Below, one piece after another: positions 1 through 64,000 of a stretch of DNA of 64,000 bases (position 1 is its first letter; each line of letters begins with the position of its first letter). Under the pieces are notes generated by a model, which was given only the letters and a program-made list of their open reading frames with translations, did not search any database and had not been told where the DNA came from. The position numbers were made by a program, and so were the translations under genes. Source of the DNA: Lentisphaeraceae bacterium (GTDB lineage: Bacteria; Verrucomicrobiota; Lentisphaeria; Lentisphaerales; Lentisphaeraceae); assembly GCA_021232515.1 (NCBI GenBank), contig JAJPOQ010000022.1:1-64000 (forward strand), in the 5' to 3' direction.

Positions 1-2
1 GC

Positions 3-866
3 GATGGTGGTAAACTTAAAAGTATTATCTCAGAATCGTCTTTTTTAGTTGTCGAGAATGCAAATATGGAAGCCATAGAAGACCTCCATAACTTGATGTT
101 CTTCACTATTTATAAATCGATCATTAAGGACGTGCCGATGCTTGAGTCTCATAAACTCATGTTGATTGCATACGATGGGTTTTTGACAGAGAAAAACCTT
201 AAGCTACTCGAAGAAATGGCTTATGGCATGATCCACTCAGCTTGTCATGATGGCCATGTTTACATTCTCGGTTTAAGTCTTGGGGCGAATCATTTTCGCG
301 CTGACATGAATCGCGGCCCGTCAAATGCCCTGCCTATTCGCGGTGTTTCAGCTCCTGAAGTGTTTAACTTAAATTCTGCAGAAGCAACAGCAAATGACGA
401 TGGACCAGACTTTATTTTGGCTGATGGCTTGGTCAAGTTTAAGTCAAATATACATGATTTCGCTATACTGTGTGACACGGGTAACCATCATCAACTATTT
501 GAGTATTGTGAAGAGATATTGGCAGACACTGGAACTCGTTATTACTCAATCGGCCTAGAAGGCGGAGTTGATATATCAACATTCTCTCAAGATGAATCCG
601 ATTTACCAATCATGATGATTGCTCACTCGTCAGGTGAAGTACTTAGAAGTTTTCTTGCGACTCAGTTTACTCAACGAGAAATAACTTTAGAACAAAACTT
701 TGTCGGTCAAAATAAAAAGTTTGGTATGAAGCAAACAATTCAATTAGAAGAAGAGATGCGAACATCGGGAGATTTAGAGCCGGATGAAGTTATAACTTTT
801 TGCTACGGAAAAGTGTTTGCAGTTAAGCCAATCGAAGGAACAGTTTACAAGCGTTGTTACTACTGA
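3..866 (+). CDS. Unknown protein, 5' end outside the window
   Basis: The frame is open to the left edge (it reads D-G-G-K-L-K from base 3), so the gene almost certainly starts before the window; the internal ATG at 66 is only the first in view. About 287 residues are visible. I recognise no family. There is no signal peptide or membrane segment in the visible part, and the composition is acidic and soluble-looking. Features include a central VYILGLSLGANHF stretch, an ILADGLVKFKS stretch and a C-terminus ending CYY. The 3' end overlaps the convergent next gene by 7 bases. Function cannot be assigned. Confidence 0.7.
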   Translation, partial: DGGKLKSIISESSFLVVENANMEAIEDLHNLMFFTIYKSIIKDVPMLESHKLMLIAYDGFLTEKNLKLLEEMAYGMIHSACHDGHVYILGLSLGANHFRADMNRGPSNALPIRGVSAPEVFNLNSAEATANDDGPDFILADGLVKFKSNIHDFAILCDTGNHHQLFEYCEEILADTGTRYYSIGLEGGVDISTFSQDESDLPIMMIAHSSGEVLRSFLATQFTQREITLEQNFVGQNKKFGMKQTIQLEEEMRTSGDLEPDEVITFCYGKVFAVKPIEGTVYKRCYY

Positions 867-1393
867 CTAACTAAGCTTTTATCAGATAAGATAACTTCTG
901 AATTTGTAACATCCTCAGAGCCTTCATTTTCTACTTTCATCGTAGTTAAAACCCAGCCTTCTTGAAAGTTTTTCTTAAAGAAACGAATAGCAGCATCTTC
1001 AACGTCTTTACGTGTATCAAAGTTTTTTATGCGCTCGCCTACTTTTGCTCCCTTAAAACGTTCCCCTTTATCGATTAAAAGGTCTCGCTTGCGTATAGGC
1101 CGAGTCAATTGAATTTTTATGGGAGTGGCTTCTAAAGGACCGGTAGTGTCGACATAGATTGTTTTTGAAGAGTCTTGGGATTTTGCTTTAAGCCCAGAGA
1201 TTTTTATCTCTCCATAGTAGTGCATAGCACCTTTAGTTATTCCCTTCCATGTAGTTATATCTAAAAATGCTTTGCGTGGAAAGTCATCTTCATAATAGGT
1301 GGTGAACTCAGAGTTATCTTTTACAAAGGATAGGTCGATTCCATGATTTTTAGTAAATATTATGGAATTTTCACTGTCTGTAATTTGTAACAT
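860..1393 (-). CDS. Hypothetical protein, 177 residues
   Basis: Complete reading frame starting MLQITDSEN. No signal peptide, no transmembrane segment and no motif that I recognise. The N-terminal two thirds alternate short hydrophobic and polar stretches, suggesting a beta-rich fold. The C-terminal part (about residues 115-160) is basic and helical-looking, with DTRKDVEDAAIRFFKKNFQ. It converges on the preceding gene with a 7-base overlap and is followed on its 5' side by about 215 bases of A+T-rich intergenic DNA. Function is unknown; it is called a gene on length, isolation and lack of a better frame. Confidence 0.6.
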   Translation of the reverse strand: MLQITDSENSIIFTKNHGIDLSFVKDNSEFTTYYEDDFPRKAFLDITTWKGITKGAMHYYGEIKISGLKAKSQDSSKTIYVDTTGPLEATPIKIQLTRPIRKRDLLIDKGERFKGAKVGERIKNFDTRKDVEDAAIRFFKKNFQEGWVLTTMKVENEGSEDVTNSEVILSDKSLVSQ

Positions 1394-1496
1394 AAGTCCT
1401 TCAGATTGATTAACTAGGCTGTGAAGATAAGCGATTATTGTGAAAAGTCAATATATAGCACTAGGGGGTTTTCGTTAATTGTACCAAGATTGACGT

Positions 1497-1516
1497 TTTT
1501 TACACTATTGTAAAAA
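1497..1516. promoter_or_regulatory. 8-bp inverted repeat in the promoter region of the first prepilin pair
   Basis: Perfect arms TTTTTACA and TGTAAAAA with a 4-base spacer, lying just after a TTGACG hexamer at 1490-1495. Position about 90 bases before the prepilin start suggests an operator or a small hairpin. A purine-rich AAGGAGGG follows at about 1536-1543 but has no start codon at ribosome-binding distance. No regulator is identified. Confidence 0.25.
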
Positions 1517-1608
1517 TAAATATTTTTCCAAAAAAGGAGGGAAGAAATATACTTTTAGCATATTTGCCTTGTGTATGTATGTCTAAATGTATGTGTTATG
1601 GAGTGAGT

Positions 1609-2286
1609 ATGAGAGCAAGGTTTACCTTAATAGAATTGTTAGTCGTATTGGCTATAATTGGAGTGTTGGCGAGTCTTTTATTGCCATCTTTATCTAAAGC
1701 TAGGTCGAAGGCGAAGATAGCTGTAGAACTGAGTAACCGCAGCCAGTTAGGTGTTGCTAGTTTCGCATATGGTAAAGAGAATAATGGTCACTTTCCATAT
1801 CGGAAGAACACTTCTTTTCTCCACTCACTTAAGTATAATGGGCAGGATAACCTAAATATAAGCTTGGTAGAAAAGTATATCGGTCTAGGTGCAGAAATAC
1901 GTGAAAGAATTATGTTTTGTGATAGTACTTTATGGGATATAAGAAACCCTTACCTTCATAATGAATATACTAACAATCATACACAGAATGCGGCCAACTA
2001 TTGCACTTTAAATTATTATAATATTCCTAAAAACGGTACTTTGTTAGAGCCTGATTTTCGCAACGATACACTTATGCAATCCTCAGGAGATAACCCACTG
2101 TGGGGATGTATGCTGTTAAACAACGGCATTGAGTGGATGGGTCACGATGCTCCTAAAACAATCGATGAAGCGATCGGTTCTAGTACAGTTTTTGTCGATG
2201 GTGGTGCGAAGTGGATGAGAGCTAGCACCTTTAAAGATGTTTGGCTGGCACCGGGTGGTTTTCGTTACTATATGGGAGTGCGTTAA
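1609..2286 (+). CDS. Prepilin-like secreted protein (type II pseudopilin leader), tandem copy 1
   Basis: Starts [18 protein letters not shown]: a short basic leader, then the type IV pilin/pseudopilin cleavage-methylation signal (F-T-L-I-E with Glu at +5), a hydrophobic helix to about residue 28 and a polar segment SLSKARSKAK. The ATG at 1609 was chosen over the upstream TTG at 1564 because it puts the leader at the N-terminus and has TGGAG a few bases before it. Length 225 residues. The C-terminal domain has MFCDSTLWD, CTLNYYNIP and SSTVFVDGGAKWMR, all shared with the next gene. It belongs to the family of prepilin-like proteins expanded in PVC bacteria; true role (pseudopilin, surface or secreted protein) is not known. 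Its stop codon overlaps the next start. Confidence 0.85.
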   Translation: MRARFTLIELLVVLAIIGVLASLLLPSLSKARSKAKIAVELSNRSQLGVASFAYGKENNGHFPYRKNTSFLHSLKYNGQDNLNISLVEKYIGLGAEIRERIMFCDSTLWDIRNPYLHNEYTNNHTQNAANYCTLNYYNIPKNGTLLEPDFRNDTLMQSSGDNPLWGCMLLNNGIEWMGHDAPKTIDEAIGSSTVFVDGGAKWMRASTFKDVWLAPGGFRYYMGVR

Positions 2287-2951
2287 TGAAAACAAAATTC
2301 ACCCTAATTGAACTTTTAGTGGCAATTGCCATCATTGGCATTTTGATAAGTATTCTCCTACCTTCTCTTTCTTCAGCAAGAGAAAAAGCAAGAATTGCGG
2401 TTGAGCTTAGTAATCGAAAACAGCTTTACTCTGCAACACTCATGTATATAAGAGATGGAGATGACAGGTTTCCGTACAGAGGCCCAAATGTTACGTGGTT
2501 ACATACCATCGCTCAAACAGCGACATATGATTTGAACGAGGTTCTGATTAATCCCTACCTTGGTTCCGGTAAAGAGATTCGTTCAGAGATAATGTTCTGC
2601 GATAGTACTTTGTTTGATGTGAGGAACCCAGATGACTTTAATGGCTATGATAGCCGTCACTGTACCTTAAACTACTATGTTATTCCGAATAATGGCACTT
2701 TGTTAAAGCCTAACTTTAACAACGATCGCATGTCTAACTCAGACTCTAAAAACCCTCTGTGGTCATGTATGGTTCTCTATAAAGCTTCGAGTAATACTTG
2801 GCTTGGGCACAATGCTCCTGCATCTGCTCGCAAATCTGACGGGGCTAGTACAGTATTTGTCGGAGGTGACGCAAAGTGGGTCCGCGAGTCGTCGTATGAG
2901 AGGTTGTGGATTGCGGGGAATGGGTTCGAATTCTACGAACCCGTTAAGTAA
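2286..2951 (+). CDS. Prepilin-like secreted protein, tandem copy 2
   Basis: Paralogue of the preceding gene. Starts [18 protein letters not shown]; its ATG shares the last A of the upstream TAA, so translation is probably coupled. 221 residues. Shared motifs with copy 1 are MFCDSTLFD, CTLNYYVIPNNGTLL, NPLWSCM, LGHNAP and STVFVGGDAKWVR, in the same order and spacing, indicating tandem gene duplication. The mature N-terminal helix should anchor the protein in the inner membrane before a type II secretion or pilus machine processes it; no prepilin peptidase is in this window. Ends 5 bases from the convergent YHYH gene. Confidence 0.85.
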   Translation: MKTKFTLIELLVAIAIIGILISILLPSLSSAREKARIAVELSNRKQLYSATLMYIRDGDDRFPYRGPNVTWLHTIAQTATYDLNEVLINPYLGSGKEIRSEIMFCDSTLFDVRNPDDFNGYDSRHCTLNYYVIPNNGTLLKPNFNNDRMSNSDSKNPLWSCMVLYKASSNTWLGHNAPASARKSDGASTVFVGGDAKWVRESSYERLWIAGNGFEFYEPVK

Positions 2952-2956
2952 AAGGC

Positions 2957-3949
2957 TTAAAACCTTGGAGGTGGTCTATCACCAGGTCTTCTGCGGTTAG
3001 GAGGACCATCTCGCATCGGTCCTTGTCCACCTCGTTTAAAGAAGCTTCGGTCAGGAGTTCCTTTCCAGCTTCTAGACATAAAAGGAAAGCTGGTAGTGAC
3101 AACGTAGTAGTAAGTTCCTTTGGGATACTCTGGAGTAACGCCACTGCGGCCGTTGAACTCGTCTAAGTCACCAAGCCCTTTAACATACTCATAGTCGGCA
3201 GTGTAGGTTCCGTCATATCGACCAGATGGAGCATTTACAGGACGTTTTCCTCGTTTTAAACGGTAACTCGGCTTAAGCTTTTTGAGGCGACTTTTAGAGT
3301 CATTTGCAGTTGTGTGGCCATACTGGCTGTAGATAGGAAAGCCGTCTGCAGCATAACCGACAAGCATCATTTTATTCTTAGATTTTTTACTGAGTTCTTT
3401 CACTAAACCAGTTGGCGTGCCGTGGTAGTGGTAGGAGCCATCTGGTTGGACATGAGCGTAGTTTTCATCCAAGCCTAGTAGCTTTTGACCTTTGCCATTT
3501 ATTGCTTCTTGATTCCATTCTTGATTTCCTCGCCAAAATTCAGCCGTTGAGGGTTCAAAAAAAACACCGTTTAAAGCTACGCCGAATGCATTAGGAAATG
3601 ACTTAGTTGGTTTGTCAGCAAAAGTAGGTTTGAGAGTGACTTTATATGTTTTATCTTGTTCTTTTATAGTGTTTGGATTTCTTCCGCGAGCAAAATTACC
3701 AGTCTTATGATTTGGGATGTTATTTGCTTTGATAATCATGAAACCATTTTCTTGAGAGAAACTGACGCGACTTTGCAGTTCACCGTTTGCTAAAACAAAG
3801 AGACTATTTAGTTCCTTTTGCTCAAATAGATTGGCGGAGTTTTCGTATTCATGACCATGTGAATGATAGCTTTGATTGTGTTCGTGGGTATGATGGTTTG
3901 TACAGCTAAATAAACAGCTTAGTAAACTTAGAGTAATTAGGTATTTCAT
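2957..3949 (-). CDS. YHYH-domain lipoprotein with histidine-rich N-terminus
   Basis: Start set at 3949 (MKYLITLSLLSCLFSC) because it gives a lipoprotein signal with Cys16 in the lipobox L-F-S-C and has GAGG upstream; in-frame starts further upstream (3976, 4027) would bury the signal. The mature N-terminus is strikingly rich in histidine (NHHTHEHNQSYHSHGHEYE). The domain has GSYHYHGTP and GYAADGFPIY, the signature of YHYH proteins (Pfam YHYH). The C-terminus is Pro/Arg rich. YHYH proteins are secreted, often found in marine and PVC bacteria, and poorly characterised; metal binding through the His clusters is my inference. 330 residues. Confidence 0.85.
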   Translation of the reverse strand: MKYLITLSLLSCLFSCTNHHTHEHNQSYHSHGHEYENSANLFEQKELNSLFVLANGELQSRVSFSQENGFMIIKANNIPNHKTGNFARGRNPNTIKEQDKTYKVTLKPTFADKPTKSFPNAFGVALNGVFFEPSTAEFWRGNQEWNQEAINGKGQKLLGLDENYAHVQPDGSYHYHGTPTGLVKELSKKSKNKMMLVGYAADGFPIYSQYGHTTANDSKSRLKKLKPSYRLKRGKRPVNAPSGRYDGTYTADYEYVKGLGDLDEFNGRSGVTPEYPKGTYYYVVTTSFPFMSRSWKGTPDRSFFKRGGQGPMRDGPPNRRRPGDRPPPRF

Positions 3950-4164
3950 TCCTCGCCTCGTCTTTTGGTTACTCATGTAACGTCTCTTCGGTAAAGAATA
4001 TTTTATACAAATTGAAAGAAATATCAAAATCTATTTTTAGAGTTGTTTAAGCTCGCATCACGTCTAAGTGAATCATAATCAGAGACTAATAAATTGACTA
4101 AAAATGTTAAAGACGGCTTTCTCGTGCTGTTACACAAAGCAGTGCAATAGATTAGGAGAACAAA

Positions 4165-7100
4165 TTGAAACACAAGAGAGAGCTGTGTTTAACTCTAACT
4201 ACTTATTTAAGTCTAGGGTTATTCGTTTCGAATTTATCCGCGGCTGAAAAGAAGGTTGATTTTAATAAGCAAATACGGCCAATTCTTTCTCAGAATTGTT
4301 TTGATTGTCATGGACCAGATGAACATAGTCGCAAAGCTAAGTTAAGGCTTGACACTAAAGATGGTCTTTTGAGTCAGTTGGATATGCAAAAGGCTAAACT
4401 TGGAGATGTGGATTCGAGCCCTTTGATTGAACGAATGATCACCGATGATGAAGATGATCTTATGCCACCTTCAGAGTCCCATAGAACTCTAGAGTCAAAA
4501 GACATTGCACTTTTGCGTCAGTGGGTTCGGGAAGGTGCTCCATTTGAAGAACATTGGTCTTATTCAAAAGTGGAAAATCCAAAATTACCAGAAGTGAAGA
4601 ATTCTGACTTTATTCAAAATGGCATAGACCATTTTAGTCTTGCTAAGCTTGAAGAAAGAGGGCTGCAACCACAGAAACAAGCAAGTCCAGAAGTACTCGC
4701 TAGGAGAGTGTCACTTCTTTTGACAGGCTTACCTCCAACACTTGAAGAACTTTTAGACTTTACCCAAGATTTTACAAAGCGGGGCCAGGCAGCCTTTGCT
4801 GACGAAATAGACCGCGTTTTGGCGAAACCTTCATATGGCGAGCATATGGCTTGGACGTGGATGGAAGCATCTAGCTATGCGGACTCAAATGGCTACCAGT
4901 TAGATGGTATGCGTGATCAATACAGTTGGAGAGACTGGTTGATCAAAGCCTTGAATAAAAATTTACCGTTTGATGAATTTACTAAACAGGTATTGGCTGG
5001 CGATCTTATGATCAAGGAAAAAGGAAAGTGGGAGAGTGGTCACTTATTTAATGACCCAGAAACGAGTGACTTAGTTGTCGCATCTGGCTTTCTAAGAAAT
5101 GGTCGTTACGATACAGGTAGCGCTACCGTACCAGCAGAATCAAAGTTTGAAAATGCCGCCGATCGCTTAGAAACAGTCGGCTCTATTTGGATGGGTATAA
5201 GTTTTCAGTGTGCTCGTTGTCATGATCATAAGTTCGATCCTTTACCGGCTAAAGATTATTATCGTATGATGAGCTTTTTTGACGATGTATCAGAGTTTGG
5301 ATCAGCACTTAAAGGCAATAGTCACCCCTATATCTACACTCCCAATACAGAGCAAAGACAAAATCTTCAAAAACTTGATAATAAAGTGAATAAGATAGAA
5401 GCAAAACTTCTTGAACACCAGAGAGAAATAGAACAGGCTGAAGATGACTTTCTTACGGCATCTTGTCCAGAAATGCCAAGAGTAACAAGAGGGCTTAAGT
5501 TTCACTTTGCCAAAGATGCAAACTTACCGAAGAGTACGAAAGGAAATGTGATCGTCAAAGATCGAAACATGGGCGTTAGTTGGAAGTTCGATGGCAACAG
5601 CCAGCTTAAGTATGGCGGCGAAGTTTCCAAAGTTTTTGATGCCGATGGTCGTTGGACTGTCGCAGTAAAGTTTAAGTTCGATGAAGATAAAAGTATGGCC
5701 TTGTTTGGCTCGATGAAATCGAAAGATAGTGATCGGCAAGGAGTGCAAGTTGAGGTCGTCGATGGTTACTTGCGAGTCAGGCAAATCTGTCGTTGGAGTT
5801 ATAGCTATATAGAGTTTATGAGCACAGAGAAATTAGAAAAAGGTCAATGGTACCACATGGTCTTTTCTTCTGATGGTCGTCGTCAAGGAATAGCTTATAA
5901 AGCTTGGTTAAACGGTAGTCAAGATCTTATGACTATGACCCATGACATGACCAGTAGCCGATCAGATCAATTCGTTGAGACTCCTTTTTATATTGGTGAA
6001 TTACCTCACAATAATAAGCTCAAGGGAGAGCTTGCTGACTTGAGGGTATATGACAGGGTTCTAGATGAGCAAGAAATTTCTCTCATAAGTTCAGATCAGA
6101 CACTTCAGCAACTTTCCAAAACTCAACGAGGGTTATCATTAGTTAAGCGCCATGTCTTTGAAGAGTGTTTGAGCGATGATCTAAGCAACTTGCGTCAGGA
6201 GTTAGTGATTGCCCAAGAACAGCGTCGCAAATTTATTTTGAAACTGCCTTCGACGATGGTTATGGACCATAAAGATGGAGTGAAAACTTACCTTCACCCT
6301 CGGGGGGAATATGATAATCTTGCTGAAGAGGTTTTTGCTGGGACACCAGAAGTTTTTTCACCAATGAAAAATACTGGTACTAACACTCGCTTTGAATTAG
6401 CGGAGTGGTTAATGAGTCGCGAAAATCCATTAACTAGTCGAGTGACGGCAAATCGACTTTGGACACAACTTTGGGGATTGGGTTTTGTCGATACTCCCGG
6501 CAACTTTGGAACGCAATGTGCAGAGCCAGAGCACCGAGAACTACTAGACCACTTAGCAGTTAAACTTATGGACCTGAACTGGGACCTAAAAGCTTTTTAT
6601 AAATATGTCATGATGAGTTCTACTTGGCAGCAATCTTCTAAAGCAGATGAGTCTCTCTATCTTCAAGATCCTCAAAATCGCCTTCTTGGAAGAGGTCCTC
6701 GATTTCGCTTACCGGTTAGCTCTGTTAGAGACCAGATCTTATATATTGGCAATGTTTTAGATAAGAAGATGTATGGCGCCCCAGTCGCGATCGATGGTAT
6801 ACGTGTTAAGGACGACAAGATTCGTAAAGATATACCAGTAGTCAAGAATCGTAAGAGTATTTATGCCTTTTGGAAACGAAATACACCACATCAAATATTT
6901 GCGACATATGACGCTTCGGATAGAACAGTTTGTAGCGTTCAAGTAAAGCGGACAAATACACCACTCCAAGCTCTTATTACTCTAAATGAAGCAACGATGT
7001 TTAAGGCTGCAGAAAATCTAGCGAGACAAACCCTTTCGCTTGAATTAACTGAAAAAGAAAAGGTTGAAAGTCTCTACGAAAGGATCACAATTCGCAAGCC

Positions 7101-7269
7101 AGATAGTTATAGAGTAGAGCTTTTGTTGTCGGCTCTAAATACTTATAAAAAACACTATGAAGAGAAATCCTTGCAAAAGAATTTATCAAAAAATGACGTG
7201 CAAAAGTCTGCTTGGTCAGCACTGGCCAATGTGATTTTCAATTTAGATACAACCCTTTGTTTGGAGTAA
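4165..7269 (+). CDS. Planctomycete-type cytochrome / DUF1549 - LamG - DUF1553 protein
   Basis: 1034 residues starting at a TTG codon; AGGAGA lies six bases upstream and the signal peptide begins there, while the next in-frame ATG falls inside the mature domain. Order: signal peptide (1-27), PSCyt1 cytochrome-like domain with CFDCH at about 45-49 and RLDT, DUF1549 (about 150-370) with a second C-A-R-C-H, a LamG/concanavalin-like insertion (about 490-650, with WTVAVKFKF, GQWYHMVF and ELADLRVYDR), then DUF1553 (about 730-1000, ending NTPLQALITLNEATM). CxxCH motifs predict covalent haem. Such proteins are abundant in Planctomycetes, Verrucomicrobia and Lentisphaerae and are normally next to a DUF1501 gene, as here. 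Substrate is unknown; the LamG insertion suggests glycan binding. Confidence 0.92.
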   Translation: MKHKRELCLTLTTYLSLGLFVSNLSAAEKKVDFNKQIRPILSQNCFDCHGPDEHSRKAKLRLDTKDGLLSQLDMQKAKLGDVDSSPLIERMITDDEDDLMPPSESHRTLESKDIALLRQWVREGAPFEEHWSYSKVENPKLPEVKNSDFIQNGIDHFSLAKLEERGLQPQKQASPEVLARRVSLLLTGLPPTLEELLDFTQDFTKRGQAAFADEIDRVLAKPSYGEHMAWTWMEASSYADSNGYQLDGMRDQYSWRDWLIKALNKNLPFDEFTKQVLAGDLMIKEKGKWESGHLFNDPETSDLVVASGFLRNGRYDTGSATVPAESKFENAADRLETVGSIWMGISFQCARCHDHKFDPLPAKDYYRMMSFFDDVSEFGSALKGNSHPYIYTPNTEQRQNLQKLDNKVNKIEAKLLEHQREIEQAEDDFLTASCPEMPRVTRGLKFHFAKDANLPKSTKGNVIVKDRNMGVSWKFDGNSQLKYGGEVSKVFDADGRWTVAVKFKFDEDKSMALFGSMKSKDSDRQGVQVEVVDGYLRVRQICRWSYSYIEFMSTEKLEKGQWYHMVFSSDGRRQGIAYKAWLNGSQDLMTMTHDMTSSRSDQFVETPFYIGELPHNNKLKGELADLRVYDRVLDEQEISLISSDQTLQQLSKTQRGLSLVKRHVFEECLSDDLSNLRQELVIAQEQRRKFILKLPSTMVMDHKDGVKTYLHPRGEYDNLAEEVFAGTPEVFSPMKNTGTNTRFELAEWLMSRENPLTSRVTANRLWTQLWGLGFVDTPGNFGTQCAEPEHRELLDHLAVKLMDLNWDLKAFYKYVMMSSTWQQSSKADESLYLQDPQNRLLGRGPRFRLPVSSVRDQILYIGNVLDKKMYGAPVAIDGIRVKDDKIRKDIPVVKNRKSIYAFWKRNTPHQIFATYDASDRTVCSVQVKRTNTPLQALITLNEATMFKAAENLARQTLSLELTEKEKVESLYERITIRKPDSYRVELLLSALNTYKKHYEEKSLQKNLSKNDVQKSAWSALANVIFNLDTTLCLE

Positions 7270-7275
7270 AAGCTC

Positions 7276-8686
7276 ATGAGTATGGCAAGAAGACAGTTTT
7301 TAAAATATTCTGCTGGATTATTAGGCGCTGCAGCATCGGGAAATATTCTAAATGGGGCTGCGGGAGCAAACCCTGCAGGCGTCGTTGGTTTTCCTGGTTA
7401 TTCACCAAAAGCAAAGAGAGTTATCTTTTTATTTCAGGCCGGAGGACCTTCACAAATAGGACCTATTGGATTATAAACCACATCTGAAAAAGTGGCATGG
7501 TAAAGACTTGCCAAAGTCAGTTATGGGAGATGCAAAGTTTACCGGTATGGTAAGCGGTCAGTCGTCATTTCCAGTGGTTTCCAGTCCATGGGGTTTTAAA
7601 CAGTATGGTAAGAGTGGTGCTTGGGTATCGGATCTTATGCCTGAGTTCGGCAAGATTGTCGACGATGTGTGCATAATAAACTCTATGACGACAACTCAAG
7701 TTGAGCATGGAAATGCGATAAATATGATTCAGACAGGGCACCAGTTAGCAGGTAGGCCATGTGCAGGATCTTGGGCGTCTTATGGTCTTGGAAGCGCTTG
7801 TGACGATTTACCTTCATTTGTTGTTATGAGAACTAAAAAAGGTGGGTCTTTTATACAGGATTCGAATTGGGGTGCAGGTTTTCTTCCGGGTCGTCATCAA
7901 GGTATAAAGTTTGGCGGAACTGGTAAAGACCCAGTCTATTACCTATCAAACCCTAAAGGTATGGATCAAAAACTACGCAATAAAACAGTCAACGATATTC
8001 GCAAATTAAACAATCACCACAATTCAATTTTTGGTGATCCAGAGATAAATGCAAGGACATCCCAGTTTGAGATGGCAGCTCGTATGCAGTTAAGTGTACC
8101 AGAGTTAGCGGATTTATCGGATGAGCCAGAATCCACTTTCAAGTTGTATGGAGAAGATGCACGAATCCCTGGAACGTATGCCTACAGTTTACTCATGGCT
8201 AGACGCCTTGCTGAACGAGATGTGCGTTGGACGCAAATTTTCCAAGGGGGGTGGGATCAACACAGTAATTTACCAAAACTCATTCAAGAATATTCAGCTT
8301 ATACAGATCGGGCCAATGCAGCCTTGGTGATTGATCTAAAACAACGAGGGCTTTTGGATGATACCTTAGTTATATGGGGAGGCGAGTTTGGTCGGACGAA
8401 CTTTTGTCAAGGAACTTTAACTAAGACTAACTTTGGGCGAGAGCATCATGCTATGTGTTTTTCTATGTGGATGGCAGGTGGTGGAGTTAAGCCGGGAGTG
8501 ACTTATGGAAAGTCAGACGAGTGGGGTTTTAGAGTTGCTGAAAATGCAGTTCCTACTCATGACCTCTATGCGACCATACTTCATTTACTTGGAGTGAATC
8601 ACGAGAGACTTACTTATAAATTTCAGGGACGTGATTACCGTCTAACTGACTTGTATGGGAAAGTAGTGAAAGGATTATTAGCATAA
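7276..8686 (+). pseudogene. DUF1501 family protein, interrupted by a one-base frameshift
   Basis: The reading starts MSMARRQFLKYSAG (Tat-like twin-arginine signal; GGAG upstream, six bases after the preceding stop) and runs to AGGPSQI, then reads out of frame and stops at 7476. The rest is in the next frame from 7460: DLLDYKPHLKKW onward to 8686. Removing one G from the GG at 7459-7460 joins them as AGGPSQI-DLLDYKP, exactly the conserved DUF1501 core, giving about 469 residues. Downstream motifs are intact (GGWDQHSN, WGGEFGRTNF, HDLYATILHLLG). DUF1501 proteins belong to the alkaline phosphatase/sulfatase-like superfamily and pair with DUF1549/DUF1553 proteins. It is either a sequencing error, a recent null mutation, or recoding; sequence alone cannot decide. 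Confidence 0.88.
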
Positions 8687-8790
8687 TAATCCAGGCATTT
8701 TTATAAATCTGTGTTTTTAGTGAAAAATAATTTTAAATTTTAGGCAGATTTGAAGAGTAGAGGACGTCATATGAAAACCTTGGAGACAAA

Positions 8791-10062
8791 ATGACAAAAA
8801 TAATACTTCTTATACTTACAGTTTTTTTCTTTACTAGTTGCTCACATACTGACCAATATGGAGGGAATACGGCGCTTACATTTCCTGCAACTGGTTGGTT
8901 TCATACAGCAGAGAAAAATGGTCGTCAATACTTTGTGACGCCTGAAGGAAACGCTTATATAGCCATTGGCGCAAATCATATTAGTAAGTTTTTGCAACGT
9001 AAAGGTTCAGAAGAGTTTATTGCAAATAATGGCGGTGATCTACCTTCTGCTTGTAGCGCTATGCGCTGTAAGTTGGGTGACTTACACTTGAATGCAGGTG
9101 AAGCTTACTCAGCAGATTTTGAAGAGTTTCGTGACTTGCCTTATATAGCCAATATTCATTATCCATTTGGCGGAAAGTTTGGGTTTGATGTTTTTGATAA
9201 AGAGACGATGTCAAAACTGGCTTCATCATTTACTGAAGAAGCTCAAAAGTTTGCCAATGATAAAAGAATTTTAGGTATAACACTTATTGATTTACCTATT
9301 TGGGATACGCGCCGAGTTAACTTTTATCGCGATTTAAAATTGGCATCCGCAGGTAAACAAGCTTACCTAAAATTCATTCAAAAAAACTATGCCTCAATTG
9401 AACAGTTAAATAAGGCTTATGGAACTGCGTTTGATAGTTACAATGCTATCTCCAGTAAAGGTATCTCCAAGAAGAACCTGATTACCAAAAAAGATGACGA
9501 TGCCTTTCTCGGTTTAGTTGCGGAAGAGTTTTATCGCATGGCAAGAGTAGCAGTGAAAACCGGTGCTCCGAATCATATGTTCTTTGGCGAACGTTATGTT
9601 TTAAGAATGTATCCGGATGAAGTAATCAAAGTTGTTGGTAAGTACGTCGATGTTTTTTGTACTCAAGCTCTTATTTTGTCTCCACAGCGTCCGCCAGAGT
9701 GGCAATACTTTCAAGAAGATGGATATGACCACGAATATAGTTTGACTAAGAAGCCCATGATCGTCATTGATTGGGCGGCGCCGTTCAGTACCGGAGAATC
9801 ATATGATAACTGGAATGGCTTTATTAAAAACGAAAAAGAAGCTTCAGATGATGCCGCAAAGTGGTTGACCGATGCTTTCCAAAAGCCTTATACGATTGGC
9901 GTCTTCAAGTGTCAGTTGATTGGTTACCATGGAAATGATAAGCGTTTTCCAAAAGGGAAGATGAAACGGACTTACTTGCAAGATGACGGCTCAAGTTTTG
10001 AGTATAGAACAAAGAAGACAATCGAAGCTCATAAACAAGTGTTAGATACTGTCTACAAGTAG
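8791..10062 (+). CDS. Glycosidase-like (TIM-barrel, agarase-like) lipoprotein
   Basis: 423 residues. The N-terminus is a lipoprotein signal with lipobox F-T-S-C (Cys17). GGAG precedes the ATG. After it come GWFHTAEKNGRQYFVTPEGNAY, a pattern I associate with beta-agarase-like clan-A glycoside hydrolases, a Y-L-K-F-I...Y-A-S-I-E-Q-L-N-K-A-Y-G-T stretch and GERYVLRMYPDEV. The usual strand-4 N-E and strand-7 E positions look to be LIDLPIWD and MIVIDWAAPF here, so the classical catalytic glutamates may be absent or replaced by Asp; I could not align it properly. It probably acts on a marine polysaccharide at the cell surface. It is monocistronic and converges on a prepilin pair with a one-base gap. 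Confidence 0.65.
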   Translation: MTKIILLILTVFFFTSCSHTDQYGGNTALTFPATGWFHTAEKNGRQYFVTPEGNAYIAIGANHISKFLQRKGSEEFIANNGGDLPSACSAMRCKLGDLHLNAGEAYSADFEEFRDLPYIANIHYPFGGKFGFDVFDKETMSKLASSFTEEAQKFANDKRILGITLIDLPIWDTRRVNFYRDLKLASAGKQAYLKFIQKNYASIEQLNKAYGTAFDSYNAISSKGISKKNLITKKDDDAFLGLVAEEFYRMARVAVKTGAPNHMFFGERYVLRMYPDEVIKVVGKYVDVFCTQALILSPQRPPEWQYFQEDGYDHEYSLTKKPMIVIDWAAPFSTGESYDNWNGFIKNEKEASDDAAKWLTDAFQKPYTIGVFKCQLIGYHGNDKRFPKGKMKRTYLQDDGSSFEYRTKKTIEAHKQVLDTVYK

Positions 10063-10063
10063 T

Positions 10064-10678
10064 TTATTCATTGAAAAATAATGTGACTATATTATCAGGA
10101 TCATTTAGCTTGACTCTAGTTGTTGTGACTATGTGACCATCGATTACAGTGACTATGCCGCTGTTTCTTGGATGTAGTCTGTTCAATAGGTAGTTTTCTC
10201 GCTTTAGAAGGTGGTCACTAAAACTATCAAATTCTCTACAACCCATCAGTATCCACGAAGAAGTGTTTTGGATTTGATCAAAGTATTTTCTCTTAGTAAC
10301 GGAGCTACCGTGGCCACCAGTTTCTTGAACATTAAAACCATATGATGAACGGTCAGCTGGGTTCGTAAACTCAGGGCAATTCATATCGCTTTTTTTCGAT
10401 AGATCAAGACCGTCCATTTTAATCTTTTGATTAATGCCGGCAGTACTGAAAAGTTGTCCTGGCTTTTTGCTGTAGTGATCATTTGCAGTGTGAATATACT
10501 CTTTATCAATAAGCATAAGATAAGCTTTGTACATGTTACTTTGATTGTTGGTGCAAACGGCAGCGTCTGCGGCATCGCGAGCATTTGAAATAGCGGGTAA
10601 AAGCATACTAGCAAGGATACCAATGATGGCAACTACAACGAGTAGCTCGATAAGTGTGAAATTATTCTTTTTCATCAT
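10064..10678 (-). CDS. Prepilin-like secreted protein, second tandem pair, downstream copy
   Basis: 204 residues from [20 protein letters not shown], a standard prepilin cleavage/methylation leader followed by [19 protein letters not shown]. Either of two adjacent ATGs (10678, 10675) could start it. Shared with the upstream neighbour: KPGQL, ...[33 protein letters not shown] and a C-terminal TLFFN. The 12-base gap to the upstream copy and lack of a good Shine-Dalgarno suggest translational coupling. The two make a duplicated pair distinct in C-terminal sequence from the pair near base 2000. Exact function unknown. Confidence 0.85.
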
Positions 10679-10690
10679 TTAGAGTAAGCT

Positions 10691-11302
10691 TTAGTCATTA
10701 AAGAAAAGAGTTAGGTTACTGTCAGGATCAAGAAGTTTGTAGCGAGTCGTTGCAGTGACATTCCCAGCCATCATTGTAACATTCCCAGTTTGATTTGGGT
10801 GGTATAGAGAAAGGAGGTTGTTATCTCTATTAATCTTAAAGTCATCTTTGCCGTCAAATTCTCTACAGCCCATTAAAATCCAAGAACCAGTATTTGGTAT
10901 TTGACTTATAAATCGTCTGTCAGTAACACTGGTACTATGTCCTCCATATTCTTGAATGTTATATCCAAAAGAAGCTCTGCTCAGGTCGGGGTTGGTAAAA
11001 CCTTTGCAGTTTAATGAGCTTTTTTTAGGTAGGCCTAAGGTTGTCTGAATGAGTCGTTTATTGATGCCACTTAAACTAATTAGTTGTCCAGGTTTATGCT
11101 CATATGTAGGTAAGTTTGGGTCAAGCCAACCTTCGTCAGAGTGCATGTTATAGGCTTTGTACATACTAGAATGGTTGTTTTTACAGACAGCAGAATCTGC
11201 CGCAGCACGGGCCTTGCCAATAGCAGGCAAAAGCATACTGGAAAGTATACCAATGATGGCTACTACAACGAGTAGTTCGATAAGTGTAAATCTCTTCTTC
11301 AT
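10691..11302 (-). CDS. Prepilin-like secreted protein, second tandem pair, upstream copy
   Basis: 203 residues starting [20 protein letters not shown]. Paralogue of the following gene with aligned [22 protein letters not shown] and TLFFND, and similar length, so the two arose by tandem duplication. It has two central cysteines (VCKNN and NCKGF) that are also conserved in the copy and could form a disulfide. The hydrophobic helix (about residues 9-26) is the only membrane segment. About 190 bases of intergenic DNA separate it from the divergent DUF1592 operon. Confidence 0.85.
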
Positions 11303-11488
11303 CTGTCCCGATCCTGAATCCTTCCTATAGATAATGTATCAATTTTGAAGAGTGGAGGCAAATATTTGTATAAAAAACAAAGTAGAAAGGGAAAGTGATT
11401 TTTGGGATAGCTTTATTTTTCCTTAAAGCAGTTAGAGTCACAATTCTTGCGCTGTTTTACTTCTTAAAGAAGTCAAATCTAGTGAGAT

Positions 11489-14128
11489 ATGTGGATGATA
11501 AAAAAAATAATAGTTAGCTTGGCCATAGCCACTTCGGTGAATGCTGGCATCAAAGACGGTGTTGGTAAGCAGTTTTTGGAGAAACACTGCTATGATTGTC
11601 ACGATGAAGATATTCAAAAAGGAAAGCTCGATTTAGCATCGTTAAGTTTTGATCCTAGTGATGTTTTGAATTCTAAAAAATGGGAAAAAGTCTACAAGGC
11701 TGTAGCGAATGGTGACATGCCACCTAAAAAGAAAAAGCAGCCAGAAGAAGATTTTAAACTTCAGTTCCTTTCTGCTTTAGAGAAACCACTCTATGAAGCA
11801 GACGTCAAGCGCCAGAAAGAACAAGGAAGAACGCGAGTTCGCCGTATAAATAGAGTTGAGTTTGAACGCACTCTTTCAGATATACTTGGCATGCAGCTCG
11901 ACATAAAAGACTTACTTCCAGAAGACGCTTCTAAAGATGGATTTGATACAGTTGGCGAAGCTTTAAATGTATCATCGGTTCAGATCGCAGCATATATGAA
12001 TGCTCTAGATCTTGTCTTAGATAAAGCAACGACTCTTTACGAACAGCCAAAGTCTAATAAGTACGAACTGAAGTATCAGGAGAACATCCAACTGATGCAA
12101 GTTTATCGTCGTACAGGAGCTTTTTATATCCGTCCAGAAGGTGATGGTATAGTTATATTTTCACCTCAAAAGCATGCTCATTTAAATTCTGAACTTGGTC
12201 AGTATGTCATACCTTTTGACGGCAAATATAAAGTCAATTTTCGAGCTCAATCACTGCGTAGTGAAAAGCCACTAACTCTAAATGTTAGAACCGGTGGTCG
12301 TGGACACTTTGAAACAAATGACGTGCCTCAAACTAGGCTCGCCTATGTCAATATACCTACTGATAAGCTGACTCCGTTCGAGTATGAAGCTGAGTTCGTT
12401 CAAGGCCAAGCTTTTCGCCTATATCCAGAAATGCTTCCTCACATGCGCTTTACAAGTGAAGGCCGTATCATGGGAATCAAAAAGGATATGACCGGCAAAC
12501 AAGCTGAGTTTAAAGGTCCTGGTATTCATATCGAAAGTGTTCACGTTGAAGGTCCGATAATTGAAAAGTGGCCACCTTTGTCTCATGAACTTCTTTGGGG
12601 TGGTGTAAAAACTATTAAGAAAAAAGGCGTAAAGCCAAATGAGAATATCAATGCCCATCTCGACGGTGAACCAAAGCGCGAAGCTAAGCCAAAATTGACT
12701 AAGATCAAAAAGAAGAAAGTTGGTTCAGCTCCTTATGTATTTGATCCAAAACAAAAGATAAAAGGTGAGATGTGTTACCCAAATGCAGGTAAGCCTTCAC
12801 CATTTCACGCAACATTGGTTTTAGCTCCTGATGATCCAAAAGCAGAAGCAGTAAGACTTATGACTCGCTTTGCACCAGTTGCATTTCGTCGCGATGTAAA
12901 GCCGGAAGAAGTACAAAGGCATATAGACCTTGTACATTATTGGTTAGATGAAGGCGTTGATTTTGAAGAGTCGATGAAAGCTGGCTATAAGTCTCTTTTG
13001 ACTTCTTCTCATTTCCTTTACCACAAACCAGCATTTACTCAACAAGGTGAGATTTCAGATATAGCTCTTAGTGAGCGTCTCTCATATTTCCTTTGGTCTT
13101 CTAAGCCAGATGAAGAGTTACTTAACCTTGCTAAGTCTGGAGATATACGAGACGAAAAGATCCTTAGTGCACAAGTTGAAAGAATGCTTAAAGATCCACG
13201 TTCTGAATGTTTCCTAGATAACTTTTTGGGGCAGTGGCTCGATTTAAGAAAAATAGACTTTACAGAGCCTGACTCGAAAATTTACCCTGAGTTTGATCCA
13301 GTTCTAAAATGGTCAATGACTGAGGAAGTAGTGGCGTTCTTTAGAGAACTTATGGAGAAAGACTTAAGCGTTGAAAATATAATCGATTCTGAATTCGCGA
13401 TGATCAATGAGCGTTTAGCGAGGCACTATGAACTGCCTCCTGTTAAAGGTATGGAAATACGTCGTGTCGAACTTCCAGAAGATACACCGCGTGGTGGAGT
13501 GATCGGTATGTCTGCTATTCATAAAGTAACCGCCAATGGAGCTTCAACTTCACCAGTTGTGCGTGGAGTTTGGATACTTGAAAGAATCATGGGCATCCAT
13601 CCGCCACCACCACCAACAAGTGTCGACGGGATCGAAGCCGATATACGCGGGACTAAGACTGTTTTAGATCAACTTGAGAAGCACCGTGAGTCAAAAGCTT
13701 GTGCTAGCTGTCACCAGTTGATTGACCCTCCAGGAGTTGCTCTTGAGTGTTTCGATGTGATTGGCGCTTGGCGTACAAACTATAGAAACTTAAATGTTGA
13801 GAAGGCGAGTAAGCGCATAAAGTTCTTCCCAAATGCACCATTGCCAATTGTCTATGAAACTGGTTTGCCAGTTGTGGCTTCATATGAGCTAAAAGATGGC
13901 AGAAGATTTGAGGATATTAATCAATTCAAACAGATGTTCCTAGAGAATCCAGATGACATAGCTAAAAATGTCGTTGAGAAAATGATCACCTACGCTACAG
14001 GTTCGGGCATAAGTATGAGTGACCATCGAGATGTGAAAGCTGTAGTCGGCAAGATCCGCGAAAAGGACTATGGGTTCCGCAGTTTGATTCACGAAGTAGT
14101 TAAAAGCGAAATTTTCCAAAGGAAGTAA
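11489..14128 (+). CDS. DUF1592-family cytochrome-like protein (DUF1587/1595/1592/1588/1585)
   Basis: 879 residues with signal peptide (KKIIVSLAIATSVNA). ATG at 11489 or the one at 11495 can start it. Order: haem-type HCYDCHDEDIQKGKLDL near residue 33, DUF1587 with RRINRVEFERTLSDIL (about 118), a long beta-rich middle with a Lys-rich linker (about 380-415), DUF1595 with FAPVAFRRDV, DUF1592 with LSERLSYFLWSSKPDEELL, DUF1588 with ACASCHQLIDPPG (second CxxCH) and a C-terminal DUF1585 (MITYATGSG). This architecture is typical of Planctomycetes and relatives, with periplasmic location and unknown reaction; redox chemistry on a complex substrate is inferred from the haem motifs. Its TAA overlaps the ATG of the DUF1552 gene. 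Confidence 0.92.
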   Translation: MWMIKKIIVSLAIATSVNAGIKDGVGKQFLEKHCYDCHDEDIQKGKLDLASLSFDPSDVLNSKKWEKVYKAVANGDMPPKKKKQPEEDFKLQFLSALEKPLYEADVKRQKEQGRTRVRRINRVEFERTLSDILGMQLDIKDLLPEDASKDGFDTVGEALNVSSVQIAAYMNALDLVLDKATTLYEQPKSNKYELKYQENIQLMQVYRRTGAFYIRPEGDGIVIFSPQKHAHLNSELGQYVIPFDGKYKVNFRAQSLRSEKPLTLNVRTGGRGHFETNDVPQTRLAYVNIPTDKLTPFEYEAEFVQGQAFRLYPEMLPHMRFTSEGRIMGIKKDMTGKQAEFKGPGIHIESVHVEGPIIEKWPPLSHELLWGGVKTIKKKGVKPNENINAHLDGEPKREAKPKLTKIKKKKVGSAPYVFDPKQKIKGEMCYPNAGKPSPFHATLVLAPDDPKAEAVRLMTRFAPVAFRRDVKPEEVQRHIDLVHYWLDEGVDFEESMKAGYKSLLTSSHFLYHKPAFTQQGEISDIALSERLSYFLWSSKPDEELLNLAKSGDIRDEKILSAQVERMLKDPRSECFLDNFLGQWLDLRKIDFTEPDSKIYPEFDPVLKWSMTEEVVAFFRELMEKDLSVENIIDSEFAMINERLARHYELPPVKGMEIRRVELPEDTPRGGVIGMSAIHKVTANGASTSPVVRGVWILERIMGIHPPPPPTSVDGIEADIRGTKTVLDQLEKHRESKACASCHQLIDPPGVALECFDVIGAWRTNYRNLNVEKASKRIKFFPNAPLPIVYETGLPVVASYELKDGRRFEDINQFKQMFLENPDDIAKNVVEKMITYATGSGISMSDHRDVKAVVGKIREKDYGFRSLIHEVVKSEIFQRK

Positions 14129-15390
14129 TGATGAAAACAACAAGAAGAAACTTTTTGAAAGCATCTGGCGTTATGTTTGCTTTACCGATGTTTGAATCAT
14201 TGGGAGCGACTCAAGCAGAGCTTAACCCAGTCCGTATGGTATGTGTAAATAACAATCTTGGTCTTATCTCAGAAAACTATGTTCCAGAAGGATCGGGCTT
14301 TGACTACAAACCATCTCGTTATTTGAAGTTCTTACAAAAGCATAGAAAGAAGTTCACATCTTTTAGTGGAGTTTATCATCCGGAAATGACCGGCGGGCAT
14401 CCTCCAGAAAAGAGCTTTTTGACTTGTGCTCCAAATCCTCAAAGCGGAAGTTTTAAAAATACTATTTCACTGGATCAATTAGCAGTCGATCATATAGGTG
14501 CTAAAACGCGTTATTCGGCTTTAGTTCTTTCTTCAAATGGCGGTCCGTCACTATCTTGGACAAGAGCTGGAGTTCCTATTCCTGGAGAAGATAGCCCAAA
14601 GAAGCTTTATCAAAAATTGTTTGTAAATGGCACTAAAGAAGAAGTTCGTCGTCAGTTGCTAAGGTTGCGTATGGGCAAGAGTATCATGGATAACGTTCAT
14701 GGTGAAGCAAAAGCTCTTGAAAAGCAGATGAGCGCTTCAGATAGAGAGAAGTTTGACGAGTACTTAACTTCAGTTCGCGAAGTTGAAGAACAAATGGTGC
14801 GCATGCAGGATTGGGAAAAGAAGCCTAAGCCAAAAGTCAATTATAAGATGCCTACCGACATAAGCGGAAAAGCTGATGTTATAGGTAAAGCTAGACTTAT
14901 GTTTGACCTTATTCATCTTGCTCTTAAAACTGACTCGACACGCTTAGTGACGATGAACATGCAAGGTCACTTTATAGTTCCACCAATTCCTGGAGTAGCG
15001 GAAGGCTACCACACACTTTCGCACCATGGTATGAAAGAAAATAAATTAAACGAAATGGCTCTTATCGAAGATGAGCAGATGAAAGTTTTAGCTCAGTTTT
15101 TGGATAAGATGGACGTAGTCAAAGAGGGTGGTAAAACACTTCTAGATAATACTATGGTTATGTACGGTTCAAACATGGGCAACTCATCGACTCATGACAA
15201 CCGCAATCTACCTTTGATTCTTGCTGGTGGTAACTTTAAGCACGGTCAGCACCTTGCTTTTGATCCACTGAAGAATGAGCACATTGGTAACCTTTATGTA
15301 CAGATGCTAAATGGCTTAGGAATCGAATCCGAAAGATTTGGAACTAGTACTATTGGCTACATGAAAGGTTTCGAGGCGAAAAAAGCCTAG
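14128..15390 (+). CDS. DUF1552 family secreted protein
   Basis: 420 residues; starts MMKTTRRNFLKASG, a twin-arginine-type signal, with AGGAAG just upstream. The start shares one base with the stop of the DUF1592 gene, so the two are translationally coupled. DUF1552 hallmarks include SLDQLAVDHIG, LSSNGGPSLSWTRAGVPIP, the SVREVEEQ region and TMVMYGSNMGNSSTHDNRNLP. DUF1552 proteins resemble DUF1501 in lying beside a cytochrome-like partner and share the alkaline phosphatase-like ending pattern. The reaction is not known. A strong rho-independent terminator follows directly. Confidence 0.92.
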   Translation: MMKTTRRNFLKASGVMFALPMFESLGATQAELNPVRMVCVNNNLGLISENYVPEGSGFDYKPSRYLKFLQKHRKKFTSFSGVYHPEMTGGHPPEKSFLTCAPNPQSGSFKNTISLDQLAVDHIGAKTRYSALVLSSNGGPSLSWTRAGVPIPGEDSPKKLYQKLFVNGTKEEVRRQLLRLRMGKSIMDNVHGEAKALEKQMSASDREKFDEYLTSVREVEEQMVRMQDWEKKPKPKVNYKMPTDISGKADVIGKARLMFDLIHLALKTDSTRLVTMNMQGHFIVPPIPGVAEGYHTLSHHGMKENKLNEMALIEDEQMKVLAQFLDKMDVVKEGGKTLLDNTMVMYGSNMGNSSTHDNRNLPLILAGGNFKHGQHLAFDPLKNEHIGNLYVQMLNGLGIESERFGTSTIGYMKGFEAKKA

Positions 15391-15401
15391 ACTCACACTT
15401 T

Positions 15402-15467
15402 CCTCTATTTTTAGCATGTCTTTTTAAAATCGGTTTTGAGTAGTGCTAAAGATAGAGGAGTTTTTTA
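15402..15467 (+). terminator. Rho-independent terminator of the DUF1592-DUF1552 operon
   Basis: Arms at 15402-15416 and 15444-15458 pair over 15 bp with one G-U wobble, enclosing a loop of 27 bases, followed by AG and TTTTTTATTTT. It begins 11 bases after the DUF1552 stop. The T-run is only on the + side, so it serves the rightward operon and also marks the end of the convergent propeller gene. Confidence 0.85.
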
Positions 15468-16670
15468 TTTTGAAACTCTTTCAGCGATGTAAGCGCCGAT
15501 AACATTCTTCTTATCGCGCCAGTTACTCGCCCAAATAACAAAGTTACCATCCGGAGAGGGCACGGCGTGAGCCTCAGACAAGTAGTCCACTCTTTTTGAA
15601 TGTAAGTGGGCGATCCTCTCAACAGTAAAACTGCCGTCTAGTTTTACCGCAACGACTTCATCCCAGTATGGGCCCCAGTTTGGACCCGCGTATTGATACG
15701 TGACGTATGCCCAGCCGGGTCTTTTTACATTGCGAGTTGAGACATGACCGGCATAACCATTCTTAGTGAGCTGGGTGATCTTGCCATCTTTCAAGCGCCG
15801 CTTAAGTACTCTACCATCATCGCTTTTATACTTTGAACCGCCAACTGCAACATCGTCACCATTTATATCGACAGTTAAGTCATAGTGACTGGGGCGGCTA
15901 CTTTCCCAAAGTTTGCCTACCTTTTTACCATCTAAAGTAAATACTTGTGTTTGGTCATTTTTCGGTCCATTAAAGTGACCATTGACGACTACATATTTCC
16001 CTGAAGCTGAGATAGAAGCCCAGTCGATAGTAACGCCTTTAAGGGCGATGTCTGGGTACTTTTTCTTTAGTTCGATGTTATAAGCAAATGCCACTTTTTG
16101 TTGACCTTTATTTCCACAGAGAACGATAAGTTTGCCGTCATCTGAAAGGTTTCCTTCCCAAGGACCAATTAAAAGTTTGGAGTAAGCTTCAAAGCTGGCG
16201 AGGACTTCCGTTTTGTCTGTTCTTACATTCCAAAACCCAAGAGTGTTATTTTTTATGTAAACCATTTTGTCGGGAAGAGTAGGGTGCCAGCGAACTTCAT
16301 CTCCTGGACACGAGTTTCGACCAAAGAGAGTTTTGTAGTTTTTGCCATCTAGAAACAGAAAGCTGGGGAAACCATTGTGACGTTGTAAGAAAAGCAGAGT
16401 TTGGTCGGCATTCCAAGCAGCATTTTTAGGATAGTTTTGTCTAGCGATGTTAGACCAGCGGGCATCGATGCCATTCATCAAAGTTCCGGGATCTCCAGTA
16501 ACTCTGGTGATTTTTGAGCCAAAGATAGGATCGGAAAATGGCACGAGATATTTTGGTTTTGCCAATATTGGTTGAGTCACTTCTTGTTTATGTATTACAG
16601 GAGCTTTTTGTCCAAAAGACTCTGTGAGGAAAACAAGGGAGAAAAATAATGTAAATACACACAACTTCAT
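15465..16670 (-). CDS. Secreted beta-propeller (TolB/WD40-like) protein
   Basis: 401 residues from the ATG at 16670 (signal peptide MKLCVFTLFFSLVFLTESFG); a longer frame reaches 16775 but would precede the signal and enter the terminator of the next gene. It has a series of repeating blades with aromatic/Asp pattern: AAWNADQTLLFLQRH, EVRWHPTLPDKMVYI, GNLSDDGKLIVLCG, ASISASGKYVVVNG, HAVPSPDGNFVIWAS. That is the signature of six- to seven-bladed TolB/WD40-like propellers, some of which are lyase-like in PVC bacteria, but I see no catalytic motif. Probably periplasmic; function unassigned. Confidence 0.75.
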   Translation of the reverse strand: MKLCVFTLFFSLVFLTESFGQKAPVIHKQEVTQPILAKPKYLVPFSDPIFGSKITRVTGDPGTLMNGIDARWSNIARQNYPKNAAWNADQTLLFLQRHNGFPSFLFLDGKNYKTLFGRNSCPGDEVRWHPTLPDKMVYIKNNTLGFWNVRTDKTEVLASFEAYSKLLIGPWEGNLSDDGKLIVLCGNKGQQKVAFAYNIELKKKYPDIALKGVTIDWASISASGKYVVVNGHFNGPKNDQTQVFTLDGKKVGKLWESSRPSHYDLTVDINGDDVAVGGSKYKSDDGRVLKRRLKDGKITQLTKNGYAGHVSTRNVKRPGWAYVTYQYAGPNWGPYWDEVVAVKLDGSFTVERIAHLHSKRVDYLSEAHAVPSPDGNFVIWASNWRDKKNVIGAYIAERVSK

Positions 16671-16760
16671 AATAACCACACACTTAATTATACACAGATA
16701 GATTAGAATTCCTGATTGAGGCTTTTTCAAATGAAGTGGATGTAATGAGTCATATAGAGT

Positions 16761-16800
16761 AAATAAAAAAGCCACAGTTCTAAAAAGATCTGTGGCTTTT
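16761..16800 (-). terminator. Rho-independent terminator of the toroid-protein gene
   Basis: Arms AAAAGCCACAG (16767-16777) and CTGTGGCTTTT (16790-16800) pair over 11 bp around a 12-base loop. On the minus strand the stem runs into TTTTTTATTT, so it ends transcripts from the gene stopping at 16825. It sits upstream of the propeller gene, separating the two transcription units. Confidence 0.85.
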
Positions 16801-16824
16801 AGGGTTTTGTGATGAGAGAGTTTT

Positions 16825-18387
16825 TTACTCGATGAGATCTAGGCCTTCTTCTTCCATTTCTGGTTTTTTCTTCTTAGCGTTATTTGGAGTAAAACCACCT
16901 TTTGCACCTTTCGATGAAGGAAGGTAGCGGTAATAAACAGTGAGCATGAGTGAAGCTAAAGTTGTTGCGTAAATCTTACCTGTTAGGTCATCCATGTTGC
17001 CGTGGAAGTCACTAGGGTAAACCCAGTAACCTTCTTTGTGTTGGTTGGATGTGAGTTCTTTTTGGAACTTTCTATTCCAGTTTTTCCACTCATTTCCACC
17101 ATGCTGAAACATTGCTTGAGTTGCGTAGTACCAGCCATAAAGTGACTCTTTTGGAGCGTTTGCCCACGTTAGGTTAGCTAAATCGTCTTCGGCAATTTTT
17201 GCAATTTCATCGGCCATGCCTTTGTCAGCACCTTCACCAAACAGTTGTAGACACAAGACACCAACAGCTCTCATGGTGTGCTTACCTTTTTTGACGGGGC
17301 CCTTAGCGCCATTGTAAGGGAAGCCGTTTCCTGTATCTGATTCTACAGCACGAGCTTTAAGCCAGTCGATACCGCGATAGATAGCATCGTTAAGTCCTGG
17401 TTCTTCACAGCCTGCACCATAAGCAGCTTTAAGTGCTTGGTAGTTCCAGCCGGCGACTGAGAGGTCTTGCTTTTCGTTTTCATCTAGATTGTAGCCATAG
17501 TGGTAGCTTCCACCTTTTTGCATACCGTCGATGACAAAGCGTATGTTGGTGTTCATAGCATCTTCTAGCATATAGACACCTGTCATGGCATAAGCTTCAG
17601 CGAGAGCATAAGTTTTTATTGCGTGAGCATAGACGTCTTTTGGTCGTGGAGGACTTTTGGCGAGCCACTCCATAGCTTTTTTGACAGTCTTACCGAATTT
17701 TTTAGAAAGTTGAGTTTCGCCGTAAGCAAGAAAGGTGAGTAGAGCTAGACCAGTAAATGACTCCTGTCGAGTACTGCCCCATGAGCCATCTGGATTTTGA
17801 ACTTTTGCTAACCACCAAAGGGCTTTAAGTAGGCTGTCTTGACCAACTTGGCTTCCACCAAATTTTGAAACTGCACTGGCTCGACCTGCAGCAGAACGAC
17901 CGCCAAAAACATTTGGCGAGGCAAAAGCTGAAGGAGACACAGTTACATCTGAGACGGCTTCAACAGTTGAGTCATCTTCTGTAGATGGCGCTTCATCGTT
18001 GGTGTCTTCTAAGGCCGCATCATTTGAGTCGACGTTTTCTATAGCGACTGTAGTTAGAACGGGATTGGTAACATCTTGAGTTTCTTCAACAACTGGCTCA
18101 GGCTCTTCAATCGGTGGAGGTTCTTCAATTTTTATTTCCTCTACCTCTTCCATAACAACAGTTATTTCAGGGACTTCTTCTTTGTACTTATCTGTTATAA
18201 AGATCGCTAAGATGATAATCAGGATGACATGAAAAGCAGTTGAAATAACAGGGCCAATCAAGGATTCGATCAGCCTTTTCTTTCTATATTCTTCCTGTAT
18301 TTGAAGTATATCTGCATCGCTTAGGGCGTAGTCGTCGTACTCTTCGTATGCGTCGTCGTCATACTCTTCTATCCATTCATCACTCAT
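16825..18387 (-). CDS. Membrane-anchored alpha/alpha-toroid (prenyltransferase/squalene-cyclase-like) protein with TonB-like N-terminus
   Basis: 520 residues. The N-terminus is acidic and cytoplasmic (EEYDDDAYEEYDDYA), followed by one transmembrane helix (about 43-66, with IGPVISTAFHVILIIILAIF), then a Pro/Glu-rich stretch (VEEIKIEEPPPIEEPEPVV) that resembles TonB spacers. Residues about 185-480 contain repeated W-x-G-S-W / G-Y-W elements (LWWLAKVQNPDGSWGS, EGYWVYP) typical of the terpenoid cyclase/protein prenyltransferase toroid fold. AGGA precedes the ATG. The family is widespread in Planctomycetes as prenyltransferase/squalene oxidase repeat proteins, often near ExbB/ExbD; here no ExbB is adjacent. 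No catalytic DxDD motif was seen, so cyclase activity is unlikely. Confidence 0.8.
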   Translation of the reverse strand: MSDEWIEEYDDDAYEEYDDYALSDADILQIQEEYRKKRLIESLIGPVISTAFHVILIIILAIFITDKYKEEVPEITVVMEEVEEIKIEEPPPIEEPEPVVEETQDVTNPVLTTVAIENVDSNDAALEDTNDEAPSTEDDSTVEAVSDVTVSPSAFASPNVFGGRSAAGRASAVSKFGGSQVGQDSLLKALWWLAKVQNPDGSWGSTRQESFTGLALLTFLAYGETQLSKKFGKTVKKAMEWLAKSPPRPKDVYAHAIKTYALAEAYAMTGVYMLEDAMNTNIRFVIDGMQKGGSYHYGYNLDENEKQDLSVAGWNYQALKAAYGAGCEEPGLNDAIYRGIDWLKARAVESDTGNGFPYNGAKGPVKKGKHTMRAVGVLCLQLFGEGADKGMADEIAKIAEDDLANLTWANAPKESLYGWYYATQAMFQHGGNEWKNWNRKFQKELTSNQHKEGYWVYPSDFHGNMDDLTGKIYATTLASLMLTVYYRYLPSSKGAKGGFTPNNAKKKKPEMEEEGLDLIE

Positions 18388-18506
18388 GTCTTAATCCTGT
18401 GTTATTTGCCTAATTGATCATATGGCACAACAGGTTAAACAGGATGATGGATAGAAGCCTAACAGCTTATTTGTATTTTATCCTTAAAATATTTTCAAGA
18501 GATAAT

Positions 18507-21065
18507 TTACTTCGCTCCAAATACATCTGATTGGACTAGGGCAACGATAAGGTCTTGGAACCCGTTACCGCTTTTATTAACTTTCTTGACAGTCTTTTTA
18601 ACTTTGTCTTTTTCAAGGAAGTTAAGTTTCCTGCCAGTAGCAAAAGTCATAAGCTTTTCACTGACACAACCGCTAAAGTCATTTATGTTTTTAACTAAGT
18701 AAGTTTTTAGCTCAGGGATACTACTTAGTGTTGTACCATCTGGCATAGTCGACTTTGGTTCTACAGGTAGCCACTTACTTTTGTCTTTTTCAGCTTCATT
18801 TGGGTACGCAGCTCTAAAGCGACCAACTGGGTCAAAGTTTTCAAAAACAAAGCCAAGTGGGTCGATGTTCTTGTGGCAGCTGTAACAGTTTGGATTTTCT
18901 GTATGCTCTTTAACTCTTTCACGAACAGTTTGAACTTTACCATCCTCTATCGGTTTTTCTGGAAGAGCGGGAACATCGGAAGGTGCACTTGGTAGGTGAA
19001 TGCCGAAGATCTTTTCAACCATCCAAACACCGCGAATGATCGGTTGCGTATCGACGCCATTTGCAGTTGCCATAAGTACTGAACCTTGAGTTAGTATACC
19101 ACCAAGTCGGCCACCTTTTTTAATCGAAATACGTTCAACATCGACACCAAGGTCAGGGCCTTCCATATAGATTTTCTTTTTAGATTCTTGACTCATGAAA
19201 GTAAAGTCAGGGTCAATAAAGTCTTCCATAGGGCGGTTTTTAACCATTATCTCTTTGAAGAAGAGTCTTGTTTCTTGTTTGAAGTCTTCTCTTAGATTAT
19301 TCGTAAAGTTTTTAATCAGCTTTTCATCTGGAGTGATAAAGTCAATTTTATCGATGTCTAACCACTGGTCAGTAAAGCGATTTACTAAATAAGAACTTTT
19401 AGAGTCTTTAAGAAGTCGTCTTGTTTGGCGAGCGAGCTCGTATGGGTTTGATAACTGATTGAGAGCAGCTAAGTCTAAGAGTTCTTTGTCCGGAGTACTT
19501 CCCCAGATGAAGTAGCTTAAGCGAGATGCTAGAGAGAACTGGTCTAGTTTGCCCGGTTTCACAGCACGGTAGAGAAAGTGAGGAGAAGTCAATGCTGCTC
19601 TTAAAGCAGTTGCGAGACCTCTTTTGAAGCTATTTCCTGCAGCTTTATGCTCAAGAGCAATTTTTGCGTAAAGGTCTATTTGACTTTGAGTCGGCGGCTT
19701 TCTAAAAAGTTTTACGAGAAGTTTAGAGAAAATCTTTTGAGCATAAGCTTTGTCATCAAGATCACCGCGATTTCCCATAAGTTCTTTTTGTACTTTTAAC
19801 GCTTGAATGGTGTCGTCAGATAAAACCGCCTTGATTGGTCCCTTAATATAAGGAATATCTACTTTGACGTATGGGCCAAATTTGTAACTTTCCTTTTTAA
19901 GAAATTCACGTAAGTAGCCTCGACGAACATTGCCGTCTAAACCACGGACTTTATTTAACGATGGATCTTTCAAATTGAGCTTGCCAGATGCCATTTCTTT
20001 TGTCATCATTGCGAAAATCTTTTTTTGCTCAGGTCCAGGATGAATCTTTGGAGTGACTTTTTTCCAAGCAGCATACAAAGCTTTGTCTTTGAATATCTCT
20101 TTCATGATTTTCATATCCATATCAAACTTCTGGTACTTTGACATAAATGGCGGCTTTTTCTGGGTTTGAAGAGCACTGTTATCCCAACGGATAGAAAGTC
20201 TGTCACCAGCATGCATTTTGTATTGCTTCGTCACCTGAAGTGTTGAGTCAGGATCAAATGATAGTTCTTCTAGAAGACGCATAGAGTCATAGTTTTGTGA
20301 CGGCTGGACGTTTTCAGGTAGAGCGTAGATTTGTATTTTTACCGGTTCTGTAAGTTTGTCAAATCTTGCTTTTGGACTCCAAGTATAGCTGAAGTCAAAC
20401 TTGAATTCATAGATGCCAGTATGCTTTGTTGTAGTGTTGTAAAGTGTGCCGTTACTCCAGTTTATACGAGCTAGAGAGTTCCACATAGAAACAAAAGCTT
20501 TAAGCTTATTTGTCTCAACGGGGATTTTATCAATTTTCGTATTTGGGAAGATTTTAGTAACTAACTCTTCTGAAACAGTAAAGTACTTTTGCATAAGTGG
20601 AGACGATAATTGCAGGCCAGAGCCAATGTTGTCGAAACCGTTTGATTCAGAATCACTTGGGAATCCATTTGGGAGTCTGTAGTCAATGTTGAATATGTCT
20701 CTGATTGAGTTTTGAAACTCTATTTTATTTATACGCCTTAGAGTTGTACCACCAACAGTTTGTTTGCTGAGCATGTCTGCAGCAAGTATATCGAGCATTT
20801 TTTGACGCTCTTCAGCAGTTGGCTGCTTCTTCTTTTTGGCAGGAGGCATATAACTGTCTTTCAAAGAGTTATAGACAGTTTCCCAGAAAAAGCCCGTTTT
20901 GGGTTTACTCCAATCGTTGTTCTTTGCTTCAAGGTTTATGTCGCCTTTGTTCATGTCGGCGTCATGACAATCATAGCAGTATCTTTCTAGAAACTTCTGT
21001 TGGAAAGAAGGTTCGGCATGGATTGTTGTTAAGCAAAATAGAAATAGTAAGAAGTATTTATACAT
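18507..21065 (-). CDS. DUF1592-family cytochrome-like protein, second copy
   Basis: 852 residues with signal peptide MYKYFLLFLFCLTTIHA and GGAG upstream of the ATG. Haem-type CYDCHDADMNKGDINLE sits near residue 31, DUF1587 as LRRINKIEFQNSIRDIF, DUF1595 as LFRKPPTQSQIDLY, DUF1592 as LASRLSYFIWGSTPDKELLDL, DUF1588 as CYSCHKNIDPLGFVFENFD and a C-terminal DUF1585 with MTFATGRKL. It is a distant paralogue of the gene at 11489-14128. The DUF1552 partner lies 9 bases upstream on the same strand, so the two are one operon, but in the reverse internal order to the first pair. Function in the envelope unknown. Confidence 0.92.
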   Translation of the reverse strand: MYKYFLLFLFCLTTIHAEPSFQQKFLERYCYDCHDADMNKGDINLEAKNNDWSKPKTGFFWETVYNSLKDSYMPPAKKKKQPTAEERQKMLDILAADMLSKQTVGGTTLRRINKIEFQNSIRDIFNIDYRLPNGFPSDSESNGFDNIGSGLQLSSPLMQKYFTVSEELVTKIFPNTKIDKIPVETNKLKAFVSMWNSLARINWSNGTLYNTTTKHTGIYEFKFDFSYTWSPKARFDKLTEPVKIQIYALPENVQPSQNYDSMRLLEELSFDPDSTLQVTKQYKMHAGDRLSIRWDNSALQTQKKPPFMSKYQKFDMDMKIMKEIFKDKALYAAWKKVTPKIHPGPEQKKIFAMMTKEMASGKLNLKDPSLNKVRGLDGNVRRGYLREFLKKESYKFGPYVKVDIPYIKGPIKAVLSDDTIQALKVQKELMGNRGDLDDKAYAQKIFSKLLVKLFRKPPTQSQIDLYAKIALEHKAAGNSFKRGLATALRAALTSPHFLYRAVKPGKLDQFSLASRLSYFIWGSTPDKELLDLAALNQLSNPYELARQTRRLLKDSKSSYLVNRFTDQWLDIDKIDFITPDEKLIKNFTNNLREDFKQETRLFFKEIMVKNRPMEDFIDPDFTFMSQESKKKIYMEGPDLGVDVERISIKKGGRLGGILTQGSVLMATANGVDTQPIIRGVWMVEKIFGIHLPSAPSDVPALPEKPIEDGKVQTVRERVKEHTENPNCYSCHKNIDPLGFVFENFDPVGRFRAAYPNEAEKDKSKWLPVEPKSTMPDGTTLSSIPELKTYLVKNINDFSGCVSEKLMTFATGRKLNFLEKDKVKKTVKKVNKSGNGFQDLIVALVQSDVFGAK

Positions 21066-21074
21066 AGAGACTCC

Positions 21075-22292
21075 TTAAGCTTTGAATAGGTTGTTCATGT
21101 TATTCTTAGACTTAGCAAATGTGCTGTCATCGAATCCCATTCTGTGAAGTACAGTTAAGAACAGGTCACCTAGAAGGTATGGATCGTCTTTACCGACACT
21201 TATATGACTACCGTGTTTAAATCCGCCACCAGCAACAATCGTAGGGAGGTCTGAGTTCTTGTGAGAGTTTGCATCACCAACACCAGAGCCAAAGATAAGA
21301 ATTGTTGAATCTAGAAGTGGCTTGCCGTCTAGGTCTTTTCTTTCTTTTAGAGTCTTCATGAAACGAGCTAAGTTTATGATGTGCTGCTGAGTGATAAGAT
21401 TGAATTCTTCGATAAACTTTTTCTTTCTATTGTGGTGAGACAGTCCGTGTAGGTTTGTACGGCTCTTGCCATTCACATATGTGCCGCCATTTATCGCGTA
21501 CATAAGAGTTGAAATTCTCGTTGAGTCAGTTTCAAAGGCTACTGCCGTTAGGTCTTGAAAGATTCTTTCTATTTCAAGTTTATCTGTAGTCGCCTCAGGC
21601 ATAGAGAAGTCAACTTTACGAAGAGGTTTGTCGATAAAATACTTTTGTTTCTGGATGTCTTTTTCAACACCTCTTACAGAGTTGAGGTACTCACCGAGTT
21701 TATCTTTGTCGCTTTTGCTTAGTTGGCGAGAAAATGACTTTGCATCGGCGATTAAATCATCAATGATACTCTTGCCTGCATCTAGGTTGTACTTCATCTT
21801 GGCTTTATTTTCGCCAGAAGTGAAAATGTTTGAAAAGAGAACTTCAGGATCGAGGATACAAGGAAGTTTGACGCCATCTCGAGTATAACTGATACGACGG
21901 TTATGTTCTGTACCCGTTGCTAGTTGAAGAGAAGAAAAACGAGTTTTTCCGCCAATTCTTTCGGCGATAAGCTGGTCGAGGGATAGTCTGTGAACATTTT
22001 GACCCGTCATGAAGTTGTCCCAGTTTCCATGACCATTTTTACATCTGTGGTCTAGACCGGAGAAAATAGTGAAGTCATCTCTGTGCTCTTTAAGTGGGCT
22101 CAAAAGGTCTGGCATGTTGTAGCCAGTGCCAGTTTCTTTTGGATAAAAACTTGGAGTGTGGTAACCGAGATAGTTACCCATACAAACGATGCGTTTTGCA
22201 AAGTTTCCTTGTTTCGGTTGGGCACCGAGAGATGCAAACTGTGGTAGAGCTATAAGGGCTGTAGATGATTTTAGAAATGATCTTCTGTTCAT
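21075..22292 (-). CDS. DUF1552 family secreted protein, second copy
   Basis: Start placed at 22292 (MNRRSFLKSSTALIAL) because it begins with a twin-arginine-like signal and has AGGAAG five bases before it; 15 more residues would fit upstream to 22337 but lack a ribosome-binding site. 405 residues. Core motifs: SLDQLIAERIGG, ISYTRDGVKLPCI, LNSVRGVEKDI, STILIFGSGVGDANSHKNSDLP and THGLSHHNR-type segment. Paralogue of the DUF1552 gene at 14128. It is first in a two-gene operon with the DUF1592 gene downstream. A 205-base divergent promoter region lies on its 5' side. Confidence 0.9.
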   Translation of the reverse strand: MNRRSFLKSSTALIALPQFASLGAQPKQGNFAKRIVCMGNYLGYHTPSFYPKETGTGYNMPDLLSPLKEHRDDFTIFSGLDHRCKNGHGNWDNFMTGQNVHRLSLDQLIAERIGGKTRFSSLQLATGTEHNRRISYTRDGVKLPCILDPEVLFSNIFTSGENKAKMKYNLDAGKSIIDDLIADAKSFSRQLSKSDKDKLGEYLNSVRGVEKDIQKQKYFIDKPLRKVDFSMPEATTDKLEIERIFQDLTAVAFETDSTRISTLMYAINGGTYVNGKSRTNLHGLSHHNRKKKFIEEFNLITQQHIINLARFMKTLKERKDLDGKPLLDSTILIFGSGVGDANSHKNSDLPTIVAGGGFKHGSHISVGKDDPYLLGDLFLTVLHRMGFDDSTFAKSKNNMNNLFKA

Positions 22293-22383
22293 GTTTCTTC
22301 CTAAGGTTTCTTTAGTACTATCAACAGCTGCAAACACTTGAGCTTACAAAATTGCATGAAAAAGGTGATGATCTGTGGTTAAA

Positions 22384-22415
22384 TTATATGAAGATCGAAA
22401 TGTTTTTTCATATAA
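22384..22415. promoter_or_regulatory. 9-bp inverted repeat in the divergent promoter region
   Basis: Perfect arms TTATATGAA (22384-22392) and TTCATATAA (22407-22415) with a 14-base spacer. The left arm overlaps a TATAAT-like hexamer on the minus strand (plus-strand ATTATA at 22383-22388), about 90 bases before the DUF1552 start. On the + side an extended -10 (TGTTATATT, 22452-22460) could drive the STAS-like gene. The repeat is a candidate operator for one or both transcripts; no regulator is assigned. Confidence 0.35.
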
Positions 22416-22497
22416 AATTATTTTTACAGGTAATAATATTTATTTTGACAGTGTTATATTACATGCAAGAAAGAATTAGAGTGTCAGCGGAGAATTC

Positions 22498-22899
22498 ATG
22501 TTTTTTTCAGTTATATACGATAGTGAAATAAATACGATCATGGTTAAAACAGTCGGATCTATGACTGTGGAACATGTGAAAGCTCTTGTTGATCGAGAAA
22601 TTGAAATGATTGAAGAATACCCAGGTAGCTCGATCATTTCAGACCATTCGGAAAGCGATGGTAAAGGCTTGTCGACAAATGACATGTGGACTCTTGCTAA
22701 AGAGTGTGTTAGACTTGGCCCTCATCTTGAAGGTAGTAAAGCCGCATTGATTCTCAAAGGCGATCTCGAGTATGGTCTTGGTCGAATGTTCCAGACTATT
22801 CTTGAAATGAGAGTTGCTTTTGAAGTGGATGTATTTCGAAATGTAGAAGATGCAAAAAAGTGGCTAGCCAAGTCAGCGGCGGTTAATTCGTCTTCTTAA
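22498..22899 (+). CDS. SpoIIAA-like / STAS-related small protein
   Basis: 133 residues, ATG preceded by GGAG. Sequence begins MFFSVIYDSEINTIMVKTVG and ends AFEVDVFRNVEDAKKWL, a pattern seen in SpoIIAA-like (STAS/SEC14) proteins where the last helix reads vFrdleeAxxWL. Soluble, no signal. Such proteins are small single-domain folds of unclear, possibly regulatory, role. It is isolated on its strand and overlaps the convergent FemAB-like gene by 17 bases. The assignment is by general pattern only. Confidence 0.6.
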   Translation: MFFSVIYDSEINTIMVKTVGSMTVEHVKALVDREIEMIEEYPGSSIISDHSESDGKGLSTNDMWTLAKECVRLGPHLEGSKAALILKGDLEYGLGRMFQTILEMRVAFEVDVFRNVEDAKKWLAKSAAVNSSS

Positions 22900-24016
22900 A
22901 AACCATTTCTCGACCTTCTTTTACAAGCCGATCAGCTTGTTCAGATTCCCTGTTTATTGAGTCATGAATAAGTTCAGAGAGTTTACTTTCTGGTAACTTG
23001 TGGAGACTGTAGGTGTAGGCAGGAATAAAACCCCGTTGGATTTTATGTTCCCCCTGAGCACCAGCCTCAAATAAATCTATTTTGTGCTTTATCGCATACT
23101 CAATTGGTCTGTAGTAACAGAGTTCAAAATGAAGGTTTTGAATTTCATCGAAAGCACCCCAATAACGTCCAAAAAGTTTGTTGCCGCCGATTACATTTAG
23201 TGTGCCGGCCACGAGTTTATCATTGTCAAAAGCGAGATAGAGCAGGAGGTTTTCATTCATTTTTTCAAAAAGAAGTTGGAAGAACTCTTCTGTTAAGTAG
23301 TCAGCAGACCATTTTTTATCGATTGTAGCTAGATAAAGTTGATAGAAATTCTTGGCAAATGGTTGGACTTCTTTACCGGTTAATTCTTTTATACTTAGAC
23401 TTTGAAGCTTTACTATTTCTTTTCTTTCACGTCTTATTTTTTGACGTTTTTTTTGCTTTAGTTCGGCAAGGAAGTCATCAAAGTTAGAGTAGTTGTTATT
23501 CTGCCAATGAAACTGAAAGGTTTTTCTAAGTTTGAAGCCTTGTTTGATCAATACTTTATTTTCACTAGGAGTAGAAAATAAAATGTGCATCGATGAAAGC
23601 TCATTTTGAGATTGCTCTTTAAGTGCCTCTGCGATTAATAGTTGACAGGTCACCTGATAGTCTGCATCAGGCGAGATTAAAAACTTTGGACCAGTTGCTG
23701 GGGTAAACGGTATAGCTGAAGTGAGCTTTGGATAATACTCTTGCCCCGTTTTCTTCCAAGCGTCAGCCCAAGCCCAGTCAAAGATATACTCACCATAGCT
23801 GTTTGTTTTGACGAATAAAATGAAGATGCCAACTAAGTTTTTAGAGTCGTGTGCGGAGATGATAAAAGGGTACCAGCCAGTTCGCTTGCCGATAGATTTA
23901 CTTTCTTCTAAAGCGACTAAAAACTCGTGTTTGGCAAAGGGGAAGTTGTTTGGGACAAGACTATTCCAGTCAGAACTCTTAAAGTCTAAAACAGAGTTGT
24001 GAACTTGGAGTTTCAT
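22883..24016 (-). CDS. FemAB/GNAT-like acyltransferase (DUF482-type)
   Basis: 377 residues, MKLQVHNSVLDFKSSDWNSL. It has FAKHEFLVALEES near residue 27 and GWYPFII, the opening pattern of the DUF482 (FemAB-like, 'peptidogalycan biosynthesis/recognition') family, then a basic KKRQKIRRERKE stretch (about 190-200) and LFGRYWGAFDEIQNLHFELCYY, typical of the second GNAT-like half. Members are predicted to transfer aminoacyl or acyl groups; the true substrate is not known. Its start overlaps the kinase stop by 4 bases (ATGA), so the two are coupled. The 3' end overlaps the convergent STAS-like gene. Confidence 0.8.
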   Translation of the reverse strand: MKLQVHNSVLDFKSSDWNSLVPNNFPFAKHEFLVALEESKSIGKRTGWYPFIISAHDSKNLVGIFILFVKTNSYGEYIFDWAWADAWKKTGQEYYPKLTSAIPFTPATGPKFLISPDADYQVTCQLLIAEALKEQSQNELSSMHILFSTPSENKVLIKQGFKLRKTFQFHWQNNNYSNFDDFLAELKQKKRQKIRRERKEIVKLQSLSIKELTGKEVQPFAKNFYQLYLATIDKKWSADYLTEEFFQLLFEKMNENLLLYLAFDNDKLVAGTLNVIGGNKLFGRYWGAFDEIQNLHFELCYYRPIEYAIKHKIDLFEAGAQGEHKIQRGFIPAYTYSLHKLPESKLSELIHDSINRESEQADRLVKEGREMVFKKTN

Positions 24017-25107
24017 TTAAGTAGTGAAACCGCCAGAGCTATCACCGCAATCAGGACAATAATCAGCAGAATGAGAAAGACTTTTGAAGCAGTCTTTTTG
24101 TTAGAAAAGCCTTTATTTGAGTTCTTAGACTTGTCTGAAGAGACGTGAATCTTTTTTTGAGCTTGAGAACTATTTGATTTGAAAAGTTGAATAACTTCAG
24201 ACCATTGTTGTGGTCGATCCTCTTTATCAAGCTGCATGAGAGAATCAATGATGTGGCACATCTTAACAGAAAGGTTTGGCTTTAATACTTTTGGGGCGAT
24301 AGGAGGCTCAGAAAGTTTCTTAGTCATGACCATAAGTGAAGAGTGGCCGTCATAAGGAGCTAAGCCTGTGACCATATGGTAAAGACTTGCACCAAGGCTG
24401 TAAATGTCACTGCGTTGGTCGAGAATCTTATCTCCACGCGCTTGTTCTGGACTCATGTAGTAGGGAGTCCCCATGACTATGCCATCAACCGTTAAGTTGA
24501 GGTCGTTATCCATTGTTTTAGCTAAGCCAAGATCCATAAGATGTACTGTGTCGTTTTCATCGATCATGAAATTTGCAGGTTTAAGATCTCGGTGAATCAG
24601 GCCGTTATTTTCCCAAGCATAGTCGAGAGCTTCGGCTATAGCGAGTGCACAGCGTATAGCTTCTTTTTCAGCAATGGTACCTCCAGAATTGATTTTATCC
24701 TCAATTGTTACACCGTTGATAAAATTCATCGCCAAATAAGCACCGCCATCAAACTCTCCAGCAGATATAGCCGAGACAATGTTTGGATGGTTTAGTTTTG
24801 CTAGAGTTTTGACTTCTTGGAAAAAGCGCGTTTGGTCTTCGTCTTCTTCAACACATTCGTCAGGAAGTATTTTTAAAGCAACCATACGGTCCATGGCAGT
24901 TTGCTTGGCTAAGTGGACTTCGCCCATGGCTCCATTTCCAAGCCATTGTTCTATGACAAACCCGCCAACATCTAAGCCGGTACCACACTTCGGAGAGGGA
25001 ATCCTTATTTGTTTTGAACAGCTAGGGCAATCCACTTTGGTGCCTTTGTGTTCATCACTTGCGGATATTTTTAGGAAACAATGAGGACATCTAAGTTTAA
25101 TATCCAT
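24013..25107 (-). CDS. Membrane-anchored Ser/Thr protein kinase with zinc-ribbon N-terminus
   Basis: 364 residues. An N-terminal zinc ribbon has paired CPHC (Cys7, Cys10) and CPSC (Cys27, Cys30), then a complete Hanks-type kinase domain: GNGAMGEV (58-65), Lys79 in VALK, HRDLKPAN (Asp174) and DLG (Asp192 in place of the usual DFG, as in many planctomycete kinases), and MSPEQARG. A C-terminal helix (about 340-362) anchors it in the membrane with the kinase in the cytoplasm. No extracellular sensor domain follows the helix. It is first in an operon with the FemAB-like gene. It may phosphorylate envelope or signalling targets; none can be named. Confidence 0.9.
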   Translation of the reverse strand: MDIKLRCPHCFLKISASDEHKGTKVDCPSCSKQIRIPSPKCGTGLDVGGFVIEQWLGNGAMGEVHLAKQTAMDRMVALKILPDECVEEDEDQTRFFQEVKTLAKLNHPNIVSAISAGEFDGGAYLAMNFINGVTIEDKINSGGTIAEKEAIRCALAIAEALDYAWENNGLIHRDLKPANFMIDENDTVHLMDLGLAKTMDNDLNLTVDGIVMGTPYYMSPEQARGDKILDQRSDIYSLGASLYHMVTGLAPYDGHSSLMVMTKKLSEPPIAPKVLKPNLSVKMCHIIDSLMQLDKEDRPQQWSEVIQLFKSNSSQAQKKIHVSSDKSKNSNKGFSNKKTASKVFLILLIIVLIAVIALAVSLLK

Positions 25108-25283
25108 TTATCGATAATTGCCTTTTGTAGAAGTGTATGGTGTTAATAAGTTTGCATTCTTTATGTATAAAACCATAGAATAACGGAGTGATTTATATAA
25201 AAAGGACGATTATTTTGCGAGATACGCCCTTGTTTAGCGAATAGAAAGATAAGGCGAGTTTTGTACTGGGATTGAATGTTGTA

Positions 25284-25829
25284 ATGAATGATGTTGTTAA
25301 AAAAATATTAGCTGGCGATAAAGAAGCATTTCGAGAGATAGTTCAATCGTTTGGACCATCGATGCGAGTTTACTTGTCGGGTCGTTTGTCTGACCGACTA
25401 GCAGTTGATGACCTCATGCAGGAAATATTTGTGGCAGTTTATTGGAACCTTTCTTCATACGATGGAGTTTCGGACCTAGGGGTTTGGGTTCGTGCCATTA
25501 CAAGAAATAAGCTGATGAGTTACTTGAGAAGTCACTATAGCCTTAAAAACACAGTGAATTCTAAAAAGGTTATGATTGAGGAAGCTCTTCTACAAGAACT
25601 AGATACTTATAATCCAAATGAAGGTCAAGTGATTGAAAAACTTCAGGATTGTATAACAGCCCAGAAAGACGCGTCAAAAGAATTGATTAAAGCAAGATAC
25701 TTTGAAAATGAATCAGTTATCGGTATGGCGGAGAGACTAGAAACTACAGTCTCCGCGATAAGTTCTGAGCTTTACAGAATTCGTAAACAGTTGAAGACCT
25801 GTGTAGAGCAGAGGGGGATAAATTTATGA
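25284..25829 (+). CDS. ECF-type RNA polymerase sigma factor
   Basis: 181 residues starting MNDVVKKILAGDKEAFREIV. The ATG at 25284 was preferred to the TTG at 25272. Region 2 is recognised by VDDLMQEIFVAVYWNLSSYDG and LGVWVRAITRNKLMSYLR; region 4 by ELIKARYFENESVIGMAERL and SAISSELYRIRKQL. It directs transcription of its regulon, usually including its own operon, until an anti-sigma factor holds it. It overlaps the next gene by 4 bases (ATGA). It is of the class common in PVC bacteria where the sigma is adjacent to a FecR-type membrane protein. No target promoter could be defined here. Confidence 0.9.
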   Translation: MNDVVKKILAGDKEAFREIVQSFGPSMRVYLSGRLSDRLAVDDLMQEIFVAVYWNLSSYDGVSDLGVWVRAITRNKLMSYLRSHYSLKNTVNSKKVMIEEALLQELDTYNPNEGQVIEKLQDCITAQKDASKELIKARYFENESVIGMAERLETTVSAISSELYRIRKQLKTCVEQRGINL

Positions 25830-27172
25830 AATTTTACAATCGCGAGTTAATAGAATATTTCTTAGATAATACTGCTGATGAAGATCAGTTATCTGAGATA
25901 CTTGAGCTGGTGAAGAATGACGAAGATTTCCGCAAGGAGTTAGCGGAAGCAAGTCGTATGAAAGGCCTTTTGGTTTCTGTCAATCAAGAGAATGAAGATG
26001 GTGTTTTTCGTGGTGTGAGTCGTAGCATTTCAGAGATGGAACCCGACTCAATTGAGCTGAAAATTCTTGACTCCCTTTCAGAAGTAAGCCCAGAGCAAAA
26101 AGTTATTTACAAAGATAAAAAGAGTTGGTTACTTTATTTCTGGGCGGGCATAGCAGCTCAGGTATTAGTCGTATTCACCTTTTTTAGTTCTTCAGAAACT
26201 GAAGGTCTTTATCATGGCTCACTGTACTCAGAAAGTGGTCAAGCTTGGTTAGTTCGTGGAGAGTTGCGAGTTCCAGTTACGGCAGATTTACGTTTGATGG
26301 ATGGCGATAAAGTTTTGGTTGAAGATAAAGGTGACTTGCGTATCACTTGGAACGACTCAACCGTTACCCAGTTCAAAGATGAGACTGAAGCAGTTTTTTC
26401 TTTGAAGAATGGTAAGAAAATCAATCTTAAATTTGGTAAATTTCAGGCTCAAGTTACCAAACAAGCTCCAGGCTCGCCGATGGTGATCTCAACACCAAGT
26501 TCGACAATAACAGTCCTAGGAACGCGTTTCCGTCTAAATGTAAGTGACTCTCAATCACTTTTAGAAGTTGATCGCGGCGCTGTGGAAATGGCAAATAATA
26601 AAGGTGACAGTCTAGTCGTAAAAGCACATCAGTATGCAGTTGCTTCTAAAAAGGCTAAGTTTGAGTCTCGCGTTTTTAATCGTCCAGTTTACCAGAGTCC
26701 AGAAGTGAATTTAGACACACCTAGTTTAGAGGTCGATATAGTTGCTGAAATAAATGGTTCAAACAAGATTTACTTAGTAGTTTCGGATTCACAAGATGGC
26801 CGTTCTCATGACCATGCGGCGTGGTTAAATCCTGTTTTGGAAGATGCTCTTGGCCGCCAGTATTCGTTGTTGGACTTACCGTGGAAGTTTGCTTCAAGTG
26901 AATGGGGCACGATGGGAATCGGCATTGATGCACTCGGTAAGCCTTTGACCCACAATGGTACAATTATTAAAGATGGTATAGGTACTCACGCTTTATCAAT
27001 CATAGAGTACGATATACCAGCCGGATATAAACTTTTTAAGGCGAAAGGAGTTGTTACTGATTCTGGTTCTGTTCAATCGAATAGCCGAAGCAGCATCAAG
27101 TTTGAAATCTATACAGAGTTTCCAGAGAACTCATACCGTCGTTTAAAGGTGAATCGTAAAAGCGACAAATGA
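25826..27172 (+). CDS. FecR-like membrane anti-sigma protein with C-terminal NPCBM domain
   Basis: 448 residues. The N-terminal cytoplasmic part (1-100) is an anti-sigma-like helical region, then one transmembrane helix (about 101-121), then a periplasmic FecR domain (about 165-270: GQAWLVRGELRVPV, STPSSTITVLGTRFRLNV). The C-terminal third (about 305-435) looks like an NPCBM (novel putative carbohydrate-binding) module: KIYLVVSDSQDGRSHDHAAWLNP, KDGIGTHALSIIEYDIP. FecR-type proteins transmit a periplasmic signal to their sigma; here the module suggests glycan sensing. It overlaps both neighbours by 4 bases (ATGA), giving strict coupling. Confidence 0.85.
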   Translation: MKFYNRELIEYFLDNTADEDQLSEILELVKNDEDFRKELAEASRMKGLLVSVNQENEDGVFRGVSRSISEMEPDSIELKILDSLSEVSPEQKVIYKDKKSWLLYFWAGIAAQVLVVFTFFSSSETEGLYHGSLYSESGQAWLVRGELRVPVTADLRLMDGDKVLVEDKGDLRITWNDSTVTQFKDETEAVFSLKNGKKINLKFGKFQAQVTKQAPGSPMVISTPSSTITVLGTRFRLNVSDSQSLLEVDRGAVEMANNKGDSLVVKAHQYAVASKKAKFESRVFNRPVYQSPEVNLDTPSLEVDIVAEINGSNKIYLVVSDSQDGRSHDHAAWLNPVLEDALGRQYSLLDLPWKFASSEWGTMGIGIDALGKPLTHNGTIIKDGIGTHALSIIEYDIPAGYKLFKAKGVVTDSGSVQSNSRSSIKFEIYTEFPENSYRRLKVNRKSDK

Positions 27173-28491
27173 TTAAACTATTTGCTTTCCTTTTATTTAC
27201 TCTTAGTTCTTTCGCTGCAACAGATACTAAGCATGTAGTCTTCATTACAGGCCACGATGAACTAAGTCATGGAGAGCATGAGTATCGTGCTGGTGCGAAA
27301 CTCATGGCGAAAAAGTTGAATGAATCTGGCTTGCCAATTAAGGCGACAGTTCTCGAAGGTTATTGGCCAGAAGACGAAAAAGAGCTTTTAGAAGCAGACT
27401 CATTGATTGTTTACTCTGACGGTTTGGGTAACCACATAATGAATGGCTATTTTCAAATGATGGATCTTTGGGTGAAGTCTGGTAAATCCGTTGGTTTTCT
27501 TCATAAATCTATTCAAGTTCCTAAAGGTCACAAAAGTAAGATGATGATGTCATGGACAGGAGGTTACTATGAGAAATATTACTCGACAGATCCTCAGTGG
27601 GAATGCGATGCCATTTTAAACAAGAATCATGAGATAAGTAATGGTGTCGGGAAGTTTAAGGTTAGAGATGAATGGCTTTTTAATATTCGCTTTGATAAGA
27701 AGTTGAAACTAACTCCGATTCTTTCGGGGAAGCCAGATGACTTGGCTCGTTCAGGCAAATACACGTCTCACCAAAGCGAAATACCTTCAGTGTCTAAAAA
27801 TAAAGGCAGAGAAGAGACAGTTATGTGGACTCACCAGGGGAAAGACCAAGGACGATCTTTTGTTTTTGCAGGAGGGCACTATCACGAAAACTGGAATCGC
27901 AAAAATTTACTTAAGTTAGTTTTAAACGCGATAGTTTGGAGCACAGGTTTAGAAGTCCCAGAGAAAGGTGTTTCCTTCACTAAAGTGACAGATGCAGAGC
28001 TGGATGCCGATATGAGTGAAGATAGAGCTGATACTGTCTGGCAGAATGAAAAGTCTATACTGATGAAAGCGTCATTGAAGTTTAGTAGTGGAATTATTAC
28101 AGATAAGTCTCCTGGTAAATCAGTTGCTATCGATATTCCTGTAGGCAACGAAAAAGAGTTGACTTTACTTGTTCTAGATGGAGGGAATGGCATTAGTTGT
28201 GACCATACTGTTTGGGCATCCCCTACATTGCACTTTGGAGAGTCTAAAAAAAAATTGACCGATTATAAGTGGGAACAGGCCGTGACAGGTTGGCGTTCAA
28301 TCTTGATTGATAAAGGTTTGAATGGTCAAGACCTGAAGTTAAACGGTGAATTAGTTACAGGCATAGCCTCGCATAGTGTATCAGTTATTCGTTATAAACT
28401 TCCAGAGGGAGTGACGCGTTTTACAACTACTGCAGGTTTAGCAGACTCTAGAGTGGGTGGTTCTGTACAGTTTCAGGTTTATTTGAAATAA
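27169..28491 (+). CDS. ThuA-like domain protein with C-terminal NPCBM domain
   Basis: 440 residues with signal peptide MIKLFAFLLFTLSSFA. The ThuA-like domain (about 20-265) has VVFITGHDELSHGEHEYR, YSDGLGNHIM and GGHYHENWNR; it is the trehalose-utilisation-type class I glutamine-amidotransferase-like fold, common in secreted PVC proteins and of uncertain reaction. The C-terminal part (about 320-440) is a second NPCBM-like module (TLLVLDGGNGISCDHTVWASP, GIASHSVSVIRYKLPEG), similar to that of the upstream FecR protein. Translationally coupled (ATGA). It ends one base before the convergent ComEC gene. Probably the effector of this sigma operon. Confidence 0.85.
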   Translation: MIKLFAFLLFTLSSFAATDTKHVVFITGHDELSHGEHEYRAGAKLMAKKLNESGLPIKATVLEGYWPEDEKELLEADSLIVYSDGLGNHIMNGYFQMMDLWVKSGKSVGFLHKSIQVPKGHKSKMMMSWTGGYYEKYYSTDPQWECDAILNKNHEISNGVGKFKVRDEWLFNIRFDKKLKLTPILSGKPDDLARSGKYTSHQSEIPSVSKNKGREETVMWTHQGKDQGRSFVFAGGHYHENWNRKNLLKLVLNAIVWSTGLEVPEKGVSFTKVTDAELDADMSEDRADTVWQNEKSILMKASLKFSSGIITDKSPGKSVAIDIPVGNEKELTLLVLDGGNGISCDHTVWASPTLHFGESKKKLTDYKWEQAVTGWRSILIDKGLNGQDLKLNGELVTGIASHSVSVIRYKLPEGVTRFTTTAGLADSRVGGSVQFQVYLK

Positions 28492-28492
28492 C

Positions 28493-30562
28493 TTACAGAT
28501 AGAGTATTTCACTTGAGTTTGTATTCTGATACTCATTTTCAAAAATATGGACTTTATCTCTGTAGTTAATTTTTATAGTTGTTGATTCATACTTTTTAGT
28601 CTGAATTTGTATGCGTAGAGTTTCTCCTCCTGCCAGTCTTTCCTGAAAGGTGAATGACTCCTCCTCACTGCTTTGTTGAAATGTTATTTCTTGATTTGCT
28701 GTTTTCCTGCTTTGGTATTCGCCATGAGTTGCTAGAAGCTTCTTTTTGAAGTAGTGATTTTTGTTTTTAGGAAAGTACACTTTTTGTATTTTAGATGATT
28801 CTTTTATGTCAGCAAGATATTTTGTTTGTGCAGACTTTGCTTGAGTGAAAACAATCATATCAAAATCTTGGTTAATCTCATCTCTGACCATTTCGTAAGA
28901 ATTACAGTTGACTCCATACTTCTTATCTTCAAAGTTTATCACCAAGCTAGGAATATTTGCTCCAGTTGAAGAGTAGATTTTTATGTAATTCTCTCTTTGA
29001 GGTAAAGAAATAAAAAGATAAGCGAGAACACAGAGCGAGAGAACCTTTTTACTTGGTGCTTTCTTGATAAGAACTGTAAAGAAAAGTGTATATGTGAGAA
29101 GAATGAAGAGAGGATTGACCTCAGGTGTCTTCCAAAAAACTGCTCCCATTGAGCAGAGTTTATCTAGTGACGAAATCAAGGTTTCTTGAATTGTATAAAT
29201 GAATGAAAAACCTGTTAGGCTGAGGGCTGCCAAGTAAAATATAAGCAAAGCAATTGAGCTTGTAAAAATATTTATAATGAAAGCCATAGGACTGACAGTT
29301 TGGTTTAATAGAATGTTGAGGCCCCATGAAGATAAGGACGCCGTTAGACTGCAAAGAAGAAGCATTATAAACTTATGAGATAGTGAAAGTGTCGGAGGTG
29401 AACTGCCTTTCCATTTATTTCTCTCATTGAGAGTTATGAAAAAGAACAGGCTTTTCTCGTAAACTAAGACAAGACTTGTTGTGATTGTGAAAGTGTAGAT
29501 AAAGCCAGCAGAGACAATGTTTAGCGGATTCATGATCAGAAGTATGGTTGCAGACAGTGCAAGATTGTTGAGGCCTGTCGATGGCAGTCGGTATGCTCTG
29601 GCAATGTTCCACACTGATAACATGACAAAAGCTCGAATAGCCGATGGTGGGCATCCAGTCATAAAGACATAGATCCAAACTAGACTTAAGAGAAGATATG
29701 TTTGGCTTGGTTTACTTACTGGGATTAGCCTGATGAAGGAAAAGAAGAATAGAGCTGCAATACCCACGTGTAGTCCAGAAACCGCAAATAAATGTGCAGT
29801 TCCACTTTTTTGATAAATATCTCGTTCTTGAGGTTTAAGAATTCCTTTATAGCCAAAGAAGATAGAGGCTAAAAGCCGTTTGTTTTTATCTAGCGAGATA
29901 CCTTTTGTGGCTTTCGCTATAATTTGATTTCGCCAAAGATAAATTTGGCGGCATATAGAGTCATAACGGCTAACTGAATTTAAGCTTGAAGTTTTATCAG
30001 CTCGAACAAAATAAAGTATACCATTTGACTTAAGGTGAGTTTCATATGAGAAGATTTTACTGAGCTTCGGAGTCGAAACTTTTCTAAATGCTCCTTCGAC
30101 TTCAATCGTATCTCCAAACTTATATTTATCGTCTATTTGAGACAAACGAATTTTCGTTTTGAAGTCCTGCCAGCGATTATTTAAGAAAATTTCATCAGTT
30201 TTTATAATAAAAGCCGTTTTATCTACGTTCCATTGTAAGGTTTTATCTGGGAAGTGCACATTTGTAACAGTCCCTCTAACTTTTGCATAGAAATTTTGGT
30301 TAGAGGTATAAGGTTGTTTACTTGGGCCGATATTTAAGAAGCCAAAAAGTATTCCTGCTGTGAGAAGAGGGATAAGCCATTTTCCATTTTTTGTTTGTTT
30401 CCAGATATGGATGACAGGAAATGCTAAAATGGTAGTTAAATAAGATGCTGTGGTTAGGTATGGTAATGAGAGCGATAGGCTGAGAAGTCCTGTCGATAAG
30501 AATAATGACAAGCAAGGAATTGCTGGATTATTCATAGTTTTGTCAATTAATTTTGAAATCAT
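28493..30562 (-). CDS. ComEC/Rec2-like membrane protein with degenerate beta-lactamase-like domain
   Basis: 689 residues; AAGGG lies upstream of MISKLIDKTMNNP. Several N-terminal membrane segments and a DUF4131-type soluble region precede the competence core (FAVSGLHVGIAALF at about 255, TGCPPSAIRAFVMLSVWNIA), which defines the ComEC/Rec2 DNA-uptake channel family. The C-terminal part (about 515-600) aligns with the metallo-beta-lactamase domain of ComEC, but the usual H-x-D-x-D-H ligand motif after a 'DxxVxT' strand reads TQAKSAQTKY. It therefore probably cannot bind catalytic metal or cut DNA. Gene symbol withheld because of that. It may still translocate single-stranded DNA. Confidence 0.8.
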   Translation of the reverse strand: MISKLIDKTMNNPAIPCLSLFLSTGLLSLSLSLPYLTTASYLTTILAFPVIHIWKQTKNGKWLIPLLTAGILFGFLNIGPSKQPYTSNQNFYAKVRGTVTNVHFPDKTLQWNVDKTAFIIKTDEIFLNNRWQDFKTKIRLSQIDDKYKFGDTIEVEGAFRKVSTPKLSKIFSYETHLKSNGILYFVRADKTSSLNSVSRYDSICRQIYLWRNQIIAKATKGISLDKNKRLLASIFFGYKGILKPQERDIYQKSGTAHLFAVSGLHVGIAALFFFSFIRLIPVSKPSQTYLLLSLVWIYVFMTGCPPSAIRAFVMLSVWNIARAYRLPSTGLNNLALSATILLIMNPLNIVSAGFIYTFTITTSLVLVYEKSLFFFITLNERNKWKGSSPPTLSLSHKFIMLLLCSLTASLSSWGLNILLNQTVSPMAFIINIFTSSIALLIFYLAALSLTGFSFIYTIQETLISSLDKLCSMGAVFWKTPEVNPLFILLTYTLFFTVLIKKAPSKKVLSLCVLAYLFISLPQRENYIKIYSSTGANIPSLVINFEDKKYGVNCNSYEMVRDEINQDFDMIVFTQAKSAQTKYLADIKESSKIQKVYFPKNKNHYFKKKLLATHGEYQSRKTANQEITFQQSSEEESFTFQERLAGGETLRIQIQTKKYESTTIKINYRDKVHIFENEYQNTNSSEILYL

Positions 30563-30651
30563 GTATGTACCCTTGTAAGACGAATAGACTCTAATGGTCT
30601 AAAGTTGTCAATCGGTACAATAAAAGTTGTAGAACCAGGGAAAAGAATTTT

Positions 30652-32013
30652 ATGAAGCGCTATTTCTTCACAATGTTATTAATCGCATCACTATCTGCTT
30701 TCGCAGAATTAAGTATTAAAAATGAAAAAGATCGAGTTCTTCTTGAAGATGCAGTGATCTTATCTTCTAAGTTCCTAGCTAAAGATTCCAAAAGTGCTGA
30801 AGGGAATGCTCTCCTAAAGTTTGCATCTTGGTTAGATGCAACTGATAAGCGTATTAAGGCGATGAAGGCTAAAGCTATATTTGGTGATAAAATAGAAGCT
30901 TTATCGGGATCGATTACGACAGATTTATTTATTCGTAAAATACTAAACCGTCAAGATGAATTAAAAAGTAGCACATCTACAAGATTGCTCTACATAGTGG
31001 TGGGAAAATCAATAGCACCATCTAACTCAAAAATGTCAGCTCTTTACAGCGAATTTAGTAACTATGAGCTGAATTTGGATAAGCTTTTAAAAGATGCGCC
31101 TAGGCCTGTGAAAATTGATTTGGTTGCTGAAAAGGCTAAAGCAGAAAGAGAAGCTGTTAAAATAGAAGAAGACAATAAAACTTTAAAAGAGTCTTACAAC
31201 AATGGTGCATCAGCAGAAGATGTCGAGTTAATCCTAGATGGTACAACATTTAAATCGTTTAACTATTCTGAAAGCACAGTTTTAGATGCAATTAATCGTA
31301 TTACTCATAAGCTTTATTGGCGTGGAGTACAGATGAAAATTCAGGGTAACCGAATTAGTTATTCGTCCACAACAAAATCAACCAATGGTGCAGTCTACTA
31401 TCATGGACCACTTCAAATACCTAATTTTGAAGAGTATTCAGTAGAAAATAAAACCGTACGTCAAGTCTTGGATCATATTTCCACAAACATTCGTGTTTTA
31501 TGGAAAGTACAGGATGGCGCCATTGTGTTTTATGATGATGAAGTTCCAGATCCAGAAATACCTGAAGGAGGTTTAGCCTCAAATATGATGAAGGATTTGA
31601 TGAAAGGCAGTTTGAAGGAACTGCTTAAATACCGTGGGAAAACAATTGAGATGAATGGCTTAATTACTGGAATCGGTCGTCATGATTACAAAACGGACTT
31701 TTTAGCTCTAGATGGTGGTAGTGTAAGAATTTACATTAATAAGTCTGATGTTGATGAAAAAATGTACAGAAGACTAAATACTAGCATTGATGATTGGAAA
31801 AAAGAAGGTGGTAATGCGGCCTTAATCAAGAAGTTAAGACAAATGAAGTTAGACGGCGAAGAGATAGATCGCCGTACAGTTGGTAATGCAACAGCTTTTG
31901 TTCAATTTAAAGCTAAAGTAGACGGGATTGACCGTGGTCGCTTAGTTTTCAAAGAAGTTAAGTACATTAAAATTGAAGAAAGTGGTGAGTACTTAATTAA
32001 AAATATGAACTAG
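30652..32013 (+). CDS. Secreted protein with STN-like and OB-fold (tRNA_anti-like) regions
   Basis: 453 residues, signal peptide MKRYFFTMLLIASLSAFA, AGGGAA upstream. A helical N-terminal part (20-190) ends in a charged coiled stretch (KAKAEREAVKIEEDNK). Middle: TVRQVLDHISTNIRVLWKVQDGAIVFYD resembles the secretin/TonB short N-terminal (STN) domain. C-terminal (about 325-450): LLKYRGKTIEMNGLITGIG, and GNATAFVQFKAKVDGIDRGRLVFKEVKYI, resembling the tRNA_anti-like OB fold. I do not recognise the full architecture. It is followed 40 bases later by a soluble ExbD-like protein on the same strand, and it begins a new rightward unit across from ComEC. Confidence 0.6.
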   Translation: MKRYFFTMLLIASLSAFAELSIKNEKDRVLLEDAVILSSKFLAKDSKSAEGNALLKFASWLDATDKRIKAMKAKAIFGDKIEALSGSITTDLFIRKILNRQDELKSSTSTRLLYIVVGKSIAPSNSKMSALYSEFSNYELNLDKLLKDAPRPVKIDLVAEKAKAEREAVKIEEDNKTLKESYNNGASAEDVELILDGTTFKSFNYSESTVLDAINRITHKLYWRGVQMKIQGNRISYSSTTKSTNGAVYYHGPLQIPNFEEYSVENKTVRQVLDHISTNIRVLWKVQDGAIVFYDDEVPDPEIPEGGLASNMMKDLMKGSLKELLKYRGKTIEMNGLITGIGRHDYKTDFLALDGGSVRIYINKSDVDEKMYRRLNTSIDDWKKEGGNAALIKKLRQMKLDGEEIDRRTVGNATAFVQFKAKVDGIDRGRLVFKEVKYIKIEESGEYLIKNMN

Positions 32014-32053
32014 TTAGTTTTTATTTTTGAAAACTAGTCTTACACTAAAGCCT

Positions 32054-32404
32054 ATGAAGAAAACTCTTAAAATACTATCTGCTATCTGTTTGGGAAGCAT
32101 AATTCCGGTTTCGGCGTATGCTGAAGATCAGGGTTCTGCACTCGTTACAGATGCTGAATTTGAGCAGATAAATATATCAATAGATAGTGATGGTAGAGTT
32201 TGTTTAGAAGGCATGCCTGTCTCGATCAAAGAACTTAAAGAGTTTATAAGTTCTTATGTAGATGGAGACAAGGCTATAGTTGTTGTGGTCGCTGATGAAG
32301 AATCAACGGCCGAACTAGTCTTGAGAGTGATGAACATCTGTTGTAATTATAAAATTAACAAAGTGAAGCTCATCTACTCTCCTGCTTGGAATCACAAAAG
32401 CTAA
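32054..32404 (+). CDS. Small secreted ExbD/TolR periplasmic-domain-like protein
   Basis: Start at 32054 (MKKTLKILSAICLGSII..AYA) gives a clean signal peptide; an in-frame TTG at 32027 would add nine residues with no benefit. 116 residues. The mature part NISIDSDGRVCLEGMPVSIKELKEF and IVVVVADEESTAELVLRVMNICC..INKVKLIY follows the ExbD/TolR periplasmic domain pattern (dG-x-x-x-x-g-x-x-v then a D and a C-terminal V-x-L strand). The transmembrane anchor of normal ExbD is replaced by a cleavable signal. It overlaps the convergent ABC-F gene by 4 bases. Confidence 0.55.
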   Translation: MKKTLKILSAICLGSIIPVSAYAEDQGSALVTDAEFEQINISIDSDGRVCLEGMPVSIKELKEFISSYVDGDKAIVVVVADEESTAELVLRVMNICCNYKINKVKLIYSPAWNHKS

Positions 32405-34014
32405 GCTTTAGCGTTTTTCTTCTTCCAAGCTTCGTAGTCTTCCATATTTCCTGGATAGTTAGTGATCTTGCCATCTTCTATCTCAAGCACTCTTGTTGCC
32501 AATGAGTTTACAAACTCTCGGTCGTGACTTACGAAAATTACCGGTTGTTCAACTAAAGTTAATGCATAGTTCAATGCTTCGATTGCTTCTAGGTCCAAGT
32601 GATTGGTAGGTTCGTCGAGAATAAGGACGTTACCACCTTCAAGAAGCATTTTGGCAATTATAAGCCTAGCTTTTTCGCCACCAGAAAGAACATTGATTTT
32701 CTTTTCAACTTCTTCTTTTCTAAAAAGCATCTTACCCATGTGACTACGTAGGTCTTGGTCAGTGATACCCTCATTTGGACAGAATTGACCTAGCCAATCA
32801 ATCGCAGTCATATCTGGATTAAGGAAGTTAGTGTTATCCTGTGGGAAGTAACTGATTTGAATCGTGTCACCATGCTTAACACTACCTGAGTCAGGCTCTA
32901 TTTCTTTAATAAGAGCTTTGAGTAAAGTTGTCTTACCAACACCATTTGAACCAATGATTGCGACTCGTTCATCGTTAGCGATATTTAAGCTGAAGTCTTT
33001 GAATAGTTCGTCATCATATGTCTTTGAGATCTCTTCGGCTTCGATCACTTGCTCACCAAGCTTCTCTAAAGGTTTGAAGCGGATATATGGTGAAATTCTG
33101 CTACTTGGCTTAAATTCGTCAACTTGCATTCTTTCAAGTTCTTTACGTCTAGCAGTAGCTTGTTTTGCTTTACTTGCGTTTGCACCGAAACGAGAGATAA
33201 AGGTCTTGAGCTCAGTAGCTCTTTTCTCTTTCTTCTCGTTATCTCTTTGTTGTCTTTCGAGAGCGATTTCATTGGCGATCATGAATGAATCATAGTTGCC
33301 AGAGAAAAGTCTTAGTTCAGAGTAGTCTAAGTCAGCAGTGTCAGTACAAAGAGAGTTAAGGAAGTAACGGTCATGCGATATGACTAAAACGGTACCAGTG
33401 TGACGCGAAAGGAAGTTAACTAACCAGTCGATAGTTTCCATGTCAAGATGGTTGGTAGGTTCGTCCAGTAGCATGATGTCTGGGTTTGCAAATAGAATTT
33501 GCGCTAGGAGAACTCTGAATTTTAGTCCGCCTGAAAGCGTGTTCATTTTCTCGCCATGAGAGTCTTCATTTATACCAAGTCCGCTAAGAACTTTAGACGC
33601 GTCTGCTTCCATGGTGTAGCCACCATTGTCGCCGAAGTCTATCTCTAACTCACCGTATAGACGATCACTTTCTTCATCAGTTATTTCACCAGTGTCAGAC
33701 TTCGCATAGAGTTCTTCGCGCTCAAGGTGAAGTTTCCAAAGTTTTTCGTTGCCCATATATACAGTGTCGATGACTTTGAAGTCATCGTACTCATAATGGT
33801 CCTGTTTTAGGAAAGCCATACTACAGTCTTTGTCGATCGAGACTTGGCCGCTAGTTTGTTCTAGCTCACCACTAAGGATTTTCATGAATGTCGATTTACC
33901 GACGCCATTTGCACCGATAATACCATATCGTGCACCAGGAAGGAATTTTACAGAAACGTTTTCGAAAAGAATTTTCTTTCCGAATCTCATAGAAAGGTTT
34001 GAAGCAGCAATCAT
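32401..34014 (-). CDS. ybiT: ABC-F family ATPase, YbiT/EttA-type
   Basis: 537 residues with two ABC domains and no membrane segment. Walker A motifs GANGVGKST (34-42) and GSNGVGKTT (about 352-360), two LSGG signatures, and two DEPTNHLD Walker B motifs. The inter-domain linker (ERQQRDNEKKEKRATELKTFISRF) is the ABC-F P-site tRNA interaction motif region. The family acts on the ribosomal E site to modulate translation. YbiT-like is the closest fit because the linker lacks an antibiotic-resistance extension and the length is about 530; the exact subfamily is uncertain. No Shine-Dalgarno is clear. A TTGACA promoter lies on the minus strand about 80-110 bases upstream. Confidence 0.9.
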   Translation of the reverse strand: MIAASNLSMRFGKKILFENVSVKFLPGARYGIIGANGVGKSTFMKILSGELEQTSGQVSIDKDCSMAFLKQDHYEYDDFKVIDTVYMGNEKLWKLHLEREELYAKSDTGEITDEESDRLYGELEIDFGDNGGYTMEADASKVLSGLGINEDSHGEKMNTLSGGLKFRVLLAQILFANPDIMLLDEPTNHLDMETIDWLVNFLSRHTGTVLVISHDRYFLNSLCTDTADLDYSELRLFSGNYDSFMIANEIALERQQRDNEKKEKRATELKTFISRFGANASKAKQATARRKELERMQVDEFKPSSRISPYIRFKPLEKLGEQVIEAEEISKTYDDELFKDFSLNIANDERVAIIGSNGVGKTTLLKALIKEIEPDSGSVKHGDTIQISYFPQDNTNFLNPDMTAIDWLGQFCPNEGITDQDLRSHMGKMLFRKEEVEKKINVLSGGEKARLIIAKMLLEGGNVLILDEPTNHLDLEAIEALNYALTLVEQPVIFVSHDREFVNSLATRVLEIEDGKITNYPGNMEDYEAWKKKNAKA

Positions 34015-34094
34015 AATTTAAAAGTGATATCTAAAATTTATAAGTTTAAGAATAAAAAATGCACGAAGGCAATCTTTTATGAAAATTGTCGGGT

Positions 34095-34122
34095 AAGATA
34101 AAATAGCTGGATTTAATGTCAA
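34095..34122 (-). promoter_or_regulatory. Putative sigma-70 promoter of the ABC-F gene
   Basis: On the minus strand TTGACA (34122-34117) and TATCTT (34100-34095) are 16 bases apart. Transcription would start near 34088 and give a leader of about 73 bases to the ABC-F start at 34014. It lies in the short gap after the pseudouridine synthase gene, next to a 6-bp hairpin (GCTCAT/ATGAGC, 34123-34141) that lacks a T-run. Confidence 0.4.
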
Positions 34123-34150
34123 GCTCATTCATTGGATGAGCAGACTATTG

Positions 34151-34849
34151 CTACTTGAAATAGCTTATTTCCTCAGCCGTTAACTCACGGTGTTTTCCTG
34201 AATCGAGCTCCAGGTCTAAGATTATTTCGCCAATAGAGCTACGGTGAAGTGCTACTACTACGTTGCCGACAGCCTCGAACATTCTTTTTACTTGGTGGAA
34301 TCTACCTTCACAAATTTGAAGCTCATATTTGCAATCTTCTAGTTCTTTGATTATTGCAGGAAGAGTGATTTTATCATCATTGTCTAACATGACGCCTTCC
34401 TCAAGTTGAGTCATATCTTCCTTTGTTAAAGGCTCATGACTTGTGACGATATAAGTTTTGAAACATTTCTTTTTAGGAGAAGTTATCTTGTGAGACCATT
34501 TACCATTATCAGTAAGTAAGACTAAACCGGTTGTATCTATATCAAGTCGACCACATGAAAAGGGTTCTCTGGCAGCATATTCTTCGGGAAGTAAATCAAG
34601 AACTGTTCTATTTTTATCATCTTTTGTGCTGCAAATATAGCCCATGGGTTTATTAAGCATGATGTAAATAAATTCTTTGTAGACAAGTTTTTTATCATTG
34701 AAGTAGATACTGTCTGTGTCAGGAGAGATTTTGGTTTGAGGGTTTGTTATAGTTTTATCATTTACAGTTATATTACCTTGGCGAACCTTTTTAGTAGATT
34801 CTGCGCGGCCCATAGTTGTGCACTTTGAGATAAAACGATCAAGTCTCAT
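34151..34849 (-). CDS. RsuA/RluB-family pseudouridine synthase
   Basis: Start at 34849 (MRLDRFISKCTTMGRAES): GGAG sits ten bases upstream; the 18 residues before it (to 34903) would disrupt the S4 N-terminus. 232 residues: S4 RNA-binding domain (1-60), then KPMGYICSTKD, the catalytic Asp motif GRLDIDTTGLVLLTDNGKWSH and FHQVKRMFEAVGN. This is the RsuA/RluB/E/F group; RsuA (16S rRNA) is favoured by the S4 domain and C-terminal signature but members are hard to separate by eye, so no symbol is given. Cytoplasmic rRNA modification. Confidence 0.88.
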   Translation of the reverse strand: MRLDRFISKCTTMGRAESTKKVRQGNITVNDKTITNPQTKISPDTDSIYFNDKKLVYKEFIYIMLNKPMGYICSTKDDKNRTVLDLLPEEYAAREPFSCGRLDIDTTGLVLLTDNGKWSHKITSPKKKCFKTYIVTSHEPLTKEDMTQLEEGVMLDNDDKITLPAIIKELEDCKYELQICEGRFHQVKRMFEAVGNVVVALHRSSIGEIILDLELDSGKHRELTAEEISYFK

Positions 34850-34992
34850 ATTTTTTTTACTCCAGATTTTGCGAGACTTTAGCGGCTTTGTAGTAAAGGT
34901 CAATCACGATTGGAATAGAGTCTTTAGTTGTAAAGTTTGCATTTATAATCCCTGAAGAATTAAATTATTATAAGAAATAAGGGGAGGTAGCT

Positions 34993-35160
34993 ATGATTGA
35001 ACTCTTAGCATTGCTGGCTTATTTCGGTGCAATGGTTGTACCTTTGATTGTGATAGTTGTTTTAGAGTATCATGCCAGCGGGATCATAGAAAAACGGCAC
35101 CATATGGCAATTTTAAAATTTATGAAGAAAAATGCCAAACTGGTGATTCATAAAAAATAG
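34993..35160 (+). CDS. 55-residue single-span membrane protein
   Basis: A small gene with GGGGAGG five bases before its ATG, an unusually perfect ribosome-binding site. Residues 4-25 (LLALLAYFGAMVVPLIVIVVL) form one transmembrane helix, followed by EYHASGIIEKRHHMAILKF and a basic tail (MKKNAKLVIHKK). A rho-independent terminator begins 20 bases after its stop, making it a self-contained transcription unit between rsuA-type and alr genes. I recognise no family. Membrane topology with the basic tail inside predicts the C-terminus in the cytoplasm. Confidence 0.8.
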   Translation: MIELLALLAYFGAMVVPLIVIVVLEYHASGIIEKRHHMAILKFMKKNAKLVIHKK

Positions 35161-35179
35161 TCTTTTATTGTTTAAGATT

Positions 35180-35205
35180 AAGTCCTCACATTGAGGACTT
35201 TTTTG
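35180..35205 (+). terminator. Rho-independent terminator after the 55-residue gene
   Basis: Arms AAGTCCTCA (35180-35188) and TGAGGACTT (35192-35200) pair perfectly over 9 bp with a 3-base loop, followed by TTTT and G. The small gene stops at 35160. The alanine racemase gene starts 50 bases later and is in a separate unit. Confidence 0.85.
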
Positions 35206-35255
35206 TTAATAAAGAGTAGTTTAGAGAATAATAAACTTAACTTGATACAATTTTT

Positions 35256-36353
35256 ATGGCTCGCAATATTTTAGAGATAAGGCTTGATCTAATTCAAAAA
35301 AACTTTGAGTTGATTCAGAAGCACGTGAAGCCTCTTTCGCTTATGGCAGTTCTTAAGGCAAACGCCTATGGGCTAGGAGCTACAGAAGTCGGTCAAGCTC
35401 TAAAAGAAGTCGGTTGTTCAAGATTTGGTGTTGCAGATGTAAACGAAGCTTTAGAATTGCAGCACTTAGAAGTTCCATTGCAGATCTTAGGGGATATCAT
35501 TGATTTTGAAATACCTAAACTGGTTTCAGAAGAGTTTATTATACCAGTCACATCTTATGAAAATGCCTTGAAGATCTCTAAAGAAGCAGAAAGCCAGAAT
35601 AAGAAAGCTTCTGTTCATTTTTTGATCGATACAGGCATGGGACGTTTGGGAATGCCGATTGATTTAAGTTTTGAAACAATTCAGCGAGTATCTTCTCTTA
35701 AGAATTTATCTTTTGATGGCATCTACTCACATTTCCCCCATGCTTATGGCGATCGTAGCTTTTCAGAAAAGCAGATCGAAAAATTCATCGACTTACTGAA
35801 TAAACTTAAGAGTCAGAATATTTCCTTTGGTGAAGTTCACTTCGCAAATAGTGACGGTTTGCACAATATCGATGCATCAGTTGAGCAGCCATTTAGTATG
35901 GTGCGTAGCGGCATTAACTTATACGGCTATTATGATTTAGAGGGCACTCATAAGTTTGAACTAAATGAAGTCCTGAGTTTAAAGTCAAAGTTAGTGTCTG
36001 TAAGAGAGTTGCCTCAAGGCGCAACTGTTGGTTATGGTCGAACCTATACCCTCTCAAAACCTATGAAAGTAGGGACCGTTGCCATCGGTTATGCAGATGG
36101 CTTACCGATAGAGTTTTCGAATAAAGGGAGACTTGTTGTAAATGGCGTATCCTGTCCGATCATTGGTCGAGTTTCGATGGATTATACAACTATAGATTTA
36201 TCAAATGTTGATGCTGAAGTTGGTGATGAGGTTTTATGTTTAAGTGAAGCATATGATGTAAATGACTGGGCAAAAGATTCAGGAACGATTAGTTACGATA
36301 TTATTTGTTCATTGGGTTCTCGGGTTAAAAGAGTTTATCTGAATGGCAAATAA
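35256..36353 (+). CDS. alr: Alanine racemase
   Basis: 365 residues, converts L- to D-alanine for peptidoglycan. PLP-binding Lys34 is in LMAVLKANAYGLG; the DTGMGRLG segment follows and the C-terminal domain starts with GYGRTYT (catalytic Tyr near 260) and GYADGLP. Length and motifs match Alr. The ATG at 35256 lacks a strong ribosome-binding site. The stop overlaps the next gene (HAD phosphatase) by 11 bases, suggesting an operon. Confidence 0.95.
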   Translation: MARNILEIRLDLIQKNFELIQKHVKPLSLMAVLKANAYGLGATEVGQALKEVGCSRFGVADVNEALELQHLEVPLQILGDIIDFEIPKLVSEEFIIPVTSYENALKISKEAESQNKKASVHFLIDTGMGRLGMPIDLSFETIQRVSSLKNLSFDGIYSHFPHAYGDRSFSEKQIEKFIDLLNKLKSQNISFGEVHFANSDGLHNIDASVEQPFSMVRSGINLYGYYDLEGTHKFELNEVLSLKSKLVSVRELPQGATVGYGRTYTLSKPMKVGTVAIGYADGLPIEFSNKGRLVVNGVSCPIIGRVSMDYTTIDLSNVDAEVGDEVLCLSEAYDVNDWAKDSGTISYDIICSLGSRVKRVYLNGK

Positions 36354-37011
36354 AATGATCGAATGTGTTATTTTTGATTCGGATGGGACTTTGGTCGATA
36401 GTGAGTTTCTTGGACATCACTGCATGGAGCTTAAGCTTCAAGAGTTAAGTATAGAAGAATCAGCCGAAAGAATGAAAGAAGAGTTTCGTGGTTGGAAGCT
36501 CAATGAACTTTTAAAGGTTATCTCAAAGCGTCATGGAGTTGAGGACTTTTCAGAAGAGTTTATTTTAGATTATCGAAAATTTTTAAATGTGAAGTTTGAA
36601 GAGTCTCTTCAAGCCATTGAAGGCGTGACTGATGCCGTCGCCAAACTAAAGACTAGAGTTAAAATTTGTGTAGCCTCTAGCGGTCCGATGTTTAAGATAA
36701 AGAAGGCAATGAAAGTGACGGGCTTAGCGCCTTATTTTGGCGATGACTTATTTAGCGCTTATGATTTAGGTGTATGGAAGCCAGAGCCGGATTTATTTTT
36801 ACTTGCAGCAGATGAAATGGGCGTGAGTCCCGAGAATTGTATTGTCATCGAAGATAGTGAAGTAGGCGTGACTGCGGGAGTACGTGCTGGGATGAGAGTT
36901 ATTCACTACAATCCAGAGAAGTTCATAAAAGAAGTCGAAGGCGATATTTATGTAATATCGCATATGAATCAACTCATTAAAACTTTAGAAGAACTGGGCT
37001 TAAAGTCTTAA
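36343..37011 (+). CDS. HAD-family phosphatase (beta-phosphoglucomutase/phosphoglycolate phosphatase-like)
   Basis: 222 residues. Motif I is FDSDGTLVDSE (nucleophile Asp, with Ser in place of the common first D of DxD pair), motif II VASSGP, motif III/IV KPEPDLFLLAADEMGVSPENCIVIEDSEVGVTAG. That is subfamily IA HAD, typical of sugar-phosphate or phosphoglycolate phosphatases. The ATG at 36343 is used; the ATG at 36355 is also possible. Overlaps alr by 11 bases and converges on the HldE-like gene with 4 bases overlap. Substrate undetermined. Confidence 0.85.
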   Translation: MANKMIECVIFDSDGTLVDSEFLGHHCMELKLQELSIEESAERMKEEFRGWKLNELLKVISKRHGVEDFSEEFILDYRKFLNVKFEESLQAIEGVTDAVAKLKTRVKICVASSGPMFKIKKAMKVTGLAPYFGDDLFSAYDLGVWKPEPDLFLLAADEMGVSPENCIVIEDSEVGVTAGVRAGMRVIHYNPEKFIKEVEGDIYVISHMNQLIKTLEELGLKS

Positions 37012-38432
37012 GCGTTTGCATCGATGAAGATGACTTCGCTGTTAATTTCTTTAAGGGTTTTCGCTTCGGCTATTTCTTGGTCTGCATAGTTTATGCCTTT
37101 TAAGAAATAATCAGGTTTGATCTTCTTAAGCATTTCATCGCAGTTTTGGGCGTCGAAAACGATGATGTAATCAATACAGTCAAACATTTGTAATAGTCTT
37201 AAGCGATCTGCTTGAGGAAGCTTTGGTTCATGGCCTGCATCTTTGATCGAGTTATCGCTGTTTAAGGCAACAATCCGAATGCCTTCATGACTACCAAGTT
37301 TTTCTAAGAATTTAATTTGAGCAGGTTTGATGTTATCAAAGTAACCATTAGTGAAATAAACTTTCCGGTTGCGATACTCTGTAGAATTGAGAATAGCAGC
37401 AACTTCATCACTAGTTTTGAGCTTTTTGCTGACTTCGTCACCCAAGATGATGTTGTAAATGATGTCTTCTTTGGAAATCGTTTTTGGCTGAGACTGGCTG
37501 ATCATTATGCCGGCGGCAGTATTTGCCAGTTCCATCAAGTATCTTGGAGGCACATCAGAAGTTGAGAGTAGGGCCATCATTGAGATCACACTATCGCCAG
37601 CACCGGCAACATCGTAAACTTCTTTTTTACTAGTTGGAACAAATAATTGATTGCCATTTTTACAGATGTAGAAAAGACCGTCTGCATCGAGACTGATAAA
37701 TGTATAATCGAGGTCTGCTAGTTCGAGGATTTTCTTGCCTGCTTCGATAATCTTATCCTTACTAGTCAAAGCGAAACCAACGTAGCTTTCAGCTTCAAAT
37801 CTATTCGGCTTCATCGCAGTAAAACCTTTGTATAACTTAAGGTCAGCGCCTTTTTTCGGGTCAGCGAAAACAGGAGTTGTTTTTTTGCATGAAGAAATCT
37901 TTGCTAGTATGTCTTCTGTGAGAACACCTTTGCCATAGTCAGAAGCGATGATAGCATCATACTCACTGCCTTTAGTAGCGATTAACTCAATAAGTTTATT
38001 TTCAACTTCTTGGCCAATTGGGTCCTTAGATTCAAAGTCGACGCGCATCATTTGCTGCATACCAGACGAGAGGTCTGTATCTCTAGCTTGTAGTCTTTGT
38101 TTGCGAGTTGTAGGGCGAGAATTGTCGGCAATTATACCTTCGGAACCGATGCCTTGGTTAGCGAGCATTTTTAGAATTATCTCTCTATCGCTATCGTTGC
38201 CACTAACTGCAGCTAAATCAACTTTGGCACCAAGTTGTTTAAGAACACTAGCAGTAAAGCCTGCACCGCCAAGTTGGTATGTTTCTTCCTCAAAGTTGAG
38301 TATCGGTGTGGGAGCTTCAGGAGAAATGCGACTAACGCTACCCCAAGTGAAATGATCCAGCATGAGATCGCCGATTATGAGAATTTTCGGAGTACCGAGA
38401 GTTTGTATAATATTGACAATTTCGCTGTTCAT
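37008..38432 (-). CDS. hldE: HldE-like bifunctional heptose kinase/adenylyltransferase with degenerate C-terminal half
   Basis: 474 residues. The N-terminal half is a complete PfkB-type sugar kinase: IGDLMLDHFTWGSV, GGAGFTASVLKQLG, and the DVAGAGDSVIS signature (about 270). The C-terminal half (about 345-474) has the nucleotidyltransferase opening FTNGYFDN but the ATP-binding H-x-G-H reads K-P-A-Q, and LKGINY replaces the usual KGxDY. HldE makes ADP-heptose for LPS core; here only the kinase step looks intact. The symbol is given for overall architecture. ATG with GTGGA upstream. Converges on the HAD gene. Confidence 0.85.
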   Translation of the reverse strand: MNSEIVNIIQTLGTPKILIIGDLMLDHFTWGSVSRISPEAPTPILNFEEETYQLGGAGFTASVLKQLGAKVDLAAVSGNDSDREIILKMLANQGIGSEGIIADNSRPTTRKQRLQARDTDLSSGMQQMMRVDFESKDPIGQEVENKLIELIATKGSEYDAIIASDYGKGVLTEDILAKISSCKKTTPVFADPKKGADLKLYKGFTAMKPNRFEAESYVGFALTSKDKIIEAGKKILELADLDYTFISLDADGLFYICKNGNQLFVPTSKKEVYDVAGAGDSVISMMALLSTSDVPPRYLMELANTAAGIMISQSQPKTISKEDIIYNIILGDEVSKKLKTSDEVAAILNSTEYRNRKVYFTNGYFDNIKPAQIKFLEKLGSHEGIRIVALNSDNSIKDAGHEPKLPQADRLRLLQMFDCIDYIIVFDAQNCDEMLKKIKPDYFLKGINYADQEIAEAKTLKEINSEVIFIDANA

Positions 38433-38566
38433 TAAGCATCCACTTTCAAGGTTCGAGATCTTTCAATCTATCATACTGACATTTTCTATTTCGCTACTAT
38501 AGTGTGAATCCTTTTTAAGACTACGTAAAAAACGTTATTAAGAAAAAATTTAGAGTTGGAAGGTAA

Positions 38567-40294
38567 ATGGAACCTACAGAAGAATCTCAAGCATCAGAAA
38601 AAATGCCGGATATTGTTCCAATTATTTCAGGTAAAGTGAATGTCGCTGACTACCTCGAAACTCAAGCTACCAGACAACCCTGTCAACGTGCCGTTATCGA
38701 ACCTGTAGGTCGAGATAAAAAGACTGGTAGAAACCACTACAGTCACGTCACCTTTTCACAATTATTAGATGTTACGAATCGCTACGCTTGGGCGCTAGAT
38801 GGTGAAGGCGTAACTTTTGGAGATCGAGTTTTAGTTGGTTTGAAGCCAGGCGTAAATCTTGTCGCAGTTACTTTCGCTCTCTATAAACTTGGTGCTGTTC
38901 CAGTTTTTATTGATCCAGGCATGGGGAAAACAGGCCTTCTAGCCTGTATCAAACAAGTTAAGGCGAGAGTTGTTGTCGCAGAGTTTAAGGCTCATATATT
39001 GGCGATGATCCATAAAGCAGCTTTTTCGACTATTGAGAAGTTTTATAACATCGGTACCTTTCAGTTTGGTAAAATACGCAGTCTTCAAAAACTTCCTTAT
39101 TCTAGAGAAAACTACCCAATCGTCGAGACAGAAGGTAAAGATCTCGCAGCTATACTGTTTACTTCGGGTAGTACGGGAACAGCGAAAGGCGTTCTCTATA
39201 CTCACTCTATTTTTGCACATCAGATCAAGTTGATTCGTCAGACTTACAAGGTAACTCCGGATGATGTGGATATGTCGATTTTTCCTTTATTTGCTCTTTT
39301 TGCAGTATCTATGGGTATGCCAACCGTTATTCCAGATATGGATTGTTCGCGTCCTTTAAGTGCTGACCCTCGTCGAGTTTGTCGTATTATTCACGATCAA
39401 GGCGTTTCGTTTTCATTTGGTTCTCCTACCTTTTGGGATAAGATGGCGAACTTTTGTACAAAACATGATGTTCGCTTCCCTAGTTTAAGAGCCCTTCTTA
39501 TGGCAGGTTGCTCTGTACCTTGTGCTTTGCATGAAAAATTTTTAGATAATCTACTTGGACCAGATGGTGACGTTTACGTTCCATACGGTGCGACTGAAGC
39601 TTTGCCACTAACGTCCATGACAGGTTCTCTCACTCTTATGGGGATGCGCGAAAAGGTTGACGGTGGCGCAGGTACTTGTGTTGGTAAGCAAGTAACTGAT
39701 AAAGTTGATATACGAATTATTAAAATTACTGATGATCCCATCGCTGATTGGGATGAAGGTATGGTTCTCCCTAAAGGTGAGATCGGCGAGATCGCCGTTA
39801 AAGGTGTGATCGTGACCAGTGAATACTTTGAAAGGCCAGATGCAAATGAGAAATCTAAGATTCGTGAGGGCCGTTATACATGGCACCGCATGGGAGACTT
39901 AGGTTACTTCGATGAAGATGGCTACCTTTGGTTTTGTGGTCGTAAAGCTGACCGAGTGAAGCTGCCAGAACATGAACTTTATACAGATTGCTGTGAAAAT
40001 GTTTTTAATACTCATGAGAAGGTCAAACGCTCTGCTTTGGTTCCGTTTATTAATAATGAAGGTCTAACAGAGGCCGTTATAATTATTCAGCCAATCAGTA
40101 AGTTAAATCTTAAAGACTCTGTAGTCCTTGCTGATTTAGAAAAAGAAATTTTGGAATTAGCTGAGGCTAATTGGGTAACAAACAGGATTAAGCGAGTACT
40201 TATTAAAGAAAGCTTCCCTGTAGATGTGCGTCATAACGCAAAGATAAAAAGAGACTTATTAACGGTCTGGGCAGATAGTCTGCTCAAAAATTAA
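38567..40294 (+). CDS. OleC-like fatty acid-CoA ligase / AMP-forming synthetase
   Basis: 575 residues, GGAAGG before the ATG. AMP-binding motif LFTSGSTGTAKGV (about 200), the A5-type YGATEALPLTSM and A7-type MGDLGYFDEDGYLWFCGRKAD are intact. The YGATEALP sequence is characteristic of the OleC group, whose best-studied members make beta-lactones from 2-alkyl-3-hydroxyacids. There is no neighbouring OleA/B/D gene here, so the substrate may be an ordinary fatty acid. Next gene, homoserine dehydrogenase, follows after 12 bases and is probably in the same operon, though metabolically unrelated. Confidence 0.85.
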   Translation: MEPTEESQASEKMPDIVPIISGKVNVADYLETQATRQPCQRAVIEPVGRDKKTGRNHYSHVTFSQLLDVTNRYAWALDGEGVTFGDRVLVGLKPGVNLVAVTFALYKLGAVPVFIDPGMGKTGLLACIKQVKARVVVAEFKAHILAMIHKAAFSTIEKFYNIGTFQFGKIRSLQKLPYSRENYPIVETEGKDLAAILFTSGSTGTAKGVLYTHSIFAHQIKLIRQTYKVTPDDVDMSIFPLFALFAVSMGMPTVIPDMDCSRPLSADPRRVCRIIHDQGVSFSFGSPTFWDKMANFCTKHDVRFPSLRALLMAGCSVPCALHEKFLDNLLGPDGDVYVPYGATEALPLTSMTGSLTLMGMREKVDGGAGTCVGKQVTDKVDIRIIKITDDPIADWDEGMVLPKGEIGEIAVKGVIVTSEYFERPDANEKSKIREGRYTWHRMGDLGYFDEDGYLWFCGRKADRVKLPEHELYTDCCENVFNTHEKVKRSALVPFINNEGLTEAVIIIQPISKLNLKDSVVLADLEKEILELAEANWVTNRIKRVLIKESFPVDVRHNAKIKRDLLTVWADSLLKN

Positions 40295-40306
40295 GATGGA
40301 AAGAAA

Positions 40307-41602
40307 ATGAAGAAGTTTAGAGTCGGGATTATTGGTCTCGGAACAGTCGGCAGCGGTGTTGTTGAGTGCTTTAGAAAAAATGGAGCGCTTTTCGCTTCTC
40401 GTTATGGATTTGAGTACGATGTGACTAAGGTTGCCGTACGGAATCTTGACAGTAAAAGATTAGTTGAAGTAGACCGTTCAATCATGACGACAAATCCTGA
40501 AGATGTCGTAAATGCAGATGACGTGGATATCGTTCTTGAACTTATGGGCGGCCAAGAACCGGCTAGAACTTTAGTTTTAAAAGCGTTAAATAACGGCAAA
40601 GCTGTTATTACTGCCAACAAAGCATTGATCGCCGAATCTGGCCCAGAGCTTTTTGCTGCAGCAGAAGCAAATGGAACAAGAATTTTCTTCGAAGCAAGTG
40701 TTGCTGGTGGTATTCCAATTATTAAGTCTCTTCAAGAAGGTCTTAGTAGTAACGGTATAGAGTCTATTCATGGTATCCTAAACGGAACTTGTAACTTTAT
40801 CCTTTCTTGTATGGAAGCAGGTACAAGTTATACTGACGCCTTAGCAGATGCACAGCGCCTAGGTTATGCAGAAGCAGATCCAACTTTAGACGTTGGTGGC
40901 GGCGATGCTGGTCATAAGGCTGCTATCCTTGCAAGTCTTGCTTTTGGTCAGTGGTTTACTAGTGACATGGTTTCTGTTCGCGGTATAGATGAACTCGACT
41001 TAGTTGATATAGAGTTTGCTAGGGATGCTGGTTATAGAATTAAGCTTATCGCAAATATCCTTAAAACTGAAGACGACAAAGTTTCAATTGACGTTCAGCC
41101 AACACTTGTTCCACAAGCTTCAATGATCGGTTCTGTTATGGATGTTTATAACGGTATCAAAATTTTAGGTAATACAGTTGGAGATACATTCTTTTATGGC
41201 CAAGGCGCCGGCAAAGATGCAACTTCAAGTGCAGTTGTTACAGACGTTATCGACGCAAGTCAGGCTATAGCATCTGGCATGATCAAAGACTTTAGTGGTT
41301 TCAAGGCTTTTGAAGGAGCTTCAGGCCCAGCAGAGTTAAGTGCAGTTGTGAGTCGTTTCTACTTAAGAGTTGTCGTTGAAGATAGCCCGAAAGTCCTTTC
41401 GACTATTACCGGTATCCTCGGTGATCACAACATAAGTATTGCTTCTATTACTCAAAAAGAGAGTCATGAGAAAAGTGTACCAGTGGTGATCCTTACACAT
41501 GATGTGCTTACGAAAGAACTTGAAGCAGCGTTGAGTAACTTAGACTCACTACCTGTAGTTCTTGAGAAGCCTCGTACTTATAGATTAGAAGATTTTGATT
41601 AA
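40307..41602 (+). CDS. hom: Homoserine dehydrogenase
   Basis: 431 residues, GGAAAG before the ATG. The NAD(P)-binding motif GIIGLGTVGSG is at the start, the catalytic region with NGTCNFIL and GYAEADPTLDVGGGDAGHKA follows, and an ACT domain ends it (VVEDSPKVLSTITGILGDHNISIASI). It reduces aspartate semialdehyde to homoserine in threonine/methionine synthesis; ACT suggests threonine feedback. Length matches the monofunctional Hom family. It lies between the OleC-like gene and a LolA-like gene, probably co-transcribed. Confidence 0.95.
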   Translation: MKKFRVGIIGLGTVGSGVVECFRKNGALFASRYGFEYDVTKVAVRNLDSKRLVEVDRSIMTTNPEDVVNADDVDIVLELMGGQEPARTLVLKALNNGKAVITANKALIAESGPELFAAAEANGTRIFFEASVAGGIPIIKSLQEGLSSNGIESIHGILNGTCNFILSCMEAGTSYTDALADAQRLGYAEADPTLDVGGGDAGHKAAILASLAFGQWFTSDMVSVRGIDELDLVDIEFARDAGYRIKLIANILKTEDDKVSIDVQPTLVPQASMIGSVMDVYNGIKILGNTVGDTFFYGQGAGKDATSSAVVTDVIDASQAIASGMIKDFSGFKAFEGASGPAELSAVVSRFYLRVVVEDSPKVLSTITGILGDHNISIASITQKESHEKSVPVVILTHDVLTKELEAALSNLDSLPVVLEKPRTYRLEDFD

Positions 41603-41618
41603 TCAAAGGAGAAGGTTG

Positions 41619-42344
41619 ATGATGAAAAGATTTTGTTTGGCATTTTTTGTATTGTTCATGAGTTTAAGTGCTCAAGTTAAAGATCCATCCAAGCTTGAGT
41701 CTGAAGACTTTCTCGAACTTTGTCAAAAACAACTTCTAGGTAACTGTTGGTTAAAGATGTCTGGACGAATGAATGTTCGTGCGACTAGTGGTGAAAGGCA
41801 GCCTCATATGAAGATAAGCTGTGCAGCCCAACTTGTTCCCAATAAAATTACCTTTAAAGCAACTCTAAATAAGACTGAGTCCTTTAAAGTTGAACATGTA
41901 TTTGGCAAAAAGCACGATACTAAAGTGCTTGAGAATAAGCTTGGCAAAGAAAATGGTTTTTCCAAAGTTGGGATAAAGCCGTCAGATCTTTCTTTGTCTT
42001 TTATGTATTGGGATTATATCAAAGAGTATGAACGTGACACATTAGGCGTTTTGCGTGTGAAGTGTCGAGTTTTGCTTCTTGGTAATCCAGATGGTAGTGA
42101 GTTTGCTAAGGTTTGGCTTTCAGAAAAGCACCTTGGGCCATTAAAGGTTCAGTGGTTTGTAGATTTGAAGAAAGGTCCAAAGCAAGAGTTAACTTTTGAG
42201 GATTTTGCTGAAAAAAATAAAGTGTGGGTTCCTCTAGAAGTTAAAATTACCAACAAAAAAGGTGATTTGCAGATTAAATTTGAAGATATTGATGCTCAAT
42301 TTTCAGCTCAAATCCCCGAAAATCTCTATGAAACTGAGAAGTGA
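41619..42344 (+). CDS. LolA-like outer-membrane lipoprotein-sorting family protein, secreted
   Basis: Start at 41619 (MMKRFCLAFFVLFMSLSAQ); AAGGAGAAGG lies just before it and eight residues further upstream to the TTG at 41595 are dispensable. 241 residues. DLSLSFMYWDYIKEYERDTLG, CRVLLLGNP, KVWLSEKHLGPLKVQWF and ITNKKGDLQIKFEDI follow the LolA_like beta-barrel pattern. Such proteins bind lipid in the periplasm, but the specific ligand is not known. Ends 55 bases before a terminator-like hairpin that separates it from the rpmH cluster. Confidence 0.65.
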   Translation: MMKRFCLAFFVLFMSLSAQVKDPSKLESEDFLELCQKQLLGNCWLKMSGRMNVRATSGERQPHMKISCAAQLVPNKITFKATLNKTESFKVEHVFGKKHDTKVLENKLGKENGFSKVGIKPSDLSLSFMYWDYIKEYERDTLGVLRVKCRVLLLGNPDGSEFAKVWLSEKHLGPLKVQWFVDLKKGPKQELTFEDFAEKNKVWVPLEVKITNKKGDLQIKFEDIDAQFSAQIPENLYETEK

Positions 42345-42397
42345 TTTTTTTCATTCGACTAAATTAAATGATCAGTTTGATAAGATAGAACACTGGT

Positions 42398-42420
42398 GAT
42401 AAGGTACGCCCTTATTTTTT
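42398..42420 (+). terminator. Short terminator between the LolA-like gene and the rpmH promoter
   Basis: Arms ATAAGG (42399-42404) and CCTTAT (42410-42415) with a 5-base loop (TACGC), extended by a G-T pair, and then TTTTTT. The stem is only 6-7 bp, so efficiency may be low, but the T-run is good and its place just before the rpmH promoter fits. Confidence 0.5.
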
Positions 42421-42448
42421 GCGGTCTACGAAATGTAGCTGCTATATA
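42419..42448 (+). promoter_or_regulatory. Putative promoter of the rpmH-rnpA-yidD-yidC-jag cluster
   Basis: TTGCGG (42419-42424) and TATATA (42443-42448) are separated by 18 bases. The start would lie near 42455, leaving about 60 bases of leader, which contains a hairpin with arms TCCGAT (42474-42479) and ATCGGA (42486-42491) before GGAG and the rpmH ATG. The hairpin lacks a T-run and may influence rpmH translation or mRNA stability. Confidence 0.4.
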
Positions 42449-42514
42449 AAGATTATAGATTTTATATTATGAGTCCGATTTGATGATCGGAACGAATTTA
42501 CGGAGAAATTAAAA

Positions 42515-42652
42515 ATGTCTAAAAGAACATTTCAGCCTTCTACTCTTAGAAGAAAAAGAAAATTTGGTTTTCGCGCTCGTATGGCAACTAAAGGCGGTAG
42601 AAGAGTTTTAGCTCGTCGTCGTCAAAAAGGTAGAAAGCGTCTAGCTGCCTAA
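42515..42652 (+). CDS. rpmH: 50S ribosomal protein L34
   Basis: 45 residues: [45 protein letters not shown] broken here as [22 protein letters not shown] and a basic tail. It matches L34 in length, in KRTFQPS and GFRxRM motifs, and in lying directly upstream of rnpA. GGAG is eleven bases before the ATG. It is the first gene of the classical cluster that links ribosome assembly, tRNA processing and membrane insertion. Confidence 0.97.
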
Positions 42653-42703
42653 GTCTAAATAGACTGAACTGGGGCATAGCCACGCTTGAAAGCCGAACTT
42701 AAT

Positions 42704-43111
42704 ATGGCGAAACAAACTCTTATAAGTCTCGGAGATGTGACTTTTTCAAGGTCAGAGAGACTTTTAAAAGGTCATGAGTTTCGCTACATGAAGTCTACAG
42801 GTAGTTCCACTGTAGGCAAAATGTTGGTTTTGAGCCACGCAGAAGCCCCGGATGGAAAAAGACGTCTTGGCATAATAGTATCTAAGAAATATCACAAGCG
42901 AGCAGTTAAACGGAATAGAGCATACAGGCTGATAAGAGAAGCGTACCGTCATATAAAAGATGGTTTACCTGAAAATATCTGGATCGTGATCATAGCCCGC
43001 AAGTATCTATTGGAAAAGGATGCAGTTGTAGTTCAGAAAGAACTCCTTCATCTACTAGACCGGGAAAAGCTCCTTGAGGTTTCTAAAGAAAGTTTGTCAG
43101 ATACCAAGTAA
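42704..43111 (+). CDS. rnpA: Ribonuclease P protein component
   Basis: 135 residues from ATG 42704; an in-frame TTG at 42686 with GGGG upstream is an alternative start. It has [27 protein letters not shown] and the conserved [19 protein letters not shown] motif of RnpA, which binds the catalytic RNA for tRNA 5'-end processing. Its end overlaps yidD by 38 bases. Position between rpmH and yidD is diagnostic. Confidence 0.95.
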
Positions 43112-43349
43112 GATAGCCCTCGGGTTTATTTGGTTTTACAAAACTTTCATTTCACCTTTATTTCCGCCAACATGCCGCTTCCATCCAAGTTGTTCAAGCT
43201 ATTCAGCAGAGGCAATAAAGAGGCACGGATTTTTAAAAGGTTCATGGTTGACGATCACTCGGATTTTACGGTGTCAGCCTTTTTGTAAAAGAAACTTTTA
43301 TGATCCTGTACCTCCATGTAAACATGATGATACGGATTTAAATGGATAA
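43074..43349 (+). CDS. yidD: Membrane protein insertion efficiency factor YidD
   Basis: 91 residues, beginning at TTG 43074, the only usual start codon in frame before the conserved [10 protein letters not shown]. YidD hallmarks include [36 protein letters not shown]. Its start overlaps rnpA by 38 bases and its end overlaps yidC by 8 bases, so its synthesis is coupled to both. It assists YidC in membrane protein insertion. Confidence 0.93.
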
Positions 43350-45150
43350 AAGTAAAGTTGGTCCAGCGTTATTATTTGGCGCTGCCTTTATTGCATGGTT
43401 CACCTTAATCGGTCCTGCATTAGATAAAAAATTTGGCCCTACTCCTCAAGAGATAGTTGAAACTCCAGAGGAACAAACAACGACACCTGCTACTGATGGT
43501 GAAGTTACTAACCTTGACGTCAAAAAAGAAGTTTCTGACGTTAAAGCTGAAGCTGAAACTAAAGCTGACGAAGTTAAAAAAGATTTAACTGCTAAAGTCG
43601 AAGCCAAAGTTGAGCTCCTTCCTGAACAAAGAATTTCCACACCAAAGTTTGACGTTGTCGTCGACCCACAGACTGGTATAAAAGAAGTTTTCCTTCACGA
43701 TGCTAAAGATCAGGCATCATCAAATGTTGTTATGGGTGACCCCGTTCACTCAAGTTTATTTTTAAACGGCATAGCTGCTGACTGGAAATATGGAACTGCA
43801 GTAATTAAAAAGTCTGCTAGCGAAGTTTCTATATCTCGTCCAGTTCTGAATAAGAACATCACAGTTGTTCAAACAATTTCACTAAACAAAAATTATCAGT
43901 TTAAGAATACTTTTAAGATCTTAAATAACGGTAAAGAACCGATGACCTTTAGTGGTCTTGGTGTTAACTGTGGCCAGATGCGTCCAATCGCTGTTGGCGG
44001 TGCTGGTATGATGGCCGGTATGGATCAAGGTGTTGACTTTTACGATAAAGAATCCGAGAAAGTTACTACAGAGTTTTTAAGTGACATTATCTCAGCTGCC
44101 GATGAAGCAGAAGAAGAGCAAGGTTTAGAAAAAGGAACAGGTAAACTCTACGCTGATAAAGCTGAGCAGGGTTACCAGTGGATTGCTGTTAAGAACCGTT
44201 ACTTTGCTTGGATTGTCGATGTCGAAGAAGGTTTCGATAAAGTTTACATGAACTACAAACCTTATAAAAGTATAGACGAAGAAACTAAAGAACCTGTAGA
44301 CTTACAAGTTGTTTCAGCTGTCGGTATTTTTAAAGACTTCGTTGTTAAGCCAGGTCAGGTTCATGAAATAGAACTAGACTGTTATGCTGGTCCACAAAAA
44401 CTTGAGATACTAAGTAAGCTTTCGCACGGTAAAAAAGGCGTCATGCAACTTAGTTTATTTATGTTCTTTAAAGTTGGTTGGGTAGGACTTATCTCAGAGC
44501 TTATGCTCAGAGGTCTATTACTACTTTATAGTTGGGTAGGTAGCTATGGTATAGCTATTATTTGTCTAACAATCATCATTAAAACAATCTTCTGGCGTAT
44601 AACGAACAAGAGTACGGAATCTATGAAAAAGATGTCGTCTCTGTCTCCTAAAATGAAGGAGATTAATGAAAAATATGGGGATAATCCTCAAGTTAAACAA
44701 CAGAAGATTATGGAGCTATACCGCGAAGCTGGTGTAAATCCATTAGCTGGTTGTCTGCCGTTATTGCTGCAGATGCCGGTATTTATCGCCCTCTTTAATG
44801 CGTTAAGAGGTGCAATTGAACTAAGGCATAGTGAATTCCTATGGGTGAACGACTTGTCACTCCCGGATACTGTATTTTCCATATTCGGATTGCCGATTAG
44901 GCCACTAGCCATAGCATGGGCTGCAACAATGGTCATTCAACAAAAACTAGTACCAAATTCCGCAGATGAAACACAGAAGAAAGTCATGATGTTCATGCCA
45001 GTCTTCATGTTATTTGTCTGTTATGGGATGCCATCAGGACTAACACTCTACTGGACATTCTCAACGTTGATGAGCATTTTGCAATATTATATGAGCAATA
45101 AAAAAGCGAAAAAAGAAGAACAGAAAACTGCCAGTGCAGTTACCGGATAA
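43342..45150 (+). CDS. yidC: Membrane protein insertase YidC
   Basis: 602 residues. TM1 (about 6-24) is followed by a Pro/Thr/Glu/Lys-rich linker (about 33-90), a large periplasmic domain (about 95-350) and the conserved C-terminal core (about 385-590) with the hydrophilic-groove region [18 protein letters not shown] and [23 protein letters not shown]. It is the gram-negative (long) form, which fits an outer-membrane-bearing PVC organism. It inserts proteins into the inner membrane alone or with SecYEG. Confidence 0.96.
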
Positions 45151-45174
45151 GTTCGCTTAAATTAGGAGTAAAAA

Positions 45175-46212
45175 ATGGAAAACTCGACAGAACAAAGTCA
45201 AAAAGGTAAAAACGTCTTTATGACTATGGTCGGATTGCTTGGACTAAATGCAGAAGTTAAAGATAAAGCTTCTGGCAAGAATATTATTCTAAGCGTAAGC
45301 ACAGATGAACCAGGACGCCTTATCGGTAGAAACGGTTCTTCTCTAGACAGCGTTGGTCTATTGATGAATAGAATCCTTCGCAAAGAAGACAATACTTTCC
45401 CGAAAGTGATCATCGATGTTGATGGTTACGACAAGAGATCTAAAAATGATCGTCGCAAAAAGAGAAGCAAAGCAAATCCAAAAGCTCAAAAGAATACAGA
45501 AAAGACTGTAGTTATGAGTGAAGAAGCTGCTGAGCATGAAATCAATCTTTATGTAGATGACGAATCAGGTAAAGTAGATCCGATCACGACTGTTGCTCCT
45601 GGTGAGCAGGAGAGAAAAGCTGGTCGCGATAACAACCGTCGTAACAGTCGTCGCGATAACAATCGCAACAACAACCGTCGTAACAGTCGTCGCGATAACA
45701 ATCGCAACAACAATACTGACTCTAAGCCGGCAGCTAAACAAGAAGCACCTAATGCTGATGTAAAGCAGGAAGCTCCGAAGGCTCCAGCTAAACAGGAAGC
45801 GCCTAAAGCTGACTCTAAGCCAGCCGCAGTTAAGCAGGAAGCTCCAAAGGCTCCAGCGAGACAGGAAGCACCTAAAGCTGACTCTAAGCCGGCCGTAGCT
45901 AAGCAAGAAGCTTCTGTTCAGGTTGCAGAAAAACCAGTTAAGCAGGAAGCTCCAAAAGCTCCAGCTAAACAGGAAGCGCCTAAAGCTGACTCGAAGCCTA
46001 AGTCTTCTCCAAATAGACTTCAAATGCAGTGCCGAAATGCTGCTAAAGAAGTTAAGCGTTGGGGTGAGGATGTACTTCTTCCGCCATTATCTCAAGATGA
46101 TTGCGATAAAGCTATCCAGCACTTTGCAAATGATAAGGAAATCAAAGCTCAAATCGACAACTCTAAGAGTTCTGGCGATAAGAAAAGAGTACGCCTTACA
46201 ACAGCAAAGTAG
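45175..46212 (+). CDS. jag: Jag/KhpB-like RNA-binding protein with long low-complexity insert
   Basis: 345 residues, position after yidC. The N-terminal part is a KH domain (PGRLIGRNGSSLDSVGLLMNRIL, about 40-75). The C-terminal 60 residues (MQCRNAAKEVKRWGEDVLLPPLSQDDCDKAIQHF) correspond to R3H but the core R-x-x-x-H reads K-x-x-x-H. Between them (about 150-275) lies a repetitive Arg/Asn- and then Lys/Gln/Glu/Ala/Pro-rich insert, which is unusual for Jag. Jag binds RNA and helps control cell-wall growth in other phyla. It ends at a strong terminator. Confidence 0.85.
   Translation: MENSTEQSQKGKNVFMTMVGLLGLNAEVKDKASGKNIILSVSTDEPGRLIGRNGSSLDSVGLLMNRILRKEDNTFPKVIIDVDGYDKRSKNDRRKKRSKANPKAQKNTEKTVVMSEEAAEHEINLYVDDESGKVDPITTVAPGEQERKAGRDNNRRNSRRDNNRNNNRRNSRRDNNRNNNTDSKPAAKQEAPNADVKQEAPKAPAKQEAPKADSKPAAVKQEAPKAPARQEAPKADSKPAVAKQEASVQVAEKPVKQEAPKAPAKQEAPKADSKPKSSPNRLQMQCRNAAKEVKRWGEDVLLPPLSQDDCDKAIQHFANDKEIKAQIDNSKSSGDKKRVRLTTAK
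45631..45708 (+). repeat. Exact 39-bp tandem duplication in jag (Arg/Asn-rich repeat)
   Basis: Two exact copies at 45631-45669 and 45670-45708, in frame (13 codons), encoding NNRRNSRRDNNRN-type repeats. It is a coding repeat and not a CRISPR array, since copies abut with no spacers. Strand slippage could change repeat number. Confidence 0.9.
45721..46002 (+). repeat. KQEAPKA low-complexity repeats in jag
   Basis: Encodes at least six diverged copies of KQEAPKA joined by PAK, DSKPA or VAEKP variants. The repeats are imperfect at the nucleotide level, so selection appears to act on the composition. Together with the Arg/Asn repeat they form a flexible, highly charged linker between the KH and R3H-like domains. 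Confidence 0.85.
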
Positions 46213-46231
46213 TTTTTAGAAAATACTTTCT

Positions 46232-46264
46232 ATCCCGTCAATTTATTTTGGCGGGATTTTTTTT
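46232..46264 (+). terminator. Rho-independent terminator of the rpmH-jag cluster
   Basis: Arms ATCCCGTCA (46232-46240) and TGGCGGGAT (46249-46257) pair over 9 bp with one G-U, loop of 8 bases, and a T-run to 46264. It begins 20 bases after the jag stop. Confidence 0.9.
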
Positions 46265-46375
46265 GTCTTGATTCGATAAAGTTTGAGTTCAATAAAGCAG
46301 CGAAATCATTGCAATTCCACCTGAAAAACTCTAGTCTTTATACGGGTGGAATACGATTTGAGATTAGTGGTTATT

Positions 46376-49177
46376 GTGAAAAAATTATTAAGACTAGTCT
46401 TTTTTTTAAGCTTATACTCTGCGAATGCAGAGTTGAGTTTGACAGAAGATGAAAAAGCTTGGCTTCAAGATCATCCTATTATTCGTGTCGCGAATGAAGA
46501 TGATTGGCCACCTTTTGATTATAGCTTAAATGACGAGCCGAAAGGTCTTGTCATTAGTTATATGAACTTGGTGGCAGAAAGTCTCAATGTCAGGTTCGAG
46601 TATATAAATGGCTTTAAGTGGAATGATCTTCTGGCAAAAGCTAAGGCCAAAGAGATAGATGTTCTTCCATGCCTTTGGTACGCCAAAGAAAGAGAAGAAT
46701 TCTTTCATTACACCAAACCTTATACTTCAAACCCTCAAGTTATTGTCGTAAATTCTCGAAATAAACAAACTGTTGATCTCGCAGGCCTGTCAGGCAAGAA
46801 AGTCGCTATGATTGAAGGCTATGCAGTTAAAAATAAAATCTTGAAGGCAAACCCGGATTTAGTGCCAGTCATGGTGAAGTCCCCTCTAGAAGCTTTGCTG
46901 TTGGTGAATTTGGGCTCTGCAGACGCTTACATAGATAGCTTGGGTGTTGTTAGTTATGAAACTAATAAAAACTTTTTAACTGGGATTAAAATAGCCAGTA
47001 GCTTAAAAATTCCAGGTGTCGAAAACCTTAATAACCTTCATGTTGGTGTTCGTAAAGACTGGCCACTTTTTACTTCAATTGTGCAAAAAGCCCTAGATAG
47101 CATAACGCCATCAGAAAAAGCAGCTATCAGAGACAGGTGGCTTATGAAGGTTCAACAAGAGGGGATCACTAAGTTTGAGTTACTTGCTGCAGAAAAGGTT
47201 TTTCTTAAGAAATTTCCAAAGTTAAAAGTCGGTGTCCTTGGAGATTTGGCACCAATTCAGTTTTTTAGTCAAGCTAGCCGCCAAAAAGGAATCATTCAGG
47301 ATCATTTGCTAGACTTTGAGAAGCAAAGTAAAACAATTCAAGCTTCGGTAGAGTATAGTAAGGTTAGTGAGCTTCTTAGTAATTTAAAAGAGAATAAGCT
47401 AAACCTAGTTTCATTGCCACAGTATGAGCTGCCCGAAGACGCATCTTTGGTGTCATCTAGACCGATCGTGTCTCTTCCATTAGTTATAGTTACGAATAGA
47501 AAAAAGGGTTTGGTTCGGGACTTAAGCTTACTTGAGCAAGAAAAAGTTGCGATGACCAGTAAAGCACTTGCGAGAAAATTTAGCTCAACAGGAACGACTC
47601 TTAATAAGATTGAGGTATATGATTCGGTTCGGGCAGGATTGGATGCTCTGGCGAAAGGTGAAGTAAAAGCATATTGTGGCGACTTAGCGACGGTAACCTA
47701 TACTTTGCAATTAATTAATTCTCAGGACTTAGTTATCTCCAATAGTTTGCCGCAAAATTTAGATATAGTTTTAGTCGCTACAACAGAACATGAAGAACTC
47801 ATAAGTATCGCAAATAGATACATAGCTTCAATCCCAGAGGAAGATAAGACTGAGATAGAGCATAAATGGCTGAATGTTTTTGTTGATCGAGATTTTAGAT
47901 TTATCGATTATTGGAAAGAGATAATAGTTTCTAGTGTTTTGTTGGTGGCATTGATTTTAGGTTTTATCTTTTGGAATAGAAGTCTCTCGAAAGAAATTAG
48001 TGAACGATTGAAAGTAGAGTCTTCACTTGTGGAAGCCCGAGAGAGAGCCGAAAAGAGTGACGCCGCAAAAAGTGAATTTCTAGCGATGATGAGCCATGAA
48101 ATAAGAACTCCTTTAAATGGTATTATTGGTATGAGTCAACTTTTGGAGGAAACAGAATTAGATGTTGACCAAAAAAAGCAATGTAAGGTCATTGTGAGTT
48201 CAGGGAATGCTTTACTTTCGATTATCAACGACATCTTAGACTTCTCTAAAATAGAGGCCGGTAAGATGACTATTGAGGCTCATACATTTGAATTAAAAGA
48301 GCTTTTGGAAAGTGTGGTCGATTTATATACAAGTATAGCAGGGGACAAGGGTCTAAAGTTATTTTTGGAGTATGACGAACAACTATTCTCCTTCTATAAG
48401 TCTGACGAGTATAGATTGAGACAGGTGTTACTGAACTTAGTAAGCAACTCAATTAAGTTTACAGAGCATGGAGCTGTGACTATAAAAGCAGCTCTAGTGA
48501 AAAGTGAATCTAATCAAGAGCGAGTTCGCCTTTCGGTAAATGACACCGGTATTGGAATTTCTAAAGATGCTCAAGAAAAGCTTTTTCAGAAATTTACTCA
48601 AGCTGACCTAAGTACGACGAGAAAGTATGGTGGAACAGGTTTAGGATTGTCCATTTGTAAGAATATTGTTGAGCTTTTAGGCGGAGAAGTATCGGTTAAA
48701 AGTGAAGTGAATAAAGGTAGCAGTTTTTATTTTGATATAGATCTGCCAAAAGCCGCAGTACAGTCAGATCGACAAGAAGAAGTTAGTGACGAAGACTTTA
48801 TAGGATTTAAGGTTTTACTAGTTGAGGACAATAGAGTCAATCAGCAGATCGCCAAAAAGTTTTTAATCACTCTTGGAGTCTCGGTGGATATAGCTGAGAA
48901 TGGTTTGAAGGCTGTGGATTACTTAGAAGAGAATCAAGTTGATTTAGTTTTTATGGATTGCCATATGCCAGAAATGGATGGCTTTGAGGCTACTCAGAAA
49001 ATAAGGCAGAGTTTGAAATTAAAGGATTTATTTATCGTAGCTTTGACTGCAAATGTCCAAAAATCTGATAAAGATAAGTGCTTGGCTGCAGGTATGAATG
49101 ACTTCTTGACAAAGCCATTTACTAAAGAAACTTTGAGAGAAATGGTTAAAAAATATGTTTTGTTGGCTAGAGGCTAA
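46376..49177 (+). CDS. BvgS-like hybrid sensor histidine kinase with two periplasmic solute-binding domains
   Basis: Start at GTG 46376 gives the signal KKLLRLVFFLSLYSANA; other possible starts (GTG 46346, TTG 46358, GTG 46367) add up to ten residues. About 933 residues. Two type-3 solute-binding (SBP_bac_3) domains are in tandem (about 30-260 and 275-500), then a transmembrane helix (about 525-545), HisKA with His574 in MSHEIRTPLNGII, a HATPase (SNSIKFTEHG, DTGIGIS, GGTGLGLSI) and a receiver with Asp861 in FMDCHMPEMDG. No HPt domain or DNA-binding partner is in the window, so phosphotransfer must go elsewhere. The periplasmic domains bind amino acids or similar small ligands in relatives. 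Confidence 0.92.
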   Translation: MKKLLRLVFFLSLYSANAELSLTEDEKAWLQDHPIIRVANEDDWPPFDYSLNDEPKGLVISYMNLVAESLNVRFEYINGFKWNDLLAKAKAKEIDVLPCLWYAKEREEFFHYTKPYTSNPQVIVVNSRNKQTVDLAGLSGKKVAMIEGYAVKNKILKANPDLVPVMVKSPLEALLLVNLGSADAYIDSLGVVSYETNKNFLTGIKIASSLKIPGVENLNNLHVGVRKDWPLFTSIVQKALDSITPSEKAAIRDRWLMKVQQEGITKFELLAAEKVFLKKFPKLKVGVLGDLAPIQFFSQASRQKGIIQDHLLDFEKQSKTIQASVEYSKVSELLSNLKENKLNLVSLPQYELPEDASLVSSRPIVSLPLVIVTNRKKGLVRDLSLLEQEKVAMTSKALARKFSSTGTTLNKIEVYDSVRAGLDALAKGEVKAYCGDLATVTYTLQLINSQDLVISNSLPQNLDIVLVATTEHEELISIANRYIASIPEEDKTEIEHKWLNVFVDRDFRFIDYWKEIIVSSVLLVALILGFIFWNRSLSKEISERLKVESSLVEARERAEKSDAAKSEFLAMMSHEIRTPLNGIIGMSQLLEETELDVDQKKQCKVIVSSGNALLSIINDILDFSKIEAGKMTIEAHTFELKELLESVVDLYTSIAGDKGLKLFLEYDEQLFSFYKSDEYRLRQVLLNLVSNSIKFTEHGAVTIKAALVKSESNQERVRLSVNDTGIGISKDAQEKLFQKFTQADLSTTRKYGGTGLGLSICKNIVELLGGEVSVKSEVNKGSSFYFDIDLPKAAVQSDRQEEVSDEDFIGFKVLLVEDNRVNQQIAKKFLITLGVSVDIAENGLKAVDYLEENQVDLVFMDCHMPEMDGFEATQKIRQSLKLKDLFIVALTANVQKSDKDKCLAAGMNDFLTKPFTKETLREMVKKYVLLARG

Positions 49178-49187
49178 TCGATAGTAT

Positions 49188-50444
49188 ATGAGGAAGTTAG
49201 GCGCGACAGAACACCTTTGGAAAAGAATGGGAGAGTTGGATTCAAACAACTTTGTCATGGTAGCCAAAGTTTCAGGGGACGTAGATGTTTCAAAGTTGAA
49301 AGCTGCACTTTGCTCTATTGTTGAGAATCAAATTACCCTTAGACTAAAGCTAATTGATGATGGTGGTTGTCCCTCTTTTGAAGATCAAGGCTTTTTTCGC
49401 CCAGAACTTATAGAGAAAGAAATGGCAGAGGAAGAACTAAACCATTTTCTCGAAACCCAATTAAATGAAAGTATCCCTGTAGACTGTTTTCCTTTGTGGT
49501 GTTTTCATATGGTAAGGTGTTCTCGATTTACTTACTTTGTGTTGACTTTTAATCACATGATCTCCGATGGCCGTTCCGGCTCTTTGTTTTTTAAGTATTT
49601 ATTAAAAACCTTAAATTCTGTTGATTATGTCATACCACGCTCGGAAGAACTTCCTCCTTTTGAAGATGAGCTTTCTAGTAAAAAAGGAATTTTTTATGAT
49701 CTCTTTTGCTACTTTAGAGCACTGAAAAACTATATTTTTGGAATGACTAAACAATGGTACAAATTAGACTCTAAAAAAACAGGACATCATGGAACTGGAC
49801 TTATAACTCGTGAATTACCATTGGAAAAAGTTTCAAATGTATTAAAAGTCTGTAGAGAGAACGATGTAACTATATCAGCAGCCTTATCTGCTGTTTTAGC
49901 GGAATCGTTAGCACTCTCTAAGGATCGAAATGTTGGAGTTTCACTAGCTGCGGATATGAGACCTTTATTAGAACGATCGCGATCATCAGAAATAGGTTAC
50001 TTTGTTTCAACTTTAGACTTAGTTAAGCCGGCAAGTTTTGAAAAGAGTTTTTGGCCTTTAGCTAAGAATATGAAAGTTCAGATTGATTTATGTTTCACTA
50101 AAGGGCAAGCCAGGTTTGATGGATTAATTAAACGCTTAGCCTTAGCGTTCATTAAGAAACAAGATTCCTTTAAGAAAGTAATTAAAAAGTCTGTCAATAA
50201 TACGGTTTTATTAACAAACCTTGGCCGGTTAGATCTCGCGAGTTCATACGAAGAATTGACCTTACACAGATGTTACCATGTTCCTTCTGTCCATTTGATT
50301 GAGATTCCTTTCATAGCAGTAGCAACGGTTACTTTCGATGATGCCATGATAATGAATTTCTCTTACCCCAAGGCATTAATTCCCTTAGAGGACGTAGAAA
50401 CATATGCCGATAATTGTATCGCTATGCTTCATGAACTTGTCTAA
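49188..50444 (+). CDS. Condensation/PapA-like acyltransferase
   Basis: 418 residues. The catalytic motif N-H-M-I-S-D-G (His123, Asp127) corresponds to HHxxxDG of condensation-type, PapA and wax ester/DGAT acyltransferases, with the first His replaced by Asn. Further support: SLAADMRPLLERSRSSEIGYFVS (the D-M-R-P region seen in alcohol acyltransferase-like families) and NTVLLTNLGRLDL near the C-terminus. It probably transfers an acyl group to an alcohol or amine in the cytoplasm, perhaps for lipid or small-molecule synthesis. Starts ten bases after the kinase stop, so it may be co-transcribed. Confidence 0.8.
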   Translation: MRKLGATEHLWKRMGELDSNNFVMVAKVSGDVDVSKLKAALCSIVENQITLRLKLIDDGGCPSFEDQGFFRPELIEKEMAEEELNHFLETQLNESIPVDCFPLWCFHMVRCSRFTYFVLTFNHMISDGRSGSLFFKYLLKTLNSVDYVIPRSEELPPFEDELSSKKGIFYDLFCYFRALKNYIFGMTKQWYKLDSKKTGHHGTGLITRELPLEKVSNVLKVCRENDVTISAALSAVLAESLALSKDRNVGVSLAADMRPLLERSRSSEIGYFVSTLDLVKPASFEKSFWPLAKNMKVQIDLCFTKGQARFDGLIKRLALAFIKKQDSFKKVIKKSVNNTVLLTNLGRLDLASSYEELTLHRCYHVPSVHLIEIPFIAVATVTFDDAMIMNFSYPKALIPLEDVETYADNCIAMLHELV

Positions 50445-50449
50445 GTTAT

Positions 50450-50477
50450 TTGACAGAAAGTAGATTCCTCTTAGATT
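50450..50477 (+). promoter_or_regulatory. Possible promoter before the 137-residue unknown gene
   Basis: TTGACA (50450-50455) and TAGATT (50472-50477) are 16 bases apart, starting right after the PapA-like stop; transcription would start about 15-20 bases before the ATG at 50502. The -10 match is weak. Confidence 0.35.
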
Positions 50478-50501
50478 AGGCCAAAAATTTTGAGAGTGGA
50501 T

Positions 50502-50912
50502 ATGACTGCAGAAGAATATGTCGAAAACCAATGTGAAGCCTTTCATAAGACTTGTGAAGATATGGCTTATAAAGTCGACTTCGGCTATGAGCTTAGTAGT
50601 CTCGAGAAGCTAGATGACGTAAAATGGGCACTTTGGCCAGATGATGTGCCGGTGGAGCTTGGAAGTGCTATAGCTATCATGTGGGCTGCATTTTTTACAA
50701 AGATTTTAGCAAATACATATATTTCAAAATGGACCGTTGATCCTCAGTCGAAAACACCTTCACTAATTCTAAAGTGTGGTGGTAAAGGCCTTCAAGTAAA
50801 AAGTGTTCTTATAGCAACACATGCATTTAATGAAGGCAAAAGTTATGTAGACTTCTGGTCCGAGCTAAAAAAGACTTTGGATGAGGCAGGAGCTGAACTC
50901 AAGCCTCAGTAG
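50502..50912 (+). CDS. Unknown soluble protein
   Basis: 137 residues from ATG 50502 (MTAEEYVENQCEAF); a TTG at 50490 also reads in frame. No signal peptide. The centre has VELGSAIAIMWAAFFTKIL followed by KWTVDPQSKTPSLIL and VLIATHAFNEGKSYVDFWSEL, a pattern that resembles small uncharacterised proteins ('L-G-x-x-x-A-W-G-x-x-x-G-E'-like) without a known function. Converges on the sulfatase gene with a 2-base gap. Confidence 0.6.
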   Translation: MTAEEYVENQCEAFHKTCEDMAYKVDFGYELSSLEKLDDVKWALWPDDVPVELGSAIAIMWAAFFTKILANTYISKWTVDPQSKTPSLILKCGGKGLQVKSVLIATHAFNEGKSYVDFWSELKKTLDEAGAELKPQ

Positions 50913-50914
50913 AA

Positions 50915-52300
50915 TTATTTGCTCTTGTACTTTGGGTTTTGCTTAGTCGGTACGGGAGCATTAATTGACTTGCGCCAATCGTAGAGCATTTTCTTTAATT
51001 CTGAAACCTTTTCTGGCATGCTGTTTACCAGATTGTTCGTTTCGCCTTTATCTTTACTAAGGTCATAAAGCTCAAACTTTCCATCTTCGAAGTACTCATG
51101 GAGTTTCCACTTGCCAAATCTCATGGCAGAACCAGGTCGAGTTCTAAATAATGGATCTCGAGCTTGGTCTTTCTTACCATTATAGGCTTGAAGGTAAATA
51201 GGAAAGTGCCAAAAGAGAGAACGGTTTTTGAGTTTTTTCTTACCAGTTACTAGAGGTAGAAGACTAACACCATCGAGAATTTTACTCTCAGGTTTCTGCA
51301 TATTTGCAACTTCCAGAAAAGTTGGGAAGAGGTCAATTGTGCAGACTAGCGAATCATTTGTAGTTCCAGGTTTGATTTTATTAGGCCAAGAAATGATAAA
51401 TGGCTCTCTTATTCCCCCCTCATAGTAAGATCCTTTTCCGGCTCTATAAGGAGTTTGTGGCGATATAGAGCGGATGCCACCATTGTCAGAGGATAAGACT
51501 ATAAGAGTGTTTTTAACTATACCTTCAGTTTTTAAGGCTTCTAAAACTCTACCAACTTCGGTATCGAAGTTTTCTACCATAGAGGCATAGTCTGCATTTA
51601 TATCTTTGCCCTTGTAGTTCACCATGTATTTGTCAACTTTTTGGATTGGTGTATGCACGGAGTACGGAGAAAAATGAATGAACATCGGTGAGGATTTATT
51701 TTCTTTAATAAATTCGATGGCCTGATCTGCATAAACAACCATTCTATGTGTGTTCTTGGGATACTTGTCAGACCATTTAGCCATAACTTTTTGAGTCCAC
51801 GGAGAAAAGTATCCTCCACCATTTGGACTACCTGCAGTATCACCACCGATATTCACATCGAATCCTTGAGTTAAGGGATCTTTACCTAAGTGATACTTCC
51901 CAAGATGAATAGTCTTATATCCAGCGTCCTTCATGGCTTCAGCCATAGTCCAGACCTTCTCATCCAGATATTGAGTGTTCTTTATAGGAATAAGTTTGCG
52001 TTGGTGAGCTTTTCCTCTTTCGGAAGAACCTACTGTATAAACACCATGCCGAGCACTCCATTGACCAGTATGAACACAAGCGCGACTTGGGGCACAGTTG
52101 GCTGAAGGAGCATAAGCTTCAGTGAAAATCATACCACTTTGAGCTAGTCGGTTGATGTTGGGTGTTCTAAAGAGTGAGTTATTGTAGCCAACATCCATGA
52201 CTCCGAGGTCATCTGCATTTATATAAAGAATGTGAGGTTTTTCTTCGGCAAAACTAACTATCGTAAGTAGGAGAAAGCTGTATAGAAGAGTTAGACGCAT
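50915..52300 (-). CDS. Secreted sulfatase (formylglycine type, N-A-C-A-P-S-R)
   Basis: 461 residues from ATG 52300 (MRLTLLYSFLLLTIVSFA, AGGT upstream); the extra ten residues to 52330 are unlikely. Metal ligands ADDLGVMD (Asp30-Asp31), the formylglycine motif C69-A-P-S-R-A (type C-x-P-S-R), the substrate/metal region NGGGYFSPWTQK and SSDNGGIRS. It is an S1-family arylsulfatase-type enzyme. The Cys needs oxidation by a maturation enzyme, which is not in this window. Likely acts on sulfated polysaccharide in the periplasm. Confidence 0.93.
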   Translation of the reverse strand: MRLTLLYSFLLLTIVSFAEEKPHILYINADDLGVMDVGYNNSLFRTPNINRLAQSGMIFTEAYAPSANCAPSRACVHTGQWSARHGVYTVGSSERGKAHQRKLIPIKNTQYLDEKVWTMAEAMKDAGYKTIHLGKYHLGKDPLTQGFDVNIGGDTAGSPNGGGYFSPWTQKVMAKWSDKYPKNTHRMVVYADQAIEFIKENKSSPMFIHFSPYSVHTPIQKVDKYMVNYKGKDINADYASMVENFDTEVGRVLEALKTEGIVKNTLIVLSSDNGGIRSISPQTPYRAGKGSYYEGGIREPFIISWPNKIKPGTTNDSLVCTIDLFPTFLEVANMQKPESKILDGVSLLPLVTGKKKLKNRSLFWHFPIYLQAYNGKKDQARDPLFRTRPGSAMRFGKWKLHEYFEDGKFELYDLSKDKGETNNLVNSMPEKVSELKKMLYDWRKSINAPVPTKQNPKYKSK

Positions 52301-52623
52301 GTCATACCTGTTTGGATTAAAATCGTTCATTGTTTAGTTATATATACTTATACTTTTTATTGCTCATTTCCTTTCACTTATTTTTTACATAAAGTGAAAA
52401 ATAAAACTATTACTTCCAAAAAAAATCTTAGGTTTCCCATATTTATATAGTCGTGTACTATAACTATACATTTGGGTAGTATATGTCTCTGAAATTTGCT
52501 ATTTGAAAATATTAGTTAATATAAGTTTATTTTGTTAAGATTTTAAATATAAGATAGTTATGTATAATATGATCTCTTTGGAGTGAGACTTTCTATGTGA
52601 TATCCAAGAATAAGGAGAATCAA
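52301..52623. other. A+T-rich intergenic region between divergent sulfatase and response regulator
   Basis: No gene was seen on either strand. An 8-bp inverted repeat, TTTCACTT/AAGTGAAA (52372-52379, 52392-52399, 12-base spacer), sits about 75 bases before the sulfatase start. A TATAG/CTATA palindrome occurs at 52446-52462. TATAAT at 52563-52568 is a fair -10 for the response regulator, whose start has AAGGAG. Confidence 0.5.
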
Positions 52624-53034
52624 ATGAAAGTAATGGTTGTTGAAGACGGTACGATGGTTAGGCGTTTATTATGTGAATACCTAAGAAAACTTGATGTCGA
52701 TGAAGTTGTTGAATGCGAAAATGGACAGCAAGCTCTTGACCATATTGCGGAGAATTCGGGAGAAAGGTTATCGGCTATTTTTCTAGATATAAATATGAAT
52801 GGGATGAATGGGATGGAATTTTTAAAAGAATTTACCTTTAAGTCAATTTATCAAGATATTCCCATATTTGTCATCACTGGAGATGCCTGTAAAGAAAAGC
52901 TTAAAACTTGTTTTAGGTATGAGATATATAGCTATATCGAAAAGCCTTTTGACTTCAAACAAATTCAAGATTGCGTGTCTATTTCAAGAAGAATAGAGTC
53001 TGCGGATAGTACTCTAGCCGAAACTTATTATTAA
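52624..53034 (+). CDS. Single-domain CheY-like response regulator
   Basis: 136 residues from ATG 52624 (MKVMVVEDGTMVRRLL) preceded by AAGGAG; the nine residues upstream to 52597 lack a ribosome site. Receiver signature: Glu7-Asp8, phospho-acceptor Asp55 in FLDINMNG, Thr85 in ITGD and Lys107 in EKPF. No output domain. No histidine kinase is adjacent. It converges on another single-domain receiver with a 3-base gap. Confidence 0.9.
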   Translation: MKVMVVEDGTMVRRLLCEYLRKLDVDEVVECENGQQALDHIAENSGERLSAIFLDINMNGMNGMEFLKEFTFKSIYQDIPIFVITGDACKEKLKTCFRYEIYSYIEKPFDFKQIQDCVSISRRIESADSTLAETYY

Positions 53035-53037
53035 CGC

Positions 53038-53463
53038 TTAAAGTTCATCAAAACCATTTTCTTGAAGCTTCTTAAGTAAGGTTGGAGAGACGCCGGCATC
53101 GCGGTCTATTAGTTTCTCAACCTTATTGATAAGTGAATCCGGCTGGAAGGGTTTCACTATGTAGTTACTCGCACCACCTTTTATTGCCTCTGTGACTCTC
53201 TCTTTCTCTGCAACAGAAGAGCACATAAGGACGGGGATAGCCTTATAGTTGTCATTTTCTTTTAATTCTTTTAGCGTTTCTATACCATCCATTTTCGGCA
53301 TGTTCATGTCGAGAAGGATGATGTCAAAGTTGTGATCCTTTTCTAATAGATCCAAGGCTTCTACACCGTTTGAAGCTTGCTCACTAGATATGTCTATATC
53401 GTTTAAAATATTGCGCTGAATCTTCTTCATTGTCGAAGAATCATCTATTAGTAGTGCCCTCAT
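53038..53463 (-). CDS. Single-domain CheY-like response regulator with C-terminal helix
   Basis: 141 residues. Asp7-Asp8, phospho-acceptor Asp52 in LLDMNMPKMDG, Ser82 in CSSV and Lys104 in VKPF are all in place. A helical extension (VSPTLLKKLQENGFDEL) after the domain could dock to a partner. It is closest to CheY-like regulators of the 'MRALLIDDSSTMKKIQ' type found beside type IV pilus or chemotaxis systems; none is in this window. The convergent pair suggests two related signalling inputs. Confidence 0.9.
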   Translation of the reverse strand: MRALLIDDSSTMKKIQRNILNDIDISSEQASNGVEALDLLEKDHNFDIILLDMNMPKMDGIETLKELKENDNYKAIPVLMCSSVAEKERVTEAIKGGASNYIVKPFQPDSLINKVEKLIDRDAGVSPTLLKKLQENGFDEL

Positions 53464-53557
53464 AGTTATGCCCGAATAAAGTTCATATGTTGTATTAAGT
53501 TAAAACTTTATAAGGTTTAAATCAAGTATATACCTTTTATATCAATGATTTATGTAT

Positions 53558-54793
53558 TTATTTGAGGCAATCTAGTCGACTCCCAAGTCTTAGGTAAAGT
53601 TTGTTGTTGACTGGCGTAGGAGTTGCATCTAACCAATCGGCATTTTCTGGTGGGTTTAAGTCTAGAGAGTACTTAAGTTTTAGACTTGGTTTTGTGTCAA
53701 CAATAAAAAGCTTTCCAAATCTGGACATGATGTAGAGCTGATCTTTGACAAAAACTGGTGAGGAGTAGACGTCCGCTCCTAATTTGATTTGAGCAACTCT
53801 GGTTTTTTCTTTAAAGTCATATGAAGTGAGCGCGCCATTATCTTGGATGATATATAAAAGACCTTCCTTTTCGATGAATGATGGAACATACGAACCGATT
53901 TTTCGCTTATTCCAAAAGACTTTTGGTTCGGGGTTTGCTTTACTTGGGAGTTCTATTGCGAAGAACTCTTTCCCTTTTTGACTAGCACAGATAAAGTTTT
54001 TCCCATCGATTTGAACTTCAAAGTGAGAGTTTACAGTTCTGCTACTGAATGTTTTAGGTAGGTGCCAGTTCTTTTTGCCATTGCTCAAATATATAGAGAG
54101 GGTACCAAAAGCAGGAGAGGTGACTATGACTTCTTTTTTACCTGTATAGTCAGTGCGAATTAATGGTGTTGAGTAAGACACGAAACTAGACTCGACTGTA
54201 TGTTTCCATACCTCTTTCCCAGTCTTTGTATCAAAAGCAGAAATAAAGCTTTTTGCTTTATTGAGTACAGGAATAATAACTAAGTTATCTTCAGTCACAG
54301 GGTTCGCAGTAAATCCATGCTGACTTTCAAAGCCACCGAGTTTCTTTTCCCATAGTTTTTTTCCATCGTGAGTAAAAGCAGAGAACATCACTTTATTCTG
54401 ACCACCATGAAACCAGGGGAGGAATAAAGCGTCTTCGGTTAAACAAAGAGTTGATGCAGCTGAATTATTATACTTGTGAGTGTGGTAGTCGCCAGAGTCC
54501 AGTTCTTCACTCCAGAGCTCTTTTCCAGTCTCAGTACTTAAACATATGAGTCTTATATTCCCATTTGTTGTTTTGGCAGTAATGAAAAGCTTCTCTCCCC
54601 AAATAACTGGAGATGAACTCCCTTTACCTTTAAGGTCTACAGACCACAAACGGTTTTTATCTATGGAGAGTTTTTCAGGAAGTGAAGTAGAGCTTAAGCC
54701 TCGTCCATCTTTACCTCTAAATCGAGTCCAGTTTTCTTGAGCATAAATGGGGAGTAGACTGAGTATTAGCAGGATAGAAAGAAGTTTAAGCAT
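53558..54793 (-). CDS. PQQ-type beta-propeller protein (BamB-like)
   Basis: 411 residues, signal peptide MLKLLSILLILSLLPIYA. Blades repeat the pattern W-x-x-x-L/Y ... G: NWTRFRGKDGRGLSS, WGEKLFITAKTTNG, TGKELWSEEL, DGKKLWEKKLGG and TGKEVWKHTVESS. These belong to the PQQ-like repeat domain, as in quinoprotein dehydrogenases and BamB, but no quinone ligand residues are clear. Similar secreted propellers are very common in PVC bacteria beside sulfatases. Function not assigned. Confidence 0.85.
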   Translation of the reverse strand: MLKLLSILLILSLLPIYAQENWTRFRGKDGRGLSSTSLPEKLSIDKNRLWSVDLKGKGSSSPVIWGEKLFITAKTTNGNIRLICLSTETGKELWSEELDSGDYHTHKYNNSAASTLCLTEDALFLPWFHGGQNKVMFSAFTHDGKKLWEKKLGGFESQHGFTANPVTEDNLVIIPVLNKAKSFISAFDTKTGKEVWKHTVESSFVSYSTPLIRTDYTGKKEVIVTSPAFGTLSIYLSNGKKNWHLPKTFSSRTVNSHFEVQIDGKNFICASQKGKEFFAIELPSKANPEPKVFWNKRKIGSYVPSFIEKEGLLYIIQDNGALTSYDFKEKTRVAQIKLGADVYSSPVFVKDQLYIMSRFGKLFIVDTKPSLKLKYSLDLNPPENADWLDATPTPVNNKLYLRLGSRLDCLK

Positions 54794-54895
54794 TTGGGTC
54801 CCTACAAAGATAAATTATTCAATGCATGTAATAAACCGCTACATAAGAGAAAATTAAAGGCTGCCAGAAAGGGAATCTTTATAAGTCTTTGGTTT

Positions 54896-55567
54896 TTAGT
54901 CTCTGTCGAAAAGAACAGTCCAAACTGTTAAGTCATCGCCATGCATAGTGACATGCCAAAGACCGCATGAAACCGCCCATTTAGCGGAGTCTGAAACCCA
55001 GGCAACACTACTATCTCCAAAGAGAACGTTGTAGCCTTCTGGGCCATGAAGGATATTCCCAAACCGATCTCCCCAAAAATCCATATAAAAATCAGCTATA
55101 ACTGCTTTGCTAGATGTCATGTTCCCAACTTGATAAAAACTTTCATTACTATTTTTACGGTATGAGTAGGCTCCATTTGTATTTTGGTTGGTGTTAAATC
55201 TCGGTATGTTGTATTTTGGACCAAATTGGGTGCTATTCCCGGAGTTTATTTCACCCTCAGGCATAGATGGACAGAAGTATGGCTCAGCTCCACTTGTGTA
55301 AGTACCATACTTTCCCATCATGATAGGGTTAGATGATCTTAATATTTGATTCGACCAAACATTAGTCTCATTGGCAGCAAGCCATCCACCATTATCATCT
55401 GAATACATTTCAACAGCGTAACCTATTTGCTTAAGGTTATTTTTACAGACAGCTGATCTAGTTTTTTCTCGTGCTCCTTGGATAGAAGGTAATAGTATGG
55501 ATGAGAGGATACTGATGATGCTTATGACCACCAAAAGCTCAATTAATGTAAAGTATTTCTTTTTCAT
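54896..55567 (-). CDS. Prepilin-like secreted protein (single copy)
   Basis: 223 residues, [21 protein letters not shown], the fifth pseudopilin-type gene in the window. It then has [21 protein letters not shown] (typical of DUF1559-like prepilin proteins) and [23 protein letters not shown]. In family pattern, the D-G/G-D-x-S-V-x-W motif near the end is shared with the others. It lies between the propeller gene and the divergent sulfatase gene. GGGACGGGA precedes the ATG. Confidence 0.85.
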
Positions 55568-55729
55568 AATCCCGTCCCCAAAACATATAACTCCTTAAAC
55601 TACATTATTTTTTATCGGCATTGGATGCAAATTTTTAAGGGGTTAAGAGTAATGAAAAGTGAAACTTGGTATTTACTTGAACAAAATGGAGGATAGAAAC
55701 CCCGTTTTTCATAAGTAGGAGATCTGTAA

Positions 55730-57256
55730 GTGTGTAAGTATTTTGTATGTATTGTTAGTTTTGTGTTTTCTTTTTATGTGAGTGCTGTAGAAAAGCCAAA
55801 TGTTCTTTTTATTTCGGTTGATGATTGGAATGCAACGGCCGGCTATTTTGAAAATTCGAATATTAAAACCCCAAATTTAGACAAGCTTTCGAAGCGCGGC
55901 GTTTCATTTACGAATGCTCACGTACCCGCAGTGTATTGTGCTCCATCGCGCACTTCTATCATGGTTGGTAAAAATCCACACAACACAGGTTGTTATAGAG
56001 ACCAGCCAGTATTTGCGAGTTTTCATCGACCAGATTTAAAAGACATCCCAGCTTGGTTTAAGGAGAACGGCTATTTAACGAAAGGCGCCGGTAAACTTTA
56101 TCATCACATGCCGGGTTTTATCGATTTTCGTGGTTGGAGTGAATTTTATCATTGGAACGAAAATGAAAGAAAATCAGGCTGGAACACTGGCGGTTGGGGT
56201 GAGGGAACTCCAAACTTGCAGTCGCCAAATAGTCCTTTGGCAAAAATAGTTTTAGAGCATAAGAAAAAGAAAAACCCAAAAGCAAAGACAAGCTCTTATT
56301 ATGAGTGGGGTGCTATTCCAAATGAGCAAGAAGAGGCTATGTCAGATACGCGTTATGCGAATTGGGCCGTCAATTTTATTGAAAACTACAAAGGTGATAA
56401 ACCTTTCTTTCTCGGTCTAGGTTTTTATTCGCCGCACAAACCGAACTATGCACCTCAAAAATACTTTGACCTGTATCCTTTAGATGAAATAAAAATTCCT
56501 AAGTATGCAGCCGATGATTTAAACGATCTACCGCCGCTCATTAAGAAGAAGTACATGCCGCGTGCTACAGGAGTTGATACAATCTTGAAAAAGCACAAAC
56601 TTCGCAAGCAGGCACTTCAAAGTTACTATGCTTCTATTTCCTACTCAGATGCGATGATCGGTAGAGTTTTAGATGCCTTGCAGAAAAGTCCTTATTTTGA
56701 AAATACCATAGTCGTTTTATGGAGTGATAACGGCTTTCACATGGGCCAAAAAAATCGTTGGGATAAACATACTCTTTGGCGTGAAACTTCAAATGTACCG
56801 TTCATTATGGCTGGCCCGGGCTTGGCCAAGAGTGCAAAAGTTAAAACTACCGTGAGTTTGTTAGACATTTACCCATCTTTAATTGACCTTTGTCATCTTC
56901 CGAAGAATGATGAGCTTGAAGGAGTGAGTTTAGCTCCAGTTTTGAAGAATCCAGCTTCGGCTCAAGACAGGACCGTTTTACAGACAGATGAACTTCAGTT
57001 TGCGCTAATCAACCAAAATTGGCGTTATGTCAAAACTAAAGGAGATGAGGAGCAACTTTATAACTTAAAAGCAGATCCTTTTGAACATAAGAATTTAGCG
57101 ACAAACCCTGAATTCAAAAGCATGTTAGAAATGTTTAGAAAGCAACTTCCCAAAAACCCTGTAAAAGCAGGTATAGGTGCGAAGAAGTTTAAAAATAAAA
57201 AGATGAAGCTTGTCCTTAAAGGCGATTCATATACATGGGAGTTAATCAAAAAATAG
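55730..57256 (+). CDS. Iduronate-2-sulfatase-like secreted sulfatase
   Basis: 508 residues starting with GTG 55730, with AGGAG eight bases before; signal peptide is CKYFVCIVSFVFSFYVSA. Asp31-Asp32 in SVDDWNATAG, formylglycine motif C70-A-P-S-R-T, and WSDNGFHMGQKNRWDKHTLWRET typical of iduronate-2-sulfatase-like S1_7 members. It probably removes 2-O-sulfate or similar from glycan. The next gene follows after two bases, so they are an operon. Confidence 0.93.
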   Translation: MCKYFVCIVSFVFSFYVSAVEKPNVLFISVDDWNATAGYFENSNIKTPNLDKLSKRGVSFTNAHVPAVYCAPSRTSIMVGKNPHNTGCYRDQPVFASFHRPDLKDIPAWFKENGYLTKGAGKLYHHMPGFIDFRGWSEFYHWNENERKSGWNTGGWGEGTPNLQSPNSPLAKIVLEHKKKKNPKAKTSSYYEWGAIPNEQEEAMSDTRYANWAVNFIENYKGDKPFFLGLGFYSPHKPNYAPQKYFDLYPLDEIKIPKYAADDLNDLPPLIKKKYMPRATGVDTILKKHKLRKQALQSYYASISYSDAMIGRVLDALQKSPYFENTIVVLWSDNGFHMGQKNRWDKHTLWRETSNVPFIMAGPGLAKSAKVKTTVSLLDIYPSLIDLCHLPKNDELEGVSLAPVLKNPASAQDRTVLQTDELQFALINQNWRYVKTKGDEEQLYNLKADPFEHKNLATNPEFKSMLEMFRKQLPKNPVKAGIGAKKFKNKKMKLVLKGDSYTWELIKK

Positions 57257-57258
57257 TT

Positions 57259-58116
57259 ATGAAAAGTTTTTTAATTTTAGTTCTGTTCCTACTCTGTTCT
57301 TGTGCAACAAAAGTTTCGCATGAAGTCGATGTTATGACTTTTAACATTCGTTATGGAACGGCGAAAGATGGGGAGAACCATTGGCTTAAGAGAAAACAGA
57401 TGGTTTTTGATCTGTTGAATAAGTACAACCCAGATGCCGTAGGTTTGCAGGAAGCATTAGATTTTCAGATCGCAGAAATACTTGAGAACTGTCCACAATA
57501 CGCATCTTTTGGTGTCGGGCGTGAACGCAACCTAAAAGGTGAGCACACTTCAGTTCTTTACAAAAAAAATAAATTTTCTATTCATGAAGCTCAAACTTTT
57601 TGGTTGTCTGATACTCCAGAAAAACCTTCGACTTCTTGGGGAAATAAACTCCTGAGAACGGCGACTTCTGTACGTCTTCAAAATTTAGAGTCGGGTGAGA
57701 GCTTTTATGTGTTCAATACTCACTTCGATCACCGCTCACAAGACTCTCGTTTAAAGTCCGTCGAACTATTGAGTCAGAGAATATCTGAGAGAGAAACGTC
57801 AGCTCCGTTTATTCTCATGGGTGACTTTAATTCACTGAGCGAATGGCCACAAATACAGTACTTGATCGGCAAAAACGCAAACGATTGGAATTCAAAGGTT
57901 CCAATGATGGATGTTTATACTACGGCAAATCCTGAAAACCCAAATGCAGGCACCTTTAGTCGTTTTGAGTTCGGTAAATTTGGTCATAAGATTGATTATA
58001 TATTTGCAGAAAAGAGCAAGTCCGACGTTCTGTCTGCGATAGTAGTTCGCGATTCAGCAAATAAGCGTTATCCGTCGGACCATTTTCCCGTATATGCTAA
58101 GTTGATTTTTAAGTAA
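57259..58116 (+). CDS. Endonuclease/exonuclease/phosphatase (EEP)-family lipoprotein
   Basis: 285 residues from ATG 57259 (MKSFLILVLFLLCSCATK, lipobox L-C-S-C). EEP hallmarks: MTFNIRYGT, AVGLQEALDFQ, VFNTHFDH, ILMGDFNS and YPSDHFPVYAKL. The fold includes phosphatases, phosphodiesterases and nucleases. A lipoprotein in a sulfatase operon favours a phosphodiesterase-type sugar/lipid role over a DNA role. Starts two bases after the sulfatase stop. Confidence 0.88.
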   Translation: MKSFLILVLFLLCSCATKVSHEVDVMTFNIRYGTAKDGENHWLKRKQMVFDLLNKYNPDAVGLQEALDFQIAEILENCPQYASFGVGRERNLKGEHTSVLYKKNKFSIHEAQTFWLSDTPEKPSTSWGNKLLRTATSVRLQNLESGESFYVFNTHFDHRSQDSRLKSVELLSQRISERETSAPFILMGDFNSLSEWPQIQYLIGKNANDWNSKVPMMDVYTTANPENPNAGTFSRFEFGKFGHKIDYIFAEKSKSDVLSAIVVRDSANKRYPSDHFPVYAKLIFK

Positions 58117-58118
58117 GT

Positions 58119-60038
58119 TTATTGAATCTTATTTATGAATTCACTTAGTTGCTGAGCCCATATTTCATAGCCATCAGAATTTAAGTGGAGCTGGTCAGTT
58201 GAGTAGAGACTCAGCTTCATCGTTTTATCCGCATTTTTAAAGTGTTTTGCTAAATCGAAGTAGTATATGTTTGCGTCTTTGTTCGCAAGCTTTTGACTGC
58301 TCAGGTTTACTTCATGGTAGTTGGCCATATTGGGGCTATCGGCATTTTTTCTAGGAATGATGGAAGTTAAGATAATCTTTGCTTGCGGACACCATTTTTG
58401 TATCTCTTTAATACAGGCATTTATCCCTTGAGATATTTCACCTTCCTTATTAAACTTTAAATTATTTGTGCCGATTTTAAGAGTTATATATTTAGGGTTT
58501 TGACCACTTATAGCTCCGGTTTTTAAACGCCAAAGGACATTCTCTGTACGGTCCCAACCAAAACCCATGTTTATAGTTTTGTATTCTCCAAGGTATTCCT
58601 TAAGAGCTTTTGTGCCTCTGTTAGGAAAAGTACTTTCAGTTAAGTCTCCGCCAAAATGATGAGTGATAGAGTCACCAATCATAATTAAGTCGTATTTGTT
58701 GTGCGCAACTCGATTAAGAATCTCACTGTGTCTTCTGTGTGTGAAGTAACCTGGAGCATCCCGATTTTGTTCAATAGGAACAATTGAGTCGGGCTTTAGA
58801 GATTGTTGTTTAGAGAAAATGTCTATCTCAGCACACTCTGTCGGCTCGGTGAAATGAAGCTTTAAGAACTTGGCATCAACGATAGAAGAAAGTTTATAAA
58901 GACGTCTTCTAAAAGTGATTGGTTCGTCGATAAGTTTTGTAGAAAGAGTTTGCCAGTTCACTCCGTCGATACTTGTAGCAAAGCTAACGGAAGGTTGCTT
59001 GTGGAGCTTTCTACCTTTGTATCTAACAGTCCAAGAAATAGACTTTAGCTTTTTTGTTTCTTGAAAATCAATGGTGACTTCACTTTTTGATTCGGTCGAA
59101 ATCCAATTACTGTCGGGATTGTTATCTATAAGGTTTGTGACTGGATACTTTTTATTATTTTTTGAAGTCGTACTTATGCGCCAATTAGTTTTCTGAACTG
59201 GGTAAAAGGCATAAAACTGTCGGCTAACTAGTTGCTCTTTTTTATAAGCTGCAGCTCTTATAAAGGTTCCTTTTTCGAGGTCTAGGTCATGAGTGAATGT
59301 TGAAGATGATAATGACGGCAATGATCCATCTAAAGTGTATTTGATGATACAGTCTTGAGTTGCGCTGATTTGGATCTTGTATGCTGGTGTCTTCTCAATA
59401 CTTAAGGCGATTTTTCCAGAAATCTTTTGACTAATTATTTCGGCCATTTTTTTAGCGCCAGAAGCATTTGGGTGAATTTTGTCTGGAAAGAACTCAGGAT
59501 GCTTTAGAAATGGCGTGTGGAGATCAACTACTTCAAGATGTCTTTCTTTCGCGATTTCTTTCAAAATAGGAATGAGTTCATTCGCTATTATTTCTTGACG
59601 AATTCCCCAACGTTCAGGGAAAGCAGGCACAGGTAAACAAACTAGAGTCCTAGTTCTAGGAAAAGATGCTAAAAGGCGCGTGAAGTCTGATTTGAACTCA
59701 CTTTTATACTGCCAGTTTTGAGGCTTGGTATCGTTAGTTCCAAGCTTTATAACGACTATGTCAGGCTTGAAGTTTTTGGCTTTACTAAAAAGTTTTTCTT
59801 TGATCCAAGGAAAGTCACCTTTTGATAAAAGAGTACGACCACTTATGCCGAAGTTTTTCACCTCGTATTCGTAACCAAGAAGCTTTTGTAACTGAGACGG
59901 ATAGGAGTCGTGCATCCTGTTTAGTATGCCCGCACCGTAAGTAATACTGTCGCCTATACAAGCGACTTTTTTCTGACTAAAGCCAGAAGTGGCCATCAGC
60001 ATGATGACCATGATTTTTACACAAAACCCAAATTTCAT
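58119..60038 (-). CDS. Secreted multidomain protein with two SGNH hydrolase domains and carbohydrate-binding-like middle
   Basis: 639 residues from ATG 60038 (GTG 60047 also possible). Signal peptide, then SGNH domain 1 (about 22-210: GDSITYGAG with Ser31, GTND, DKIHPNASG), a chitobiase/CHB_HEX-like segment (about 215-285: YTLDGSLPSLSSS), a F5/8-type (discoidin) domain (about 290-410) and SGNH domain 2 (about 430-635: IGDSITHHFGG, GTNN, DQLHLNSDG). Both domains keep Ser, Gly, Asn and Asp/His blocks, so both may be active esterases. They probably remove acetyl groups from glycan. Converges on the EEP gene. Confidence 0.88.
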   Translation of the reverse strand: MKFGFCVKIMVIMLMATSGFSQKKVACIGDSITYGAGILNRMHDSYPSQLQKLLGYEYEVKNFGISGRTLLSKGDFPWIKEKLFSKAKNFKPDIVVIKLGTNDTKPQNWQYKSEFKSDFTRLLASFPRTRTLVCLPVPAFPERWGIRQEIIANELIPILKEIAKERHLEVVDLHTPFLKHPEFFPDKIHPNASGAKKMAEIISQKISGKIALSIEKTPAYKIQISATQDCIIKYTLDGSLPSLSSSTFTHDLDLEKGTFIRAAAYKKEQLVSRQFYAFYPVQKTNWRISTTSKNNKKYPVTNLIDNNPDSNWISTESKSEVTIDFQETKKLKSISWTVRYKGRKLHKQPSVSFATSIDGVNWQTLSTKLIDEPITFRRRLYKLSSIVDAKFLKLHFTEPTECAEIDIFSKQQSLKPDSIVPIEQNRDAPGYFTHRRHSEILNRVAHNKYDLIMIGDSITHHFGGDLTESTFPNRGTKALKEYLGEYKTINMGFGWDRTENVLWRLKTGAISGQNPKYITLKIGTNNLKFNKEGEISQGINACIKEIQKWCPQAKIILTSIIPRKNADSPNMANYHEVNLSSQKLANKDANIYYFDLAKHFKNADKTMKLSLYSTDQLHLNSDGYEIWAQQLSEFINKIQ

Positions 60039-60131
60039 TTTCCACACATCTTATTTTTTAAGAGGCTTAAAGAATAAGATGCGTTTCAAGATAGTTCAAT
60101 ACTGTCAAGAAAAATGGTTTATAACACTTTG

Positions 60132-61076
60132 TTAGGCATCTACTTGAGAAATGACGTTAACTGTTTTTCTTAAAGCTTCATTGAGAAACTTAGCAGGATC
60201 TAACTTGTGATACTTCTTATTGTAGAGTTCTAGAGAGATACACCCTTCGTAGCCAATAGCTTTGAGTGGTTTGAGGTAATCGACTAGTGGAAGTTTACCA
60301 TCTCCAGGGAGAACTCTTTTACCATCGAGTCCAAACTTGTTGGAAGGCTGAACTTCGTGACCAGCATCGGCAAATTGGAAGATCGCAATAAAGTCTTTAT
60401 CTAAGTGCCTAAGAGCATTTGCTGGTGAGTTAGCTAGGAACATATGGTAAGTGTCAGGAATGATTTGAGCTCTTTTCTCTCCAGAGATAAGCGCTATGTC
60501 AGCAGCGTCATTCATTCTTTCTAAACCTTTGACAAAGTTGAGGAAAATTATCGCTGGAGTGAGGTTGTATTCTTTCGCTAACTTACACACTTGACTGTAT
60601 GCCCAAGCTGCGTTGTCGTGACTTAACTTTTCTTTGCGGCCAAACTTAGGAATAACTTGGACGTGTTCTGCACCAACATCGGCAACCATAGCCATACGTC
60701 TTTTGTGATCATCAATCTCTTTATTAAATGTCTCTTTATCTGGAGCAAGAGCCCCCCAAAGACCGATGACACTAGGAACAAACATACCTAGATCTGTGAT
60801 TTTTTTATTTAGATCTTTGAGACTTTTTCCAGCCTCAATGTGTTTCTTAAGTTCTTTATCCCAAGGTTCAATTGCATCGAAACCAGCTTTGGCAGCAAGT
60901 TCAACTTTTTCTTCCAAAGGAATTTTACCAGAAAGCGTTGCTGTATCTAAACAAATAGGCCAACGACTTTCGCCTTTTTGCCATTTATTTGCAGTAGAAG
61001 ATGAAGCACAGCTGTTCAGTAAAGCTGCAGACCCGGCAGCGGCGAGAGTTGAGTTTATAAAATCACGACGTTTCAT
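60132..61076 (-). CDS. Sugar phosphate isomerase/epimerase-like TIM-barrel lipoprotein
   Basis: 314 residues from ATG 61076 (AAGGAAC upstream). N-terminus MKRRDFINSTLAAAGSAALLNSC is a twin-arginine-type signal with lipobox Cys23. The barrel has AAKAGFDAIEPWDKE, EHVQVIPKF, IIPDTYHMFL, IFQFADAGHEVQPS and GCISLELYN, matching the AP-endonuclease-2/xylose isomerase-like TIM barrel used by hydroxypyruvate isomerase and sugar epimerases. Secreted members are frequent in PVC bacteria. The substrate is not known. Confidence 0.85.
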   Translation of the reverse strand: MKRRDFINSTLAAAGSAALLNSCASSSTANKWQKGESRWPICLDTATLSGKIPLEEKVELAAKAGFDAIEPWDKELKKHIEAGKSLKDLNKKITDLGMFVPSVIGLWGALAPDKETFNKEIDDHKRRMAMVADVGAEHVQVIPKFGRKEKLSHDNAAWAYSQVCKLAKEYNLTPAIIFLNFVKGLERMNDAADIALISGEKRAQIIPDTYHMFLANSPANALRHLDKDFIAIFQFADAGHEVQPSNKFGLDGKRVLPGDGKLPLVDYLKPLKAIGYEGCISLELYNKKYHKLDPAKFLNEALRKTVNVISQVDA

Positions 61077-61422
61077 TTTGTTCCTTAAGACATTCACACA
61101 TTTTATTTATTGCAAAAACAAACAATACTGCAATGAAAGTTTTATAACTACAATGTCTTACAATTTTATTTAGTAGAAGTTTAAATGGTGTTTGGTTGAC
61201 AGATTTTGTTTCAATTGAGTATATCGACTTTAAATAATTGTTGTTGATTCAGGACTTGAATAAAATGGAGTTTTCTCGCCATTTATTATGAATATTTCGT
61301 CAGCGCTGGCTAGTGTCTTTTTTAGTTTTTACCTTTCTTGTTTTTTCTCCTACCAATTCTTGTTCTCGTATCTATAATCACGGCATAGGTTTAACGAAAT
61401 TTTTTAATTTAGGAAATACGAT
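61077..61422. other. Intergenic region with purT promoter and leader
   Basis: No coding sequence was found. It holds a strong promoter candidate at 61196-61225 and a hairpin with arms AAATGG (61263-61268) and CCATTT (61279-61284), extended past a one-base bulge by AAT/ATT. After it come T- and C-rich stretches. I saw no purine riboswitch core, so leader regulation cannot be claimed. Confidence 0.5.
61196..61225 (+). promoter_or_regulatory. Putative sigma-70 promoter of purT
   Basis: TTGACA (61196-61201) followed after 18 bases by TATATC (61220-61225). Transcription near 61232 would give a leader of about 190 bases before the purT ATG at 61423. The -35 is a consensus match. Confidence 0.5.
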
Positions 61423-62604
61423 ATGGCGAGCATAGGTACCCCTTTTTCTTCGACAGCTAAAAAAGTTTTGATGTGTGGCTCTGGCGAGCTTGGTAAGGAA
61501 GTTGTTATTGAACTTCAGAGATACGGCGTTGAGGTTATCGCCGTGGATCGCTATGAAAATGCTCCGGCGATGCAAGTTGCAGACCGTTCTTACACTATTT
61601 CTATGCTGGATGGCGATGCTCTTAGAAAGATCATTGAAACGGAAAAGCCAGACCTTATTGTTCCTGAAATAGAAGCTATAGCGACAGACACTTTAGCAGA
61701 CCTCGAGTCTGAAGGTTTTACGGTTATACCAACAGCTAAAGCGACTCAGTTAACGATGAACCGCGAAGGTATTCGTCGACTAGCAGCAGAAGACTTAGGC
61801 CTTAAGTCATCTCCTTATCGTTTTGCAGCTACTGAAGAAGAGTATGCTCAAGCAGTGAAAGAAATAGGCTTGCCGTTCGTGGTTAAGCCTATCATGAGTT
61901 CTTCCGGTAAAGGTCAGTCTACTGTTCGCAATGAAGATGAAGTTCAAAATGCTTGGGACTATGCCCAAGACGGTGGTCGTGCCGGTAAAGGTAAGGTGAT
62001 CGTTGAAGGTTTTGTTGACTTCGATTATGAGATAACTTTGTTGACTATTAGACACGTTGGCGGCACTAGTTTTTGTGAACCTATTGGTCACCGTCAAGTA
62101 AGTGGAGACTATAGAGAATCTTGGCAGCCACAGGCTATGAGTCAGAAAGCTTTAGAAGCAGCTCAGCATATGGGTAAAACTATAACGGATGCTCTTGGTG
62201 GTCGCGGTGTATTTGGCGTCGAGTTATTTGTGAAAGACGACGAAGTTATCTTCAGTGAAGTTTCACCTAGACCACATGATACTGGTTTGGTGACACTTAT
62301 TTCACAGGACCTTTCTGAGTTTGCTTTGCATGCTAGAGCTATTCTTGGTTTACCCATTCCAAATATTCATTCACATGGACCTTCTGCATCATCGGTTATT
62401 TTAGTTGAAGGTGATTCCGACAAGGCCAACTTTTCAAACTTAGGGAAAGTTCTTGAGCATCCAAATACTCAACTTCGTTTATTTGGTAAGCCTGAAGTTA
62501 AAGGTCAGAGAAGAATGGGCGTTGTTGTCGCACGTGCAGGCTCTGTTGAAGAAGCAAAAGAAATAGCAATCAACGCAAGTAACGCTGTTGAAGTGACGCT
62601 GTAA
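61423..62604 (+). CDS. purT: Formate-dependent phosphoribosylglycinamide formyltransferase (PurT)
   Basis: 393 residues, AGGAAA before the ATG. N-terminal [23 protein letters not shown] (nucleotide-binding Rossmann-like), [10 protein letters not shown], an ATP-grasp domain with [16 protein letters not shown], and [27 protein letters not shown]. It makes formyl-GAR from GAR, formate and ATP in purine synthesis. Full length for PurT. Monocistronic; the convergent KefB gene stops 50 bases away. Confidence 0.97.
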
Positions 62605-62614
62605 GTGACAACTT

Positions 62615-62640
62615 CTCAGATCGGTATTTTCAGATCTGAG
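62615..62640. terminator. Hairpin between convergent purT and kefB-like genes
   Basis: Arms CTCAGATC (62615-62622) and GATCTGAG (62633-62640) pair over 8 bp with a 10-base loop. No T-run follows on either strand, so it is at best a weak bidirectional terminator or an mRNA-stabilising hairpin. Confidence 0.4.
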
Positions 62641-62653
62641 GAGTTAGACTTAT

Positions 62654-64000
62654 TTATGAAATTGATTGGTTTATTTTGTTGTTGAGCTCTTTTGCAAAAC
62701 CGACACCAGCTTCTTTGTAAATGTTGAAGGTGTAGTCTATACCTATTGCCTTTAAGGCTTCTTCTTCGTCTTGATACTTCGATGTTGCAGCGATCTTTCC
62801 TGTGTAGCCCATCTTTCTTAGTTGAGTTACTGTAGCCATATTTGCATTGTGAGTAGGTAGCGTGAGCAGAACCCATTCTAAACCGTTCAGTAGACCAGGG
62901 GATTTAGTCCAGAAATCTGGGTTCGTTGCATCCCCAGGAGCAACATTTTTGTTAGCAAGTTTCAATTCTTTAATTTTGTCAGAGCTAACTTCAATGCCAA
63001 CAATCTTGTCTTTAAACTGGGGCTCAAATACATCGTAAACAGCGCTTCCCATACGGCCTACACCGAAAATAATAACTTTTATGTGGGATAAGTCGAGATC
63101 TTCATCTCCAGCTAAGCGCTTTTTCCTTTCAAATTTCTTTAATTTATCACGATATTTTTGAAACCATGTGTCGCGTACATTTGAAAGTGGAGCAGAGATG
63201 ATGAATGAAAGCGATACAACTATGGCAAATACAGCTAACCATTCTTTAGGGAGCCAACCAGCTTCAAAAGCAAGAGCACCGACAATAAGACCAAACTCAC
63301 TGTAATTTGCAAGATTTAAAGATGTTCGCCATGATGTACTAATTCTAAGTCGAAATAAGTTGAAGGTACCGTAGTACATCGCCACTTTAATGGGAAGAAT
63401 GATGATTATTAAAATCGCGGCGAAGATTTCACCCCAACCTGGCAGAGCAGTCATGCCAATACTTAAGAAAAAGCCAACAAGAAATAGTTCTTTCAAGCTG
63501 AGTAGAGACTTAGCTAATTCGTTGGATTTTGGATGATTGGCGAAAAGCATTCCAAAAAATAGGGCACCTGCATCTGCCTTAACTTCTACAAGCTCAAATA
63601 TTCTTGCCCCACCTAGTGCAACTGTTATACCAAATAAAATAAGCAGTTCACCATGACCAGTTTTTTCAAGAAGCTTAAAGATTAATGGCCTCAAAGGAAT
63701 ACAAAGAAGTAGAGCAAATGCCCAGATTGATGGAACTTTACCAATGGAAGCTGAAATGAATATAACTGCGGCGATGTCTTGAACCACTAGTATTCCTATA
63801 GCAAGGGAGCCGTGGTTAGAATTTGATGCACCTAATTCATCTAATATCTTGATAGCAAATACTGTGCTCGAGAATGATAATGCAAAACCAATAAGCAAAC
63901 ATGTCTTGAAATCTAGATTAGAGAATAGTGCTAGGCTTGTCTGTGCAAGAAGAAAAGTAAAAGCTGCAATAAAAATAGTAGTGAGCCCCATATGGAGCGT
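62654..64000 (-). CDS. KefB-like monovalent cation:proton antiporter, 5' end outside the window
   Basis: The frame is open to the right edge (T-L-H precede Met at 63991), and normal Kef proteins begin about 80-100 residues earlier, so the ATG at 63991 is not the start. Visible: CPA2 membrane domain with GFALSFSSTVFAIKIL and GILVVQDIAAVIF, further helices, and a C-terminal TrkA-N (RCK) domain with IIFGVGRMGSAVYDVF (GxGxxG, NAD-binding). It exports K+ or Na+ in exchange for H+, gated by nucleotide. No ancillary subunit gene is visible. Confidence 0.9.
   Translation of the reverse strand, partial: TLHMGLTTIFIAAFTFLLAQTSLALFSNLDFKTCLLIGFALSFSSTVFAIKILDELGASNSNHGSLAIGILVVQDIAAVIFISASIGKVPSIWAFALLLCIPLRPLIFKLLEKTGHGELLILFGITVALGGARIFELVEVKADAGALFFGMLFANHPKSNELAKSLLSLKELFLVGFFLSIGMTALPGWGEIFAAILIIIILPIKVAMYYGTFNLFRLRISTSWRTSLNLANYSEFGLIVGALAFEAGWLPKEWLAVFAIVVSLSFIISAPLSNVRDTWFQKYRDKLKKFERKKRLAGDEDLDLSHIKVIIFGVGRMGSAVYDVFEPQFKDKIVGIEVSSDKIKELKLANKNVAPGDATNPDFWTKSPGLLNGLEWVLLTLPTHNANMATVTQLRKMGYTGKIAATSKYQDEEEALKAIGIDYTFNIYKEAGVGFAKELNNKINQSIS

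Follow-up and report, generated by a model that had tools for sequence, protein, structure and literature searches.

The analyzed DNA stretch, called the window below, comprises 64,000 nucleotides. At positions 34993 to 35160 of its forward strand it contains a small open reading frame, designated smORF, which starts with ATG, ends with TAG, and encodes a protein of 55 amino acids (MIELLALLAYFGAMVVPLIVIVVLEYHASGIIEKRHHMAILKFMKKNAKLVIHKK). The assignment as a small membrane protein gene is based on the reading frame itself, on an ortholog in a second species, and on coding-type substitutions between the two. smORF has one copy in its genome. The divergent gene upstream encodes a pseudouridine synthase, and the next gene downstream on the same strand is alr, encoding alanine racemase.

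The smORF product has a single hydrophobic stretch, from about residue 4 to residue 24. The best Kyte-Doolittle mean over 19 residues is 2.74 (starting at residue 6), compared to 2.48 for the ortholog in G001, a "Lentisphaerales bacterium" MAG. Residues 1-24 contain no lysine or arginine, and the tail (residues 25-55) contains eight, together with two aspartate or glutamate and four histidine residues; the tail of the G001 ortholog has ten lysine or arginine residues. Residues 1-24 are predicted to form a membrane helix, which is followed by a basic tail. AlphaFold2, with two sequences only as input, modeled one continuous helix from residue 2 to residue 54 (mean pLDDT 78.7, pTM 0.38), and the confidence dropped along the tail. 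The length below about 60 amino acids and the one hydrophobic helix of membrane-spanning length are the features of a small single-pass membrane protein. A preliminary description had proposed an isolated 55-residue membrane protein with one transmembrane helix and a basic tail, and these features were recovered, with a predicted localization. "Isolated" is also correct if it is taken to mean a unit of one gene, as the gene upstream is divergent, and alr is situated behind a stem-loop. The remark that the gene is too short for routine annotation was overstated, because its 55 codons exceed the length cut of 50 codons that is named in the abstract of PMC7667032.

Translation and Transcription Signals

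The Shine-Dalgarno motif GGGGAGG is located at positions 34981-34987 of the forward strand and is separated from the ATG by five nucleotides (TAGCT). Its duplex with the anti-Shine-Dalgarno sequence has an energy of -12.6 kcal/mol and is the strongest found for 37 usable starts across the 64-kb window, which were hand-picked from the 50 long ORFs and partly verified, a few of them being placed at an alternative ATG that favors a Shine-Dalgarno motif, and one being cut short by the window end. When the longest exact match was counted instead, smORF had 6 nt, and a match of at least 6 nt was found for five of the 50 long ORFs, two of which had 7 nt. Only two ORFs of 40-100 amino acids in the window combine an ATG with a match of at least 6 nt; the second overlaps a long gene, and smORF is the only intergenic one. 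The ribosome site had been called perfect, and the control signals had been ranked among the best in the window. Both statements hold, the first for the motif five bases before the ATG and its duplex energy, the second with the duplex in first place and the exact match being equaled or exceeded by five long ORFs. The G001 ortholog is preceded by AGGAGG (L002 1488-1493), seven bases before its ATG.

In general, the Shine-Dalgarno motifs of most gene starts in the window are weak or absent, and strong motifs are the exception.

A consensus scan revealed a weak candidate promoter on the forward strand, TTTATA-18-TATTAT at positions 34942-34971, with 9 of 12 matching bases. A similar 9/12 match is present in G001 (L002 1439-1468), but such matches are common by chance in this region. 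The spacer between the divergent pseudouridine synthase gene and smORF also contains AGTTGTAAAGTTTG (positions 34926-34939), which has a nearly identical counterpart in G001, AGTTGTAAAATTTG (L002 1428-1441), although the surrounding spacer is otherwise poorly conserved. It is possible that AGTTGTAAAGTTTG is a regulatory site.

The Stem-Loop Downstream of smORF

Downstream of smORF, a stem-loop that resembles an intrinsic terminator extends over positions 35180-35206 of the forward strand, including its T-run. It starts 19 nt past the smORF stop codon and consists of a stem of nine base pairs with a loop of three nucleotides (AAGTCCTCA-CAT-TGAGGACTT, positions 35180-35200), followed by TTTTG. 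The fold of positions 35161-35215 has a z-score of -4.4. The counterpart in G001 (L002 1699-1720) starts 18 nt past the ortholog stop codon, and all nine of its nine pairs are formed.

When the arms of both species were placed side by side, with the gap in the loop, two stem pairs were changed on both sides. In the MAFFT alignment the number of such pairs was zero, because MAFFT had set a one-base gap in the 3' arm. The covariation of the stem comes from two sequences and is supportive, but not strong. The T-run after the G001 stem is weaker (ATTTCC), and, thus, the stem-loop may terminate incompletely in that species. The own 9-bp stem terminator of the preliminary description was verified, i.e., nine pairs with a T-run that are kept in G001 and are terminator-like by sequence.

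Conservation and Selection

G001 is the only other genome of the genus that was searched. It encodes a 59-residue ortholog at C206:136887-137063, which shares 56-57% identity with the smORF product over 53-55 residues (E 2.7e-14). Gene order and orientation are also shared: the genes for ABC-F and the pseudouridine synthase are on the reverse strand, smORF, alr and a HAD hydrolase gene are on the forward strand, and a PfkB/cytidylyltransferase gene is again on the reverse strand.

The substitutions between the two small genes are distributed over codon positions 1, 2 and 3 as 19, 11 and 31, respectively, with a dN of 0.37 and a dS of 1.55 (pN 0.29, pS 0.66). For residues 1-42, the core, dN is 0.23, i.e., tighter than for the whole gene. 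The same substitutions were placed at random 2000 times without creating stop codons. The observed protein identity of 0.56 was reached in none of the 2000 placements, which had a mean of 0.36 (standard deviation 0.04, maximum 0.51). Because of the coding-type substitutions, the result of the random placements and the syntenic ortholog, smORF is judged to be a protein-coding gene under purifying selection between the two species. Its identity to G001 (0.56) is similar to those of alr (0.61) and of the ORF at 30652 (0.60), and the ABC-F gene changes more slowly. The preliminary description had named conservation as one criterion for a real gene, and conservation was found in the form of the syntenic ortholog, the substitution pattern, and the retained Shine-Dalgarno motif and stem-loop.

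The best conserved parts of the protein are the membrane helix, E25, and residues 32-42 (I-E-x-R-H-H-x-A-I-L-K). The 13 C-terminal residues diverge, and the ends differ in length (55 versus 59 amino acids). As only two sequences are known, residues kept by selection and residues kept by ancestry are poorly separable.

Distribution

smORF was present at real significance only in G000 and G001, i.e., in both genomes of the genus and in two of six genomes of the family. Among the 98 relatives searched no genome besides these two had a match below E 0.02, and weak matches in family genomes (E 0.12-0.49), of which those at L049, L050 and L051 were inspected, were judged to be due to chance. In a sample of 387 genomes of the phylum, G000 had the only strong match; G001 was absent from the matches listed and was presumably not drawn. 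Eight further genomes of this sample had matches at E 0.04-0.1, which is fewer than expected by chance from the per-genome E-value. GTDB contigs scanned with the single sequence yielded no match, and with the two-sequence profile only JAKVBD010000004.1, which was taken as the G001 contig C206 itself and not as a third sequence. Within the set of genomes that were searched, smORF is confined to its genus.

No similar protein was found in phages, plasmids and viral contigs (IMG/VR), no family was found among the Pfam and NCBIfam profiles at E values up to 10, and PADLOC yielded no match to the smORF product. A PHROG match (E 0.33) included the hydrophobic part only, and the one PDB match (E 1.4) was to a designed protein; both were regarded as chance. 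No paper on this gene was found by title or abstract start with searches for Lentisphaer small proteins, type I toxin-antitoxin small membrane proteins, and alr.

Neighboring Genes

In none of the three genomes of the sister genus (g3) is alr adjacent to the pseudouridine synthase gene, and no small ORF like smORF was seen upstream of either gene. G002 has a 65-codon GTG frame upstream of alr, which is unrelated to smORF. All three g3 genomes encode a very hydrophobic protein of 107-110 amino acids, convergent to the pseudouridine synthase gene (L039 1169-1492; also in L038 and L040), which has no match in the other three family genomes. It was rejected as a counterpart of smORF, based on its convergent position and the lack of a match in the genus of the window.

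The alr gene has no recognizable Shine-Dalgarno motif, neither in the window (ATG at 35256) nor in G001. In the window the hexamer TACAAT (35246-35251) ends four bases before the alr ATG, and, thus, the alr mRNA could be leaderless; G001 has no obvious counterpart of this hexamer. The HAD hydrolase gene is intact in the window (222 amino acids, 36343-37011), and in G001 (L016 8270-8938) it is split into two ORFs of 102 and 109 amino acids in one frame, indicating an in-frame stop codon in the latter copy. No gene beside smORF is obviously co-transcribed with it, and an informative operon was not found. Because the terminator-like stem follows smORF, its neighbors say little about its function.

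Discussion

The comparison of the two genomes indicates that smORF is a genuine, vertically inherited gene. It is ordinary among lineage-specific genes for small proteins, and its function is not readable from the sequence. The favored interpretation, with a probability of roughly 0.55, is that smORF is a lineage-specific, monocistronic gene whose product spans the inner membrane once (N-out, C-in) and has a putative juxtamembrane helix that docks to a larger membrane partner. The gene would be transcribed alone and translated strongly. The positive-inside rule describes the orientation of membrane proteins, and following this rule the product would be inserted with the N terminus outside and the basic tail in the cytoplasm. 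The hydrophobic helix would be the anchor, and the conserved juxtamembrane helix (E25 and residues 32-42) may make contact with the lipid surface or with a larger partner in the membrane, so that the protein would act as an accessory or regulatory subunit. We infer a single-pass anchor that carries a putative docking helix on the cytoplasmic side. Because E25 and residues 32-42 are the best conserved parts besides the membrane helix, the juxtamembrane helix is probably more important than the 13 C-terminal residues.

KdpF, AcrZ and MgtS are small inner-membrane regulators or subunits with fewer than 60 amino acids, one transmembrane helix and a short charged tail. The smORF product is similar to them in these general features, from which the likeness is drawn, but it has no Pfam or NCBIfam relation and is confined to one genus in the genomes searched.

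A chance ORF with a chance Shine-Dalgarno motif in an AT-rich intergenic region would explain why the frame is short and has neither a family match nor a homolog outside the genus. The syntenic ortholog, the coding-type substitutions (0/2000) and the retained Shine-Dalgarno motif and stem make this explanation practically negligible. It was also considered that smORF could encode the membrane toxin of a type I toxin-antitoxin system, i.e., a hydrophobic peptide with a cationic tail that is silenced by an antisense RNA and permeabilizes the membrane when it is made. According to PMC8309996, type I toxins are commonly shorter than 60 amino acids and hydrophobic, with a transmembrane helix and cationic C-terminal residues. 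The smORF product matches this description in size, transmembrane helix and cationic tail, and therein resembles Fst, BsrG and SprG. Two antisense promoter-like sites with 10 of 12 matching bases each lie inside the ORF (35138-35110 and 35110-35083), but neither has a counterpart in the corresponding alignment columns of G001, and when L002 1200-1900 was scanned, no antisense site was detected within the ORF of that species. In contrast to the named toxins, smORF thus has no conserved antisense promoter, and it occurs as one copy that is inherited vertically beside housekeeping genes. There is no sign of mobility, as seen from the absence of similar proteins from phages, plasmids and viral contigs, and PADLOC likewise gave no match. 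The Shine-Dalgarno motif is open in the local fold (34960-35000), but the folds of the whole transcript gave mixed results. Taken together, a toxin is unlikely.

In a further alternative, smORF would be the leader peptide of an attenuator, and its translation would decide about termination at the stem-loop in front of alr. The stem-loop lies between smORF and alr in both species, alr has no recognizable Shine-Dalgarno motif in either, and a weak match to the Rfam family Phe_leader (35149-35206, over the stem) is mildly in favor, but its score of 28.8 bits is far under the gathering threshold of 55 and was attributed solely to the stem and T-run. In the window the best upstream pairing with the 5' arm of the terminator has -5.8 kcal/mol, and 94% of 300 shuffled sequences were as good or better. 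The respective value for G001 is -11.7 kcal/mol, as good in 9% of the shuffles, which is only suggestive. Attenuators do not need the amino acid conservation that was observed over the transmembrane and juxtamembrane parts, and no alanine run is present near the end of the peptide. Therefore, attenuation of alr is very improbable. It is also highly unlikely that the two proteins are the founding pair of a genus-specific family of membrane regulators or toxin-like peptides, unrelated to the catalogued ones and tied to alr via read-through of the stem-loop.

smORF does not change any general view. It is a further gene for a small membrane protein that is absent from the searched family libraries, and it comes from a marine group that has been little studied. 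It illustrates that a small gene of this kind can be certified by a strong Shine-Dalgarno motif, a terminator and one relative with conserved synteny.
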